From contig NC_022584.1 in assembly GCF_000479335.1 (NCBI RefSeq), positions 1,922,001-1,986,000 on the forward strand: a stretch of DNA of 64,000 bases, given 5' to 3'. Under the pieces are notes generated by a model, which saw nothing but the letters and a program-made list of their open reading frames with translations, made no database searches and was not told where the DNA came from. The stretch comes from Streptococcus ilei (GTDB taxonomy: Bacteria > Bacillota > Bacilli > Lactobacillales > Streptococcaceae). Position 1 is the stretch's first letter, and each line of letters opens with the position of its first letter. Below are positions 1-64,000 of this stretch, in pieces. Position numbers and translations under genes: made by a program.

Positions 1-934
1 CATGATCCTGGTGACGGTGAATCCACAAACGAGTGAGACAACGATTATGAGTTTGGAACGGGATATCTTAACCAATATTACGCAGGATGGAGAAACGGTT
101 CAAGCTAAGCTGAACGCAGCTTATGCTCAAGGTGGGGCCGAGTTGGCCATTGAAACCATCCAAGATTTGATGAATATTCATATTGACCGTTATGCGATGA
201 TTAATATGAAAGGCCTAGTCCAACTGGTTGATAAGGTCGGCGGAATAACGGTAAACAATCCATTTGATTTCGATATTTCGATTGAAGAAAATGAACCGGA
301 GTATACAGCTAAAATTCCACCTGGTCGTCAAGAAATTGACGGAGAACAAGCGTTAGTATACTCACGGATGCGTTATCAAGATCCAGAAGGAGACTATGGT
401 CGTCAAAAACGTCAACGAGAAGTCATCGAAAAGATCATCAAGAAAATATTGACTTTGGATGGTCTGAGCAATTATCAAGGAATTATTGAAGCGGTTAGTG
501 ATAATATGCAGACCAATATCTCCTTGGATACGGATAGTTTGATGCAGTTGATGGGCTATCGAGATGCCTTGAAGAACATTCGTATGGAACAGTTGAAAGG
601 TGAAGATGCTACCCTTGCCGATGGCGGAAGTTACCAAATTGTTACTTCAGAACACCTGTTGAAGATGCAGAATATACTGCGTAAAAGTCTTGGTTTATCG
701 CCTTTGCGCAAGCTTAAAACGAGTGCTGTTTTATTAGATGGAGACGAAGCTAGTGGAACTGTTTCATCAGAAAGTGGTGAAGCTTCAGTAGAATCGAGCC
801 AGGATACTGGTGGAGGATATTATGAACCTTCCTATGTTCCAGAAACTACTGTAAGCTCAGAAGCAATTACACAATACCAACCGGCAGTGACTCCTTCTAC
901 GGATACAACAGTAGCTGGTGATGGAGGAAACTAA
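1..934 (+). CDS. LytR-CpsA-Psr (LCP) family wall-polymer ligase, 5' partial
   Basis: The gene enters from the left edge; the first full codon is base 2, and the N-terminal membrane anchor lies outside the window. The visible 310 residues begin inside the LCP catalytic domain (TVNPQTSETTIMSLERD, then the Arg-rich SRMRYQDPEGDYGRQKRQRE stretch typical of the phosphopolyprenyl-binding pocket). LCP enzymes move teichoic acid or capsule-type polymers from undecaprenyl carriers to peptidoglycan on the outer membrane face. After about residue 240 the protein becomes a Ser/Thr/Glu-rich low-complexity tail. The family call is secure. Which of the several streptococcal LCP paralogues this is cannot be told without the N-terminus. 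Confidence 0.88.
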   Translation, partial: MILVTVNPQTSETTIMSLERDILTNITQDGETVQAKLNAAYAQGGAELAIETIQDLMNIHIDRYAMINMKGLVQLVDKVGGITVNNPFDFDISIEENEPEYTAKIPPGRQEIDGEQALVYSRMRYQDPEGDYGRQKRQREVIEKIIKKILTLDGLSNYQGIIEAVSDNMQTNISLDTDSLMQLMGYRDALKNIRMEQLKGEDATLADGGSYQIVTSEHLLKMQNILRKSLGLSPLRKLKTSAVLLDGDEASGTVSSESGEASVESSQDTGGGYYEPSYVPETTVSSEAITQYQPAVTPSTDTTVAGDGGN

Positions 935-956
935 ATCATTTCTCTTCTAAAAATAA

Positions 957-990
957 AAAGGTTTTGAGACGACTGTCTCAAAACCTTTTT
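957..990. terminator. Bidirectional rho-independent terminator
   Basis: A near-perfect hairpin has arms at 957-970 and 975-988 (AAGGTTTTGAGAC and its complement), with an A-run on the left and a T-run on the right. It lies between the convergent LCP gene and the small minus-strand gene starting at 1287, so it can serve both. Confidence 0.9.
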
Positions 991-993
991 TGC

Positions 994-1287
994 TTATTCG
1001 TGATTTGATTTCTCAGACCAAATAGTTTGGATTTGTTCTACAGAAGCATTGGCTTGCTGAGAGAAGACCCTTGCTTTATAGGAAAAGTCTTCCAGTAATT
1101 GATTTAAAAGGACTCTTTGATCTTGGATGATTTCAATATTTTTTTTGATGTTAGAAAGGTTTGATTGGATTCCTTCGGTTAGTTGTTTGGTTTCACTGAA
1201 TTCATTTTTCAGAGGTTCGCGATTTTTAACAAGCTGATAGCTGATGGTTGCTCCAGTCGCAAACCAAAATAGATCTCTTAATTTCAT
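994..1287 (-). CDS. Small membrane-tethered coiled-coil protein, function unknown
   Basis: A 97-residue protein. The first ~20 residues (MKLRDLFWFATGATISYQL) form a short hydrophobic segment. The rest is charged and predicted helical or coiled-coil (KQLTEGIQSNLSNIKKNIEIIQDQ). It starts 13 bp downstream of hit on the same strand and is probably co-transcribed with it. The layout is that of a single-pass membrane protein with a helical cytoplasmic tail. I do not recognise a functional family. Confidence 0.75.
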   Translation of the reverse strand: MKLRDLFWFATGATISYQLVKNREPLKNEFSETKQLTEGIQSNLSNIKKNIEIIQDQRVLLNQLLEDFSYKARVFSQQANASVEQIQTIWSEKSNHE

Positions 1288-1300
1288 AGTAAGCTCCTTT

Positions 1301-1714
1301 TTAATGGTTTGAGATATCCTTGGCTAATTGGACAAGGTGATTAAAATCGGGTTCATGGGCAATGAAATCAATCTTTAAGTCGTCATCTTGAGAGTAGCGT
1401 GGAAGAATATGGACATGGGTATGGAAGACAGATTGTCCTGCGATTTCTTCCATATTACTAATGATATTCATCCCTTGAGGTTGCGTAGCACTTTCAACTT
1501 TTTTGGTGACTGTTGAAACGACGTTAAAGAGATCAGCCGTTTCATCTGGTGTCATTTCCAACAGATTGCGGGCATGTTTTTTTGGAATCACAAGGGTATG
1601 GCCTGGAGTGACCTGGGAGATATCTAAAAAAGCAAGAAAATGGTCATCTTCGTAGACCTTAGAAGCAGGAATGTCTCCAGAAACAATCTTACAAAAAATA
1701 CAATCCGAAACCAT
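1301..1714 (-). CDS. hit: HIT family nucleotide hydrolase
   Basis: A 137-residue histidine-triad protein. The diagnostic H-x-H-x-H motif (FHTHVHI) places histidines at residues 98, 100 and 102; the last two shape the nucleotidyl-transfer active site. An N-terminal C-x-x-C (CIFC, residues 5-8) is common in bacterial members. HIT enzymes hydrolyse adenosine phosphoramidates or related dinucleotides in the cytoplasm. The gene is divergent from ecsA with only 67 bp between, so the two promoters overlap. Family is certain; the physiological substrate is unknown. Confidence 0.93.
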   Translation of the reverse strand: MVSDCIFCKIVSGDIPASKVYEDDHFLAFLDISQVTPGHTLVIPKKHARNLLEMTPDETADLFNVVSTVTKKVESATQPQGMNIISNMEEIAGQSVFHTHVHILPRYSQDDDLKIDFIAHEPDFNHLVQLAKDISNH

Positions 1715-1743
1715 AAATATACCTCAATTTAGCTAGATTTTGT

Positions 1744-1763
1744 TATAATATAAGAACATTATA
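1744..1763. promoter_or_regulatory. Divergent overlapping promoters of ecsA and hit
   Basis: A perfect TATAAT lies at 1744-1749 on the plus strand facing ecsA. Another lies on the minus strand (ATTATA read on plus, 1758-1763) facing hit. The -10 boxes are only 8 bp apart, so binding at one promoter should exclude the other. Confidence 0.7.
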
Positions 1764-1781
1764 CCAGAAAGCAAAGAAAAT

Positions 1782-2513
1782 ATGTTAGAAATAAAAAACC
1801 TGACAGGAGGCTATGTCAATATCCCTGTCTTAAAAGATGTTAGTTTTGAGGTTGGCGATGGCCAATTAATTGGATTGATCGGCTTGAATGGGGCAGGGAA
1901 ATCAACGACCATTAATGAAATTATTGGTCTCCTGCGTCCCTATGCTGGTGAAATCCGGATTGATGACTTGACTCTAGTTGCTTCTCCAAGTGCTTATCGT
2001 CAAAAAATTGGTTATATCCCAGAAACCCCTAGCCTTTATGAAGAGTTAACCTTGCGTGAGCATATTGAAACAGTAGCTATGGCCTATGATTTGGATCAAG
2101 AAGCTGTTTTTGCGCGTGTAACTCCTCTCTTGAAACAATTTCGACTAGAGGAAAAATTGGATTGGTTTCCTGTCCATTTTTCTAAGGGGATGAAACAAAA
2201 GGTCATGATCATTTGTGCCTTTGCTGTGGATCCAAGTTTGTTTATTGTGGATGAGCCCTTTTTAGGCTTAGATCCAGTTGCAATCTCAGATTTAATTCAA
2301 CTATTGAATGCAGAGAAAGAAAAAGGAAAATCTATTTTAATGAGTACCCATGTTCTGGATTCTGCTGAAAAAATGTGTGATGCCTTTGTCATCCTCCATA
2401 AGGGACAGGTCCGTGCCCAGGGGACTTTAGAGGAATTGCGAAAAGAGTTTGGAATGGCAGATGCGGATTTGAATGAGATTTACCTTGCACTAACAAAAGA
2501 GGCTGACCGATGA
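1782..2513 (+). CDS. ecsA: ABC transporter ATP-binding protein EcsA
   Basis: A 243-residue ABC ATPase with Walker A (GLNGAGKST, near residues 34-42), signature (FSKGMKQK), Walker B (LFIVDEPFLGLDP) and H-loop (MSTHVLDSAEKM). Gene order hit / ecsA / ecsB is the standard Firmicutes Ecs arrangement. EcsAB is linked in Bacillus to regulated intramembrane proteolysis, peptide secretion and competence, though the transported substrate is unsettled. It overlaps ecsB by 4 bp (ATGA), so the two are translationally coupled. Confidence 0.92.
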   Translation: MLEIKNLTGGYVNIPVLKDVSFEVGDGQLIGLIGLNGAGKSTTINEIIGLLRPYAGEIRIDDLTLVASPSAYRQKIGYIPETPSLYEELTLREHIETVAMAYDLDQEAVFARVTPLLKQFRLEEKLDWFPVHFSKGMKQKVMIICAFAVDPSLFIVDEPFLGLDPVAISDLIQLLNAEKEKGKSILMSTHVLDSAEKMCDAFVILHKGQVRAQGTLEELRKEFGMADADLNEIYLALTKEADR

Positions 2514-3565
2514 TAGAAGTACTAAAAAAGAGGAAAGCGAGCTTTCGCAATCAGTGTTTGAAATATTCTCGCTATGTGTTTAATGATCACTTTGTTCTCT
2601 TTCTCTTGATTTTTCTAGGTTTTTTAGCAGTTCAGTACAGCCAATTTTTGCGCTCTCTACCAGAAGATAAGAGCCTTCTCCTCCTTGTACTTGTCCTAGC
2701 TCCCTTTCTCCTGCTTCCTGTTGGTTCAATCGCAACCTATGTTGAGAAGCCAGACATGATTTTCCTCCTAGTAAAAGAAGAGGAATTGAAGGGCTATTTG
2801 AAACAACAAACCTTACGAGCGACTATTTTCTGGGGAATTGTGCAAACCTTTGTGCTTGTCCTGTTTGTCCCTTTGGCTCTGGCTTTAGGACTGTCTCTTG
2901 CCATTGTAGGGGTTTATTTGGTTGCTCTCTTTCTCTTGAAAGTTCTTGTTTTTCAAGGGAAGGGGAAAAGATTCTATAACCAGGCGGGTCTTGATTGGAA
3001 GCGAATCGTAGAGCTTGAAAACCTGAGAAAGCAAAGTATTCTAAGGTTTTTTGCCCTTTTTACAACAGTAAAAGGAATGACTAATAGCGTAAAACGGCGG
3101 GCTTATTTAGATAAGCTGACAAAAATGGTTCCGAAAGTCAGCGACAAGACCTGGAACAACTTGTATCTCCGTTCTTATCTCAGAAATGGGGATCTGTTTT
3201 CCATGAGCCTGCGTCTATTAGGACTATCAATAGCGGTCTTTCTCTTCATCCCGCAAACACTAGTAGCAGTGGCTGTCACTGGGCTCTTGAATTATTTACT
3301 TGTTTTTCAATTGCTTGGACTCTACAAGGCCTTTGACTATCAATATTTAACGCGACTTTTCCCCTTGGAAAATCGTGCTAAGACACGAGGGCTTCTTCAA
3401 ACAGTTCAATCGGTGACTTTGTTTGTGGCTCTCATCGAGGGAGGCCTAGGATTGGTGGTCTTTGAAGACAAACTTCTTGTCTTGGCCTTGCTAGCTTTCA
3501 CAGCCTTTTTAGCCTATGTTTATGCACCTTTCAAGGTGAGACGATTAGTTGACGAAACGCCTTAA
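2510..3565 (+). CDS. ecsB: ABC transporter permease EcsB
   Basis: A 351-residue polytopic membrane protein, partner of the ATPase directly upstream (4-bp overlap). Hydrophobic blocks occur near residues 28-45, 60-80, 105-150, 230-275 and 300-340, separated by a basic cytoplasmic loop (KRRAYLDKLTKM). The sequence and position match the EcsB family. Its 3' end is 40 bp from ccrZ, so read-through into the cell-cycle regulator is plausible. Confidence 0.88.
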   Translation: MIEVLKKRKASFRNQCLKYSRYVFNDHFVLFLLIFLGFLAVQYSQFLRSLPEDKSLLLLVLVLAPFLLLPVGSIATYVEKPDMIFLLVKEEELKGYLKQQTLRATIFWGIVQTFVLVLFVPLALALGLSLAIVGVYLVALFLLKVLVFQGKGKRFYNQAGLDWKRIVELENLRKQSILRFFALFTTVKGMTNSVKRRAYLDKLTKMVPKVSDKTWNNLYLRSYLRNGDLFSMSLRLLGLSIAVFLFIPQTLVAVAVTGLLNYLLVFQLLGLYKAFDYQYLTRLFPLENRAKTRGLLQTVQSVTLFVALIEGGLGLVVFEDKLLVLALLAFTAFLAYVYAPFKVRRLVDETP

Positions 3566-3605
3566 AATTAGTAAAATAGATGGGAAACTTTTTACGGAGG
3601 AATAG

Positions 3606-4400
3606 ATGGACTCGAACGAAAAAGAGCTAACGTTGACCCCAATTGCTGGTAAAAGCGGGAAAGCCTTTATGGGGACTTATCCGGATGGGGGGAAAGTATT
3701 TGTCAAAATGAATACAACTCCAATATTAGCGGGGCTAGCTAAAGAACAAATTGCTCCACAACTCTTATGGAGCCGACGCTTACCTGACGGAAATGTGATG
3801 AGCGCACAAGAATGGTTAAATGGAGAAATTTTAACTCCAAATGGGATGGGGAAAAAGCAAGTGGTTCATATCCTGACTCGTTTGCACCGTTCACGCCCCT
3901 TGATGACACAATTGAGAAAATTGGGCTACACGGCTGAATCTCCGCTGGATTTATTGAATTCTCTGAGCAGTCAGTTGCCAATTGCTTTGCGTCAAAACAA
4001 TTATTTGCAATCTGTGTTAAAGAGTTTACGACAGACTGTTCCAGCTTTTCGAGAAGATTATGCGACCATTGTTCATGGAGATGTACGCCACAGTAACTGG
4101 ATTGAAACGGACAGTGGATTCATCTACTTGGTTGATTGGGATTCTGTCCGCTTGACAGATCGGATGATGGATGTGGCCCATGTTTTAAGTCACTACATTC
4201 CAGACTCTCAGTGGCAGGATTGGCTGGTCTATTACGGCTATAAGTACAACGAAACTGTATTTGGTAAATTGTACTGGTTTGGTCAATACTCTTTCCTTTG
4301 TCAGATTGTAAAATACTATGAAAATAATGATTTAGAGAATGTTAACCGGGAAATTTATGCCTTGCGTAATTTCCGGTCAAAATATGGGAAAGAAGCATGA
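3606..4400 (+). CDS. ccrZ: CcrZ, cell-cycle regulator of the aminoglycoside phosphotransferase/choline kinase fold
   Basis: A 264-residue kinase-fold protein. The Brenner-type motif HGDVRHSNW places His157, Asp159 and Asn164; the metal-binding Asp is Asp177 in YLVDWDS. These coincide with the functionally important D159, N164 and D177 of pneumococcal CcrZ. Pneumococcal CcrZ is brought to midcell by FtsZ and couples division to DnaA-driven initiation of replication. Here it sits between ecsB and trmB, and its stop overlaps the trmB start by 4 bp. The identification rests on motif spacing plus the trmB neighbour. Confidence 0.92.
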
Positions 4401-5032
4401 GAGTTAGAAACCGCAAAGGTGCAACCGAATTATTAGAAGCCAATCCGCAATATGTCATTTTGAAACCAGAAGAAGCCAAAGGGAAGTGGCATGAGATTTT
4501 TGGAAATGACCATCCGATTCATATTGAAGTGGGAAGCGGTAAAGGAGCCTTTATCACTGGAATGGCCAAACAAAATCCAACTATCAACTATATTGGGATT
4601 GATATTCAAAAATCGGTATTAAGCTACGCTTTGGACAAGGTGTTAGAAGCCGACGTTCCGAATATCAAGTTGCTTTGGGTAGATGGGGATAGCCTCACCA
4701 ATTACTTTGAAGATGGCGAGATTGATCAATTGTATCTCAACTTCTCAGATCCTTGGCCGAAGAAACGTCATGAAAAACGTCGCTTAACTTATAAGAGTTT
4801 CTTAGATACCTTCAAACAGATTTTGCCAGAGTATGGGGAGATTCATTTTAAGACGGACAATCGAGGACTCTTTGAATATAGTTTGGTGAGTTTTTCTCAA
4901 TACGGAATGACTTTAAAGGGTGTCTGGTTAGATCTTCATGCGAGTGATTTTGAGGGCAATGTCATGACCGAATATGAAAAGAAATTCTCAAGTAAGGGTC
5001 AGGTTATTTATCGAGTTGAAGCACAATTTTAA
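4397..5032 (+). CDS. trmB: tRNA (guanine-N7)-methyltransferase
   Basis: A 211-residue class I SAM methyltransferase that makes m7G46 in the tRNA variable loop. Motif I (EVGSGKGAF) is near residues 43-51. The TrmB signature [13 protein letters not shown] is near residues 117-129 and carries the catalytic Asp and RNA-binding basic patch. Its ATG overlaps the ccrZ stop (ATGA). A dispersed repeat (5052-5226) begins 20 bp after its stop and probably supplies the transcription end. Confidence 0.95.
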
Positions 5033-5051
5033 AGTCTAGATAAGGATTAAG

Positions 5052-5226
5052 GAGGCTGGGACAAAAGTCCTAGCCTCTCAATTGTCTTTGGATTGTCGAG
5101 CAAGACGCAGTGGTTGAGTGGGCTCTACTAGGCTGATTTCAGCAGCTTTTATAGCCCTACTCAACTGTGCGGAGGTGCGACGACGAAATCGAATTCTAAC
5201 GAATGACCGATTTCTATCCCACTCTC
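5052..5226 (+). repeat. Dispersed ~175-bp intergenic element, copy 1 (family A)
   Basis: The first of five copies, in the orientation that starts with the GAGGCTGGGAC hairpin (arms 5052-5062 and 5067-5077, loop AAAA). It continues through a long central stem (TTGAGT...ACTCAA) with an inner GCTGATTTCAGCAGC hairpin and ends in a CCCACTC arm. This copy is the most degraded: the last arm reads GTGCGAC/TATCCCAC instead of GTGGGAC/GTCCCAC. It lies directly after trmB. The whole 5033-5371 gap holds only this repeat and the rimP promoter and leader. Confidence 0.9.
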
Positions 5227-5272
5227 GTTTTTCTTTTTGATGATAGCTGTAAGAATGAGGAAGGCGAAATTC

Positions 5273-5362
5273 TTGCATTTCGACGGAACTTGTGCTAAAA
5301 TGTTTAAAATGAATAGAAAAGGAGAGGCGAAGACATATCTTCGCCTCTTATCTGTGAGGAGG
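5273..5362 (+). promoter_or_regulatory. rimP-nusA-infB operon promoter and leader hairpin
   Basis: The -35 is TTGCAT (5273-5278), then a 17-bp spacer, then an extended -10 TGC-TAAAAT (box 5296-5301). About 20 nt into the transcript lies a perfect 11-bp hairpin with a CATA loop (arms 5323-5333 and 5338-5348, AGAGGCGAAGA). It has no T-run, so it is a leader structure rather than a terminator. A strong AGGAGG (5357-5362) follows 8 nt later. Confidence 0.7.
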
Positions 5363-5371
5363 TGTTGTCCT

Positions 5372-5842
5372 ATCGCAACAATTGTTGAATTAGTAACAGA
5401 AATTATTGAACCGGTCATCCAAGCTCCCTTTGAATTAGTGGATGTTGAATATGAAAAGGTTGTAGGAGATTATGTTCTAAGTATCTTTGTTGATAAGCCA
5501 GGTGGTATTACCCTGAACGATACAGCAGATTTAACAGAAGTGATTAGTCCTCTGTTGGATCAGATTCAACCAGATCCATTCCCGGAACAGTACTTCCTAG
5601 AAGTGACGAGTCCTGGTTTGGAGCGTCCCTTAAAAACCAAAGATGCAGTGGAAAAAGCTCTGGGTCAATATATCCATGTCAGCTTGTACAAGGCAGTTGA
5701 CAAACAAAAGGTTATTGAAGGAACACTCGTTAAGTTCGAAGATGACCAATTGACCATGGAATACATGGACAAAACCAGAAAGAAAACCATTGAAATCCCC
5801 TATAGTCTTGTATCGAAAGCAAGATTAGCTGTCAAATTATAG
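5372..5842 (+). CDS. rimP: Ribosome maturation factor RimP, start codon uncertain
   Basis: About 157 residues; matures the 30S subunit. The family core is intact ([36 protein letters not shown]) and ends [12 protein letters not shown]. The start is odd: a perfect AGGAGG at 5357-5362 is followed at normal spacing by no in-frame ATG, GTG or TTG. The best-placed codon is ATC at 5372, just before the conserved ATIVELV. In-frame alternatives are GTG 5354, which precedes the SD, and ATG 5309, which would make an almost leaderless mRNA and a long N-terminal extension. A one-base assembly error here is also possible. It is the first gene of the operon. Confidence 0.8.
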
Positions 5843-5887
5843 CAGAAAAGAAAGGAAGGCTCTTAGTAGCTTAAGAGCAAGAAAAGA

Positions 5888-7033
5888 ATGAGTAAAGAAA
5901 TGCTAGATGCTTTTCGCATCTTAGAAGAAGACAAAGGAATCAAAAAAGAAGATATCATTGAAGCTGTCACAGAATCATTGCGTTCAGCTTACCGGAGACG
6001 GTATGGCCAAGCCGAGAGTGCTGCTATCGAGTTTAATGAAAAGACTGGTGACTTCCGTGTTTATACCGTTCGTGAAGTAGTAGACGAAGTTTTTGATAGC
6101 CGGTTAGAAATTAGTTTGAAAGATGCTCTTGCAATTAGCTCTGCCTATGAATTGGGAGACAAAATCAAATTTGAAGAGGCTCCTGCTGAGTTTGGCCGTG
6201 TCGCAGCACAATCTGCCAAACAAACCATCATGGAAAAAATGCGCAAGCAAACTCGTGCGATTACCTATAACACTTATAAAGAACATGAAAATGAAATTAT
6301 GAGTGGAACTGTGGAGCGTTTTGATAATCGCTTTATCTATGTGAATTTAGGATCTATCGAAGCTCAATTGTCTAAACAAGATCAAATTCCAGGAGAAGTT
6401 TTCCAATCTCATGATCGCATCGAAGTATTTGTCTACAAAGTAGAAGACAATCCTCGTGGGGTGAACGTATTCGTAAGCCGTAGCCATCCAGAAATGATCA
6501 AACGTTTAATGGAGCAAGAAATTCCGGAAGTTTACGATGGAACGGTTGAAATCATGAGCGTAGCGCGTGAAGCTGGCGACCGGACCAAAGTTGCTGTTCG
6601 TAGCCATAATCCAAACGTGGATGCGATTGGAACCATCGTTGGTCGTGGTGGATCGAATATTAAAAAGATCACCAGCAAGTTCCACCCAGCTCGCTATGAT
6701 CAGAAATTGGATCGTATGGTTCCAACAGAAGAAAATATTGATGTCATTGAGTGGGTCCCAGATCCAGCAGAATTTATCTACAATGCCATTGCTCCTGCTG
6801 AGGTCGATCAAGTTATCTTTGACGAAGAAGACAGCAAACATGCCCTTGTGGTAGTGCCAGATAGCAAACTATCTCTTGCGATCGGTCGTCGGGGTCAAAA
6901 CGTACGCTTGGCGGCTCACTTAACTGGCTACCGGATTGATATCAAATCAGCTAGTGAGTACGAAGAAATGGAAGCAAGTCAAGAACCTGCTTTTGAAGAA
7001 GTAGAAAGTGATTTGGATTCTGTAGACGAATAG
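5888..7033 (+). CDS. nusA: Transcription termination/antitermination factor NusA
   Basis: 381 residues. An N-terminal RNA-polymerase-binding domain (residues 1-125, with the family ITEAVTESL-like helix) is followed by an S1 domain (about 135-200), then KH1 and KH2. The KH2 GxxG loop is in AIGRRGQNVRLA. A short acidic tail (EEVESDLDSVDE) replaces the C-terminal repeats of proteobacterial NusA, as is normal in Firmicutes. It modulates RNA polymerase pausing and Rho-independent termination. The 45-bp gap after rimP holds a small hairpin (GCTCTTA/TTAAGAGC). Same operon. Confidence 0.95.
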   Translation: MSKEMLDAFRILEEDKGIKKEDIIEAVTESLRSAYRRRYGQAESAAIEFNEKTGDFRVYTVREVVDEVFDSRLEISLKDALAISSAYELGDKIKFEEAPAEFGRVAAQSAKQTIMEKMRKQTRAITYNTYKEHENEIMSGTVERFDNRFIYVNLGSIEAQLSKQDQIPGEVFQSHDRIEVFVYKVEDNPRGVNVFVSRSHPEMIKRLMEQEIPEVYDGTVEIMSVAREAGDRTKVAVRSHNPNVDAIGTIVGRGGSNIKKITSKFHPARYDQKLDRMVPTEENIDVIEWVPDPAEFIYNAIAPAEVDQVIFDEEDSKHALVVVPDSKLSLAIGRRGQNVRLAAHLTGYRIDIKSASEYEEMEASQEPAFEEVESDLDSVDE

Positions 7034-7043
7034 GGAGGGAATC

Positions 7044-7340
7044 ATGGTAAAGACAAGAAAAATCCCTTTACGCAAGTCTGTTGTTTCAAACGAGGTCATC
7101 GATAAACGAGATCTCTTGCGAATCGTAAAAAATAAAGAAGGTCAAGTTTTTATCGATCCGACTGGGAAAGCAAATGGTCGTGGTGCTTATATCAAACTGG
7201 ATAATGAGGAAGCACTTCAAGCTAAAAAGAAGAAAGTCTTCAATCGCAGCTTTAGCATGGAAGTGGATGAAGCTTTTTACGACGAATTGATTGCTTATGT
7301 GGATCATAAGGTGAAGAGAAGAGAGTTAGGCCTTGAATAA
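7044..7340 (+). CDS. rnpM: YlxR/RnpM family RNA-binding protein (DUF448)
   Basis: A 98-residue basic protein with the DUF448 hallmark (RKIPLRKSVVSNEVIDKRDLLRIV, then the GRGAYIKLD loop). YlxR proteins bind RNA; the Bacillus member has been described as a modulator of RNase P activity. It starts 10 bp after nusA and overlaps the next gene by 8 bp, the conserved nusA-ylxR-ylxQ-infB order. The streptococcal function is inferred from homology. Confidence 0.9.
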   Translation: MVKTRKIPLRKSVVSNEVIDKRDLLRIVKNKEGQVFIDPTGKANGRGAYIKLDNEEALQAKKKKVFNRSFSMEVDEAFYDELIAYVDHKVKRRELGLE

Positions 7341-7632
7341 GCAAAAAGTCAGTAATTTATTGGGATTGGCTCAGCGAGCAGGGAAAATTATCTCTGGGGA
7401 AGAATTGGTTATCAAGTCTGTTCAAGAAGGAAAGACTTGCTTAGTTTTTCTAGCAGATGATGCCGCTCCCAATCTTACAAAAAAAATCACAGATAAATGC
7501 CACTATTATGGCGTTCCGGTATTAACCGTGTTTTCAACACTAGAATTAAGCACTGCCATTGGTCGCTCACGAAAGGTTGTGGCCGTGACAGATGCTGGAT
7601 TTTCAAAGAAAATGAGGTCTCTTATGGAATAG
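7333..7632 (+). CDS. L7Ae-family ribosomal-type protein (YlxQ)
   Basis: 99 residues starting at TTG 7333 inside the end of rnpM. The N-terminus [24 protein letters not shown] is the L7Ae/L30e/S12e fold typical of YlxQ, a kink-turn RNA-binding protein. The 8-bp overlap and non-ATG start suggest translational coupling. Its cellular RNA target is unknown. It is separated from infB by 16 bp. Confidence 0.88.
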
Positions 7633-7648
7633 AAGAGGAGGACAGCAA

Positions 7649-10372
7649 TTGTCTAAGAAAAGATTGTATGAGATTGCCAAAGAACTAGGCAAGGAAAGTA
7701 AAGAAGTCGTCACACGTGCGAAAGAATTAGGGTTGGAGGTAAAGAGTCACGCTTCTAGTATTGAAGGTGAAGCTGTTGAGCGTTTGGTGAATAGTTTTGC
7801 ATCAAAGGCTCCTCAAACTCCTAAAGTGACGGAAGAAAAACAAGTAAAAGTTGTGCCGGTTGCAAAAGAACCCGTTGCAAACAATACAGAAAAAACAACT
7901 GAAACAGCTGTAGCACCTGTTGTGAAGCCAAAGAGTCGTAATTTCAAGGCGGAACGTGAAGCCCGTGCGAAAGAGCAAGCTGAACGTCGTCAACAACAAG
8001 GAAATCGACCTAAAAAACAACAAAACGACCGTCGGGACGGAGATCGTTTCCAAAATCGCAATGAGCGAAAGAATCAAGGGAATGACCGTCGAAATCAAGG
8101 GAATGATCGTCGTCGCGATCAAGCTGGAAATGGTCAAGGACGTCCAAATCCAGTAAACGGTGCACCCAAGATTGATTTCAAAGCCCGTGCTGCAGCATTA
8201 AAGGCAGAGCAAAATGCGGAATATGCACGTGGTAGTGAAGAACGCTACAAGCAAAACCAGGCAGCCAAGGTTGAGCAAGAACGACAACAACGTCGTAAGC
8301 GCGAAGAAGTGGTTGCCACTGAAGTTGTCGCTTCACAACCAAAGGCGGAGCCAGTGAAAGCAACTCCAGTAGCGAGTCCAAGTCCTGCAGCAGTTGATAC
8401 ACGTCGGAAAAAGCAAGCTAGACCAGACAAAAAACGTGAAGATTTTGATCGTGAAGAAGATGGTCCAAGAAAACAACAAAAGAATCGAAGTAGTCAAAAC
8501 CAAGTGAGAAATCAAAGAAATAGTAACTGGAATAACAACAAAAAGAATAAAAAAGGAAAGAATAACCGCAATGAAGCTCCAAAACCAGTAACAGAGCGTA
8601 AATTCCATGAGTTGCCAAGTGAATTGGAGTACACAGATGGAATGACGGTTGCGGAAATCGCAAAACGGATTAAGCGTGAGCCGGCAGAAATCGTTAAGAA
8701 GCTCTTCATGATGGGCGTGATGGCGACACAAAACCAATCTTTGGATGGCGATACCATTGAACTTCTGTTAGTGGATTATGGAATTGAAGCTAAGAAAAAG
8801 GTTGAAGTGGATAATGCGGATATCGAGCGCTTCTTCGTCGAAGATGGTTATTTGAATCCAGATAAATTGGTGGAGCGTCCACCAGTTGTTACCATTATGG
8901 GACACGTTGACCATGGTAAAACAACCCTTTTGGATACCCTTCGTAACTCACGGGTTGCGACAGGAGAAGCCGGTGGGATCACCCAGCATATCGGAGCCTA
9001 CCAAATCATGGAAAACGGCAAGAAGATTACCTTCTTGGATACACCTGGACACGCAGCCTTCACCTCTATGCGGGCACGTGGTGCATCTGTTACCGATATT
9101 ACCATCTTGGTCGTAGCAGCGGATGACGGGGTTATGCCTCAGACGATTGAAGCCATTAACCACTCAAAAGCGGCTAACGTTCCAATTATCGTTGCCATTA
9201 ACAAGATTGATAAACCAGGTGCCAATCCAGAACGTGTTATTGGAGAATTGGCAGAACACGGCGTTATGTCAACTGCTTGGGGTGGAGATTCTGAATTTGT
9301 AGAAATCTCAGCCAAGTTCAACCAAAACATCGATGAGTTGTTGGAAACGGTCCTTCTTGTAGCTGAAATCCAAGAACTCAAGGCAGACCCAACAGTCCGT
9401 GCTATTGGTACCGTTATCGAAGCGCGTTTGGATAAAGGAAAAGGTGCGGTTGCAACTCTTCTTGTGCAACAAGGTACTTTGAATGTCCAAGATCCAATCG
9501 TTGTCGGGAATACTTTCGGGCGTGTCCGTGCCATGACCAATGACCTTGGACGTCGGGTTAAGGTTGCAGGTCCTTCCACACCAGTTTCGATTACTGGTCT
9601 AAACGAAGCGCCGATGGCGGGTGACCATTTTGCGGTTTATGAAGATGAAAAATCAGCGCGTGCAGCGGGTGAAGAACGTGCCAAACGTGCCCTCTTGAAA
9701 CAACGGCAAGCAACTAATCGTGTCAGCCTTGAAAACCTCTTTGATACTTTGAAGGCTGGTGAAGTGAAATCTGTTAATGTCATTATCAAGGCTGATGTAC
9801 AAGGTTCGGTTGAAGCCCTTGCTGCTTCCCTTCAAAAGATTGAAGTAGAAGGTGTCAAGGTTACCATCGTTCACTCAGCGGTTGGTGCTATCAACGAATC
9901 AGACGTTACCCTCGCAGAAGCTTCAAATGCCTTCATCATTGGATTTAACGTCCGCCCTACTCCTCAAGCGCGTCAGCAAGCTGAAGCTGATGAGGTAGAA
10001 ATCCGTCTTCACTCAATCATCTACAAAGTGATTGAAGAAATGGAAGATGCCATGAAGGGAATGTTGGATCCTGAGTTTGAAGAGAAAGTCATCGGGGAAG
10101 CGGTTATTCGTGAAACCTTCAAAGTCTCTAAAGTGGGTACCATTGGTGGATTTATGGTCCTCAGTGGTAAGGTCACTCGTGATTCCAAAGTTCGTGTCAT
10201 TCGTGACGGTGTCGTGATTTATGATGGCGCTCTTGCTAGCTTGAAACATTATAAAGATGATGTCAAAGAAGTAACCAACGGTCGCGAAGGTGGATTGATG
10301 ATCGAAGGCTACAATGATATCAAGACGGATGATACCATCGAAGCTTACATCATGGAAGAAATTAAAAAATAA
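7649..10372 (+). CDS. infB: Translation initiation factor IF-2
   Basis: 907 residues; begins at TTG 7649, 8 nt after a GAGGAGG SD. The N-terminal IF2N domain ([19 protein letters not shown]) is followed by a long Arg/Lys/Gln/Asn-rich linker (about residues 90-320, with [16 protein letters not shown] repeats) and a second IF2N domain. Then come the G domain with G1 GHVDHGKT at 418-425, G3 DTPGH and G4 NKID, and the beta-barrel domains. It positions fMet-tRNA on the 30S subunit and promotes subunit joining. The low-complexity linker is why several long antisense ORFs appear over this gene. Confidence 0.97.
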
Positions 10373-10444
10373 ACTGTTAACTAGGAAAGAAGAGAAGAAA
10401 TCTCCCATTTCCTAGTTTTAAAGACAGATCAGAAAGGAGTTCCT

Positions 10445-10795
10445 ATGGCAAGTCATTTTCGGACAGACCGAGTAGGGATGGAAATCAAGCGTGAAGTCAA
10501 CGAAATTTTGCAAAAAAAAGTTCGTGACCCACGTGTTCAAGGTGTCACCATTACGGATGTTCAGATGCTAGGCGATTTGTCTATGGCTAAGGTCTACTAT
10601 TCGATTATGAGTGACCTGGCTTCAGATAATCAGAAGGCTCAGACAGGGCTTGAAAAAGCAACAGGAACCATCAAGCGCGAATTAGGTCGGAATTTAAAAT
10701 TATATAAGATTCCGGATTTAACCTTTATCAAAGATGAATCCATTGAATATGGAAACAAAATTGATCAAATGTTACGAGAGCTTGATAAAAAATAA
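10445..10795 (+). CDS. rbfA: 30S ribosome-binding factor RbfA
   Basis: 116 residues with the KH-type RbfA fold ([28 protein letters not shown] ... [20 protein letters not shown]). It assists late 16S 5'-end maturation and cold adaptation. It is the last gene of the rimP-infB operon, 72 bp after infB; that gap contains a weak AACTAGGAAA/TTTCCTAGTT hairpin. A strong terminator follows the stop at once. Confidence 0.95.
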
Positions 10796-10801
10796 TGAAC
10801 A

Positions 10802-10835
10802 AAACGATAGATTTTGTAGAGTCTATCGTTTTTTT
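10802..10835 (+). terminator. Terminator of the rimP-infB-rbfA operon
   Basis: Arms AAACGATAGA (10802-10811) and TCTATCGTTT (10822-10831), followed by a T-run. Confidence 0.88.
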
Positions 10836-10939
10836 AGGACAAAATTCAGAAGAAATTTCAAAAAAAAACTTGTGTCCAAGTGGTGGATGTTTTAAAATAG
10901 AGTGAGTAAACTTTTATCGAATGATGATGGAGGAAAGAA

Positions 10940-12571
10940 ATGTCCATTGATTGGCAGAACATTTTATTTAACTTCTTAGGTGGCTTGGGTCTCTTTCTCT
11001 ATAGTATTAAAACCATGGGAGAAGACTTGCAACAGGCTGCAGGGGATCGCCTTCGATACTATATTGATAAATATACGAGTAATCCCTTTCTAGGGGTTCT
11101 AGTAGGGATTGGGATGACTGCTTTGATTCAGTCTAGTTCAGGGGTTACAGTGATTACGGTCGGTCTGGTGAGTGCTGGACTTCTAACCCTCCGTCAAGCT
11201 ATTGGTATTGTTATGGGGGCCAATATTGGAACTACTGTTACCTCCTTTATCATTGGTTTTAAATTAGGAGACTACGCCTTGCCTATGCTTTTTATCGGAG
11301 CGATTTGTCTCTTCTTTACCAAAAATCGTTTGGTTAATAATGTTGGACGAATCGTTTTTGGTGTCGGTGGTATCTTCTTTGCCCTCAACTTGATGAGTGG
11401 GGCTATGGAACCTCTTAAAGATTTGCAAGTTTTTCGTGACTACATGGTGGAGTTGAGTAAAAGTCCTATCTTGGGTGTCTTTGTCGGATCAGGATTAACT
11501 CTTTTGATTCAGGCTTCCTCTGCAACCATTGGTATCTTACAAAATCTCTATGCTAGTCATTTGATTGACCTTAAAGGGGCTCTCCCAGTTCTCTTTGGTG
11601 ATAATATCGGAACGACCATTACAGCCATCATTGCTTCCTTGGGAGCAAATATTGCGGCCAAACGTGTGGCGGGTGCCCATGTAGCCTTTAATGTTATCGG
11701 AACCATTATCTGTCTTGTCTTCCTTGTTCCGTTTACATCTTTGATTCAATGGTTTGAAACGACTCTTCATTTGTCTCCCGAGATGACCATAGCCTTTGCT
11801 CACGGGACCTTTAATATTACCAATACCATCATCCAGTTCCCCTTCATTGGAGCTTTGGCTTACTTTGTGACGAAATTGATTCCTGGTGAGGATGAAGTGG
11901 TCAAATACGAACCACTTTACTTGGATGAAAATCTGATTACCCAAGCTCCTTCGATTGCTTTAGGAAATGCCAAAAAAGAACTATTGCATTTAGGAACCTA
12001 TGCTGAAAAGAGTTTCGACTTGGCCTATCGCTACATTGTAAATCAAGAAGAAAAGCTAGCTGAAAAAGGCCATAAAACAGAAGAAGCCATTAATACCATC
12101 GATGATCAGTTGACCAAATACTTGATCCGCTTGTCTAGTGAAGCTCTGAGTCCAAAAGAAAGTGAATCCTTGACTAATATTTTGGATTCTTCTCGAGATT
12201 TAGAGCGGATTGGAGACCACGCGGAATCCTTAATCAACCTGACGGACTACCTCATTCGGAAGAAAGTTGTGTTTTCTGATAATGCCTTGGCTGAATTAGA
12301 AGATATCTACCAACAAACTGCTACTTTTGTTAAAGATGCACTTAGAAGTGTAGAAGAGGATAACCAAGAGTTGGCAGCAGAGTTGGAACAGCGCCATCAG
12401 GCAATTGAAAAGCTCGAAAAGAAATTGCGGAAGACCCATATTTCTCGTCTAAACAAGGGCGAGTGTACACCTCAAGCAGGTGTCAACTTTATTGATATGA
12501 TCTCTCACTATACACGTGTTGCAGACCATGCCATGAATTTAGCAGAGAAGGTACAATTAGAGCAGATCTAA
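10940..12571 (+). CDS. Na+/phosphate cotransporter family protein with PhoU-like C-terminus
   Basis: 543 residues. The N-terminal ~310 residues are hydrophobic and contain the two inverted Na/Pi-cotransporter repeats with QSSS/QASS motifs (ALIQSSSGVTVITVG and LLIQASSATIGIL) plus the GANIGTT and GDNIGTT signatures. Residues ~335-543 form a PhoU-like helical domain (DSSRDLERIGDHAESL, HYTRVADHAMNLAEK). The likely role is sodium-coupled phosphate uptake or export at the membrane with a regulatory cytoplasmic domain. It is monocistronic; a family A repeat follows 11 bp after its stop. Confidence 0.88.
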   Translation: MSIDWQNILFNFLGGLGLFLYSIKTMGEDLQQAAGDRLRYYIDKYTSNPFLGVLVGIGMTALIQSSSGVTVITVGLVSAGLLTLRQAIGIVMGANIGTTVTSFIIGFKLGDYALPMLFIGAICLFFTKNRLVNNVGRIVFGVGGIFFALNLMSGAMEPLKDLQVFRDYMVELSKSPILGVFVGSGLTLLIQASSATIGILQNLYASHLIDLKGALPVLFGDNIGTTITAIIASLGANIAAKRVAGAHVAFNVIGTIICLVFLVPFTSLIQWFETTLHLSPEMTIAFAHGTFNITNTIIQFPFIGALAYFVTKLIPGEDEVVKYEPLYLDENLITQAPSIALGNAKKELLHLGTYAEKSFDLAYRYIVNQEEKLAEKGHKTEEAINTIDDQLTKYLIRLSSEALSPKESESLTNILDSSRDLERIGDHAESLINLTDYLIRKKVVFSDNALAELEDIYQQTATFVKDALRSVEEDNQELAAELEQRHQAIEKLEKKLRKTHISRLNKGECTPQAGVNFIDMISHYTRVADHAMNLAEKVQLEQI

Positions 12572-12582
12572 AAAAGCAAAAA

Positions 12583-12757
12583 GAGGCTGGGACAAAAGTC
12601 CTAGCCTCTCAATTGTCTTTGGATTGTCGAGCAAGACGCAGTGGTTGAGTAGGGATCTACTAGGCTGATTTCATCAGCTTTTACAGTCCTACTCAACTGT
12701 GCGGAGGTGGGACGACGAAATCGAATCTAACGAGTGACCGATTTTTGTCCCACTCTC
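12583..12757 (+). repeat. Dispersed ~175-bp intergenic element, copy 2 (family A)
   Basis: Same orientation as copy 1. The end hairpin GAGGCTGGGAC/GTCCTAGCCTC is intact, and the closing arms GTGGGAC and GTCCCAC pair. The central stem has changed from TTGAGTGGGC to TTGAGTAGG and still pairs with CCTACTCAA. Part of the gene-free stretch 12572-13150. Confidence 0.92.
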
Positions 12758-12783
12758 TTTAGATTGGTATAACATTTTTTTTA

Positions 12784-12920
12784 AAACTTTCCTTAGGTGA
12801 GTACGGACGTCAGCGAACTTCTTCGAAGTTCCATGACTAATTATTGAGCCTAAGGTCTCAATAATTCCGTGTACCTAGACCTTAATTGATCTAGGCACTT
12901 TTCTCACAGCGGAAAGTTTT
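12784..12920 (-). ncRNA. Structured RNA element, copy A (family B)
   Basis: Read on the minus strand, the outer helix P1 is AAACTTTCC/GGAAAGTTT and the next helix is GTGAG/CTCAC. P2 is a long hairpin (GTGCCTAGA...TCTAGGTAC). A helix CGGA/TCCG encloses P3 (ATTATTGAG, loop ACCTTAGG, CTCAATAAT) and P4 (GAACTTC/GAAGTTC). The same fold, with different bases in most helices, occurs at 21934-22067 and 60837-60970. It runs opposite to the flanking genes. No ORF. I know of no certain family; the Rfam asd/SR914400 streptococcal motif is a possibility to test. Confidence 0.8.
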
Positions 12921-13001
12921 AGATCTGCCTAATTTCTCAAAAAAGATAATTTTTTAAAAAAATCATCTATCTATTTTATGGAAAAAGTTTGTCAATATTC
13001 T

Positions 13002-13029
13002 GAAATCCAGTTCTTTAGAACTGGATTTC
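13002..13029. terminator. Perfect hairpin between RNA copy A and nagA
   Basis: Inverted repeat GAAATCCAGTTCT (13002-13014) and its exact complement (13017-13029). There is no long T-run, so termination is uncertain. It sits at the upstream boundary of RNA copy A's transcription orientation and upstream of the nagA promoter. Confidence 0.5.
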
Positions 13030-13071
13030 TTATTGTATTTATAAAGAATATTAATATATTTAAATAAAATA

Positions 13072-13111
13072 GGTCTAGACCATTTACAAATGTAGCACAA
13101 AGGATTATAAT
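13072..13111 (+). promoter_or_regulatory. nagA promoter with NagR (GntR-type) operator
   Basis: The palindrome GGTCTAGACC (13072-13081, extended as AGGTCTAGACCAT) matches the core of DasR/NagR dre sites. It lies directly against a -35 TTTACA-like box (TTACAA, 13084-13089), with a perfect -10 TATAAT at 13106-13111 (16-bp spacer). A bound repressor would block polymerase, and glucosamine-6-phosphate type effectors would relieve it. The operator assignment is inference from motif and gene. Confidence 0.75.
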
Positions 13112-13150
13112 GTGTATGAATATATCGGTAGAAAAAGAAAGGAAATCACC

Positions 13151-14302
13151 ATGACAACCTATATACAAGCAGATCAATTCTTTTATCCCCATGGAATTCG
13201 TAAGGGAGGATATCTAGAAATTGTCGATGGCAAATTCGGAAAACATGTGGATCAGCTACCAGAGGGAGCTACCGTTTTGGACTATACCGGCTATAGTATT
13301 GCTCCTGGTTTGGTTGATACGCACATCCATGGATTTGGTGGAGTTGACGTTATGGACAACAACATTGAAGGAACCCTTCATACTATGAGTGAGGGGCTCT
13401 TGAGCACAGGGGTTACTAGCTTTTTGCCAACAACTTTGACCTCTTCTTATGAGCAATTATTAGCAGTAACTGAAAACATTGGAGCACGATACCAAGAAGC
13501 TTCTGGTGCAAAGATCCGTGGGATTTACTTTGAAGGTCCTTACTTTACAGAGAAGTACAAAGGAGCTCAAAATCCAGCCTATATGAAAGATCCTCGGATG
13601 GATGAATTCCGTGCATGGCAAAAAGCAGCCAATGGCTTACTCAATAAAATTGCCCTTGCTCCTGAGCGGGAAGGTGTAGAAGACTTTGTCCGTACAGTAA
13701 CAGGAGAAGGGGTGACAGTTGCGCTGGGGCACTCCAATGCAACCTTTGACGAAGCCAAAAAAGCAGTGGATGCTGGGGCTAGTGTCTGGGTGCATGCCTA
13801 TAACGGAATGCGCGGCTTGACGCACCGTGAACTTGGAATGGTTGGGGCTATGTACCAACTTCCACATACTTATGCAGAGTTAATCTGTGATGGCCATCAC
13901 GTTGATCCAAAAGCCTGCGATATTCTCCTCAAACAAAAAGGAGTGGAAAATATTGCCTTGATCACCGACTGTATGACAGCTGGTGGCTTGGAAGATGGCG
14001 ACTACATGTTGGGTGAATTCCCTGTTGTCGTAGAAAATGGAACGGCCCGTTTGAAATCGACAGGAAACTTGGCTGGTTCGATCTTGAAGCTTAAAGATGG
14101 CTTGAAGAATGTTGTTGAGTGGGGCATTGCTAATCCTCATGAAGCGGTCATGATGGCCAGTCTCAATCCTGCTAAATCTGTCCATATTGATGATGTCTGT
14201 GGCCAAATTCGTGAGGGACATGATGCTGACTTTATTGTACTTGATAAAGATTTAGAGTTGGTTGCAACCTTCTTGGATGGCCAAAAACGATTTGAAGCTT
14301 AA
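13151..14302 (+). CDS. nagA: N-acetylglucosamine-6-phosphate deacetylase
   Basis: 383 residues. Hydrolyses GlcNAc-6-P to GlcN-6-P in amino-sugar catabolism and wall recycling. Amidohydrolase metal motif DTHIHGFGG puts His58 and His60; metal ligand Glu128 is in FEGPYF; then LGHSNAT, HAYNGM, and the catalytic Asp273 in ITDCMTAGG. The start is ATG 13151 after an AAAGGA SD. The in-frame GTG at 13112 directly follows the -10 box and cannot be used. Monocistronic; ends 76 bp before a family A repeat. Confidence 0.96.
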   Translation: MTTYIQADQFFYPHGIRKGGYLEIVDGKFGKHVDQLPEGATVLDYTGYSIAPGLVDTHIHGFGGVDVMDNNIEGTLHTMSEGLLSTGVTSFLPTTLTSSYEQLLAVTENIGARYQEASGAKIRGIYFEGPYFTEKYKGAQNPAYMKDPRMDEFRAWQKAANGLLNKIALAPEREGVEDFVRTVTGEGVTVALGHSNATFDEAKKAVDAGASVWVHAYNGMRGLTHRELGMVGAMYQLPHTYAELICDGHHVDPKACDILLKQKGVENIALITDCMTAGGLEDGDYMLGEFPVVVENGTARLKSTGNLAGSILKLKDGLKNVVEWGIANPHEAVMMASLNPAKSVHIDDVCGQIREGHDADFIVLDKDLELVATFLDGQKRFEA

Positions 14303-14378
14303 TGGTGAAAAAGAGGTTCGAATACGAATCAATTGCTTTCGCTTCCTTTCACTAGTTTTAAAATTGAATTTCTTCCAT

Positions 14379-14553
14379 GAGGCTGGGACAAGAGTCCTAG
14401 CCTCTCAATTGTCTTTAGATTGTCTAGCAAGACGCAGTGGTTGAGTGGGCTCTACCACGCTGATTTCATCAGCTTTTACAGCCCTACTCAACTGTGCGGA
14501 GGTGGGACGACGAAATTGAATTCTAACGAATGACCGATTTCTGTCCCACTCTC
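14379..14553 (+). repeat. Dispersed ~175-bp intergenic element, copy 3 (family A)
   Basis: Same orientation as copies 1 and 2. End hairpin GAGGCTGGGAC, loop AAGA, GTCCTAGCCTC; inner GCTGATTTCATCAGC hairpin; closing arms GTGGGAC and GTCCCAC intact. It fills most of the 14303-14640 gap, the rest being the promoter of the next gene. Confidence 0.92.
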
Positions 14554-14606
14554 ATTTAAATAAGATTCCTTGGCCTAGCCATTTGTCTCATTGCTCTGAT
14601 ACATGG

Positions 14607-14612
14607 TATAAT
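14607..14612 (+). promoter_or_regulatory. -10 box for the small membrane protein/AKR pair
   Basis: TATAAT at 14607-14612, with a TTGCTC-like -35 about 16 bp upstream. The ATG at 14611 overlaps this box, which rules it out as the start of the following gene. Confidence 0.6.
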
Positions 14613-14640
14613 GAAATTAATTGAATCGCGAGGTAGTTTT

Positions 14641-14868
14641 ATGAATAAGATAAATGTACGTTTTTTGTTGATGGGATTATTTTTCTTTCTCTACGGTATG
14701 TTACGCCGTAGTCCCGTCATTCTAGTGGCAGGTAGTGCCTTTTTACTCTATGCCTTTTTTAGTAAATCAATGGTGCAACCTAAGGAAAATATCTTTAAGC
14801 CAAAGTTGCGCTTGAATGCAAAGACTTCTAAGTCTGATGAAAAAACAAAGAAAAGTGACGGGAAATAA
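14641..14868 (+). CDS. Small membrane protein, function unknown
   Basis: 75 residues from ATG 14641 (SD GAGG). Two adjacent hydrophobic segments (FLLMGLFFFLYGML and VILVAGSAFLLYAFF) suggest a membrane hairpin, followed by a strongly basic Lys/Ser-rich tail (KTSKSDEKTKKSDGK) likely on the cytoplasmic side. It ends one base before the aldo/keto reductase start, so the two are co-transcribed. No recognised family. Confidence 0.75.
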   Translation: MNKINVRFLLMGLFFFLYGMLRRSPVILVAGSAFLLYAFFSKSMVQPKENIFKPKLRLNAKTSKSDEKTKKSDGK

Positions 14869-14869
14869 G

Positions 14870-15712
14870 ATGGAGAGCTACAAACTAAATGACGGACGCC
14901 AAATTCCTGTACTAGGTTTTGGTACTTGGAAGGCGAAAGATGGCGAGGAAGCTTATCAAGCAGTAAAAACAGCCTTAGAAGCGGGCTATCGCCATATTGA
15001 TACGGCAGCCATCTATCAAAATGAAGAAAGCGTCGGAAAGGCTATCCGGGATAGTGGTATTCCAAGAGAAGAGCTTTTTGTAACGACCAAGTTGTGGAAT
15101 AATCGTCACACCTATGAGGATGCTGTCAATGGCCTAGAGGAATCTTTGCACAAATTGGGTCTAGAATATATCGATTTGTATTTAATCCACTGGCCAAATC
15201 CTGTGACTCACCGAGAAAATGAGGCCTGGAAAGAACGGAATCGTGAGGTTTGGAGAGCCATGGAAGATATGCAGGCAGTGGGTAAAATTCGCTCTATTGG
15301 CGTGAGTAACTTTTTGCCTCATCACCTGGATGCTTTGTTGGAGAGTGCCAAAGTTCTTCCAGCAGTCAATCAGATCCGCTTGGCTCCTGGAGTCTATCAA
15401 GAGGAAGTAGTCCGTTATTGCCGTGATAAAGGAATTTTATTGGAGGCTTGGGGTCCATTTGGTCAAGGAGAGCTTTTTCAAAATGAGACAGTTCTTGCAT
15501 TGGCTAAAAAATATAGTGTAACTCCAGCCCAGCTTCTTTTAGCTTGGAGTTTAGCAGAAGAATTTTTACCTTTGCCTAAATCAGTGACTCCTGAACGCAT
15601 TGCAAGTAATCTTCAATGCACTACAATCGAATTGGCTCCAGAAGACTGTGAGCTCCTTCGGAAGATCCCAGTAGAAGCGGGAGCGCCAGATCCAGATACC
15701 AAAGACTTTTAA
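14870..15712 (+). CDS. Aldo/keto reductase
   Basis: 280 residues. NADPH-dependent carbonyl reductase of the AKR TIM-barrel family. The catalytic Asp and Tyr are in GYRHIDTAAIYQNEESVG, followed by the LYLIHWPNP strand carrying the active-site His and the SIGVSNF motif. The C-terminal cofactor-binding segment is PLPKSVTPERIASNL. The start is ATG 14870 (MESYKLNDGRQIPVLGFGTW); the in-frame ATG at 14816 lies inside the preceding gene. The physiological substrate is unknown; 2,5-diketogluconate or methylglyoxal reductase labels are typical automatic guesses. Confidence 0.92.
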   Translation: MESYKLNDGRQIPVLGFGTWKAKDGEEAYQAVKTALEAGYRHIDTAAIYQNEESVGKAIRDSGIPREELFVTTKLWNNRHTYEDAVNGLEESLHKLGLEYIDLYLIHWPNPVTHRENEAWKERNREVWRAMEDMQAVGKIRSIGVSNFLPHHLDALLESAKVLPAVNQIRLAPGVYQEEVVRYCRDKGILLEAWGPFGQGELFQNETVLALAKKYSVTPAQLLLAWSLAEEFLPLPKSVTPERIASNLQCTTIELAPEDCELLRKIPVEAGAPDPDTKDF

Positions 15713-15738
15713 GACAGTAAGTTAGTTGATTTATAAAA

Positions 15739-15769
15739 GACAGTGAGAGTTTGCTCTCGCTGTTTTTTT
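15739..15769 (+). terminator. Terminator after the aldo/keto reductase
   Basis: Arms GACAGTGAGAG and CTCTCGCTGT(C-less) around a TTTG loop, followed by seven Ts. Confidence 0.85.
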
Positions 15770-15969
15770 GTGCAATGAGATAAAAAAACGGATGATTGGT
15801 TTTAGTTTTCTAATTATTTGAATTATAAAATCACTAAAAACAAACAAAAAACACCTAATTAAAGATATCATGCGGAAATATTACAATTTGATAACAAAGT
15901 TAATGTTGAGTGAATTTTCTGAAAAATTAGGAGTATAATAAGAATAATTTAGTATATAGGGGGAATCTT

Positions 15970-18900
15970 ATGAGTAAACAGCGTTTCTCATTGAGAAAAT
16001 ATAAATTTGGTGTTGCATCGGTGCTGTTAGGGTCGGTCCTTGTCTTTGGAGCAGGAAATGTAAGTGCGGATGAAACAAAACAACCAGAGACGGCAGTAAT
16101 TGCATCTGCAGAAGCAAATCCAGCGTTGCCAAGCGAGTCTGCTTCTCCTGTAAGTGATCAAGCAAATGAGCAGACTAGAGACTCAGTAGTTGAAAATGGT
16201 AAAGTTGTTGACGAGCCAGCCTCTTCAGAAAAAGGGGCAACAAGTCCATCTGTCGAATCAGGTAGCCAAGTAGTTGCCCAGGAAGCAAAAACAGAGGATA
16301 AAGCTACTGAAAAGCAAGTAGAAGCTGTAACTAAAATTGAGGCTAAACCTGCAGAAAAAGCAAGTGAGGGACAGGAAAAAACAGAAGTTAAACCCTCTTC
16401 AACAGAGGAGAAGGCTGAGGCTAACCCTGCAACAGAAGCAAGAGCTGAAAAGAAAGCTGAAGACAAACCATTCAGTATCAGCAGCAATACGATTATTAAT
16501 GTGCCTCAAACTTGGGAAAAAGGCTACAAGGGTGAAGGGACTGTTGTTGCAGTCATTGACTCTGGTTTAGATGTCTACCATGAAGTATTGCGGATTTCAG
16601 ACCCGACAAAAGGGAAGTTCAAAAATCAAACAGAATTAGAAGCTGCAAAAAAAGCAGCGGGAATTGACTACGGAAAATGGTACAACGATAAGGTCGTCTT
16701 TGCTTATGATTATATGGATGGAGATGACAATATCAAAGAAAAAGACCATGATTCACATGGTATGCACGTAACAGGGATTGCGACTGGGAACCCTGACAAA
16801 AAAGCTGGGGATGGCAACTATGTATACGGAGTTGCTCCAGAAGCCCAAGTGATGTTTATGCGTGTTTTCTCTGATCGTAGTGGATCAACCAGTGATGTTG
16901 TCTATGTGAAAGCGATTGATGACGCAGTTGCATTGGGAGCGGACGTCATCAACATGAGTTTGGGATCTGTGACAGGTTCTACTGTGAATGCTAGTCCCGC
17001 TGTCCGGGAAGCTATCCAACGAGCACGCGCAAAAGGGGTTAGCGTCATTATCGCGGCAGGAAATAGCAATACCTATGGATACGGTTATGACAATCCAAGT
17101 GCTGAAAACCCTGATTACGGTGTCGTGGGGAGTCCTTCAACCGTAGAAGAGTCTATTTCAGTTGCATCCGTAAATGATTCGGTTGTAACAGAAGAAGTCT
17201 TTACAGTTCGAGGCTTGGAAGACAATGCCGACTTGGATAAAGGAAAATTCACCTATACAGCAGCTGAAACAGATGCCAATTTCGAAAATGGGAAAGAATA
17301 TGATTATGTAGATGCTGGTTTGGGGCGTGAGAGTGATTTAGACAGTCTCGATTTGACTGGTAAAGTTGCCCTTATCAAACGTGGCGAAATCACCTTCTCA
17401 GATAAGGTCGCTAATGTCTATAAAAAAGGAGCAATTGGAGCCCTTATTTACAACAGTGTCGAAGGCGCGAATGTCAAAATGGGCCTCGAAGGGGATGCGA
17501 GAAAGATCCCTGCTGTTTTCATTTCTAAGCGCTATGGAGAAGCGATTAAAGGTAAAGACTACAAGCTTGTCTTTGATGGTAGCTTAGACAATCGTCCAAA
17601 CCCTGATGCAGATAAGATGTCAGATTTCTCCAGTTGGGGAGTCTCAACAGATGGCCAATTAAAACCGGATGTCACAGCACCTGGTGGGTCGATCTTTTCA
17701 TCTCTAAATGACAATAGCTATGGTAGTATGAGCGGAACCAGTATGGCCTCCCCTCATGTAGCTGGGGTATCGGCTTTGGTGAAGGAATACCTCCAAGCTC
17801 ATCATCCAGAACTTTCGCCAGAGGAGCTATCTGCAACAGTCAAAGCCTTAATCATGTCAACCGCAAAACCGCACCTCAACAAAGAAACGGGTGCTTACAC
17901 TTCGGTACGTCAACAAGGGGCGGGGATTGTGGATACTGCTGCAGCGGTTTCAACAGACCTATATGTAACGAATGAAGATGCTTACCCAAGCGTAACTCTT
18001 GGCAATGTCGAGGATCGGTTTAGTTTTGATGTGACCGTTCATAATATTTCTGATACTGACAGAGAGTTGAAGATGATTGTGAATACCACTACCGACGATG
18101 TAAAAGATGATCGCTTTACCTTGAAGCCTCGGAAATTAACAGAGACGGTATGGCCAAATGTAACTGTAAAAGCCCATAGTAGTCAGACAGTGACAGTGAC
18201 TGTCGATGCGTCTAAGTTTGCAGAGGAATTGACTAAATTGATGCCGAACGGTTACTTCCTAGAAGGATTTGTTCGCTTTGTGGATCCAGCAGATGACGGC
18301 GATGTGGTTAGCATTCCATTTATGGGCTTCCGTGGTTCTTTCCAAAATATCCCTGCGGTTGAAAAACCAATCTACAATTTGGTAAGAGAAGGGAAATCAG
18401 GATTCTACTATGATGTTCCAGAAACCAAACATGTGCCATCAAAGACGAATGTAACATCCTTAGTCTCTAACGCTAACGACGTGCTCTATTCGACTGCTAA
18501 GAAGGAAACAGCAGAACGAAGCCCAATCGTTCTTGGGACAGTAGAAACTCCAGAAGGTTTGAATGTCCTCCATTTAGATGCGGATGGCAATGTACGTCTG
18601 GCTATTTCTCCAGATGGAGATGGAAACAAAGATTACGTGCAGTACCGGGCTGTAGTCTTGCGAAACCTAAAAAATATGAAAGCAGCTGTCTACAAGGCAG
18701 ATGATCAAGCATTTGCTCAGCCAGTTTGGACAAGTACAGGAGCTTTCTCTGCTCGTAAGAATTATTTTGACGGACGTGGGAAACGATCTTATCTAGTCGA
18801 CAACACGGCTTGGGAAGGAACTAATGCCAAGGGTGAAAAGGTGGCGGATGGTCACTATATCTATGAGGTTCGTTATACGCCAGCAGTTCCAGGAGCAGAG

Positions 18901-20460
18901 GAGCAAGTTGTTCGCTTTAACCTCCAAATTGATACCCAAAAACCAGTCTTGACTTCAGGTTACACGACCAAGAAGGATGGGGTAGAAACCTTCTATGCTC
19001 GTAAAACAAAAGATGTTGGCAATGGTGGAATCTTACGAGAGCAAGTCTTCTATGTCAAGACCTTTGATGAAGAGGGGACCCTAGTTAAGGAGGGGAAAGA
19101 CGCCCTAGGGAAGACTAGCCGTTTTGAAAACCGTGTCTATTTAACGGCAAATGAAGATGGAGGCTATACTCTTCCAGAAGGAATCAGTAAAGACTTACTT
19201 TACTATGTGGTTGAAGATTACGCTGGAAACCGCGACTTTGCCTCTCTTGCTGATTTTGCTGCTACTGAGGATAGTGGCCGAATTAAGGTATCAGTCCTAG
19301 ATGCCGATACACATCAAGAATTAGATACTGATTTTGTCTACCGTATCAAAGATGAACAAGGGCAGTATGTCAACTTAGATAAAGGGAAAGAAATCAATTT
19401 CCTTAAGTTTGGTAGCTATGTTGCAGAACTCTTTGCCTATGACAAATCAGATCTGAAACTCGTCAGCGAACGAACTCAGAAATTTGAAATCACTGCAGAG
19501 GATAGCTTTAAGACCATCGAATTCTTGGCCAAAGAGATTGTCACTGCTCCTTTGAGCCTGGTCTTTGATCAAGCAGTACCTAGAACAACACCAGTTGTCT
19601 TGAAGAATCAAGCTGGTGAAACCTTTGTTCTTCCAGTTCAACGCTATGGCAAGAATGCTTTTGGGAAAGATGTCCCAGTTGGAACTTATACGATTTCAGT
19701 CAGTCTACCAACAGGCTATGAGTTGTTTGAGGATGCACCGACTGTGACCGTTCTGGCGGATCAAAACAACCTCGCAAAACTTTCTGTTGTCATTAAGACC
19801 CAATTGTTGCAATTGCTGGCTCAACAAGCTAACTTGACCAGCACTCCTCAGTACTTTAATGCAACAAGTGAAAAACGTTTAGCTTATGATGCAGCATACC
19901 AAGAAGCTCAGAAAGCTCTTGCGACTAAGTTATCACAAGCAGAAGTTGACCAAATCTTTTCAAATCTTGGATTGGTAACCAGTCAATTAGATGGGAAAGA
20001 GTCTGATTTCACAGCGCTAAAATCAGCTATTGCTGCCTATGATGCGACTTCAAAAACAGGCCGTTATGCGAACGCTAAGGATTCTGCTCGACGTGCCTTT
20101 GATCAAAGCTTTAAGGAGTTGGCTCTCTTGCTCGTCCGCGAAGGTGTGACACAAGAGCAAATCAACCAAGCGCTTGCGAACTACCAGGCGGCTGATCAAC
20201 AATTAACTGGCAAAACAACCGATTTCTCAAGTCTTAAGAAATTGATTGCAGCAGAACTCCAGTTCCAAGCTAAGAACGCTAAGTTTATCTATGCAGCAGA
20301 TAAGGTGAAGGTGAATTACCTTCAAGCCTTTATCCGCGCTCAAGCAGTACTGGCTAATCCTGGTGCTAGTCAACAGGAAGTCAAGGCGGCCTTAGCAGAG
20401 GTTAAAGCTGCTAAGAAAAAATTAAATGGGAAAAAACCAAAGGTTGCAAAACGCCCATAA
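15970..20460 (+). CDS. YSIRK-type subtilisin-like surface serine protease without a sorting signal
   Basis: 1496 residues. The YSIRK-like signal peptide (FSLRKYKFGVASVLLG) ends near residue 33 (VSA/DE). A Lys/Glu/Ala/Ser-rich linker runs to about 160. The S8 peptidase has catalytic Asp197 (AVIDSGLD), His263 (DSHGMHVTG) and Ser591 (SGTSMASPHVAG). A PA domain is inserted near 400-540, then C5a-peptidase-like Fn3 domains. From about 1280 there are helical FIVAR-like repeats. The family normally ends in an LPxTG anchor; this protein stops at NGKKPKVAKRP with no LPxTG, no hydrophobic segment and none in any frame before the terminator. It is secreted, or an anchor-less derivative. Confidence 0.9.
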   Translation: MSKQRFSLRKYKFGVASVLLGSVLVFGAGNVSADETKQPETAVIASAEANPALPSESASPVSDQANEQTRDSVVENGKVVDEPASSEKGATSPSVESGSQVVAQEAKTEDKATEKQVEAVTKIEAKPAEKASEGQEKTEVKPSSTEEKAEANPATEARAEKKAEDKPFSISSNTIINVPQTWEKGYKGEGTVVAVIDSGLDVYHEVLRISDPTKGKFKNQTELEAAKKAAGIDYGKWYNDKVVFAYDYMDGDDNIKEKDHDSHGMHVTGIATGNPDKKAGDGNYVYGVAPEAQVMFMRVFSDRSGSTSDVVYVKAIDDAVALGADVINMSLGSVTGSTVNASPAVREAIQRARAKGVSVIIAAGNSNTYGYGYDNPSAENPDYGVVGSPSTVEESISVASVNDSVVTEEVFTVRGLEDNADLDKGKFTYTAAETDANFENGKEYDYVDAGLGRESDLDSLDLTGKVALIKRGEITFSDKVANVYKKGAIGALIYNSVEGANVKMGLEGDARKIPAVFISKRYGEAIKGKDYKLVFDGSLDNRPNPDADKMSDFSSWGVSTDGQLKPDVTAPGGSIFSSLNDNSYGSMSGTSMASPHVAGVSALVKEYLQAHHPELSPEELSATVKALIMSTAKPHLNKETGAYTSVRQQGAGIVDTAAAVSTDLYVTNEDAYPSVTLGNVEDRFSFDVTVHNISDTDRELKMIVNTTTDDVKDDRFTLKPRKLTETVWPNVTVKAHSSQTVTVTVDASKFAEELTKLMPNGYFLEGFVRFVDPADDGDVVSIPFMGFRGSFQNIPAVEKPIYNLVREGKSGFYYDVPETKHVPSKTNVTSLVSNANDVLYSTAKKETAERSPIVLGTVETPEGLNVLHLDADGNVRLAISPDGDGNKDYVQYRAVVLRNLKNMKAAVYKADDQAFAQPVWTSTGAFSARKNYFDGRGKRSYLVDNTAWEGTNAKGEKVADGHYIYEVRYTPAVPGAEEQVVRFNLQIDTQKPVLTSGYTTKKDGVETFYARKTKDVGNGGILREQVFYVKTFDEEGTLVKEGKDALGKTSRFENRVYLTANEDGGYTLPEGISKDLLYYVVEDYAGNRDFASLADFAATEDSGRIKVSVLDADTHQELDTDFVYRIKDEQGQYVNLDKGKEINFLKFGSYVAELFAYDKSDLKLVSERTQKFEITAEDSFKTIEFLAKEIVTAPLSLVFDQAVPRTTPVVLKNQAGETFVLPVQRYGKNAFGKDVPVGTYTISVSLPTGYELFEDAPTVTVLADQNNLAKLSVVIKTQLLQLLAQQANLTSTPQYFNATSEKRLAYDAAYQEAQKALATKLSQAEVDQIFSNLGLVTSQLDGKESDFTALKSAIAAYDATSKTGRYANAKDSARRAFDQSFKELALLLVREGVTQEQINQALANYQAADQQLTGKTTDFSSLKKLIAAELQFQAKNAKFIYAADKVKVNYLQAFIRAQAVLANPGASQQEVKAALAEVKAAKKKLNGKKPKVAKRP

Positions 20461-20489
20461 CCTTACCCTTTCTTTGAAAGGAATTTCTA

Positions 20490-20523
20490 CAAGTCTGAAA
20501 CAACAGTTTCGGACTTGTTTTTT
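20490..20523 (+). terminator. Terminator of the surface protease gene
   Basis: Arms CAAGTCTGAAAC and GTTTCGGACTTG (one G-U pair), followed by a run of Ts. Confidence 0.9.
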
Positions 20524-20524
20524 G

Positions 20525-20553
20525 TTTACACTCGAATAGAAATCTGCTATAAT
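20525..20553 (+). promoter_or_regulatory. glyQS promoter
   Basis: -35 TTTACA (20525-20530), 17-bp spacer, extended -10 TGC-TATAAT (box 20548-20553). Confidence 0.8.
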
Positions 20554-20560
20554 ACTAGTC

Positions 20561-20757
20561 AAGAAAGAAAGGCTTATGGCGTTTTTTTAGCGAGCTTGGG
20601 ACAGTGAAAGCCAAGTGGAACAAGATAGGCAAGTGGCGCTTTCTCTCAGTAGATAGCTGAGTACAGTAGAATAAAATGAAGTAATAAATTAGGGTGGAAC
20701 CGCGTTTCTGACGCCCCTAGGTCACTTGACTTAGGGGGAAAGACACGGTTCTTTTTG
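20561..20757 (+). promoter_or_regulatory. Glycine T-box leader (tRNA-Gly sensor) of glyQS
   Basis: The conserved T-box AGGGTGGAACCGCG is at 20691-20704. It is followed by the terminator/antiterminator region: an inner stem CCCCTAGG...CTTAGGGG inside an outer pairing of AACCG with CGGTT, then CTTTTT. A GGC triplet at 20618-20620 in the stem I region is the likely glycine specifier codon (inference). Uncharged tRNA-Gly should stabilise the antiterminator and turn on glyQS. Between this leader and glyQ lies the anomalous insert described below. Confidence 0.9.
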
Positions 20758-20765
20758 TATTCTAG

Positions 20766-20993
20766 GTCGCAATAAATTATAGAAAATGGAGTAAATAATG
20801 TCTAAAAAACTAACCTTTCACTGCGTCAGTGGCAGAGACCTCCTTTCAGTCGGGCTGTCCCACGCTCAGCACTAGGGTGCCTGAGCTAGACGCAGTACTA
20901 ACTCGTCTTGCCTCGTATGATCGACGAGGCAGACTCGTGTCGCAAGAAATTATAGAAAATGGAGTAAAACATGTCTAAAAAATTGACTTTTCA
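20766..20993 (+). repeat. Diverged 55-bp direct duplication of the glyQ start region around a 118-bp insert
   Basis: 20766-20820 and 20939-20993 both run from GTCGCAA through the SD and ATG into codon 7 of glyQ and match at 49 of 55 positions. Two of the codon changes are synonymous (CTA/TTG Leu, ACC/ACT Thr). The 118 bp between (20821-20938) contain CTGCGTC (20821-20827) complementary to GACGCAG further in, a GCTCAG/CTGAGC hairpin and a GCCTCGT/ACGAGGC hairpin. The stretch holds no gene of normal size. Confidence 0.85.
20798..20875 (+). pseudogene. Truncated glyQ start giving a 25-codon ORF
   Basis: The left duplicate keeps the SD (GGAG) and ATG and begins like glyQ (MSKKLTFH). It then runs into the insert and stops at TAG 20873-20875. 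It is probably a translatable relic upstream of the real glyQ. Any role as a leader peptide is speculation. Confidence 0.55.
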
Positions 20994-21888
20994 AGAGATT
21001 ATTTTGACTTTGCAACAATACTGGAATGACCAGGGTTGTATGCTCATGCAGGCTTATGATAATGAAAAGGGTGCGGGTACGATGAGTCCTTACACCTTCC
21101 TTCGCGCCATTGGTCCGGAACCATGGAATGCGGCTTATGTAGAGCCATCTCGTCGTCCAGCAGACGGTCGTTACGGGGAAAATCCAAACCGTCTTTACCA
21201 ACACCACCAATTCCAAGTGGTCATGAAACCATCACCATCAAACATTCAAGAACTTTACCTTGAGTCATTGGAAAAATTGGGTATCAATCCTTTAGAGCAT
21301 GATATTCGCTTCGTAGAAGATAACTGGGAAAATCCATCAACTGGTTCAGCTGGTCTTGGTTGGGAAGTTTGGCTGGATGGTATGGAAATCACTCAGTTCA
21401 CTTACTTCCAACAGGTCGGTGGCTTGGCAACAGGTCCTGTTACCGCTGAGGTCACTTATGGTTTGGAACGTTTGGCTTCTTACATCCAGGAAGTAGACTC
21501 AGTTTATGATATCGAGTGGGCTCCGGGTGTAAAATATGGAGAAATCTTCCTTCAACCAGAATATGAGCACTCAAAATACAGCTTTGAAGTTTCTGACCAA
21601 GATATGCTTCTTGAAAACTTCGAAAAATTTGAAAAAGAGGCCGGACGTGCTTTGGAATTGGGTCTCGTTCACCCAGCCTATGACTACGTTTTGAAATGTT
21701 CACATACCTTTAACTTACTTGATGCTCGTGGAGCGGTATCTGTTACAGAACGTGCCGGCTACATTGCCCGCATCCGTAACTTGGCCCGTGTCGTAGCTAA
21801 GACCTTCGTCGCAGAACGCAAGAAACTCGGTTACCCACTTCTCGACGAAGCCACACGCGCAAAACTCCTAGCAGAAGAGGAAGAATAA
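20971..21888 (+). CDS. glyQ: Glycyl-tRNA synthetase alpha subunit
   Basis: 305 residues; the catalytic subunit of the bacterial alpha2-beta2 enzyme. It has the family signature [22 protein letters not shown], then [14 protein letters not shown] and [19 protein letters not shown], together forming the class II active site. The start at ATG 20971 follows a GGAG SD; it is the second, intact copy of the duplicated start region. It pairs with glyS 206 bp downstream. The long gap between the two subunit genes is filled by structured RNA copy C. Confidence 0.97.
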
Positions 21889-21933
21889 AGAGAGTGTATT
21901 AATAGAATTGGATTATAGAATAATCCTACAGAA

Positions 21934-22067
21934 CCAGTTGCCGCAGTGATTGAGGTATCATTAGAGAAACTAATGATACCAGGCAAAATTGGAGACCTTA
22001 GGCTCCAATTTTAGCAATGAAACGACCTAGTCGGTTGCTTGCGTGCCAATCACATAAGGCAAACTGG
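21934..22067 (+). ncRNA. Structured RNA element, copy C (family B), between glyQ and glyS
   Basis: Same architecture as copies A and B but with extensively changed bases. P1 is CCAGTTGCC/GGCAAACTGG with one bulge, then GTGAT/ATCAC. P2 is GGTATCATTAG/CTAATGATACC. An enclosing helix GGCA/TGCC is followed by P3 AAATTGGAG, loop ACCTTAGG, CTCCAATTT, and P4 AACGAC/GTCGGTT. A GGATTA/TAATCC hairpin precedes P1. It lies inside the glyQS transcript on the coding strand. Confidence 0.75.
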
Positions 22068-22094
22068 AAAAAAGATATTTTCTGGAGAAAAAAC

Positions 22095-24131
22095 ATGACA
22101 AAAAACTTATTAGTAGAACTAGGACTTGAAGAGTTACCAGCCTACGTTGTCACACCAAGTGAAAAACAATTGGGTGAGAAAATGGCAGCCTTCTTGGATG
22201 ATAACCGCCTTTCATATGAAAGCATTCAAACCTTCTCAACTCCACGTCGTTTGGCTGTTCGTGTACTTGGTTTGGCTGATCAACAAACCGATTTGACAGA
22301 AGATTTTAAAGGACCTTCTAAGAAAATTGCCTTGGATGCTGATGGAAACTTCTCAAAAGCAGCGCAAGGCTTTGTTCGTGGAAAAGGCTTGACTGTAGAT
22401 GACATCGAATTCCGTGAAGTTAAGGGAGAAGAATACGTTTACGTGACGAAACATGAAGCTGGAAAACCTGCCAAAGAAGTCTTGGCCGGCGTTCCAGAAG
22501 TACTTGCTTCATTGACTTTCCCTGTCAGCATGCACTGGGCTAACAACACCTTTGAATACATTCGTCCAGTTCATACCTTGATTGTCCTTTTGGGTGATGA
22601 AGCGCTTGATCTCGACTTCTTGGATATCCATTCAGGTCGTGTGAGTCGCGGACACCGTTTCCTTGGACATGAAGTGGAAATTACCAATGCGGATTCGTAC
22701 GAAGAAGACCTTCGTACCGTTTACGTCATTGCAGACAGCAAAGAACGTGAAAACATGATTCGTGAGCAAATCAAAGCTATTGAAGCAGAACAAGGTGTTC
22801 AAGTCCAAATCGAAGAAGGACTTTTGAATGAAGTCTTGAACTTGGTCGAATACCCAACTGCCTTTATGGGAAGTTTCGATACTAAGTATTTGGACGTTCC
22901 AGAAGAAGTCTTGGTGACCTCAATGGAAACGCACCAACGTTACTTTGTTGTACGTGACCTTGACGGTAAGCTTAAACCAAACTTCATCTCAGTCCGTAAT
23001 GGGAATGCTGAGCACTTGGAAAATGTTATCCGAGGAAATGAAAAAGTCTTGGTGGCGCGTCTCGAAGATGGTGAATTCTTCTGGCGTGAAGACCAAAAAC
23101 TCAAGATTGAAGACCTGGTTGCTAAATTGGCACACGTGACTTTCCATGAAAAAATCGGTTCTCTTTCAGAACACATGGCCCGTGCTGGTGTCATTGCGGC
23201 TTCCTTGGCTGAGCAAGCTGGCTTGACTGCTGAAGAAAAAGCAGCTGTAGCTCGTGCAGCAGAAATCTACAAATTTGACCTCTTGACTGGTATGGTTGGA
23301 GAGTTTGATGAATTGCAAGGAATCATGGGTGAAAAATACGCCCTCCTTGCTGGTGAAGATGCTGCAGTAGCGACAGCTATCCGTGAGCACTATCTTCCTG
23401 ATTCAGCAGATGGAGCCCTTCCTGAAACCAAGGTTGGTGCCATCCTTGCTCTTGCGGATAAATTGGATACCCTTCTTTCCTTCTTCTCAGTCGGTTTGAT
23501 TCCGTCTGGTTCCAATGACCCTTATGCGCTTCGCCGTGCAACACAAGGGATTGTTCGTATCTTGGATGCCTTTGGTTGGAACATCCCGATGGATGAGTTA
23601 ATCGATAGTCTTTACGGACTTTCATTCGATAGTCTTTCGTATGCCAATCAAGCAGAAGTGCTCAACTTCATCAAGGCGCGTGTAGACAAGATGATGGGAC
23701 GCACATCTAAAGACATCAAAGAAGCTGTACTTGCTGGTTCAAACTTCGTGGTAGCGGATATGCTTGAAGCGGCTGAAGCTCTTTCAGAAGCTGCTAAGAC
23801 TGATGGTTATAAGGCAGCTGTTGAGTCACTCTCACGTGCTTTCAACTTGGCAGAAAAAGCAGATGCTTCAGTAGAGGTCGATGCTAGTCTCTTTGAAAAT
23901 GATCAAGAAAAAGCTCTTGCTAAGGCGATTGAAGAATTAGAATTGACAGGTTCAGCTAGCGACAAATTGGCTCAACTCTTTGCTCTTAGCCCAGTCATCG
24001 ATGCTTTCTTTGACAATACCATGGTTATGGCAGAAGATGAGGCTGTTAAAAAGAATCGTTTGGCCCTTCTTGCTAGTCTAGTAGCAAAAGCCAATAAAGT
24101 CGCAGCCTTTAACCAATTAAATACAAAATAA
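22095..24131 (+). CDS. glyS: Glycyl-tRNA synthetase beta subunit
   Basis: 678 residues from ATG 22095 ([25 protein letters not shown] at 22084-22087). The in-frame ATG at 22017 lies within RNA copy C and would add a non-homologous 26-residue N-terminus, so it is rejected. The beta subunit carries the tRNA-binding and HD-like domains ([40 protein letters not shown]). The complex charges tRNA-Gly and feeds back on its own T-box leader. Confidence 0.96.
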
Positions 24132-24164
24132 TGACCTGATGACAGGTAGAAAGTAGGTTTTATT

Positions 24165-24422
24165 ATGACACCTGAAAAAATTGCTCGAATCAATGAGCTT
24201 GCCAAAAAGAAAAAAGCAGAAGGCTTGACACCAGAAGAAGAGGTAGAACAAGCTAAACTTCGTGAAGAGTATATTGAAGGTTACAGACGCTCCGTCCGTC
24301 ATCACATTGAAGGTATCAAAGTTGTTGACGAAGAAGGAAATGATGTGACACCAGAAAAACTACGTCAAGTCCAACGGGAAAAAGGCTTGCATGGCCGTAG
24401 CCTTGATGATCCCAATTCATAA
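24165..24422 (+). CDS. DUF896 (YnzC-type) small protein
   Basis: 85 residues. The DUF896 pattern is clear: [54 protein letters not shown]. The family is a small two-helix cytoplasmic protein of uncertain role, related in Bacillus to a LexA-regulated gene. Here it follows glyS by 33 bp and is probably in the same transcript. A terminator follows. Confidence 0.88.
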
Positions 24423-24432
24423 ATAGACAATA

Positions 24433-24468
24433 GAAAACTCGATCAGATATTGAACTGATCGAGTTTTC
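24433..24468. terminator. Bidirectional terminator
   Basis: Perfect 14-bp inverted repeat GAAAACTCGATCAG/CTGATCGAGTTTTC between the convergent DUF896 gene and the small minus-strand gene. Confidence 0.85.
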
Positions 24469-24482
24469 TAATTCTATATGGG

Positions 24483-24665
24483 CTACTCTGACTCCTCATC
24501 TCTATTTTTGTAGTTTTTCCATTGATTTTTAAATATCCAAATGGAGACGGCAAGAACAAAGGTAGCTGTCCAAAAAATCCAAGGGACAGGAGTTCGTAGG
24601 AAAAAGTAAACTGCAATAAGATCGGCCACTAGCAGGCCAAGGAGAAGGTATTTCTTATCTTTCAT
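24483..24665 (-). CDS. Small two-TM membrane protein, function unknown
   Basis: 60 residues (MKDKKYLLLGLLVADLIAVYFFL ... VPWIFWTATFVLAVSIWIF) with two transmembrane helices and a charged C-terminus (KNYKNRDEESE). It sits alone on the minus strand, convergent with DUF896 and divergent from rsmH. A TACAAT-like -10 lies shortly upstream on its strand. No family recognised. Confidence 0.65.
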   Translation of the reverse strand: MKDKKYLLLGLLVADLIAVYFFLRTPVPWIFWTATFVLAVSIWIFKNQWKNYKNRDEESE

Positions 24666-24803
24666 AGGGTTATTGTATCACAATTTGTTTCTCTAGGTCT
24701 ATTGGTTGATAGAATGAGGTTTTTAAAGAATAGGAACTTTTTATCCCGAAACAGTGTGTGGATAGAGGAAAGAATCTCAAGTGCATCCTGGTCAGATTTG
24801 TGG

Positions 24804-24809
24804 TAAAAT
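24804..24809 (+). promoter_or_regulatory. Extended -10 promoter of the rsmH-ftsL-pbpX-mraY operon
   Basis: TGG-TAAAAT (box 24804-24809), 10 bp before the rsmH ATG; no clear -35. The short distance implies a very short 5' leader. Confidence 0.5.
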
Positions 24810-24818
24810 AGATAGGAT

Positions 24819-25769
24819 ATGAGTAAAGAATTTCATCATGTAACGGTCTTGCTCCATGAAACGATTGATATGCTGGATATAAAGCCAGATGGAATCTATG
24901 TGGATGCCACATTAGGTGGAGCCGGCCATAGCGAATATTTATTAAGTCAATTAAGTGAAAAAGGACATTTATATGCCTTTGACCAGGATCAGCATGCGAT
25001 TGATAATGCGGAGAAACGATTGGCTCCTTACGTTGAAAAAGGCATGGTAACCTTCATCAAAGACAATTTCCGGAATCTTCAAGCGCGTCTCCAAGAATTG
25101 GGAGTCAGTGAAATTGATGGCATTTGTTATGACTTGGGAGTCTCTAGTCCTCAGTTAGATGAGCGGTCTCGTGGTTTTTCTTATAAAAAAGACGCTCCCT
25201 TGGACATGCGGATGAATCAAGACGCTTCTTTGACAGCTTATGAAGTAGTCAATACCTATGATTACCATGATTTGGTTCGCATCTTTTTCAAGTATGGGGA
25301 AGATAAATTCTCCAAACAAATTGCTAGAAAGATCGAACAAGCGCGTGCGATAAAACCGATTGAAACGACGACAGAATTAGCAGAGATTATTAAGTCGGCA
25401 AAACCAGCCAAGGAACTCAAGAAAAAGGGGCATCCAGCCAAACAAATTTTTCAGGCTATTCGGATCGAAGTCAATGATGAATTGGGAGCGGCTGATGAAT
25501 CAATCCAGCAGGCTATGGATTTGTTGGCAGTTGGTGGTCGTATTTCAGTCATTACCTTTCATTCCTTGGAAGATCGTTTGACCAAGCAATTGTTTAAAGA
25601 AGCTTCTACAGTAGATGTACCGAAGGGCTTGCCCTTCATCCCAGAGGACTTAAAACCAAAAATGGAATTAGTTTCTCGAAAACCGATTCTTCCAAGCCAA
25701 GAAGAGTTAGAAAATAACAACCGAGCTCATTCTGCAAAATTGCGGGTTGCTCAAAAAATTCATAAGTAA
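24819..25769 (+). CDS. rsmH: 16S rRNA (cytosine-1402 N4) methyltransferase
   Basis: 316 residues. Methylates C1402 in the ribosomal P site. N-terminal [19 protein letters not shown]-binding [16 protein letters not shown], then [28 protein letters not shown] and the C-terminal VISFHSLEDR-type motif ([16 protein letters not shown]). It opens the division/wall cluster as in other streptococci (formerly mraW). ftsL starts 12 bp after its stop. Confidence 0.96.
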
Positions 25770-25781
25770 GAGGAAATGAAC

Positions 25782-26117
25782 ATGGCAGATCAACCATTAC
25801 GATCTCGTGGCAGTCAATTGCAAGATCGTATTCGTCGCTTTACCAGAGTAGAGAAAGCCTTTTATGGCTCGATTGTCCTAACAGGGATTATCCTTGCTGT
25901 CAGTATTATTTTTATGCAGACGCGGATTCTACAAGTGCAAAGTGATTTGACAAACCTCAATACGGAACTAAAAACAAAAGAGACTGAACTAGAAGATATC
26001 CGGCAAGAAGTCAATGAGTTGACTCGATATGAACGCTTGTCTAAGTTAGCTAGTTCTCAGGGGATGACCCTCCAAAAAGAAAATCGAAAAGTGGTGAGTT
26101 CAAGTAGCGATGAGTAA
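25782..26117 (+). CDS. ftsL: Cell division protein FtsL
   Basis: 111 residues; bitopic divisome protein. A short basic cytoplasmic N-terminus ([19 protein letters not shown]) is followed by one TM helix ([19 protein letters not shown]) and an extracytoplasmic leucine-zipper coiled coil ([27 protein letters not shown], with a cut at this window's family-typical spacing). ATG 25782 was chosen because the ATG at 25776 sits only 2 nt from the GAGG SD. Its end overlaps pbpX by 8 bp. With DivIC and DivIB it activates the septal synthase. Confidence 0.88.
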
Positions 26118-28395
26118 ATTAAAAAAGAAAATCATTCGTTATTCCCTTAAAAAAAGGAAACTTCCAGACCAAAATCGTCGGCAAGTAGCTAAGAATTTAA
26201 GTTTGCTTTCCATTCTTGTTTTCTTCATTTTTCTTATTAATTTTGCAGTCATTATAGGCACAGATAGCAAATTTGGAAAAAATTTATCTGAGTTATCGCA
26301 TCAGGTCCATCAGAAAACTGAGATTGTTCCAGCCAAACGAGGAACAATTTATGATCGAAATGGAGCTGTCATTGCTGAAGATGCGACGACTTATAATGTT
26401 TATGCTATCATCGACAAAACTTATAAATCAGCAAAAGGTGAAGTTTTATACGTTGAAGAAAGCCAATACAACCAAGTAGCGGACGTTTTTAATCGTTATT
26501 TGGGGATGGAAAAAGATTATGTCGTCCAACAACTGTCTCAAAAGAAGCTCAACCAAGTTTCTTTTGGTGCGGCGGGGAACGATATCAGCTATAGCAATAT
26601 GGATGCTATCCGGAGTGAACTAGAAGCTGCCAACATTAAAGGTGTTGATTTTACGACGAGTCCAAATCGGAGTTATAAAAATGGGACCTTTGCCTCTCAA
26701 TTTATCGGTCAAGCTCAATTGGTAGAAGATAAAGAAGGCAATAAAACCCTACAGGGAATAACGGGAATAGAAAAATCCTTGGATCGTATCTTGGGTGGTC
26801 AGGATGGAGTTGTGACCTATGAAAAGGATCGTAACGGAAATATTGTGCCGGGATCAGACAAGGTTGCCGTGAAGACAGAAGATGGAAAGGATGTTTATAC
26901 AACCCTTTCTGCAGAACTGCAAACCTATCTCGAAACCAGAATGGATGTATTCCAAGAAAAGGTAAAAGGCAAATTTGTCAGTGCGACCCTAGTGAGTGCC
27001 AAAACAGGCGAAATCCTTGCAACGACGCAACGGCCAACCTTTAATGCAGATACCAAAGAAGGTCTGGATATCAAGAATTTGAGAACTTGGAATACGATTC
27101 TTTACCAGGACCAGTACGAACCAGGTTCGACTATGAAGGTCATGACCTTGGCTGCAGCGATTGATCATGGGACTTTCCCAGCCTATAATGAGGTATATTA
27201 CAATAACGAGCTACAAGTAAAAGACGCGATCATCAAAGACTGGGAAATCAATATGGGCTTGTCAGAAGGTCGCTATATGAATATTGCCCAAGGTTTCGCC
27301 TATTCAAGTAACATTGGGATGACCAAGCTTGAACAGAAGATGGGCAATAATGTCTGGATGAATTACCTCAAACTCTTTAAGTTCGGACTTCCTACACGTT
27401 TTGGAATGGGAGACGAAGGTTTTGGAGGCCTACCAGGAGATAACTATGTCACTCAAGCCATGTCTTCTTTCGGTCAAGGGATTTCGGTGACCCAAACGCA
27501 GATGTTGCGTGCATTTTCTGCCATTGCAAATGATGGGGAAATGTTGGAGCCTAAATTTATCAGTGCGATTTACGACGGCAAGCATGAAACTGCTCGTAAA
27601 TCACAAAGAGAGATTGTCGGCAATCCAGTACCCGCTTCGGTTGCCCAACAGACCCGTAATTACATGATTACGGTAGGGACTGATCCTCAATTTGGTACCC
27701 TCTATTCATCGGATGGTCCCATTATCCAAGTAGCTGGACAAAATGTCGCTGTCAAATCAGGGACGGCCCAAATTGCAACGGCTAATGGATATTTGGAAGG
27801 CGAAAATGACAATATCAACTCGATTGTTGTCATGACACCGGCTGAAGATCCAGATTTCATTATGTATGTGACGGTTCAACAGCCTGAAGTCAGCTTTAGT
27901 CCGACCAGTTGGCAAGAACTAGTCAATCCAGTCTTGGAAGATGCGGTTGCTTTGAAGGATGAGTTGAATCTAGTAACGGAAACCAAGGCCTTGGATGGGG
28001 TCACGAAAGAGGACACCTATAAGATGCCGTCGGCAGAATCCTTGTCGAAAGAATTGAACTTGAAGCAGACCATCAGCCCAGGTGGCTTCGCAGATGAACT
28101 GCGTCGCAATCTGATCCAGCCTGTTGTCCTAGGAACTGGAAAGAATATTAAAAAGATGTCTGTATCAGCAGGAACGAAATTAAAAGCAAATGAGCAAGTG
28201 TTATTATTAACAGATGACTTGGATTCAGTTCCGGATATGTATGGATGGACCAAGGAAAATGTTGATAAATTTGCGGAATGGACGGGCATTGAGATCACCT
28301 ATAAAGGGGAAGGTTCTCGTGTGAGCAAACAAAACGTCAAAGTAGAAACTGCTTTAAAGAAGACGAAGAAAATAACAATTACATTAGGAGATTGA
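26110..28395 (+). CDS. pbpX: Penicillin-binding protein 2x (septal class B transpeptidase)
   Basis: Single N-terminal TM ([18 protein letters not shown]), dimerisation domain, then the transpeptidase domain with active-site STMK (Ser340-Lys343), SSN (399-401) and KSGT (549-552), and two C-terminal PASTA domains (about 630 onward). It crosslinks septal peptidoglycan together with FtsW. The residue before KSGT is Val548 (VKSGT). Pneumococcal laboratory strains, as I recall, have Leu at the equivalent position 546, and V is seen in less susceptible alleles and in related species. Overlaps ftsL; mraY starts 2 bp after the stop. Confidence 0.96.
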
Positions 28396-28396
28396 T

Positions 28397-29398
28397 ATGT
28401 TACTTGCTACCCTAGTAGTATCATTTATTCTAACGGTTATTGGCATTCCTGCCTTTATCCGTTTCTATCAACGGGCCCATATTTCGGGCCAACAAATGCA
28501 CGAAGATGTGAAGCAACACAAAGCCAAAGCAGGCACTCCAACTATGGGGGGAGTGGTCTTCTTGATCACTTCAGTTTTTGTCACCCTTGTCTTTAGCTTC
28601 CTAACTGGGAACTTTACGCGTCCTGTTCAATTGATCCTCTTTATTTTGGTCTTGTATGGAATCGTCGGTTTCTTGGATGACTTCTTAAAGGTCTTTCGTA
28701 AGATCAATGAAGGGTTAAATCCCAAGCAAAAATTAGCCCTGCAATTGTTGGGAGGGATCATTTTCTATCTCTTCTCTGAACGTCATGGAGCTGGTAGTCT
28801 TCTCAATGTCTTTGGTTGGGATGTCTATTTGGGACATTTCTATATTATCTTTGCCTTGTTCTGGTTGGTTGGTTTTTCAAACGCAGTCAATTTAACGGAC
28901 GGGATTGATGGCTTGGCAAGCATTTCGGTAACCATCAGCTTGATCGCTTATTCCATCATCGCTGTTTGGCAAAGACGAATCGATATCCTTTTTGTGACCA
29001 TCAGTATGATTGGAGCTCTATTAGGTTTCTTCGTCTACAACCACAAGCCGGCCAAGATTTTCATGGGAGATGTTGGAAGCCTAGCACTAGGTGGGATGCT
29101 TGCGACTCTATCCATGGCTCTCCACGTAGAGTGGACCTTGCTCTTGATTGGGATTGTCTACGTCTTTGAGACTAGCTCTGTCATGCTCCAAGTGTCCTAT
29201 TTCAAATGGACCAAGAAAAGGACAGGGGAAGGACGCCGAATCTTCCGCATGACGCCTTTCCATCACCATTTAGAATTAGGTGGTCTGTCAGGTAATGGTC
29301 CTAAATGGTCTGAGTGGAAGGTCGATGCCTTTCTCTGGAGTGTCGGTGCAGGAATGAGCGCCTTGACCCTCTTGATCTACTATTTGACCAATTCATAA
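28397..29398 (+). CDS. mraY: Phospho-N-acetylmuramoyl-pentapeptide transferase
   Basis: A ten-TM membrane enzyme that makes lipid I from UDP-MurNAc-pentapeptide and undecaprenyl phosphate. The conserved loops are visible: AGTPTMGG, the catalytic Asp-Asp in [19 protein letters not shown], and the [12 protein letters not shown] motif, plus the HHHLELGG segment near the C-terminus. Standard place downstream of pbpX. A terminator follows. Confidence 0.97.
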
Positions 29399-29410
29399 GT
29401 CGTGAATCAT

Positions 29411-29441
29411 AAAAGGTTGGGATGCTATCTCAACCTTTTTC
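29411..29441 (+). terminator. Terminator of the rsmH-mraY operon
   Basis: Arms AAAGGTTGGGAT and ATCTCAACCTTT around GCT, followed by Ts. Confidence 0.9.
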
Positions 29442-29492
29442 GCTTGCTAGGAATTGCTGTCCAAAAGAAGAGCGGGAAGAAGACTTTTCTGA

Positions 29493-29498
29493 TATAAT
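29493..29498 (+). promoter_or_regulatory. Extended -10 promoter of the DEAD-box helicase
   Basis: TGA-TATAAT with the box at 29493-29498, about 27 bp ahead of the start codon. Confidence 0.6.
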
Positions 29499-29524
29499 AG
29501 TAGAGATGATGAAAGGATAAGAGA

Positions 29525-30868
29525 ATGAAATTTACAGATTTTAAGTTTAAGGACTATATCCAAGAGGCCTTAAAAGAGATTAATTTTATCGAAGCAACAG
29601 AAGTTCAAGAAAAACTCATCCCGATTGTTTTAGCAGGTCGAGATTTGGTTGGTGAATCTAAAACAGGATCTGGAAAGACCCATACCTTCCTCTTGCCTAT
29701 TTTTCAAACCTTGAACGAAGATAGTAGCCATGTTGAAGTGGTCATCACAGCACCGAGTCGGGAATTGGCAACTCAAATCTACCAAGCGGCTCGTCAGATT
29801 GCTAGCCACTGTGAAAAGGAAATTCGGATTGCTAACTATGTCGGCGGAACTGATAAGGCTCGTCAGATTGATAAGCTCCAAGTAGCCCAACCGCATATCG
29901 TGATCGGGACACCAGGCCGCATCTATGATTTGGTCGCTTCTGGAGATCTGGCCATTCATAAGGCGCATACCTTTGTGGTCGATGAGGCCGATATGACTCT
30001 CGATATGGGCTTTTTGACGACAGTAGATAAGATTGCATCTAGTCTTCCTAAGAAGCTTCAGTTTTTAGTCTTCTCAGCGACGATTCCGCAAAAGTTACAA
30101 CCCTTTTTGAAAAAATACCTGTCTAACCCTGTCATGGAGCAGATTAAAACCAAAACAGTGATCTCGGATACCATTGATAACTGGTTGGTATCGACAAAAG
30201 GGCGTGATAAGAACGAGCAAGTCTATCAACTGACGCAGGCTCTTCAACCTTATCTAGCTATGATTTTTGTGAACACCAAGGATAGAGCGGACGATTTGCA
30301 TGCTTTTCTGGTAGAGAAGGGGCTTAAGGTCGCTAAAATCCATGGAGGGGTTCCTCCACGGGAGCGCAAACGAATCATGAACCAAGTCAAAAACCTGGAT
30401 TTTGAATATATCGTGGCGACAGACTTGGCAGCGCGTGGAATTGATATTGAAGGGGTTAGCCATGTCATCAATGATGCTATTCCACAAGACTTATCCTTCT
30501 TTGTCCACCGCGTTGGCCGGACTGGTCGGAATGGTCTTCCTGGTACAGCTATCACCCTCTATCAACCGAGTGATGACTCAGACATTCGGGAGCTTGAAAA
30601 ATTGGGCATCCAGTTTGTCCCTAAGGTCTTGAAGGCTGGAGCTATCGAAGATACCTACGACCGGGATCGCCGGGCTAATCGTGAAAAACGCCAAGAAAAA
30701 CTCGACATTGAGATGATCGGCTTGGTCAAGAAGAAAAAGAAAAAAATCAAACCAGGCTACAAGAAAAAAATCAAATGGGCCGTGGACGAGAAACGTCGGA
30801 AAGCCAAGCGAGCTGAGAATCGTGCTCGCGGTCGAGCAGAAAGAAAGGCGAAACGCCAAACCTTTTAG
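29525..30868 (+). CDS. cshB: DEAD-box ATP-dependent RNA helicase (CshB-like)
   Basis: 447 residues. An upstream Phe and Q-motif region (TDFKFKDYIQEALKEINFIEATEVQEKLIP) is followed by motif I SKTGSGKTH, motif II VDEAD, SAT (FSATIPQ), and the second RecA domain with ARGIDIEG and HRVGRTGRNG. The C-terminal 60 residues are extremely basic (KKKKKKIKPGYKKK ... RARGRAERKAKR), fitting RNA or ribosome-precursor binding. It probably assists ribosome assembly or mRNA decay. The CshB name is by overall length and type, not proven. Confidence 0.9.
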   Translation: MKFTDFKFKDYIQEALKEINFIEATEVQEKLIPIVLAGRDLVGESKTGSGKTHTFLLPIFQTLNEDSSHVEVVITAPSRELATQIYQAARQIASHCEKEIRIANYVGGTDKARQIDKLQVAQPHIVIGTPGRIYDLVASGDLAIHKAHTFVVDEADMTLDMGFLTTVDKIASSLPKKLQFLVFSATIPQKLQPFLKKYLSNPVMEQIKTKTVISDTIDNWLVSTKGRDKNEQVYQLTQALQPYLAMIFVNTKDRADDLHAFLVEKGLKVAKIHGGVPPRERKRIMNQVKNLDFEYIVATDLAARGIDIEGVSHVINDAIPQDLSFFVHRVGRTGRNGLPGTAITLYQPSDDSDIRELEKLGIQFVPKVLKAGAIEDTYDRDRRANREKRQEKLDIEMIGLVKKKKKKIKPGYKKKIKWAVDEKRRKAKRAENRARGRAERKAKRQTF

Positions 30869-30931
30869 TGATAAAGAAATTTAAAGATTTCCATAAAAAT
30901 TAACTATTTGGTCGCTGATTTATTTTGTGAT

Positions 30932-30959
30932 AGACTATCTATAGATAGTCTATTTTTTT
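30932..30959 (+). terminator. Terminator of the helicase gene
   Basis: Palindrome AGACTATCTATAGATAGTCT (30932-30951) followed by a T-run. Confidence 0.85.
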
Positions 30960-31092
30960 GCTCTTAAGGGAGACGCTTGCTTGTTATCCCATCAGACCTG
31001 AAGCATGATTTACGAACGATCAGTAGCAAAACTCAGCATTTTAACTGTAAATATGATAGAATGATTCATTATTGAGGGAGGAAGTAACGAAG

Positions 31093-31899
31093 ATGTTTAC
31101 AACTACTTATTTGGCGTCTGGCTGGTACGAACAGTTTTTAAAATGGATACCAGAAGGAGAAATCTTTAACCTACGCGTCGTTTTTGAAGCTATTCCCGGA
31201 ATTTTAAAAGAGCTTCCCAATACGATTTTGTTAACCTTAGCAGGAGCCTTTTTTGGTCTATTGCTAGCCCTATTGTTTGCCATTGTCAAAATCAATCGGG
31301 TAAAAATCCTTTACCCGATCCAAGCTTTGTTTGTGAGTTTTTTAAGAGGGACACCAATTTTGGTTCAGTTGATGCTGACCTATTATGGAATCCCGCTCCT
31401 ATTGAAGGCCATTAACCAACAATATGGGACAGCCTTTAATATCAATGATGTACCAGCCCATTTATTTGTCATTGTGGCCTTTGCCTTCAATGAGGCAGCC
31501 TATGCCAGTGAGACCATTCGGGCAGCGATTTTATCTGTTGATGCGGGTGAAATCGAAGCAGCGAAGAGTCTCGGCATGACTAATGCCCAAGTTTATCGTC
31601 GGATTATTATTCCAAATGCAGCCGTGGTTGCGACTCCGACCTTGATCAACTCTTTGATTGGTTTGACCAAGGGGACTTCTCTGGCCTTTTATGCAGGTGT
31701 TTTGGAAATCTTTGCCCAAGCCAAGATTATGTCGGGGAATGACAGTCGTTACTTCGAGCGCTTTATCTCTGTTTCATTGATCTACTGGGCCATTAATATT
31801 TTGATTGAACAATTGGGACGTTGGATCGAACAGGTACTCGCTATCAAAGATCCAAAAGTTGTTTCCCAAACCTTGCAAGAGGAGGAACGAGCAGCATGA
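31093..31899 (+). CDS. tcyB: Polar amino acid/cystine ABC transporter permease
   Basis: 268 residues from ATG 31093 (SD GGGAGG; the in-frame TTG at 31072 precedes the SD). Hydrophobic segments near 40-70 and 80-110, the HisM-type signature FVSFLRGTPILVQL, and the coupling-helix EAA motif (EAAKSLGMTNAQVYRRIIIPNA). Overlaps the ATPase gene by 4 bp. No substrate-binding protein gene is present. This matches the pneumococcal orphan TcyBC pair, which as I recall works with the unlinked TcyA for cystine. The substrate assignment is by that synteny. Confidence 0.85.
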   Translation: MFTTTYLASGWYEQFLKWIPEGEIFNLRVVFEAIPGILKELPNTILLTLAGAFFGLLLALLFAIVKINRVKILYPIQALFVSFLRGTPILVQLMLTYYGIPLLLKAINQQYGTAFNINDVPAHLFVIVAFAFNEAAYASETIRAAILSVDAGEIEAAKSLGMTNAQVYRRIIIPNAAVVATPTLINSLIGLTKGTSLAFYAGVLEIFAQAKIMSGNDSRYFERFISVSLIYWAINILIEQLGRWIEQVLAIKDPKVVSQTLQEEERAA

Positions 31900-32639
31900 T
31901 TCGGATTTCACAATTATCAAAATCTTTTTCCGGTCAAGTAGTCCTAGACCATCTCGATTTGGAAGTCCAAAAAGGGGAAGTTGTTGCCTTGATCGGTTCT
32001 TCTGGAGCTGGGAAATCAACCTTCTTGAGAAGCTTGAACTATTTGGAAGCCCCAGATAGTGGCAGCATTGAGATCAATGGGGAGAAGGTGGACTTTGAAA
32101 CCATCAGCAAGGACGAGATCCTGACCCTTCGAAGAAAACTAGCTATGGTCTTTCAACAGTTTAATCTTTTCAGTCGCAAGACTGCTTTGGATAATGTCAA
32201 GGAAGGACTGATCGTCGTCAAAGGCTTACCCGACCAGGAAGCGACCAAGATTGCCAAAGAAGAACTCGCAAAAGTCGGTCTGTCGGACCGCGAAACCCAT
32301 TACCCTCGTCATTTGTCAGGAGGGCAGAAACAGCGGGTGGCCTTGGCACGTGCCCTAGCCATGAAGCCAGAAGTCCTCTTATTGGATGAGCCAACTTCAG
32401 CCCTCGATCCGGAATTGGTCGGAGAGGTAGAAAAAGCCATCGCAGCAGCAGCTCAGGCAGGTCAAACCATGATTCTGGTTAGCCATGATATGAGCTTTGT
32501 TTCCCAAGTGGCAGACAAGGTCTTGTTCCTAGACAAGGGGAAAATTATTGAATCTGGGACTCCAGAAGAGATCATGAAAGCTCCTAAAGAAGAGCGGACA
32601 AAAGAATTCTTTGCTAGTTACAAACGAACATTTGTTTGA
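31896..32639 (+). CDS. tcyC: Amino acid/cystine ABC transporter ATP-binding protein
   Basis: 247 residues from ATG 31896 (the longer in-frame ORF from 31821 lies inside the permease). Walker A GSSGAGKST, Q-loop FQQFNLF, signature LSGGQKQRVALARAL, Walker B VLLLDEPTSALDP and H-loop VSHDM are all intact. It drives import with the permease directly upstream. A terminator hairpin follows 17 bp after the stop. Confidence 0.9.
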   Translation: MIRISQLSKSFSGQVVLDHLDLEVQKGEVVALIGSSGAGKSTFLRSLNYLEAPDSGSIEINGEKVDFETISKDEILTLRRKLAMVFQQFNLFSRKTALDNVKEGLIVVKGLPDQEATKIAKEELAKVGLSDRETHYPRHLSGGQKQRVALARALAMKPEVLLLDEPTSALDPELVGEVEKAIAAAAQAGQTMILVSHDMSFVSQVADKVLFLDKGKIIESGTPEEIMKAPKEERTKEFFASYKRTFV

Positions 32640-32656
32640 TATAATATATAAGAGCT

Positions 32657-32696
32657 CGAGTCTGGAACGCGATGTTTCAGACTCGGATTTTTCTTT
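32657..32696 (+). terminator. Terminator after tcyBC
   Basis: 12-bp stem (arms 32657-32668 and 32674-32685, one G-U pair) with GATTTTTCTTT after it. Confidence 0.88.
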
Positions 32697-32700
32697 GAGT

Positions 32701-32796
32701 AGGTGCCTCAGGAAAAGATGAATAGTAGTAGTTCATTTTTCCGCGAAGATAGAAGTTTCAACTTGATCCAATAGTGAACGAAACGAATCGGCACCT
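32701..32796. other. Unassigned structured leader upstream of DUF4059-trxB
   Basis: A 96-nt segment closed by AGGTGCC (32701-32707) and GGCACCT (32790-32796). Inside are a long hairpin (GGAAAAGATGAA 32711-32722 with TTCATTTTTCC 32732-32742) and a small AAGT/ACTT hairpin (32753-32764). No ORF. It ends about 38 nt before the DUF4059 start, so it could be a cis-acting 5' leader. I cannot match it to a known riboswitch. Confidence 0.5.
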
Positions 32797-32834
32797 CGTC
32801 CCCTCATTCCAATCTTGGATACTAAGGAGATCTT

Positions 32835-33062
32835 ATGTTAAACCAATTGCTATCTCTCTATATCGAGAGCCTAATCATCACTTCAATTGGGGTGTTGGTT
32901 GCTTCAGCTATTTGGATAGGCTTGCGAGCGGCTCGTAAGACGGATAAAACAGCTAAGGAACGCCAGTTACACCTCTATGATATTTTATTAATTGATATTA
33001 TGACAATTCCAGTCCTCACCTTTGCAGTTATCGGAGTTCTGTTTATTCTTCGAGCAAGATAA
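32835..33062 (+). CDS. DUF4059 family small membrane protein
   Basis: 75 residues with two TM helices (SLIITSIGVLVASAIWIGL and DIMTIPVLTFAVIGVLFIL) separated by a basic loop (RAARKTDKTAKERQ). SD AAGGAG. The position directly before trxB is the usual streptococcal place for DUF4059 proteins. Function unknown; co-transcription with trxB suggests a redox or cystine-uptake connection, which is inference. Confidence 0.8.
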   Translation: MLNQLLSLYIESLIITSIGVLVASAIWIGLRAARKTDKTAKERQLHLYDILLIDIMTIPVLTFAVIGVLFILRAR

Positions 33063-33120
33063 TTGCAAAATGGTTCAATTGGAGTTAGAATCAAGATAGT
33101 TACAACAAAAGGAGAAGCTT

Positions 33121-34035
33121 ATGTATGATACACTGATTATCGGCGCAGGACCTGCGGGAATGACTGCAGCCTTGTATGCAGCCCGCAGCAATCTAAAGGT
33201 TGCCTTGTTAGAAGCTGGAATTCCTGGCGGACAGATGAACAATACATCCGATATCGAGAATTACCCAGGCTATGCCAATATCAGTGGGCCTGAATTGGCT
33301 GAAAAGATGTTTGAACCTCTAGAAGCCCTAGGTGTGGAACACTTGTTTGGCAGAGCCGAAAACATTGTTGATCAAGGAAGCTACAAGGAAATTACGACAG
33401 ATGATGGCCTCTTGCAAGCCAAGACCGTTATTATTGCGACAGGTTCCAACCATCGCTTGTTGGGAGTTCCAGGTGAAGAAGAATTGAATAGTCGTGGGGT
33501 TTCTTATTGCGCTGTCTGTGATGGTGCCTTCTTCCGGGATGAAGATCTCATGGTTGTTGGTGGGGGAGACTCTGCGGTTGAAGAGGCAATCTTCCTGACT
33601 CAGTTTGCTAAGTCTGTTACCATTGTTCATCGCCGCGATGCCCTACGTGCCCAAAAGGTTCTTCAAGACCGAGCTTTTGCCAATGAAAAGATTCACTTTG
33701 CTTGGAATACAGTGGTCGAAGAGATCAAAGGGGACAACCGTGTGACCAGTCTGGTCTTAAAAGATGTTCAAACAGGTGAGGTTCGCGAGCAAGCAGCTGG
33801 GGGTGTCTTTATCTATGTGGGCTTGGATCCTGTTAGTGACTTTGCCAAAGACCTCGGTATTCTAGACGACCAAGGTTGGGTGATCACGGATGATCACATG
33901 AAGACCTCCGTGCCGGGTGTCTTTGCGGTTGGAGATGTCCGCCAAAAAGATCTTCGTCAGGTCACCACAGCTGTTGGGGATGGCGCTGTCGCCGGTCAAG
34001 AAGCTTATAAATATATTACTGAACACGAAGAATAA
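33121..34035 (+). CDS. trxB: Thioredoxin reductase
   Basis: 304 residues. NADPH-dependent flavoenzyme that reduces thioredoxin. FAD-binding GAGPAGMTAALYAAR at the N-terminus, redox-active C-x-x-C at Cys130 and Cys133 (YCAVCDGAFF), NADPH-binding GGGDSAVEEA, and the C-terminal FAD motif VFAVGDVRQK. Near tcyBC, so cystine import and disulfide reduction are neighbours. Confidence 0.96.
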   Translation: MYDTLIIGAGPAGMTAALYAARSNLKVALLEAGIPGGQMNNTSDIENYPGYANISGPELAEKMFEPLEALGVEHLFGRAENIVDQGSYKEITTDDGLLQAKTVIIATGSNHRLLGVPGEEELNSRGVSYCAVCDGAFFRDEDLMVVGGGDSAVEEAIFLTQFAKSVTIVHRRDALRAQKVLQDRAFANEKIHFAWNTVVEEIKGDNRVTSLVLKDVQTGEVREQAAGGVFIYVGLDPVSDFAKDLGILDDQGWVITDDHMKTSVPGVFAVGDVRQKDLRQVTTAVGDGAVAGQEAYKYITEHEE

Positions 34036-34040
34036 GAAAG

Positions 34041-34090
34041 AAGAAAGGGATGTTCGTCTGATGGAAAGAGGCGAAGATCCCTTCTTTTTT
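34041..34090 (+). terminator. Terminator of trxB
   Basis: Arms AAGAAAGGGAT (34041-34051) and GATCCCTTCTT, with an inner GGCGAAG pairing, then TTTTTT. Confidence 0.8.
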
Positions 34091-34148
34091 ACGATAAAAA
34101 ATGAGGCTTAGACCGGATTAAACTCATGTGGTCCTGCTTAAAATGTGC

Positions 34149-34205
34149 TATAATGTGTTTAAAATTATTTTGGACTGTGCCAGTTGACAGAGCGTGACTG
34201 GTGCC
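34149..34205 (+). promoter_or_regulatory. pncB promoter and leader hairpin
   Basis: An extended -10 (TGC-TATAAT) begins near 34149. A hairpin GCCAGT (34179-34184)/ACTGG-GC (34197-34204) lies between it and the pncB SD (AGAGGG). Function of the hairpin unknown. Confidence 0.5.
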
Positions 34206-34233
34206 ATGACGTAAAAAAGAAGAGGGATCAAAT

Positions 34234-35691
34234 ATGTACCCAGATGATAGTTTAACTCTCCATACTGATTTGTATCAAATCAATATGATGCAGGTTTACT
34301 TTGAGCAAGGCATACACAATAAAAAGGCGGTCTTCGAAGCCTATTTCCGCCAGCAACCCTTTAAAAATGGCTATGCCGTCTTTGCAGGTCTTGAGCGCAT
34401 TGTCAACTATTTGAAGAATCTACGTTTTTCAGAGTCGGATATTGCCTACTTAGAATCCTTAGGCTACGAAGGAGCCTTCCTGGATTACTTGAAAAATTTC
34501 AAAATGGAATTGACCGTTCGTTCTGCCAAAGAAGGGGACCTGGTCTTTGCCAATGAGCCGATTGTCCAAGTAGAAGGACCGCTTGCCCAGTGTCAGTTGG
34601 TTGAAACGGCCCTCCTCAATATTGTCAATTTCCAAACCTTGATTGCCACAAAAGCCGCTCGGATCAAGTCTGTGATTGAAGACGAACCTTTGATGGAGTT
34701 CGGGACTCGTAGAGCACAAGAAATGGATGCGGCTATTTGGGGAACCCGTGCAGCTGTTATTGGGGGCGCTAGCGGGACCAGTAACGTACGTGCAGGAAAA
34801 CTCTTTGACATCCCTGTCCTTGGGACCCATGCCCATGCCTTGGTGCAGGTCTATGGCGATGATTATCAAGCCTTTAAGGCCTATGCTGAGACCCATCGCA
34901 ACTGTGTCTTCCTAGTGGATACCTATGATACCTTGCGTATCGGAGTTCCAGCTGCGATTCAGGTAGCGCGTGAGATGGGCGATCGCATCAACTTCCTAGG
35001 CGTACGGATTGACTCTGGAGATATTGCCTACATCTCGAAAAAGGTTCGCCAACAGTTGGATGAAGCTGGTTTCACAGAAGCGAAGATCTATGCTTCAAAT
35101 GATTTGGATGAGAACACCATCCTCAACTTGAAGATGCAAAAGGCTAAGATTGATGTCTGGGGTGTCGGAACCAAGTTGATCACAGCTTATGACCAACCAG
35201 CCCTCGGAGCAGTCTATAAGATTGTTGCTATCGAAGACGACAATGGTCAAATGCGAAATACCATCAAGCTGTCTAACAATGCTGAAAAAGTTTCAACCCC
35301 AGGGAAGAAGCAAGTTTGGCGTATTACCAGTCGGGAAAAAGGCAAATCTGAAGGGGATTACATCACTTACGATGGAGTAGATGTCAATGAACTGACAGAA
35401 ATCAAAATGTTCCATCCGACCTACACCTATATCAAGAAGACGGTTCGTGATTTTGATGCCATCCCGCTCTTGGTCGATATTTTCAAGGATGGAAAACAGG
35501 TCTACGAATTGCCAACCTTGATGGATATCCAAGCCTATGCTCGGAAGGAATTTGACAAGCTCTGGGATGAGTACAAACGTGTCCTCAATCCACAACATTA
35601 TCCCGTGGACTTGGCCAAGGATGTTTGGCAAGATAAGATGGACCTCATTGATCAGATGCGTCAGAAAGCCTTGGGAGGTGAAGAAGAATGA
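34234..35691 (+). CDS. pncB: Nicotinate phosphoribosyltransferase
   Basis: 485 residues. Salvages nicotinate to NaMN. Family features: [47 protein letters not shown] (with a cut at the motif's natural end), GTHAHALVQ, and the active-site RIDSGDIAY loop. Overlaps nadE by 4 bp, so the two NAD-salvage steps are coupled. Confidence 0.96.
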
Positions 35692-36512
35692 GCCTACAAG
35701 AAGACATTATTGCCCAATTAGGGGTCAAACCAGTCATTGATCCTCAAGAAGAGATTCGCCGGTCGATTGATTTTTTGAAGGATTACTTGCAAAAACATCC
35801 TTTTCTAAAGACCTTTGTCTTAGGAATTTCAGGAGGTCAGGACTCGACCCTAGCGGGTCGCCTGGCTCAATTAGCCATGGAGGAAATGCGGGCAGAGACT
35901 GGAGATGCCAGTTATCAGTTTGTTGCAGTTCGCTTGCCCTACGGTGTCCAAGCGGATGAAGCAGATGCCCAAAAGGCCTTGGCCTTCATCCAGCCAGACG
36001 TCAGCCTGGTCGTGAACATCAAGGAATCGGTCGATGCCATGGAGCGTGCTGTCGAAGCGACAGGAACGGATGTCTCAGACTTTAACAAGGGCAATATCAA
36101 GGCCCGGAGTCGGATGATTGCTCAGTATGCTTTAGCGGGTGCCTATAGCGGAGCCGTCATTGGGACAGACCATGCAGCCGAAAACATCACTGGATTCTTT
36201 ACCAAGTTTGGAGACGGTGGAGCCGATATTCTGCCTCTCTACCGCCTTAACAAGCGCCAAGGCAAGCAGTTGCTTCAGGCGCTGGGAGCTGATCCTGCCT
36301 TGTATGAAAAGGTACCGATTGCGGATTTGGAAGAGGAGAAGCCAGGTATCGCTGACGAAGTAGCTCTTGGGGTGACCTATGCAGAAATTGATGACTACCT
36401 AGAAGGGAAATCCGTTAGCCCAGAAGCTCAAGCAACCATTGAAAGCTGGTGGCACAAAGGCCAACACAAACGCCATTTACCAATTACAGTATTTGATACC
36501 TTCTGGCGTTGA
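35688..36512 (+). CDS. nadE: Ammonia-dependent NAD+ synthetase
   Basis: 274 residues. Amidates NaAD to NAD+ using NH3; there is no N-terminal glutaminase domain. PP-loop ATP motif [15 protein letters not shown], then [10 protein letters not shown] and the [22 protein letters not shown] signature. Final gene of the pncB-nadE operon. Confidence 0.96.
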
Positions 36513-36522
36513 TAAGAAAGAA

Positions 36523-36547
36523 AAAGTCGGTTGAGCCGACTTTTTTT
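36523..36547 (+). terminator. Terminator of pncB-nadE
   Basis: AAAGTCGG/CCGACTTT hairpin with a T-run. Confidence 0.88.
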
Positions 36548-36568
36548 AAACAGATAGGAGGAAAGAGG

Positions 36569-37120
36569 ATGAGAAAATTGGGTTCTATTGAACTGGAGAC
36601 CAATCGTTTATTATTAAGACGCTTTGGTTTAGAGGATGCAAAGGCAATGTTTGAAAATTGGGCGTCTGACACAGATAATCTTAAATATGTGACTTGGGAT
36701 CCTCATCCAAATCCTAAAGTGACTCGGGCTTCGATCGAAAGGTGGCTCCGTCAGTACCAAGAGGAAAATAGCTACAAGTGGGCAATTTGCAAAAAAGATA
36801 ATCCCGCACAAGTGATAGGAGATATCAGTGTCGTTTCCCAGGATTCACAAAAAGAAATATGTGAAGTTGGCTATATTCTAGGAAAAAAATTCTGGGGTCA
36901 AGGTCTGATGACAGAAGCCCTCCAAGCGGTTTTACACTTTTTGTTGGTAGAGGTGGGATTCAAGGAAATTCAGGCCAAGTATGTCAGTTTGAACCCTGCT
37001 TCAGGAAGGGTCATGGCAAAAGCTGGAATGCATTATCTTGAAACTCTCCCAAATGCTGTCGCTAGAAAAGACTATGTCGGAGATCAAATCATCTACACGA
37101 TCCATTCTTCTGACCTTTAA
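36569..37120 (+). CDS. GNAT family N-acetyltransferase
   Basis: 183 residues from ATG 36569 (SD AGGAGG). RimJ/RimL-like GNAT: N-terminal LETNRLLLRRFGLEDAKAMFENWASD, acetyl-CoA loop VGYILGKKFWGQGLMTEAL, and C-terminal LNPASGRVMAKAGMHY. Acetylates an unknown amine or protein N-terminus. The in-frame ATG at 36509 lies in the nadE stop/terminator region and is rejected. Confidence 0.88.
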   Translation: MRKLGSIELETNRLLLRRFGLEDAKAMFENWASDTDNLKYVTWDPHPNPKVTRASIERWLRQYQEENSYKWAICKKDNPAQVIGDISVVSQDSQKEICEVGYILGKKFWGQGLMTEALQAVLHFLLVEVGFKEIQAKYVSLNPASGRVMAKAGMHYLETLPNAVARKDYVGDQIIYTIHSSDL

Positions 37121-37132
37121 AACAATTTTTAC

Positions 37133-37160
37133 TTGAAGATTTTGGTCAATGGTCTATAAT
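37133..37160 (+). promoter_or_regulatory. pepC promoter
   Basis: -35 TTGAAG (37133-37138), 16-bp spacer, -10 TATAAT (37155-37160). The -10 covers the ATG at 37159, excluding it as the pepC start. Confidence 0.75.
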
Positions 37161-37188
37161 GGTAAGTAGCTTTACAAAGGAGAATCTT

Positions 37189-38526
37189 ATGTCAGAATTA
37201 ACACAAGAATTTACAGATCAACTTTATGCAAATTACCAAGCAAATGTGAAATTTGCGGCTCTCGAAAATGCCATCACCCACAATGGGATTCATGCAGCTT
37301 TGGAGACACGCAAAAGTGCAGTAGAAAACACGCCCGTCTTTTCTCTTGATTTAACCAAGGACAAAGTAACAGACCAGAAAGCTTCTGGTCGTTGCTGGAT
37401 GTTTGCGGCCTTAAATACCTTCCGCCACAAGATGATCTCAAACTTCCAATTAGAGGATTTTGAGTTGTCTCAAGCTCATACCTTCTTCTGGGATAAGTAC
37501 GAAAAATCCAACTGGTTCTTGGAGCAAATCATTGCGACAGCGGATCAGGAATTGACTAGCCGTAAGGTTGCCTTCCTCCTTCAAACCCCTCAACAAGATG
37601 GTGGCCAATGGGATATGGTTGTTTCCCTCTTTGAAAAGTATGGGGTCGTACCTAAGTCTGTTTATCCAGAATCCATCTCTTCTAGCAATAGCCGAGAGCT
37701 CAATACCTACTTAAACAAATTGTTGCGCCAAGATGCTCAAATCCTTCGCGATTTGCTTGCAAGTGGTGCAGATCAAGCGACGGTTCAGAGCAAGAAAGAA
37801 GAGCTTCTACAAGAAATCTTTAATTTCTTGGCTATGTCTCTGGGCTTGCCTCCTCGTACATTTAGTTTCTCTTACCGCGATAAGGACAACAACTACCATA
37901 CAGAAGCTGGATTGACGCCTCAAAGCTTTTACAAAAAATATGTGGATCTTCAGTTGGAGGACTACGTTTCTGTTATCAATGCGCCTACGGCAGATAAGCC
38001 TTATGGTCAGTCCTATACGGTTGAAATGCTTGGGAATGTGGTCGGTAGCCGTGAAGTCCGCTACCTCAATGTTCCGATGGAGCGTTTGAAAGAATTGGCT
38101 ATTGCCCAAATGAAAGCTGGGGAAACTGTTTGGTTTGGATCGGATGTCGGCCAAGTCAGCAACCGCAAAGCTGGAATCCTTGCAACAGATGTCTACGACT
38201 TTGAAGCGGGAATGGATATCCAGCTGACTCAAGATAAGGCAGGGCGTTTGGATTATGCAGAAAGTCTCATGACCCATGCTATGGTCTTGACTGGTGTGGA
38301 CCTGGACGAAGCTGGACGCCCTCTCAAATGGAAGGTTGAGAATTCTTGGGGAGAAAAAGTGGGAACAGATGGTTACTTTGTAGCTTCCGATGCCTGGATG
38401 GATGAATACACCTACCAAATCGTCGTCCGCAAGGCACTGTTGACAGCCGAAGAATTGGCTGCTTATGAGGCAGAACCGATTGTTTTGGCTCCATGGGATC
38501 CGATGGGTGCCTTGGCTTCTAAGTAA
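37189..38526 (+). CDS. pepC: Aminopeptidase C (bleomycin hydrolase family)
   Basis: 445 residues. Cytoplasmic papain-like (C1B) aminopeptidase that trims peptides. Catalytic Cys69 in SGRCWMFAALN, His in LMTHAMVLTGV, Asn in KVENSWGEK. Start ATG 37189 with SD AAGGAG. Convergent with pbp1a; a family A repeat lies between them. Confidence 0.95.
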   Translation: MSELTQEFTDQLYANYQANVKFAALENAITHNGIHAALETRKSAVENTPVFSLDLTKDKVTDQKASGRCWMFAALNTFRHKMISNFQLEDFELSQAHTFFWDKYEKSNWFLEQIIATADQELTSRKVAFLLQTPQQDGGQWDMVVSLFEKYGVVPKSVYPESISSSNSRELNTYLNKLLRQDAQILRDLLASGADQATVQSKKEELLQEIFNFLAMSLGLPPRTFSFSYRDKDNNYHTEAGLTPQSFYKKYVDLQLEDYVSVINAPTADKPYGQSYTVEMLGNVVGSREVRYLNVPMERLKELAIAQMKAGETVWFGSDVGQVSNRKAGILATDVYDFEAGMDIQLTQDKAGRLDYAESLMTHAMVLTGVDLDEAGRPLKWKVENSWGEKVGTDGYFVASDAWMDEYTYQIVVRKALLTAEELAAYEAEPIVLAPWDPMGALASK

Positions 38527-38541
38527 GTTGAATTGAAAAGA

Positions 38542-38714
38542 GAGTGGGACAGAAATCGGTAATTGGTTAGAATTCGATTTCGTCGTCCCACCTCCGCACA
38601 GTTGAGTAGGGCTGTAAAAGCTGATGAAATCAGCGTAGTAGAGCCCACTCAACCACTGCGTCTTGCTCGACAATCCAAAGAAAATTGAGAGGCTAGGACT
38701 TTTGTCCTAGCCTC
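38542..38714 (-). repeat. Dispersed ~175-bp intergenic element, copy 4 (family A), inverted
   Basis: Opposite orientation to copies 1-3. The end hairpin is fully Watson-Crick here (GAGGCTAGGAC, TTTT, GTCCTAGCCTC, followed by TTT), so it can terminate pepC. Lies between convergent pepC and pbp1a. Confidence 0.92.
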
Positions 38715-38737
38715 TTTATTTATATCGTGTAGTCTAA

Positions 38738-40849
38738 TTAATGATTTTGCTCATTCTCTTTAGAAGATGATTCTGTATGTTCAGAATTTTCCTCTGAGCT
38801 AGATGAACTAGAGCTTTCCTCTGTTGATTCACTCGTTTCTTCAGCTGTATAGCTTGGCTCATAATAGTAGTAGTTGTTCTTACCGTTGTTAAGGTAGAGA
38901 TAAGAACCACTACGGTAAACACCACTTGGTTGAATCCAATCTGTTCCACCAGAATCGTATTGTTCATATAAGTATAGCATCATTTGTTTATAAACATCTG
39001 TTGCAACTTTGATTCCATCGTCCAGAACTGGGGTCAAGCGGTTGGTATATCCTGTCCAAACAGCCATAGCATACTGAGTTGTATATCCTACAAATGATTC
39101 GTCTGGTGTCACAATGCTTGAATATCTGTACTCTTTTGTGAGTTTCTTCAATTCATTGTCTGCATAGTTAGAAGTACCAGTTTTACCAGCATGATAAAGG
39201 CCAGGGATATTCGCATTGTATCCTGTACCAGCTGTGATAACCGATTTCAACATATCTGTCATCATGTAAGCCGTGGTTTCTTTCATCACTCTTGTTCCAG
39301 AGGTTTCAAAGTTCTTCGTTGTACCATCGCTAAAGACAACCCGATTCACATATTGAGGTTTGTAATAGGTCCCTCCATTGGCGAAGGTTGCATAAGCAGC
39401 AGCCATTTTCTCGCTGCTAGCCCCGTATTTGTTGCTAGAGTCACTCGTGTTACTTGAGATGGCATTTGCATACACCATTTCTGGATAATTGATTCCCATG
39501 TTGCTTAAGAATTTCTGAGCTTTCTTCAAACCAACCTTTTCAAGAGCCCGGACTGCAGTGACGTTACGAGATTGTTGGAGAGCATAAACCATGCTGATAT
39601 TGCCATAGTACTGTCTATCCCAGTTATAAATTTGTGTATTTGTACCTGGGAAGTTGTACGGTGTATCAGGAATGGTTACTCCAGTGGAGCTATATTCTTC
39701 ATGTTCAATCGCGGGAGCATAGTCTGAGATAGGTTTCATTGTAGAACCCCAATCTCGGTTCGTTTCGACTGCTTGGTTGGTACCGAAGGATACATTAGAT
39801 GACTGATGACGAGATCCCAACTGAGCAATGACTTTTCCGTTTGTCACATCGATGATAGTAGAAGCAACTTGCAACTCATTATCTGGATAATTGACATATT
39901 CGTCAGAGTTGTAAATATCCCACAGACGTTTTTGAGCTGCGGTATCGACGTTGGTGTAGACATCCATACCAGTTGTCAAGACATTGTAGCCTGTCTCTTC
40001 TTCGACTTGTTGGATGACTTCTTTAAGGTAGTTATCCATATAAGCAGGATAGTTGCTTGAGCCTGTCAGACTTTGTAAGCCATCTGTAACAGGTGTATTG
40101 ACGGCACTTTCGTACTGTTCGTTTGTAATGGACTTCATGTCCAACATTTCTTTAAGAACCAGATTACGGCGTTGGAGTGCAGCTTCCGGATTGGTATAAG
40201 GGTCGTATTGGTTGGGTGCCTGAGGCATTCCAGCCAATAGGGCCACTTGTGGCAGAGAAAGGTCCTTCAAGTCTTTTGCATAGTAGCTACGAGCAGCTGT
40301 TTGCATTCCGTAGTTTCCGTTAGACATGTAGACTTTGTTGATGTAGTAGGTTAAAATCTCTTGTTTGGTTGCTTTTTGTTCTAATTGAGTAGCAAGCCAA
40401 GCTTCTTGGATTTTCCGAGATAGGGTTTGGTCGGACGAAGAAGTAGAGAAGTAAGTGAGCTTGATCAATTGCTGTGTAAGAGTAGATCCCCCTTGGCGAC
40501 CTCCTCGGAGGTTACTGAAGAAGGCTCCTCCAATACGAATAAAGTCGACCCCTCTGTGGTTGAAAAAGCGGTGGTCTTCAATCGCCACAATCGCATTGAC
40601 CAAGTCGGTTGGGATTTCATTTGTTTTTACGTTGATTCGTTTTTCAGCACCCAAGTCGGCAATCAGATTGTTTTGATTGTCATAGATTTTACTGGATGTC
40701 GTTGCGACCAGGTCTTTCTCAGAAAGAGTCGGTGCTTTTGAGGCATAGTATCCAAATACCAACCCACCCAGGATAAGTAAAAGGAAAAATAAGGAAATAG
40801 CCGCAATCGCTGCATATTTTAACCACTGGATAACTGTTTGTTTGTTCAT
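38738..40849 (-). CDS. pbp1a: Penicillin-binding protein 1A (class A bifunctional)
   Basis: 703 residues. N-terminal TM ([23 protein letters not shown]). Glycosyltransferase domain with catalytic [12 protein letters not shown] and the [11 protein letters not shown] motif. Transpeptidase domain with STMK (Ser369-Lys372), SRN (QQSRNVTAV) and KTGT (AGKTGTSNY). The C-terminus is a low-complexity Ser/Glu tail (about 40 residues). Polymerises and crosslinks peripheral peptidoglycan. recU ends directly upstream, so recU-pbp1a form one transcript, the usual Firmicutes pair. Confidence 0.96.
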
Positions 40850-41443
40850 TTAATTACCGCCTAGTAGATTCTGTTCGATAATATCGAGATAAGGGACGCT
40901 TGGAAGGCGATCTGTCTCGATACGATAACCGTTTTCCTGTATAAAGGTCAAGGGCATAGATTTACTGCCGTGATCAATGTTGTAAAAGTCGATTAAGGAA
41001 GGAGCGGGCAGTAGATAGGTCTCATTGAGCTTTGCAAAATGCAAGAGCACAAAACAAATTCCTCCCTGTTGAAGGACTGCAGCCATGTGATCAATCTGGT
41101 GCTGATGAAAGTTTTTCATCGGCATGGATTGTTTCTGCTGAGTCTCTTTTGCTTCAAAATCAATATAGTGTCCCTTGTAAACACCAGAATAGTCTGTAGT
41201 AGACGCCTGGCGAAAATAAGCTTCTACAATCTTTGCCCGACTGCGATGAGGATAGTCTACCTTTACAATCTGGATGGGGGTCGGCTTTTTATGAATAACC
41301 GCTAGCCCTCTGGAAAGGTAGTAGTGATTGCTCTCATTAATCATTTTTTCAAATGTCATCCCCCGATTGGCAAAGTTTACACTTTGCTTCCTCTGGATGG
41401 GCGAAGAAGATTTCTTGCTAAGTTTGTGAGGATAGTTGACCAT
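40850..41443 (-). CDS. recU: Holliday junction resolvase RecU
   Basis: 197 residues. The active-site cluster is visible: ...[21 protein letters not shown] (with Asp, Glu and Lys of the nuclease fold), and N-terminal [17 protein letters not shown]. Resolves four-way junctions during recombination and segregation. Abuts pbp1a with no gap; divergent from the YpsA-family gene. Confidence 0.93.
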
Positions 41444-41509
41444 AATTCTCCTTATTGGTACAATTACATCACTCTATTATATCACAAAAAGAAGAAGGGA
41501 GGGGAAATA

Positions 41510-42037
41510 ATGAATAGTTTACTGATTACAGGTTATAAGGCATTTGAATTGGGAATTCTGACAGCTAAGGATCCTAGACTACCAATCATTAAAGAGGCGA
41601 TTCGCAGGGATTTAGTCCGTTTTTTGGAAGAGGGAGTCAAGTGGTTAATTTTCACGGGGAATCTAGGTTTTGAAGCTTGGGCCTTAGAGGTTGCTCAGGA
41701 ATTAAGAAAAGATTACGAGATACAGTTGGCCACGATTTTTATGTTTGAAAACCAAGGAGAGAACTGGAATGAGGCCAATCAAGAAGTCCTTAGTCGCTTT
41801 AAACAGGTTGATTTTGTCAAGTATGCCTATCCCTATTATAGCCAGCCAGGTCAGTTCAAAGAATACAATACATTTTTGTTAGAAAATACAGATGCCGCTT
41901 ATTTATTTTATGATCCAGATCATGAAACAAATCTCAAATATCTTTACAAAATGATGCTAGAAATGGATCAGTATCATGTCAAAAGATTAAACTTTGATGA
42001 CTTGAATGAAGTAGCAGAAAAAATTTACGAAAAATAA
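41510..42037 (+). CDS. YpsA/DUF1273 family protein
   Basis: 175 residues from ATG 41510 (SD GGGAGGGG). SLOG-like fold: [34 protein letters not shown], and the [29 protein letters not shown] segment (family hallmark, given here in parts). Bacillus YpsA affects cell division and is genetically linked to gpsB, matching its place here directly upstream of gpsB. The longer in-frame ORF from 41324 covers recU's 5' end on the other strand. Confidence 0.88.
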
Positions 42038-42047
42038 GTGGTTTACC

Positions 42048-42077
42048 TTGATTTTTTCCTCTCATTTTTTATATAAT
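42048..42077 (+). promoter_or_regulatory. gpsB promoter
   Basis: -35 TTGATT (42048-42053), 18-bp spacer, -10 TATAAT (42072-42077). Confidence 0.7.
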
Positions 42078-42106
42078 GATTATGATTAACTAGAACGGAG
42101 AGAATG

Positions 42107-42451
42107 ATGGCAAGTATTATTTTTACTGCGAAAGATATTTTTGATCAAGATTTCAAAAAAGAAGTTCGTGGATTTAGTAAAGTTGAGGTAAATGAGTTCT
42201 TGGATGATGTCATCAAAGACTATGAAACCTATGCTGCCTTAGTCAAGGAATTGAAAGAAGAAAATGCTCGGCTCCGTGAAGAATTAGCTAATAAAACGAG
42301 CCAAGTAACTCCGAGTCCATCAGTTCCTGAGTCTACTCCAAAGCATGAGTTTCCTCAGGTCACTACTACGACAAACTTCGATATTTTGAAACGCTTAAAT
42401 CGTCTAGAAAAAGAAGTCTTCGGAAAACAAGTCGTTGATCGTGATTTTTAA
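42107..42451 (+). CDS. gpsB: Cell division regulator GpsB
   Basis: 114 residues. DivIVA-like N-terminal domain ([37 protein letters not shown], in parts), a coiled coil to about residue 62, a Pro/Ser/Thr linker and a C-terminal helix ([18 protein letters not shown]). Binds class A PBPs and StkP to balance septal and peripheral wall synthesis. Start ATG 42107 matches the family N-terminus and SD spacing better than ATG 42104. Close to pbp1a, rnpB and mapZ. Confidence 0.93.
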
Positions 42452-42462
42452 GATATAACATA

Positions 42463-42850
42463 TGAATCGTGCAATTTTTGGATAATCGCGTGAGAGCTTT
42501 CTCTCATGAGGAAAGTCCATGCTAGCACAGGCTGTGATGCCTGTAGTGTTTGTGCTAGGTGAATCCATAAGCCTAGGGACTTGATGTTCAAGTTACGGCG
42601 AGCGAACGGGCTAAGTCTTAGGATAAGTTCTACTAGCTCTGAAAGTGCCACAGTGACGTAGTTTTTAGGGAAACCTAAAAAGTGGAACGCGGTAAACCCC
42701 TCAAGCTAGCAACCCAAACTTTGGTCGGGGCATAGGATGCATGGAAACGAACATAGCATTCTGACTGGAAACAGTAGACAGATGATTATCGAAGGAAATG
42801 GTACCTAGTCATTTCTGGAACAAAACATGGCTTATAGAAAATTGCATATA
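42463..42850 (+). ncRNA. rnpB: RNase P RNA (class B)
   Basis: Catalytic RNA of RNase P; processes tRNA 5' ends. Outer helix P1 is formed by GCAATTTT (42471-42478) and AAAATTGC (42838-42845). The conserved elements are present: GAGGAAAGTCCATGCTAGCACAG-type CR-I near 42518 and AACCCAAACTTTGG plus the GGCTTATAGAAAATTGC 3' end. The place directly downstream of gpsB is normal in streptococci. Confidence 0.95.
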
Positions 42851-42856
42851 GGTGGC

Positions 42857-42887
42857 GAGGGGGAGAGAAATCTCAACCTCCTTTTTT
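42857..42887 (+). terminator. Terminator of rnpB
   Basis: GAGG-GGAGA/TCTC-CCTCC hairpin and a T-run. Confidence 0.75.
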
Positions 42888-42903
42888 AAACAATGGGGAA
42901 TAA

Positions 42904-44076
42904 ATGAAAAAACAATTTGAATTAATCGCGACAGCTGCTGCTGGATTAGAAGCAGTAGTTGGGCGTGAATTGCGTGAGCTAGGCTACGATTGCCAAGTGG
43001 AAAATGGACGGGTTCGTTTCAAAGGCGATGTTCGTGCGATTATCGAAACCAATCTTTGGTTGCGTGCCGCTGACCGAATCAAGATCGTCGTAGGATCTTT
43101 TCCTGCCCGCACCTTTGAAGAACTCTTTCAAGGAGTTTTTGCCTTGGATTGGGATCAATATCTCCCTTTAGGAGCGCGTTTCCCTATCTCAAAAGCAAAA
43201 TGCGTCAAATCCAAACTGCATAACGAACCGAGTGTACAAGCTATTTCGAAAAAGGCAGTTGTTAAAAAGTTGCAAAAACACTATGCTCGTCCGGAAGGCG
43301 TTCCATTGATCGAAAATGGAGCAGAATTTAAAATTGAAGTTTCTATCTTGAAGGACCAAGCGACTATTTTAATTGATACCACTGGCAGTAGCCTGTTTAA
43401 ACGAGGTTATCGGACTGAAAAGGGTGGGGCACCCATCAAGGAAAATATGGCGGCAGCCATTCTTCAACTTTCTAATTGGTATCCAGATAAGCCCTTGGTT
43501 GATCCGACTTGTGGATCAGGGACCTTCTGTATCGAAGCGGCTATGATGGCTCGCCAGATAGCGCCAGGCTTGAGACGGACCTTCTCTTTTGAAGAATGGA
43601 ATTGGGTAGATGATCGCCTGATTCAAGAAGTGCGTACAGAAGCTACTAAAAAGATAAATCGTGATCTCGTTCTAGACATCATGGGGACGGATATCGATGC
43701 GCGGATGGTCGAGATTGCTAAAGAAAATGCTCAAAAAGCAGGAGTTGCGAGCGATATCACCTTTAAGCAAATGCGGGTCCAAGATTTGCGTTCGGATAAG
43801 ATCAATGGGGTCATCGTCTCCAATCCACCTTATGGTGAACGCTTATCCGATGATGCAGGGGTGACAAAATTGTATGCTGAAATGGGAGAGGTCCTTGAGC
43901 CATTGAAGACTTGGAGCAAATTTATCCTGACCAGCGATGAAAATTTTGAAAAGAAATTTGGGCGACAAGCGGATAAAAAACGAAAATTATATAACGGAAC
44001 CTTAAAGGTTGATTTGTATCAGTTCTTTGGGGAGCGAGTGCGTCGACAAGCGACTAGTGAGAAAGGAAACATATGA
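42904..44076 (+). CDS. THUMP-domain 23S rRNA guanine-N2 methyltransferase (RlmL/YpsC type)
   Basis: 390 residues. An N-terminal THUMP RNA-binding domain (to about residue 155) is followed by a Rossmann methyltransferase with motif I VDPTCGSGTFCIEAA and the N-MTase catalytic loop VSNPPYGERL. Homologues modify guanosine in 23S rRNA; automatic annotation often calls them N6-adenine DNA methylases, which the THUMP domain argues against. Overlaps mapZ by 4 bp. Confidence 0.9.
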   Translation: MKKQFELIATAAAGLEAVVGRELRELGYDCQVENGRVRFKGDVRAIIETNLWLRAADRIKIVVGSFPARTFEELFQGVFALDWDQYLPLGARFPISKAKCVKSKLHNEPSVQAISKKAVVKKLQKHYARPEGVPLIENGAEFKIEVSILKDQATILIDTTGSSLFKRGYRTEKGGAPIKENMAAAILQLSNWYPDKPLVDPTCGSGTFCIEAAMMARQIAPGLRRTFSFEEWNWVDDRLIQEVRTEATKKINRDLVLDIMGTDIDARMVEIAKENAQKAGVASDITFKQMRVQDLRSDKINGVIVSNPPYGERLSDDAGVTKLYAEMGEVLEPLKTWSKFILTSDENFEKKFGRQADKKRKLYNGTLKVDLYQFFGERVRRQATSEKGNI

Positions 44077-45434
44077 CAAAAGAAGATAAACAGCAGTTGG
44101 GTCAAGAGGCAGAGTCAGTTCTTGATTTTAAGGATGCAAAAGAGATGACGATTGGTCAAGCGAACCGTAAAGCTGAAGAAATCGAAGCAGGAGTCAAGGA
44201 AACAGACAACGTCCTCGATAAATACATCAAACAGCACCGTGACGAAATCGAAGCTCATAAGTTTGATACGATCGTCATGAAGAAGGAAATGCTGGCAGAT
44301 GCAGAGGCGACAGCCACTGTAGAAGCAACGGAGGCAATTCCAAACGAAGATCCTGTGGAAGAAGTAGCACCGTCTGAAGCAACTCAAAAAGAAGTTGCGT
44401 CTACTCGCATTCCAGATCCAATTCCTGGGGAACTCCCTGCAAAAATTAAGTTTGGTCCAGAGCCAACAGAACCATATGTAGATGATGATATTGAGATTCC
44501 TGAAGAACCGAAAAAAAGCCGGGTAAAACCAATCTTACTTTCAGTTTTAGCTCTGACAGCAGTTGCTACAGCCAGTTGGTTGTCTTATCAATGGATCCGT
44601 AACCAGTCTAAAGGGGAAACAACAGTCGTCTCTTCTTCTAGCTCGTCAAAGAAAAAGTCATCCAGCTCTTCTTCCTCAACGAGTGCTAATACAGAGGCTT
44701 TGCTGAAGGACTTTAATGATCAGTATGCAGCCTTCTTTACAGATGACACGCAGACGAAGTTGAAAAATGATTCTTTTGGTAATTTGGAAAAACTGAAAGC
44801 CAGTTTAGAAAAATTGAAAGATACCAAGGAATACGATGCAGCGAAGAGTAAATACGATGAATTGGTGAAGCAAGTTTCTGCTATTCAAACAGTCAACTCT
44901 CAATTTACTAGTCCAGTTATTAAGGATGGGGCTATCGATAGCAAGGCGCAGGTAAAGAGTGATGCAGTATTTTCAGATGTGTCGACGTCTAATACACAAC
45001 TGAACCAATTGTTGAAGGATGCTGCTTCTCAAGGTCGCTCACAACAAGTTGCCACTCCAGCTCCAGTTCCAGCCACTGAAGGGAATACGACAGGTGGAGT
45101 GAATCCAGGTTATTCTGGCTTCGGTCTTCAAAGCACTGGTGTACCCCTTCAACGAAACTTGAGCCGGGTGCCATACAATCAGGCGGCACTTGACGATATA
45201 AACAATCCTGCATGGACCTTTAATCCTGGTATCTTGGAGAAGATTCTGAAAATTGCTCGGGAACGTGGCCATATTGTTGGGGATCAATACATTTTGGAAC
45301 GCGTGAATATTATCAATGGCAATGGTTATTACAACCTCTTTAAGCCAGATGGTACTTACTTATTTAGTATCAATGCTAAAACTGGCTACTTTGTCGGAAA
45401 CGGAAAAGGCCATTCCGATGCATTGGATTATTAA
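44073..45434 (+). CDS. mapZ: Mid-cell-anchored protein MapZ (LocZ)
   Basis: 453 residues. Streptococcal division-site selector that rings the future septum and positions FtsZ. A charged cytoplasmic domain with an FtsZ-interacting N-terminus (DAKEMTIGQANRKAEE) precedes a single TM near residue 160 (VKPILLSVLALTAVATASWLSY). The extracellular part has a Ser-rich linker (SSSSSSKKKSSSSSSSTSANT in pieces) and a C-terminal peptidoglycan-binding domain. Overlaps the methyltransferase by 4 bp, the same pairing as in pneumococcus. Confidence 0.94.
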   Translation: MTKEDKQQLGQEAESVLDFKDAKEMTIGQANRKAEEIEAGVKETDNVLDKYIKQHRDEIEAHKFDTIVMKKEMLADAEATATVEATEAIPNEDPVEEVAPSEATQKEVASTRIPDPIPGELPAKIKFGPEPTEPYVDDDIEIPEEPKKSRVKPILLSVLALTAVATASWLSYQWIRNQSKGETTVVSSSSSSKKKSSSSSSSTSANTEALLKDFNDQYAAFFTDDTQTKLKNDSFGNLEKLKASLEKLKDTKEYDAAKSKYDELVKQVSAIQTVNSQFTSPVIKDGAIDSKAQVKSDAVFSDVSTSNTQLNQLLKDAASQGRSQQVATPAPVPATEGNTTGGVNPGYSGFGLQSTGVPLQRNLSRVPYNQAALDDINNPAWTFNPGILEKILKIARERGHIVGDQYILERVNIINGNGYYNLFKPDGTYLFSINAKTGYFVGNGKGHSDALDY

Positions 45435-45446
45435 GAACTAAAAAAG

Positions 45447-45621
45447 GAGAGTGGGACAGAAATCGGTAATTCGTTAGAATTCGATTTCGTCGTCCCACCT
45501 CCGCACAGTTGAGTAGGGCTGTAAAAGCTGATGAAGTCAGCGTAGTAGAGCCCACTCAACCACTGCGTCTTGCTCGACAATCCTAAGACAATTGAGAGGC
45601 TAGGACTTTTGTCCCAGCCTC
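45447..45621 (-). repeat. Dispersed ~175-bp intergenic element, copy 5 (family A), inverted
   Basis: Same orientation as copy 4. Both closing arms (GTGGGAC, GTCCCAC) and the end hairpin GAGGCTAGGAC/GTCCCAGCCTC are present, with one A-C mismatch. Lies between convergent mapZ and luxS and ends 10 bp from the luxS stop. Confidence 0.92.
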
Positions 45622-45630
45622 TTTACTTTT

Positions 45631-46113
45631 TTATACGATATGGCGTGTGAATGGATCGTCAGAAATGCCTTGTTCAAGAATCAATTTGCACCACTCTTTA
45701 GCAGAAAAGAGGCTGTGATCTTTGTAGTTTCCACAAGACTCAATCGTCGTTCCTGGAACGTCTTCCCAGCTAGTTGCTTCAGCAATTTCCTCTAAGGAAG
45801 ATTTAATCACTTGTGCAATGGTTTTTGGATCGTGCTGTCCCCACATAATCATATGGAATCCGGTACGACATCCAAAAGGTGAACAATCAATCATCCCATC
45901 AATGCGTTTGCGAATCAACATAGCCAAGAGGTGCTCAATTGTATGTAAACCAGCAGTCGGGATAGAGTCTTCATTTGGTTGAACCAAGCGAATATCATAG
46001 TTTGAGATGACATCTCCTTTTGGCCCTGTTTCCTCTCCGATTAGGCGGACGTAAGGGGCTTTTACAGCAGTGTGGTCAAGTTCGAAACTTTCCACAATAA
46101 CTTCTTTAGTCAT
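45631..46113 (-). CDS. luxS: S-ribosylhomocysteine lyase LuxS
   Basis: 160 residues. Cleaves S-ribosylhomocysteine to homocysteine and DPD, the AI-2 precursor, in the activated methyl cycle. Metal-binding HTIEH (His57, Glu60, His61), the conserved [11 protein letters not shown] segment with catalytic Cys, and a later Cys in [13 protein letters not shown]. Monocistronic, convergent with mapZ. Confidence 0.96.
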
Positions 46114-46189
46114 GTATCTTCCTCAATTCTTTTTTCTTGATTATAGCACAATTGGCGGTGGAAGAAAATACAAGAAAGGAGGGAGGGAA

Positions 46190-46312
46190 GTGGCCCTTAA
46201 AATAAGGTCCAGAAACTTATTTTTTAGGGAGTTTCTCATTAGAATCAAAGGAAAGAAGCATTTGAATAATAGCAAAAATAGATTGGTTTTCGCTAGAAAA
46301 TTTGTTTGTTAA
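46190..46312 (+). CDS. Candidate small basic protein with a strong ribosome-binding site
   Basis: A 40-codon ORF from GTG 46190, preceded by a perfect AGGAGG at 7-nt spacing. It reads MALKIRSRNLFFREFLIRIKGKK then HLNNSKNRLVFARKFVC: highly basic, no TM. It lies in the 269-bp gap between divergent luxS and rny. It could equally be chance within an AT-rich promoter region. No family recognised. Confidence 0.35.
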   Translation: MALKIRSRNLFFREFLIRIKGKKHLNNSKNRLVFARKFVC

Positions 46313-46382
46313 TTTTGTAAAAATATGATAAAATAATAAAGAATTTTTTAATTCAACTATTCATTAGATTAGGGGTAAAAAC

Positions 46383-47990
46383 ATGGAATTTGGAATTGCA
46401 ATTGTTTTTGCCGCAATCATTGGTTTAGTCATTGGATATGTAGGGATCTCAGTCAAGATGAAAGCATCTAAAGAAGCTGCAGAACTTACTCTTTTAAATG
46501 CTGAACAAGAAGCAACGAATTTACGTGGACAGGCAGAGCGTGAAGCTGATTTGATTTTGAAAGAAGCTAAGCATGAGTCTAGTTCACTTAAAAAAGAAGC
46601 ACTTTTGGAGGCAAAGGAAGAAGCCAGAAAATATCGAGAAGAAGTCGATGCTGAGTTTAAATCAGAGCGTCAAGAATTAAAACAATTAGAGACCCGCTTA
46701 GCGGAACGTTCAAATAATCTTGATCGCAAAGATGATATTCTTACGAGCAAAGAACAAACTCTTGAACAAAAAGAGCAAAGTCTTTCAGATAGAACTAAAC
46801 ACATTGATGCGCGTGAAGAACAATTACATGAGCTAGAAAAGAAAAAAGAAGAAGAATTAGAAAAAATTGCTTCTCTTACTCAATCGGAAGCACGTGATAT
46901 TATCTTAACGCAAACAGAAGAACATCTTTCAAAAGAAATTGCAACTCGTATCCGAGATGCAGAATTGGAAATAAAAGAACGTTCAGACAAAGTTGCGAAA
47001 GATATCTTGGTTCAAGCCATGCAACGGATGGCAGGTGATTTTGTTGCAGAACAGACTAACTCAACGGTTCATTTGCCAGATGATGCGATGAAGGGTCGAA
47101 TCATTGGTCGCGAAGGTCGAAATATTCGAACCTTTGAAAGCTTAACAGGTGTGGATGTTATTATTGACGATACACCAGAAGTGGTCACCTTGTCTGGATT
47201 TGATCCGATTCGTCGGGAAATTGCACGGATGACGATGGAAAGTCTATTGAAAGATGGTCGAATCCATCCAGCCCGTATTGAGGAGTTGGTAGAGAAGAAC
47301 CGTCAGGAAATTGACCAACGAATTCGGGAATATGGGGAAGCGGCGGCTTATGAAATTGGAGCGCCAAACCTACATCCTGACTTGATGAAGATTATGGGAG
47401 GCTTGCAATTTAGAACCTCTTATGGTCAAAATGTTCTGCGTCACTCAATTGAGGTTGCTAAGTTATCTGGTATTATTGCTAGTGAACTTGGCGAAAATGC
47501 TACCTTGGCTCGTCGAGCTGGTTTCCTACATGATATTGGAAAAGCCATCGACCGTGAGGTAGAAGGTAGCCACGTAGAAATTGGAACAGAGTTGGCTCGT
47601 AAATACAAAGAGCATCCTGTTGTTGTTAATACCATTGCTAGCCACCATGGAGACGTTGAACCAGAAAGTGTCATTGCTGTTATTGTAGCAGCAGCGGATG
47701 CTTTAAGTGCGGCTCGTCCAGGTGCTCGTAGTGAGTCTCTCGAAAGCTATATCAAACGTCTTCAAGATCTTGAAGAAATTGCAAATAGCTTTAAGGGAGT
47801 CAAGACTAGCTTTGCCTTGCAAGCAGGTCGTGAAATCCGAATTATGGTAAGCCCTGAAGAAGTGAAGGATGATAAGTTGACCATCTTAGCTCATGACATT
47901 CGTGAGAAGATCGAGTCTAACTTGGAATATCCTGGTAATATCAAGGTGAACGTTATTCGTGAATTGCGTGCCGTTGATTATGCAAAATAA
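46383..47990 (+). CDS. rny: Ribonuclease Y
   Basis: 535 residues. Membrane-bound endoribonuclease that starts mRNA decay. N-terminal TM ([21 protein letters not shown]), long coiled coil (about 30-190), KH domain with [15 protein letters not shown], and HD domain ([15 protein letters not shown]). TAAAAT-type -10 sequence about 55 bp upstream; a terminator follows the gene. Confidence 0.96.
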
Positions 47991-48011
47991 AGCTTGCTAA
48001 AATATGAAAAG

Positions 48012-48053
48012 ATAGTCAGCAAAGACGACAAGGTCTTGGTTGACTATTTTTTA
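48012..48053 (+). terminator. Terminator of rny
   Basis: ATAGTCA...TTGACTAT outer arms with an inner AGAC/GTCT pairing and a T-run. Confidence 0.85.
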
Positions 48054-48165
48054 TTATGTTCCATGATGAAAAAAGAAAATCATAATTTCGCCTAGAAGGG
48101 GTTAGGAGCCTTGTCTCTAGGAAAAATCTGTTGAAAAATCTTTCTATTTTTGTTACACTAGATAG

Positions 48166-48816
<651 letters not shown>

Positions 48817-48844
48817 TTTAGAATAGGAATTAGGTAAAAAGATT

Positions 48845-49159
48845 ATGATGTTAAAACCATCCATTGATACATTGTTGGATAAAGTACCGTCAAAATACTC
48901 ATTGGTTATTCTTGAAGCCAAACGAGCTCATGAGTTAGAGAGTGGTGCAAGTCCCACTCAAGAATTTCAATCCGTAAAATCTACCTTGCGTGCCTTGGAA
49001 GAGATTGAATCAGGAAATGTGGTGATTCACCCAGATCCAGAAGCCAAGCGCGAAGCGGTTCGTCGTCGAATCGAAGCAGAACGCTTGCGTAAAGAAGAAG
49101 AAGAGCGTAAAATTAAAGAACAAATCGCAAAAGAAAAAGAAGATGGGGAAAAAATTTAA
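48845..49159 (+). CDS. rpoZ: RNA polymerase omega subunit
   Basis: 104 residues ([35 protein letters not shown], in family-typical form), with a charged coiled-coil tail ([20 protein letters not shown]). Helps assemble RNA polymerase. ATG 48845 and 48848 are both possible; the first is used as in related species. Confidence 0.93.
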
Positions 49160-49221
49160 GGTTGGGTTCGCTCAATCTTATTTTTTGCTATTTAGCACTA
49201 GGGCAGGAAGGAGGTGGAGAC

Positions 49222-51612
49222 ATGCTTGCACAAGTCATCGTTGATGTTCCCTTGATGCAAACGGATAAACCCTATAGTTACCAAGTGCCGGAAGAGTTTT
49301 CTCCATTCTTGGAAAAAGGAATGCGGGTGCATGTTCCGTTTGGAAAGGGAAATCGGCTCATTCAAGGAATTGTGGTTGGCTTAGAGGAAACCACTCTAGC
49401 AGCTCAAGACCAAGAATTAAAAAGTATTGTGGAAGTCTTAGACTACCAACCGGTTCTAGGAGAGGAGCAATTTTGGCTAGCAGATCAGTTGCGAAAGACA
49501 GTTTTTGCCTACAAAATTACCCTCTTGAAAGCCATGCTACCGAGTGTTTTAAATTCTTCCTATGATAAAATTCTCCATCCGACAGAACGATTATCGCCAG
49601 AAGATCGAGAGGATATTTTTGGAACAGCGACTAGCTTGGCTTTTTCTTCTTTAGATATTGAAGCCCAAGCACGGATGATGCGACTGACTCGTAAGGGAGA
49701 GTTGGAAGTAGAATACCAAGCGGTGGATCGTAAACATATCAAAACAGAAAAATGGTATCGGGTAAATCATCTCTTACTTGAAAACTTGGACATCGCCAAA
49801 AATGCCAAAAAACGCTTGGCCTTGCGAGACTTTGTCCAAGGGCAGGAAGAGGAAGCGCCTTTAAGTAATTTGTTGGCAGAATTCTCTCGTCCAGTGGTGA
49901 ATTATTTCATTGATCAAGGTGCCTTGCTTGTGTTTGAAAAGGAAGTCAATCGTGCGGCAGCCTACTTTAAGGACAAGGAGTCGACGGAGGCCTTGATTTT
50001 GAATGCTGAACAAGAAGGAGCAGTTCAAGCAGTAACGAGCAAAATTGGCCAACCTTCCAAACCTTTTTTGTTAGAAGGAGTGACAGGAAGTGGGAAGACA
50101 GAGGTGTACCTTCAAATCATTCAAGAGGTGCTAGAAAAGGGAAAAACAGCTATTATGCTGGTTCCTGAGATTTCCTTGACGCCTCAAGTGACGGATCGCT
50201 TCATTTCTCGCTTTGGAGATCGGGTAGCCATCCTCCATTCGGGTCTATCCAACGGTGAAAAATACGATGAGTGGAGACGAGTAGAGCGAGGTGAGGCCCA
50301 AGTAGTCGTTGGAGCTCGGTCTGCTATCTTTGCTCCTCTTAAGAATTTAGGAGCTATCATTATTGACGAAGAGCATGAGGCTACGTATAAACAAGATAGC
50401 AATCCTCGTTATCATGCGCGTGAGGTTGCCCTGCTTCGGTCTCAGTACCACCAGGCTGTTTTGGTCTTGGGATCGGCAACTCCCAGTCTAGAAACGCGGT
50501 CTCGTGCAGGAAAAGGGGTCTATGAATTTCTTCAATTGACCCAACGGGCTAACCCTCTTGCCCGCATTCCAGAGGTAGAAGTGATCGATTTTAGGGACTA
50601 TATTGGCCAGCAAGAATCCGGAACCTATACACCTAAGTTGCTTGATGCGATTGCAGAACGATTGCAACGAAAAGAGCAAGTCGTCCTCATGCTCAATCGC
50701 CGGGGTTATTCCAGCTTTGTCATGTGTCGCGAGTGTGGTCAGGTAGATACCTGTCCGAATTGTGATATCTCCTTGACCCTCCATATGGACACCAAGACCA
50801 TGGATTGCCACTATTGCAACTACCGTAAGCCAATCCCAACAGTCTGTCCTAATTGCCAAAGTCGATCCATTCGCTATTATGGGACGGGGACCCAGAAGGC
50901 CTACGATGAACTACAAGAAATTTTCCCTGAAGCCCGCATTTTGCGGATGGATGTCGATACCACTCGGAAAAAAGGTAGTCACGAGGCTTTGTTGGACCAG
51001 TTTGGTCAAGGACAAGCCGACATTTTACTGGGGACCCAGATGATCGCCAAAGGTTTGGATTTCCCCAATGTAACGCTAGTCGGTGTCCTCAATGCTGATA
51101 CAGCCCTAAATTTGCCTGATTTTCGCTCGTCAGAGCGGACCTTCCAACTCTTAACCCAGGTGGCAGGACGGGCTGGTCGTGCGGATAAAGAAGGACAGGT
51201 TCTGATCCAGACCTATAATCCTCATCATTATGCCATTGAATATGCGAAACGCCAAGATTACGAAGGTTTTTATGCCTATGAAATGAAGGTCCGCCACCAA
51301 TTGGGTTATCCACCTTATTACTACACTGTAGGTTTGACCCTTTCTCACAAACAAGAAGAGGTCGTGGTTAAAAAAGCTTATCAGGTGGTGGACCTGTTGA
51401 AAACAGGTCTATCAGACCAAGTCCAAATCTTGGGACCAACGCCAAAACCGATTGCTCGTACGCATAATTTATTCCATTATCAGATCCTGCTGAAGTACCG
51501 GTTTGAAGACCAGTTACCACAAGTCTTAAATCAGATTTTGGACTATACTCAAGAGCGGGAAAATCAAGATCTTCGGGTCAGCATTGACAATGAACCGCAA
51601 AGTTTTATGTAG
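49222..51612 (+). CDS. priA: Primosomal replication restart helicase PriA
   Basis: 796 residues from ATG 49222 (SD AAGGAGG); the in-frame ATG at 49162 lies upstream of the SD. N-terminal 3'-DNA-binding domain, Walker [10 protein letters not shown] near 286-293, DEEH box ([12 protein letters not shown]). A zinc cluster of eight cysteines near 501-541 ([30 protein letters not shown]) and C-terminal helicase motifs ([22 protein letters not shown]). Restarts stalled forks. Confidence 0.95.
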
Positions 51613-51623
51613 AAGGAGAAAAA

Positions 51624-52559
51624 ATGACAAAAATACTATTTATGGGAACGCCTGATTTCTCGGCTACAGTTTTAAAAGGCTTGATTTCTGACGAACGCTA
51701 TGAGATTCTAGCCGTTGTGACTCAACCAGATCGGGCAGTTGGTCGGAAAAAAGAAATTCGGATGACGCCGGTAAAAGAAGTGGCTTTAGAAGCAGGCTTA
51801 CCAGTCTACCAGCCGGAAAAACTATCTGGAAGCCAGGAGTTAGAAGATTTATTAGCTTTGGGGGCAGATGGGATCGTCACAGCAGCCTTTGGACAATTCT
51901 TGCCGAGTCGTTTGTTAGAGGCGATGAAGTTTGCTGTCAACGTGCATGCTTCCCTTCTTCCAAAATACCGCGGTGGAGCTCCTATCCATTATGCCATCAT
52001 GAATGGGGATAAGGAAGCTGGTGTGACCATCATGGAAATGGTCAAAGAGATGGATGCCGGAGATATGATTTCCTCTCGCGCCATCCCTATTTTAGAAGAG
52101 GACAATGTGGGAACCCTATTTGAGAAGTTGGCTCTTGTCGGTCGGGATCTTCTCTTAGAAACCTTACCACCTTACCTTGCGGGAGAACTCAAACCACAAG
52201 CTCAGGATCCCAAACAAGTAACCTTCTCTCCCAATATCAAACCGGAAGAAGAACGCCTGGATTGGACGCGGACCAACCGTGAACTCTTTAACCAAGTTCG
52301 AGGCATGTATCCTTGGCCAGTTGCCCATACCTTATGGAAGGGGGAACGCTTCAAGGTTTACCAAGCAAAACCATGTGAAGGACAAGGAAAACCAGGAGAA
52401 ATTTTGGCTCTCCATAAAAATGAAATCGTTGTTGCGACGGGGGAGGGAGCCTTGGCCTTGACCCTGGTTCAGCCAGCTGGCAAACCTAAAATGGCTGTTG
52501 GAGATTTCTTAAATGGCTTAGGGCGACAATTGCAAGTAGGTGATCAATTTGGTAAATAA
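51624..52559 (+). CDS. fmt: Methionyl-tRNA formyltransferase
   Basis: 311 residues. Formylates initiator Met-tRNA with 10-formyl-THF. N-terminal FMGTPDFSA, catalytic-loop [14 protein letters not shown] (His at residue 108 starts the motif), and C-terminal OB domain. Its stop overlaps the rsmB start by 11 bp. Confidence 0.96.
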
Positions 52560-53862
52560 GCTACAGACTGCACGTGGATTGGCCCTCTCTACCCTAGGAG
52601 AGATTTTCCAGGACGGTGCTTTTTCAAATATCGCCCTCAAAAAAGCTCTGGGAAAGTCAACTTTGTCAGAAGTGGATAAAAGTCTGGTGACTGAAATTGT
52701 CTATGGGACGGTTTCGCGTAAACTAACCTTGGAATGGTATCTATCGCACTTTGTCGCTGATCGAGACCAGGTAGACCCATGGATTTATCATCTTTTATTG
52801 ATGAGCCTTTATCAGTTCGTCTATCTTGAGAAGATTCCTCCCCATGCTGTTGTCCATGAAGCAGTAGAGCTTGCCAAGCAACGGAAGAAGGGGAGCGAAA
52901 AATATGTCAATGCTCTCTTACGGAAAATGCTACGAGAGGGGCTTCCGTCGATTGACCAGATTAAACGAGTCAACAAACGACTTTCGATCCGTTATTCACT
53001 ACCGGTTTGGTTGGTGAAAAAGTTGCTTGATGAGTATGGGAAAAAGCGGGCAATCGCTATTTTTGAAAGTCTCTATGTTCGCAACAAGGCCAGTGTTCGA
53101 GTTGTTGACCTTGACCAAAAAGAAGACATCAAGGAACAGTTGCAGGCTTCGGATTCCTTATTGGCCTCAACAGCTCTTGTAAAGGAAAACGGCTATTTTG
53201 CGGGCTCTGATTACTTCAAACAAGGAAAGATAACCATCCAAGATGAGACCAGTCAATTGGTGGCACCTGCTTTGGAAATTCAACCTACGGATCAGGTGCT
53301 GGATGCCTGTGCAGCTCCTGGTGGCAAGACCACTCATCTAGCTTCTTATCTAGTCGATGGGAAGATTACAGCTTTGGACTTGTACGATCATAAGCTCCAA
53401 TTAATTCAGGAAAACGCGGAGCGTCTTGGAGTAGCAGATAAAATCCAGACAAAAAAACTGGATGCCAGCAAGGTATTTGAAGCTTTTGGGGCGGATGCCT
53501 TCGATAAAATCTTGGTAGATGCCCCTTGCTCTGGGATTGGTTTGATCCGCCGAAAGCCAGACATCAAGTATAATAAAGATAATGCTGACTTTGCGTCTCT
53601 GCAGGCGATTCAATTGGAAATATTGGATGGAGTTTGTCAAAGTGTACGGAAAGATGGTATAATAGTCTACAGTACATGCACAATTATAGGAGAAGAGAAT
53701 TTTGATGTGGTTCACCAGTTTTTAGAAACCCATCCAAATTTTGAACTCGTGCCATTAGATCATGAACGAAAAGATATTCTGAAAGATGGTTGTATGTTAA
53801 TTACACCAGAATTGTATGGAAGCGATGGTTTCTTTATTAGTCGTTTTCGAAGAATATCGTAA
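52549..53862 (+). CDS. rsmB: 16S rRNA (cytosine-967 C5) methyltransferase
   Basis: 437 residues from TTG 52549, which follows an AGGTGAT SD inside fmt; GTG 52540 overlaps that SD. N-terminal NusB-like domain, SAM motif [14 protein letters not shown], and two conserved cysteines in [17 protein letters not shown] and YSTCTI. Coupled to fmt and 21 bp from phpP. Confidence 0.93.
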
Positions 53863-53883
53863 TCTCAGGAGGATACGGACAGT

Positions 53884-54624
53884 ATGGAAATTTCTATCTT
53901 AACCGATGTAGGTCAAAGACGGACAAATAACCAAGACTATGCAAATCAATATAAAAACAAAGCGGGAAAATCCATGATTTTTCTAGCTGATGGGATGGGG
54001 GGACATCGTGCTGGCAATATTGCTAGCGAGATGGCTGTTACAGATCTTGGCGCTGCTTGGGTAGCGACTGAAATCAGCACCATTAACGAAGTAAGAGAGT
54101 GGTTTGCAGAGAATTTGGAAAAAGAAAACCAGCAGATCCATCGCATTGGTCAAGATGAAGAACATAAAGGAATGGGAACAACGCTGGAAGCTCTTGCCAT
54201 TATCGATGACCAAGTCTTATTTGCGCATGTAGGAGATTCCCGAATTGGACTCGTGCGTAATGGGGAATACCATCAATTGACCAATGACCATTCTTTAGTA
54301 AATGCCTTGCTCAAAGCTGGACAAATTACGGAAGAAGAGGCAGCTCATCATCCACAACGCAATATCATCACCCAATCTATTGGACAAAAGGATGAATTAC
54401 AACCGGACTTTGGTATGCTTACGGTTGAAGCGGGAGATTTCATTGTTATCAATAGTGATGGATTAACCAATATGATCTCTGGTGATGAAATCCGTGATAT
54501 CCTTGTCAGCGATTTATCGGTTGAAGAAAAGGCAAAAACCTTGGTTCGCTTTGCGAATAATGCTGGTGGTTTGGACAATATTACAGTTGTACTGATTCAC
54601 TTTGCTGAGGAGGATATGGCATGA
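53884..54624 (+). CDS. phpP: PP2C-type Ser/Thr protein phosphatase
   Basis: 246 residues. Metal-binding motifs of the PPM fold: [41 protein letters not shown] and [10 protein letters not shown]. Dephosphorylates StkP and its targets. Overlaps stkP by 4 bp. Expected partner pair. Confidence 0.96.
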
Positions 54625-56492
54625 TTCAAATCGGCAAAATTTTTGCCGGACGATATAAGATAATCCGCCAAATCGGGCGTGGAGGGATGGCAGATGTCTA
54701 TCTCGCTCGGGATTTAATCTTAGATGGTGAAGAAGTTGCAGTTAAAGTACTGAGGACCAATTACCAAACAGATCCAATTGCAGTTGCTCGCTTCCAACGA
54801 GAGGCTAAAGCGATGGCAGATTTGGATCATCCAAATATCGTTCGGATCACGGATATCGGTGAAGAGGAAGGCCAACAATACTTGGCGATGGAATATGTCG
54901 CTGGCTTAGACTTGAAACGTTATATCAAGGAAAATGCTCCTCTTTCAAATGAAGAAGCCGTTCGCTTGATGGGGCAAATCCTTCTTGCTATGCGCTTGGC
55001 GCACACGCAAGGGATTATTCACCGTGACTTAAAGCCTCAAAACGTTCTTTTAACACCAGATGGAAATGCCAAGGTCTCTGACTTTGGGATTGCGGTAGCC
55101 TTTGCAGAAACGAGTCTCACTCAGACAAACTCTATGTTGGGATCGGTTCATTATTTGTCTCCTGAACAAGCTAGAGGATCGAAAGCTTCTGTTCAAAGCG
55201 ATATTTATGCAATGGGGATTATATTCTACGAAATGCTGACGGGACATATCCCTTATGATGGGGATAGTGCAGTGACGATCGCGCTACAACATTTCCAAAA
55301 ACCACTTCCGTCCATCATCGAAGAGAATAAAAATGTTCCACAGGCCTTGGAAAATGTGGTTATTAAAGCAACAGCAAAGAAACTATCCGATCGCTATAAG
55401 TCGGTAGCTGAAATGTATGTTGACCTCTCTAGTTGCTTATCTTATGAGCGTCGTAACGAGAAAAAATTGGTCTTTGATGATGCTTCAAAAGCAGATACCA
55501 AAACCCTACCAAAGGTAAACGTGGTTCCAAAACCAACGCCACTTCCAACATCAGATGTTCGTCCGGTTGTTCATGAGGACCTACCAGGGGCTTCAGAGGA
55601 TAGAACGGTTCCAGTTTCTCCAAAAAATAAGCCACGTCGTCGTTTGAGGACACGCTACAAAGTCTTGTTTGTTGCTTTAGCTTTGGTACTAGCTGCCTTT
55701 GCCTTTCTTCTTTATATGAGTCCAGCCAACAAAACAGTTCCGGATGTATCTGGAAAAACTGTTGCAGAAGCTCGTGCTATCATTGAAGATCAGAATCTTC
55801 AAGTTGGAGACGAAAAAGAAGAATACAGTGATTCTGTACTTGAAGGCTATGTGATTCGTACCAATCCAAATGCAGGAGCTCAGAAAAAAGAAAAAAGCAA
55901 GGTTGATTTGGTTGTCTCGAAAGGACCAAGCACCTTTGATATGCCAGACTATACTGGTATGTCTAGAGAAAATGCAGAAAATGATCTGAAAACCAACTAT
56001 AAGCTTTCTAGCAAACTCATTTCGATTGAAGAAGTCGAGACCAATGAAGTAGAACCAGGAATCGTTATTGAGCAATCTCCTGCTGCTGGTCAAAAATATG
56101 ATTTGACTTCTAATACGAAGGTTGTTCTGAAAGTATCTAAGGAAAGTAATTCTATCGATTTACCAAGTTATGTCGGTTCTGATTATGAATTTGCTGTCTC
56201 TAATCTCGTTGAAATCTACGGGGTGAAGGAAGCAAATATTGAACGGAAGACCACATCGCATCTTCCAGCTGGAGTAGAAGTCTTACCAGGTCAAATTGTG
56301 AGTCAGACTCCGGAAGCTCAATCAAGCATCGATATTAAGAAGACTCGCATTGTCTTGACCGTGTACGAACCGAAGACGGAACCATCAAGTAGTACGAAAG
56401 CTTCAAGCAGTTCATCAGAAGGTTCAACCTCTACAACAGTGGAATCACATTCCAATACGGAGCCTTCAGCTACCACTGAACCAGAATCTTAA
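54621..56492 (+). CDS. stkP: Ser/Thr protein kinase StkP with three PASTA domains
   Basis: 623 residues. Hanks kinase: glycine loop [11 protein letters not shown], catalytic Lys42 (VAVKVL), [16 protein letters not shown]-equivalent [12 protein letters not shown] near 348-368. Outside are three PASTA repeats (starting at [17 protein letters not shown] and LPSYVGSD), then a ~45-residue Ser/Thr tail. Pneumococcal StkP has four PASTA units, so this protein is one shorter. Senses wall precursors and coordinates septation with GpsB and MapZ. Confidence 0.95.
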
Positions 56493-56508
56493 CGTGATGA
56501 TCTTATAA

Positions 56509-56536
56509 AACCAGACCAAACCGGTCTGGTTTTTTT
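56509..56536 (+). terminator. Terminator after stkP
   Basis: ACCAGACC/GGTCTGGT hairpin plus seven Ts. Confidence 0.88.
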
Positions 56537-56622
56537 AGTAAAGAGAGAGTTGGAATGAATCCTTCTAGAGGCGGAAGCGAATCCCTTGGAATTTTGATAA
56601 AATAGAATGGAGAGGTTCAATT

Positions 56623-57318
56623 ATGTGGAAGATTCAATTGTTTGTGTTTGTTGAGGCATTGTTACTCACCATGGCTGCAATCACTATTTTAGCGGGAAAT
56701 ATATCTCGTATCGTCCTAATCGTGGTTCTTTGCTTACTTCTATTGTATTATTACATCGGAAAACAGCGGAGTAATTTTCTTTTAGTGGCATCCAGCATCC
56801 TGCTGTTTTTTATTGTCATGCTAAATCCCTATGTCATCGCTGCGCTTTTGTTTGCCGTAGTCTATGCCATGCTAGTGGCTTATCCTTATTTTTACCGTGA
56901 AAACAAAGAAGTGAAGATAGATTATGAGGAAGATGTAGAAATCCGACAAGAGAAAACGCCTTGGATTGGAGATCTGCATCATTTTTCAAAGGTAAACTGC
57001 CATTTTCGTGATTTAACGATTATACGTTTAGTCGGGAAGGATACGATTCACTTAGACGAAGTGATTGTAGTAAATCATGACAATGTCATAATCATGAGAA
57101 AGATGTTTGGCAATACTAAAATTATTTTGCCAGTGGACGTGGAACTTAGCTTGCAGGTGAATACCTTATATGGAGAATTACGCCTCTTCTCTCAAAAACC
57201 TAGGAAATTGAGAAATGAGACAGTTAGCATGGAGACGCCAAATTATCGAAGTTCCCATCGGACAGTGAAGCTTGTTGTAGCAGGAATCGTTGGAGATGTG
57301 GAGGTGGTTAGAGGATGA
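56623..57318 (+). CDS. liaF: LiaF-type membrane regulator
   Basis: 231 residues. Several N-terminal hydrophobic helices (to about residue 95) are followed by a soluble beta-rich DUF2154-like domain (LVGKDTIHLDEVIVVNHDNVIIMRKMFGNTKI in parts). LiaF inhibits the LiaSR two-component system in the absence of envelope stress. Overlaps liaS by 4 bp. Confidence 0.88.
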   Translation: MWKIQLFVFVEALLLTMAAITILAGNISRIVLIVVLCLLLLYYYIGKQRSNFLLVASSILLFFIVMLNPYVIAALLFAVVYAMLVAYPYFYRENKEVKIDYEEDVEIRQEKTPWIGDLHHFSKVNCHFRDLTIIRLVGKDTIHLDEVIVVNHDNVIIMRKMFGNTKIILPVDVELSLQVNTLYGELRLFSQKPRKLRNETVSMETPNYRSSHRTVKLVVAGIVGDVEVVRG

Positions 57319-58334
57319 AACGAACAGACTATCTTTTAATCTTCCTTTATACGGTCTTGATTCTAGCTGTTATTATCCATTCTATCTTTGGTCTCTTCGA
57401 CTTTCAGTGGACTTATCTATTGGAAGATTTATCAAAGCTTCGTGCATTTCTGTTTATTGGCTTTGGATTGACGGTTGCTCTCACTATTTTGATGATTTTA
57501 TTGATTAAATTGATTCAATTTACAATTATGAACACCGTCCAAAAAAACTTAAGAAGCTTACTCGAAGGTAAGAAGCTAAAACTTGGAGAAAACAAAGAGA
57601 TTAATGAAGAATTTCAGCGCTTGGATAGGAAGCTTAAACGCCTGACAGAAAATTTGCAACGAACAGAAAATCGGGTCATGCAAAATGAAGAAGAGATTGT
57701 GGAAAGAGAACGCAGGCGAATTGCGCGAGATCTCCATGATACGGTGAGCCAAGAATTATTTGCAGCCAACATGATCTTGTCCGGTGTAGCCAGCCAGGAT
57801 CAAGTTCTTCAACTTCCTAAGGTAGGACAACAGTTGAAGGGGGTTACAGAGATTCTAAATACTGCTCAAAATGATTTGCGAATTTTGCTACTACATTTGC
57901 GGCCGACAGAATTGGAAGGTCGGAACCTAGTAGAAGGAATGCAGGTAATTTTTAGGGAACTGCAAGAAAAGAGTAACTTAGAAGTTCATTTTGAACACGA
58001 TGTTCAAAAATTACCTAAAGCAATTGAAGAGCATATTTTCCGGATTGTGCAAGAAGTGGTTAGCAATACATTGAAACATGCTCATGCCAAGCGATTAGAT
58101 GTTTATCTATTGCAAGCAGAACAATCCCTCCATCTCAAGATAGCAGATGACGGGGTGGGCTTTGATCCAGAATCGCTGGGTGAACTAAGTTACGGTATGA
58201 AAAATATCCAAGATCGAGTGGATGATATGGCAGGAAGAATTAAAATTTTGACCAGTCCCAAAAAGGGAGTGGCCATTGATATCAAAGTGCCATTAGTAGA
58301 AGGAGAAAATGATGAAATTATTACTAGTAGATGA
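57315..58334 (+). CDS. liaS: Sensor histidine kinase LiaS
   Basis: 339 residues. Two N-terminal TM helices with a short extracytoplasmic loop (intramembrane-sensing type), a coiled linker, HisKA_3 with phospho-acceptor His141 in RRRIARDLHDTVSQE, and an HATPase domain (NTLKHAHAKR, DDGVGFDP, SYGMKNIQDR). Responds to lipid-II-active antibiotics and envelope stress. Confidence 0.92.
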   Translation: MKRTDYLLIFLYTVLILAVIIHSIFGLFDFQWTYLLEDLSKLRAFLFIGFGLTVALTILMILLIKLIQFTIMNTVQKNLRSLLEGKKLKLGENKEINEEFQRLDRKLKRLTENLQRTENRVMQNEEEIVERERRRIARDLHDTVSQELFAANMILSGVASQDQVLQLPKVGQQLKGVTEILNTAQNDLRILLLHLRPTELEGRNLVEGMQVIFRELQEKSNLEVHFEHDVQKLPKAIEEHIFRIVQEVVSNTLKHAHAKRLDVYLLQAEQSLHLKIADDGVGFDPESLGELSYGMKNIQDRVDDMAGRIKILTSPKKGVAIDIKVPLVEGENDEIITSR

Positions 58335-58944
58335 TCATGAGATGGTCCGATTAGGATTGAAAAGTTATTTAAGTATGCAAGATGGGGTTGACCAAGTCCT
58401 AGAAGCCAGCGATGGTCAAGAGGGTGTTGAGTTGGCCTTGCAAGAGCGACCGGACGTTATTATTATGGATATTGTCATGCCCCATATGACCGGGATTGAA
58501 GCGACACTTGCTATCTTAAAAGAGTGGCCAGATGCAAAAATATTAATCCTAACGTCCTATCTAGACAATGAAAAAATCTACCCTGTCTTGGATGCGGGAG
58601 CCAAAGGTTATATGCTCAAAACTTCCAGTGCAGAGGAAATTCTTCGTGCAATCTACAAGGTGGAGCAGGGAGAGTTGGCGATTGAGACAGAAGTCAGCCA
58701 AAAAGTAGAGTATCGAAAAAATCACGTGGAACTCCATGATGACCTGACCGCGCGTGAACGAGATATCTTGGCTTTACTAACCAAGGGGTACGAAAATCAA
58801 CGGATAGCTGATGAATTATTCATTTCATTAAAAACAGTCAAGACCCATGTGTCGAATATATTGTCAAAATTAGAAGTGAGCGATCGTACCCAAGCAGTAG
58901 TTTATGCCTTCCAACATCACTTGGTCTCTCAGGAAGATTTTTAG
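58312..58944 (+). CDS. liaR: Response regulator LiaR
   Basis: NarL-family regulator. With ATG 58312, the receiver phospho-Asp is Asp53 (IIMDIVMPHMTG), Lys in ILTSY-x-KGYMLKTSS follows, and the C-terminal LuxR HTH is LTARERDILALLTKG...TVKTHVSNILSKL. ATG 58309 is equally in frame but only 3 nt from the SD. Overlaps liaS by 23 bp, so the operon is liaFSR. Confidence 0.93.
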   Translation: MKLLLVDDHEMVRLGLKSYLSMQDGVDQVLEASDGQEGVELALQERPDVIIMDIVMPHMTGIEATLAILKEWPDAKILILTSYLDNEKIYPVLDAGAKGYMLKTSSAEEILRAIYKVEQGELAIETEVSQKVEYRKNHVELHDDLTARERDILALLTKGYENQRIADELFISLKTVKTHVSNILSKLEVSDRTQAVVYAFQHHLVSQEDF

Positions 58945-58988
58945 TCAAAAACATGCTATAATAGACAGCATACTAAATGGAGACCAAC

Positions 58989-60395
58989 ATGGATGCAAAA
59001 ACACGCTACAAAGCGAAAAAGATTAAAATAGTATTTTTTGATATTGACGATACCTTACGAAATGTTGAGACAGGCTATGTTCCAGCTTCGATCACCAGAG
59101 TATTCTCTCAATTACGAGAAAACGGAATTTACACAGCTATTGCTAGTGGACGAGGGATTTTTGGAGTGCCAGAAGAAATCAAGGCTCTCCAACCGGACTT
59201 CTATGTCACTCTGAATGGCTCCTACGTGATTGATCGTAAGGAAAATGTCATTTATGAAGAAAGGGTGCCAAATCCACTGGTTCAAGATTTTATTGCTTGG
59301 ACCAAGCAAGTTGGAATTCATTATGGTTTGGTTGGGAGTCATCAAGCAGCCCTGTCTATTCGGACGGAAGAGATGAGCCAGGCTATTGATCCTATCTATC
59401 CAAATTTACCAGTGGATCCTGATTTTGCTACTAAGCATTCTATCTATCAAATGTGGACCTTCGAGACTGGTGAAGCATTCGATGCTCTCCCAGAGGATTT
59501 GGCACAAGAATTGCGTTTGGTTCGCTGGCATCCAATTTCATCTGATGTTGTCTTAAATCAGCAATCCAAAGCCCATGGTGTCTCAAAGGTAGTAGAAAAA
59601 CTGGGGCTCAAACCAGAAAATGTCTTAACATTTGGGGATGGATTGAACGACATAGAATTATTTGACTATGCTGGTTTAGCGATTGCCATGGGAAATGCCC
59701 AGGAAGCATTAAAAGCTAAAGCAGATTATGTCACAAAAAATTTAGAAGAAGATGGCATTTTACATGCCTTAGAGGAGTTAAAAATGGTTGAAAAAGAATT
59801 GCATTTACCACAAACAAAAATGGATCAGGAAACAGGACCAATTGCGACGATTCATACCAACTATGGAGATCTGAAGATTCGTCTCTTCCCTGATCAAGCA
59901 CCAAAAACCGTTGCAAACTTTATTGCGCTTGCGAAAGATGGCTATTACAACGGAGTGATTTTCCACCGCATCATTAAAGATTTTATGATCCAAGGTGGCG
60001 ACCCAACTGGAACAGGAATGGGCGGAGAATCCATCTACGGAGAGTCTTTTGAAGATGAATTCTCTGAAGAATTGTACAATATCCGTGGTGCGCTATCTAT
60101 GGCCAATGCTGGACCAAATACCAATGGCAGTCAATTCTTCATTGTTCAAAACCAACACCTTCCATATTCTAAAAAGGAAATCGCCCGTGGTGGGTGGCCT
60201 GAAGCTATTGCAGAAATTTATGCAGAAGAAGGAGGAACTCCTCATTTGGACCGTCGTCACACAGTATTCGGTCAGTTGATGGACGAAGCTTCTTATCAAG
60301 TATTGGATGCAATTGCTGCAGTCGAGACAGGTGCCATGGACAAACCCAAAGAAGATGTGGTGATGGAATCGATTGATATTGAGGGAGACGCATGA
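58989..60395 (+). CDS. Fused Cof-type HAD phosphatase and cyclophilin peptidyl-prolyl isomerase
   Basis: 468 residues from ATG 58989 (SD GGAG). Residues ~1-265 are a HAD-IIB phosphatase (motif [13 protein letters not shown], motif [17 protein letters not shown]). Residues ~275-468 are a cyclophilin ([51 protein letters not shown]). Both active sites look intact. The fusion is known in streptococci; the joint role is unknown. Overlaps cvfD by 4 bp. Confidence 0.92.
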
Positions 60396-60760
60396 GAATC
60401 GGGGATAAACTGAAGGGTGTTGTGACAGGGTTGCAACCTTATGGAGCCTTTGTTGAACTAGAGACAGGGGTAACCGGTTTAATCCATATTTCTGAAATCC
60501 GCAGTGGCTATATTGACAACATTCATGATATTTTAAAAATTGGAGATGAAGTTACTACTCAGGTCATCGATATTGATGAATATTCAGGGAAGGCTAGTTT
60601 GTCCCTTCGAACCTTAGAAGCTGGGAATAGAAAGCACTTTCGTCATCATCGTTTTTCGAATGATCGCCATAAGATCGGTTTTACTCCTTTAGCTAAGCAA
60701 TTACCTATTTGGATTAAAGAAAGTAAAGAATTTTTGAGTGATACCGGTCAGGGAAAATAA
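60392..60760 (+). CDS. cvfD: S1 RNA-binding domain protein CvfD (GSP13-like)
   Basis: 122 residues. A single S1 domain fills the N-terminal half ([33 protein letters not shown] in parts). The rest is a basic tail ([15 protein letters not shown]). Pneumococcal CvfD is a post-transcriptional regulator and virulence factor. Coupled to the HAD/cyclophilin gene as in pneumococcus. Confidence 0.9.
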
Positions 60761-60782
60761 GAATTTGTTTCCGCAGATAGAA

Positions 60783-60810
60783 GAAAAAGAGGCTACATTG
60801 TAGCCTCTTT
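60783..60810. terminator. Terminator of cvfD, identical to the one at 61059-61086
   Basis: GAGGCTACA/TGTAGCCTC hairpin (60788-60806) with A-run and T-run. On the minus strand it also follows RNA copy B. Confidence 0.85.
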
Positions 60811-60836
60811 CAGATTAAAGACAAAGTAATTTTAGA

Positions 60837-60970
60837 AACTTTCCTTAGGTGAGTACGGACGTCAGCGAACCTCGTAGAAGTTCCATGACTAATTATTGAG
60901 CCTAAGGCCTCAATAATTCCGAGTACCTGAAACAACTGTGTTTCAGGCACTTTTCTCACAGCGGAAAGTT
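60837..60970 (-). ncRNA. Structured RNA element, copy B (family B)
   Basis: Minus-strand reading gives P1 AAACTTTCC/GGAAAGTTT and GTGAG/CTCAC. P2 is GTGCCTGAAAC/GTTTCAGGTAC, different from copy A but still paired. The enclosing helix is CGGA/TCCG. P3 ATTATTGAG, loop GCCTTAGG, CTCAATAAT; P4 GAAC/GTTC. A conserved upstream stretch (60971-61055) resembles that beside copy A. The copy is framed by two identical 28-bp terminators, so it could be its own transcription unit in the 60761-61086 gap. Confidence 0.8.
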
Positions 60971-61058
60971 TTTCATCTTCTTAAATGACTAAAAAATAAA
61001 AGTCATTTTTTGAAAATCATCCAGCTGTTTTATGTAAAACAATAGTTTATCTACATTC

Positions 61059-61086
61059 AAAAAGAGGCTACATTGTAGCCTCTTTC
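61059..61086. terminator. cysK terminator, second copy of the 28-bp hairpin
   Basis: Same 28 bases as 60783-60810. It follows the minus-strand cysK and precedes RNA copy B in its reading direction. Its last base abuts the cysK stop. Confidence 0.85.
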
Positions 61087-62016
61087 TTATTCTTGTTCAA
61101 AATCGTAAAGAGTAGTCGAAAGGTAACGTTCCCCATTATCTGGTGCCAAGGCCAAGACTTTTTTACCAGCTCCAAGCTCTTTTGCGACTTCAATCGCTGC
61201 ATAGATAGCAGCGGCAGATGAAATTCCAACTAAGAATCCTTCTTTTCCACCAATGTAGCGACCTAATTCTAAAGCTTGTTCAGAAGTGACACGGATTACG
61301 CCATCATAAGAATTGGTATCCAGAGTTTCTGGAATGAAACCTGCTGAAAGTCCTTGGATTTTGTGAGGTCCTGGTTTTTCGCCAGAAAGAATCGCTGATT
61401 CATCTGCTTCAACGGCATAGACTTGAACGGCTGGGTTGACTTTTTTCAAGGCATGAGAAACACCTGAAATAGTTCCACCTGTTCCAACACCACTGACATA
61501 GGCATCCAATCCATTTGGCCCAAAAGCTTCTAAAATTTCTTGTCCTGTTGTTGCTTCATGGACTTCTGGGTTGGCGCTGTTGTTAAATTGGAGGGGAAGG
61601 AAACCGTTTCGTTCTGCAGCGATTTCTTCTGCTTTAGCGATAGCTCCTTTCATTCCTTCACTACCTGGAGTTAAGACCAGTTCAGCTCCATAAGCTTGAA
61701 TGATTTTCCGACGTTCAACACTCATGGTTTCAGGCATGACGATGACGACTTTATACCCTTTGGCAGCCCCAACCCATGATAAACCAATTCCTGTATTTCC
61801 GCTGGTTGCTTCAACGATAGTAGAACCAGGTTGAAGCAGACCATCTCGTTCTGCTTTTTCAATCATACTAAGAGCAATCCGGTCTTTGACAGATGAACCT
61901 GGGTTGAAGGCTTCTAGTTTAACATAGACATCAGCAGCCCCTTCAGGTACCAAGTGGTTCAATTTTACAATAGGTGTTTTTCCGATTAATTCTGTAATAT
62001 TTTCATAGATTGGCAT
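61087..62016 (-). CDS. cysK: Cysteine synthase A (O-acetylserine sulfhydrylase)
   Basis: 309 residues. PLP enzyme making cysteine from O-acetylserine and sulfide. Schiff-base Lys44 in NPGSSVKDR, phosphate/substrate loop TSGNTGIGL, and GTGGTISGV. Neighbour YigZ and divergent comFA match the usual streptococcal order. Its -10 (TATACT-like) lies on the minus strand near 62050. Confidence 0.96.
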
Positions 62017-62080
62017 ACGATATACACTCCTTTGTTAGTGTATCCAGTATACCGCCAGTAATCCGGTTTGTAAAATATAA

Positions 62081-62107
62081 AAAAGCTATCGATGTGATAG
62101 CCTTTTT
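62081..62107 (-). terminator. Terminator of the YigZ-family gene
   Basis: GGCTATC/GATAGC hairpin followed by six Ts on the minus strand. Confidence 0.8.
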
Positions 62108-62740
62108 TTATAACTGGATAGGAACTTCCACTTCCTTTAGCCCCTGATCACTAATCTCAACTTTTCCATGGTAAAAATCAATCAGGTCTGCAATCACATC
62201 TTCTTTTTGCTCTTTATCTACATAAATCAGACTAAAGACAGCATCGGTGAAGTCTGTCTGAAATTCTGCTAATTGGTGAGCGGATAGAAAGTTCACAAAC
62301 TCTTGGTATTGGGGATAAGTCAAGGTAATCCCTAACCCAACTTGCTCCTTGATTTCAACGAGACCGATTTCTTTCACAGCCTGAGCGACGCTACCGGCAT
62401 AAGCACGGATCAGACCGCCTGCGCCTAGCTTGATCCCACCAAAATAACGAGTGACAACGCAGCAGACATTGGTCAACTCATGATTTTCTAGCACACCTAG
62501 CATGGGAACGCCGGCAGTACCACTCGGTTCTCCGTCGTCGCTGGTCCGTTTGATCTCAAACTGTTGGCCTATTACAAATGCGGAGCAATTGTGAGTTGCC
62601 TTGTAATGTTCTTTCTTGACAGCAGCTATAAAGTCGCGAGCTTCCTCTTCAGTATAGACCCGTTTAACATGGCAAAGAAAGCGAGATTTTTTAATTTCTT
62701 CTTGGACGAGGCCGTCCTCTTTAAATGTCTTGTATTCCAT
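62108..62740 (-). CDS. YigZ/YvyE (UPF0029/IMPACT) family protein
   Basis: 210 residues. N-terminal IMPACT-type domain (IKKSRFLCHVKRVYTEEEARDFI, SDDGEPSGTAGVPML, VTRYFGGIKLGAGGLIRAYAGS) and a C-terminal EF-G IV-like domain. Possible translation-associated or peptidase role; function unsettled. Divergent from comFA by 55 bp. Confidence 0.9.
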   Translation of the reverse strand: MEYKTFKEDGLVQEEIKKSRFLCHVKRVYTEEEARDFIAAVKKEHYKATHNCSAFVIGQQFEIKRTSDDGEPSGTAGVPMLGVLENHELTNVCCVVTRYFGGIKLGAGGLIRAYAGSVAQAVKEIGLVEIKEQVGLGITLTYPQYQEFVNFLSAHQLAEFQTDFTDAVFSLIYVDKEQKEDVIADLIDFYHGKVEISDQGLKEVEVPIQL

Positions 62741-62755
62741 ACACTTATTTTACAA

Positions 62756-62781
62756 AAAAACTCACAAAACTGCGAGTTTTT
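62756..62781. terminator. Hairpin upstream of comFA overlapping its cin-box
   Basis: AAAAACTC (62756-62763) and GAGTTTTT (62774-62781) form an 8-bp stem; the last T is the first base of the cin-box. It may block read-through into comFA. Confidence 0.5.
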
Positions 62782-62788
62782 ACGAATA
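62781..62788 (+). promoter_or_regulatory. ComX/SigX cin-box (combox) of comFA
   Basis: Exact TACGAATA, the late-competence promoter element recognised with sigma-X, preceded by a T-run. Its end is only 8 bp from the comFA ATG. Confidence 0.92.
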
Positions 62789-62795
62789 TATAAGT

Positions 62796-64000
62796 ATGAA
62801 AGTTGAAGATTGTTATGGAAGGTTGTTCACCCAAGAACAACTAGAGGTGGAACTGCTTGGACAAGCCCAGCGTCTGCCAGCTATGGTAGAGGAAAAGACG
62901 GGCTTGCTTTGTAATCGTTGCGGAAGCCAGATTGATAAGACTAGATGGAAACTACAGATAGGAAGCTACTATTGTAGAGCCTGCATTCAATTAGGAAGAG
63001 TTAGGAGCGACCAAGTACTCTATTACTTTCCCCAGAAAGCCTTTCCGCAGGAAGAAGTCCTAAGATGGCAGGGGAGCCTGACGCCATTTCAAAGTCGGGT
63101 TTCTCAAGAGTTGGTTCAATCCTTAACAGATAGAAAGCCTATGATGGTACACGCAGTTACAGGAGCAGGTAAAACGGAAATGATGTACCAAGTGGTGGCG
63201 GAAGTGATAAAAAAGGGGAGATGTGTTTGCATTGCTACACCAAGGATTGACGTGTGTATTGAATTATATAAGCGAATGACAAAGGACTTTTCCTGCCCCA
63301 TCTCGTTGTTGCACGGTGATTCAGAAGCTTATTTCCGAACGCCTCTCGTCATATCCACCACACATCAACTACTAAAATTTTATCAAGCTTTTGACCTCCT
63401 CATAATCGATGAAGTCGATGCCTTTCCTTTTGTTGATAACCCTGTTCTCTACCATGCCGTTTCAAATGCCGTAACCAAGAATGGAAAGCTCATCTATTTG
63501 ACAGCTACCTCAACAAAAGAGTTAGATAAAAAGGTCAAAAAACAGGAAATAAACCGCGTTAGCCTACCCAGACGCTTTCACGGAAACCCTCTAGTAATTC
63601 CTAGAAAAGTATGGCTAAAAGATCTACGAAAGAAAGTAGAAAAGAAGCAAGTACCAGTGAAGTTACTCAGACTAATAAAGGAGCAACGAAAAACAAGTTT
63701 TCCACTGATCTTATTTGTATCAGAGATTGAATTAGGAGAAAAGCTCCTTAACCTCTTAAGACAGAACTTCAAGGATGAAATCATCGAACTGGTGACCTCT
63801 AAAACAGAAAATAGGTTAGAACTGGTAGAAAAATTTCGCAACCAAGAAATTACCATCCTTGTTTCAACGACAATCCTGGAAAGGGGAGTTACCTTCCCTA
63901 AAGTGGATGTGTTTGTGATTGAGGCCAATCATCGGCTGTTCACTAAGAGCACCCTGGTTCAAATCGCTGGTCGTGTTGGAAGAAGTATGGAAAGACCCAC
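62796..64000 (+). CDS. comFA: Late competence DNA-uptake helicase ComFA, 3' partial
   Basis: The gene runs off the right edge; 401 residues are visible. N-terminal zinc-binding cysteines Cys39, Cys42, Cys60, Cys63 (CNRC, CRAC). Walker A TGAGKTE (122-128), DEVD box (205-208), then ATSTKELD and the C-terminal helicase motif QIAGRVGRS near the edge. It drives transport of transforming single-stranded DNA. The ATG at 62796 has no SD and lies next to the predicted transcription start, so the mRNA looks nearly leaderless. Confidence 0.95.
   Translation, partial: MKVEDCYGRLFTQEQLEVELLGQAQRLPAMVEEKTGLLCNRCGSQIDKTRWKLQIGSYYCRACIQLGRVRSDQVLYYFPQKAFPQEEVLRWQGSLTPFQSRVSQELVQSLTDRKPMMVHAVTGAGKTEMMYQVVAEVIKKGRCVCIATPRIDVCIELYKRMTKDFSCPISLLHGDSEAYFRTPLVISTTHQLLKFYQAFDLLIIDEVDAFPFVDNPVLYHAVSNAVTKNGKLIYLTATSTKELDKKVKKQEINRVSLPRRFHGNPLVIPRKVWLKDLRKKVEKKQVPVKLLRLIKEQRKTSFPLILFVSEIELGEKLLNLLRQNFKDEIIELVTSKTENRLELVEKFRNQEITILVSTTILERGVTFPKVDVFVIEANHRLFTKSTLVQIAGRVGRSMERP

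Follow-up and report, generated by a model that had tools for sequence, protein, structure and literature searches.

Several small interspersed repeats have been described in streptococci. BOX, RUP and SPRITE of S. pneumoniae and the BOX-like RepSU1 of S. suis are short, foldable and non-autonomous, and the available text of the source has BOX, RUP and SPRITE almost entirely absent outside S. pneumoniae and S. mitis, with BOX-like elements in S. suis (PMC3049150). In the Bacillus cereus group, bcr1-bcr18 are MITE-like intergenic repeats found in UTRs and between operon genes, some of them with conserved folds (PMC3446304, PMC2267715). The IS1202 family consists of autonomous insertion sequences, mostly of 1.3-1.7 kb, which duplicate unusually long targets (27 bp for S. 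pneumoniae IS1202), and TGT...ACA ends are stated for its ISAjo2-type members (PMC10132070, PMC10045372). SSRC8, the founder of the Rfam family SSRC8_2 (RF02616), is a discrete sRNA of S. pyogenes which was detected by Northern blotting and had its ends mapped by circular RACE (PMC3675131). The available text of that paper gives partial BLAST matches in other streptococci and does not call SSRC8 a repeat or a mobile element.

Here, we analysed a 64,000-nt stretch of the Streptococcus ilei genome (the window), which holds three copies, A, B and C, of a related folded element. We consider it probable that they belong to a module of about 135 nt with a conserved RNA fold, found in Streptococcus and a few other Lactobacillales, which exists in two states, one bare and fixed in place and the other borne by a mobile element. 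The core is that of SSRC8_2. At its gathering score of 72 only copy C is named (75.9 bits; copy A 49.7, copy B 42.8), and copies A and B share the core and not the flanks. The Rfam model describes a single sRNA and counts the flanking hairpins as its structure. The consensus has two similar outer hairpins, which in our own reading would be the duplicated terminator of one insertion, making SSRC8 a putative copy of the mobile class. At E <= 1, copy B matched only SSRC8_2, while copy A gave two other families and copy C eight rows, all well below the cut-offs. The asd/SR914400 motif had been suggested as a lead, but asd was absent from the Rfam matches of all three copies at this threshold.

The family differs from BOX, RUP and SPRITE in being genus-wide, branched and terminator-duplicating, a distinction that is drawn from descriptions and not from sequences (PMC3049150). 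The bcr repeats belong to another genus, and the available text on them does not state duplication of a whole terminator (PMC3446304, PMC2267715). Unlike IS1202-family members, the element carries no gene (PMC10132070, PMC10045372). Its duplication-delimited ends, GAATG... and ...CAATCTG, differ from the TGT...ACA of the ISAjo2-type members, the ends with which they were compared. Small mobile repeats with a structure have precedents in BOX, RUP and bcr1, whereas a genus-wide module with two states and whole-terminator duplication was not found described in the literature searched. Nor did we find the family described as a repeat or mobile element in the available text of sources that included PMC3675131, PMC3049150, PMC10132070, PMC10045372, PMC2267715, PMC3446304 and PMC6212727, with most subscription papers outside the search.

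A shared fold in two genomic settings

All three elements called in the original prediction were present on the strands given, to within one or two bases, and their neighbours were those named: a Na/Pi symporter gene and nagA for copy A, glyQ (20971-21888) and glyS (start 22095) for copy B, and genes for a CvfD-type S1 protein and cysK for copy C. They do share one fold, as proposed, but they fall into two classes. In class i the fold stands alone at fixed intergenic sites, mostly inside operons. Class ii has the fold as the core of a longer element of about 250 bp, with about 87 extra nucleotides on the left and about 24 on the right, and includes many other copies of the own genome. Copy B is fixed and intercistronic, whereas copies A and C are of the mobile class. 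The features in the window are as follows.

12784..12920, minus strand: copy A, RNA core (P1, P1a, P2, P1b enclosing P3 and P4), class ii, 153.6 bits with covariance model R1
12921..13000, minus strand: copy A, left arm with end GAATATTGACAAAC, read from the sequence and aligned with other arms
13002..13029, minus strand: copy A, left terminator-like hairpin, read from the sequence; a different repeat lies on the right side
21910..21926, plus strand: small hairpin GGATTAT...ATAATCC directly upstream of copy B, read from the sequence
21934..22067, plus strand: copy B, RNA core, class i, 102.0 bits with R1, without arms or duplicated hairpin
60784..60811, minus strand: copy C, right copy of the 28-nt cysK terminator hairpin, terminator-like by scan
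60812..60835, minus strand: copy C, right arm with inverted-repeat end ...GTCTTTAATCT, from sequence and arm alignment
60836..60971, minus strand: copy C, RNA core, class ii, 153.3 bits with R1
60972..61058, minus strand: copy C, left arm with inverted-repeat end GAATGTAGATAAAC, from sequence and arm alignment
61059..61086, minus strand: copy C, left copy of the duplicated 28-nt cysK terminator hairpin; genome G132, whose site is empty, has just one such hairpin

The core of about 135 nt consists of P1 (9 bp), an internal loop, P1a (5 bp), a hairpin P2 of variable sequence, and P1b (4 bp) enclosing P3 and P4. A UG/GC internal loop is present in most P4 hairpins, and P3 is capped by GAG A C..A G G CTC. 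The predicted architecture was adopted by all three copies, with folding energies of -59.7 (A), -57.2 (B) and -58.1 kcal/mol (C). None of 200 shuffled sequences folded as well (z -8.9, -7.6 and -7.6, respectively). The P3 loop CCTTAGG had been called invariant; it is not, as CTTA, AATA, TCTA, ATTA, TTA and AAGA are also found in the family. Complementarity between this loop and a junction CCTAAGG, seen in many own-genome copies, raised the possibility of a pseudoknot, which we rejected since the loops read at other sites do not keep it. Some other class i copies are, as judged by eye, also preceded by short hairpins like the one upstream of copy B.

Distribution of the family

The family is far larger than the three copies first described. 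In the own genome, blastn with copy A found 38 pieces, and model R1, built from 25 copies, gave 41 matches (E <= 0.1), including two or more on the opposite strand of a listed copy. The covariance-model search that the original prediction called for did recover further copies: at E <= 0.001, 131 of the 147 Streptococcus genomes (own included) had matches and 16 had none, with 1 to at least 22 matches per genome (22 candidates were scored in each). One partial model is all that Rfam has for this structured RNA, whose sites include the core operons grpE/dnaK and glyQ/glyS.

An order-wide search with model R2 matched 70 of 395 genomes. Sixty-six were of the same genus (own included), and the others were two genomes of one other genus (G268 and G462) and two weak matches from a third family. 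G268 had 64 matches and G462 133, some of them opposite-strand (at most 150 candidates were scored), and G157, a third genome of that genus, had none. From sequence, we infer that G268 and G462 are Granulicatella. A scan of named records covered at least 118 stretches, and the matches listed were nearly all from Streptococcus, with one from Granulicatella elegans and one from Lactococcus termiticola (both loci were viewed). Plasmids and phages gave no blastn matches, and viral contigs gave no pattern matches.

The matches in G268 and G462 include tandem arrays with a period of about 180 nt. At two G462 loci (L448 and L462), arrays of three to four units were joined by a conserved linker of about 42 nt (one of 98 nt); their long P1 was conserved, while P2, P3 and P4 differed and mostly still paired. 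The L. termiticola locus (L358, 7600-7730) was a variant without P2, with a P1a of about 25 bp. Three own-genome copies (L049, 125426-125611; L048, 274855-275040; L053, 354415-354601) carried about 50 extra nucleotides in the P3 loop, conserved in sequence, and form a subfamily. Identical sequence shared by L031, L032 and a third place was set aside as segmental duplication; it belongs to a repeated chromosomal stretch which, by its ORFs, is not an IS.

Class i copies hold their place between operon genes

Among 208 aligned matches at 200 loci, the commonest contexts in the sense of the operon were purD/purE, grpE/dnaK, rmlC/rmlB, glyQ/glyS and yqeH/yhbY. Fourteen copies at infB/rbfA and seven at lplA/lpd lay against the operon sense. 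Site representatives were named by NCBIfam, with rmlC and the lpd piece below the cut-offs. All five sense sites are present in the own genome, copy B and L002 being assigned by clustering and L296, L297 and L298 from neighbouring start codons. The purD/purE site can carry two copies in a row (L209, L210, L212, L222). Relative to the downstream gene, conserved positions lie roughly 20-45 nt upstream of purE, glyS, dnaK, rmlB and yhbY.

Compensatory changes support selection on the fold

In alignment A2 (102 rows, 97 distinct), 94.9% of the cells paired, against 69.4% after shuffling. The covariation that had been claimed proved real: 47 of the 49 pairs had changes in both partners, in 1142 cells where shuffles gave 319. 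The covariation score was 0.609, and sliding the partners by 1-3 columns reduced it to 0.065-0.121. Since A2 was fitted to the model, this slid control weighs more than the pairing percentage. One pair in P4 was unpaired in 52 of 92 rows. Alignments A2 and A3 together comprise 208 matches. Four of them are opposite-strand re-matches, two of which entered model R2 and the covariation count.

We also counted, on trees of orthologous sites, the double changes that keep pairing. They far outnumbered those of the slid control at purD/purE (65 vs 2.0), rmlC/rmlB (42 vs 2.5), glyQ/glyS (27 vs 1.5), grpE/dnaK (23 vs 1.5) and lplA/lpd (7 vs 0.8), and showed little or no excess at ROK (0), dnaJ (1), yqeH/yhbY (1) and infB/rbfA (1). 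Part of the large counts falls between sequence subtypes, which replacement could also explain. Eight of the nine site groups had at least one double change between sequences that were at least 80% identical. These results support selection on the fold.

Class ii copies are mobile and often flanked by a duplicated terminator

The ends of class ii elements are imperfect inverted repeats with a core of about GWAGACAAAS, from which several rows deviate. The left end reads about GA(A/G)NGTAGACAAAC and the reverse complement of the right end about CAGATTGAAGACAAAG. Directly outside the element lie two copies of one hairpin, which is different at each locus. At the copy C site the hairpin is that of the cysK terminator, 28 nt long. 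It occurs once in G132, which has no element there, and twice in G000 and G024, on either side of the element. The same was observed at the L012 site, where G132, G135 and G140 have a single hairpin of about 34 nt and no element, and G000 has two hairpins around the element, G024 matching G000 over the whole stretch.

The flanking duplication scored above every cross-control in 11 of 29 own-genome copies; this scoring found no duplicated hairpin and no matching right copy for copy A. In a survey of 243 distinct, placed, full-length copies of both classes, 64 exceeded the 99% cross-control score and 62 had a block at the same fixed offsets, where 2.4 would be expected from the score threshold alone. 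The 62 include orthologous rows, that is, one site in several species, and by eye represent about 40 sites. Their neighbours were convergent in 40 cases, both antisense in 13, both sense in 6 and otherwise arranged in 3. When both end motifs were present (69 copies), the duplication was found in 45 and not in 24. The block was 15-45 bp long (median 26-27, mostly 20-34), and its length followed that of the hairpin closely only with the hairpin measured inside the block (rho 0.88, 45 copies), the relation being weak in a wider fold (rho 0.35, p 0.007, 56 copies). Class i behaved differently, as none of 116 copies at seven sites, including the 12 copies aligned at glyQ/glyS, had such a duplication. 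One of five copies at the ROK site and one of seven at the dnaJ site did, and both are counted with class ii.

Class ii has several features of a MITE: it is short, non-coding and multi-copy, with terminal inverted repeats and a target duplication with two empty sites. Read from the compared genomes, its mobility is demonstrated, along with the two empty sites, the duplication and compensatory evolution in place. The suggestion that the RNA is mobile is best supported for copy C, with its empty site in a relative and its doubled terminator. For copy A, it is the arm by itself that supports mobility.

Next to copy A in the window (about 12600-12765, minus strand) lies a member of a second repeat family, AGAGTGGGACA...GTCCCA...GAGGCTGGGAC. 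In G135 and G140 (L275, L273) this family occupies the terminator that carries copy C in the own genome, so that terminator targets are common to both families.

Proposed insertion at terminator hairpins

Class ii would be a non-autonomous element whose inverted-repeat ends are joined, by an enzyme acting in trans, to both edges of an intrinsic terminator hairpin. Joining at the hairpin edges would duplicate the whole hairpin. With cuts at the two edges, the duplication would be the hairpin itself and its length would vary with the hairpin. The element would then sit insulated between two terminators, and the insertion would be self-neutralising because both neighbouring genes keep theirs. The enzyme would be a transposase which recognises the ends and perhaps the extruded hairpin. 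We tentatively suggest that the target is a structure and not a sequence, that the enzyme may cut at the edges of the extruded hairpin, and that the module could then have been repeatedly kept in housekeeping operons and in tandem arrays of the Granulicatella type. Whole-terminator duplication suggests a low-cost insertion route for mobile DNA and predicts a hairpin-recognising enzyme, which could be tested on close relatives with empty and filled sites.

An IS1202-like partner was considered and, for the single IS family examined (NF033594), rejected. NF033594 matched in 4 of 26 genomes, 2 of them over the cut-off, and the ends of the IS differ. R1 had no match in five NF033594 loci, and the two copies inspected had no hairpin duplication. 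The left-end pattern (up to 3 mismatches) had nine matches in the own genome, each beside a listed or truncated copy, so that no autonomous copy was seen there. An autonomous parent with the same ends was accordingly not found with NF033594 in 26 genomes or with one end pattern in the own genome. One locus, L295, has kept both arms and lost the core.

Folded RNA or folded DNA

In streptococci (one tree, 197 rows), single changes away from Watson-Crick pairs produced G-U in 149 cases and A-C in 66. Summed over nine sites the ratio was 79 vs 43, with a slight difference at glyQ/glyS (3 vs 2) and none in favour of G-U at lplA/lpd (0 vs 2). An excess of G-U is expected if the named strand folds, but an ssDNA intermediate of the same strand could give the same result. 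The 29 Granulicatella-type copies had no G-U preference (12 G-U vs 23 A-C cells), and G-U pairs were rare, with 265 of 9305 scored cells overall and 12 of 1381 in Granulicatella-type copies. In the lplA and grpE/dnaK groups, certain P2 loops are exact inverted versions of one another. In view of these observations, we hold selection on the RNA to be likely and not proven.

The structure could instead be a property of the DNA, arising from hairpin-templated repair, gene conversion or a transposase that reads folded ssDNA, with an RNA that has no function. The scarcity of G-U pairs fits this, DNA-level hairpin repair could produce the P2 inversions without selection on RNA, and class ii copies occur in both orientations relative to their neighbours. 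Nevertheless, we regard this as rather unlikely. P1, with about 118 nt between its arms, also has compensatory changes, as do P1a, P1b and P4, and copies whose stems are unrelated share conserved unpaired motifs. The preference for G-U over A-C in streptococci also argues against it, though one DNA strand could do likewise, and the 116 class i copies without duplication remain folded.

Possible function of the RNA

If the folded RNA is what is selected, it may serve as a cis-acting element, placed between cistrons and after genes, for the processing or stability of the mRNA, an assignment which, from gene context, we make with some reserve. In operons, it would separate the fate of the two cistrons as a structure on which an RNase lands or by which it is blocked. 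Copies that hold their place across species adjoin specific operon genes (purD/purE, grpE/dnaK, glyQ/glyS), which fits a cis role. The antisense sites infB/rbfA and lplA/lpd are awkward for it. The idea that the RNA is not tied to specific genes holds for class ii and fails for class i, with its fixed sites next to specific genes.

The original prediction favoured a trans-acting RNA, that is, an sRNA family whose members are each made from the element and target other mRNAs. SSRC8 of S. pyogenes was indeed seen on Northern blots, with ends by circular RACE and a terminator (PMC3675131), and class ii copies are bounded by terminators. We find this improbable, as copies differ freely in their stems and in most of their loops, and the place-keeping class i copies sit inside operons. 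Furthermore, the promoter scan of copy C gave matches of only 9/12, none placed to start the element except from the end of cysK. A riboswitch or leader for the downstream gene, to which the conserved distances from the five sense genes and the conserved non-canonical loops would point, is highly improbable, as the genes downstream have no common pathway (purE, glyS, dnaK, rmlB, yhbY, infB/rbfA, lplA/lpd), there are antisense copies in operons and others between convergent genes, and no switch structure stood out in unsystematic inspection.

Other observations

In the copies inspected, an AUG in P4 is in frame with purE, glyS and yhbY. We considered it as a start codon and rejected this, as other sites differ in frame, some copies have no AUG and no ribosome site was seen. 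At window position 22017 and at L091 and L123, this AUG opens a frame running into glyS, purE and yhbY, and gene callers may therefore set these starts too far upstream.

Upstream of copy B, about 257 nt before glyQ, Rfam matches SpR19_sRNA at window positions 20579-20713 (plus strand). It contains a conserved GGGTGGAACCGCG, which resembles a T-box antiterminator and would be that of the glyQS operon, and the SpR19 "sRNA" is thus probably a T-box leader. Rfam also places RNase P RNA, class B, at window positions 42474-42839 (plus strand).
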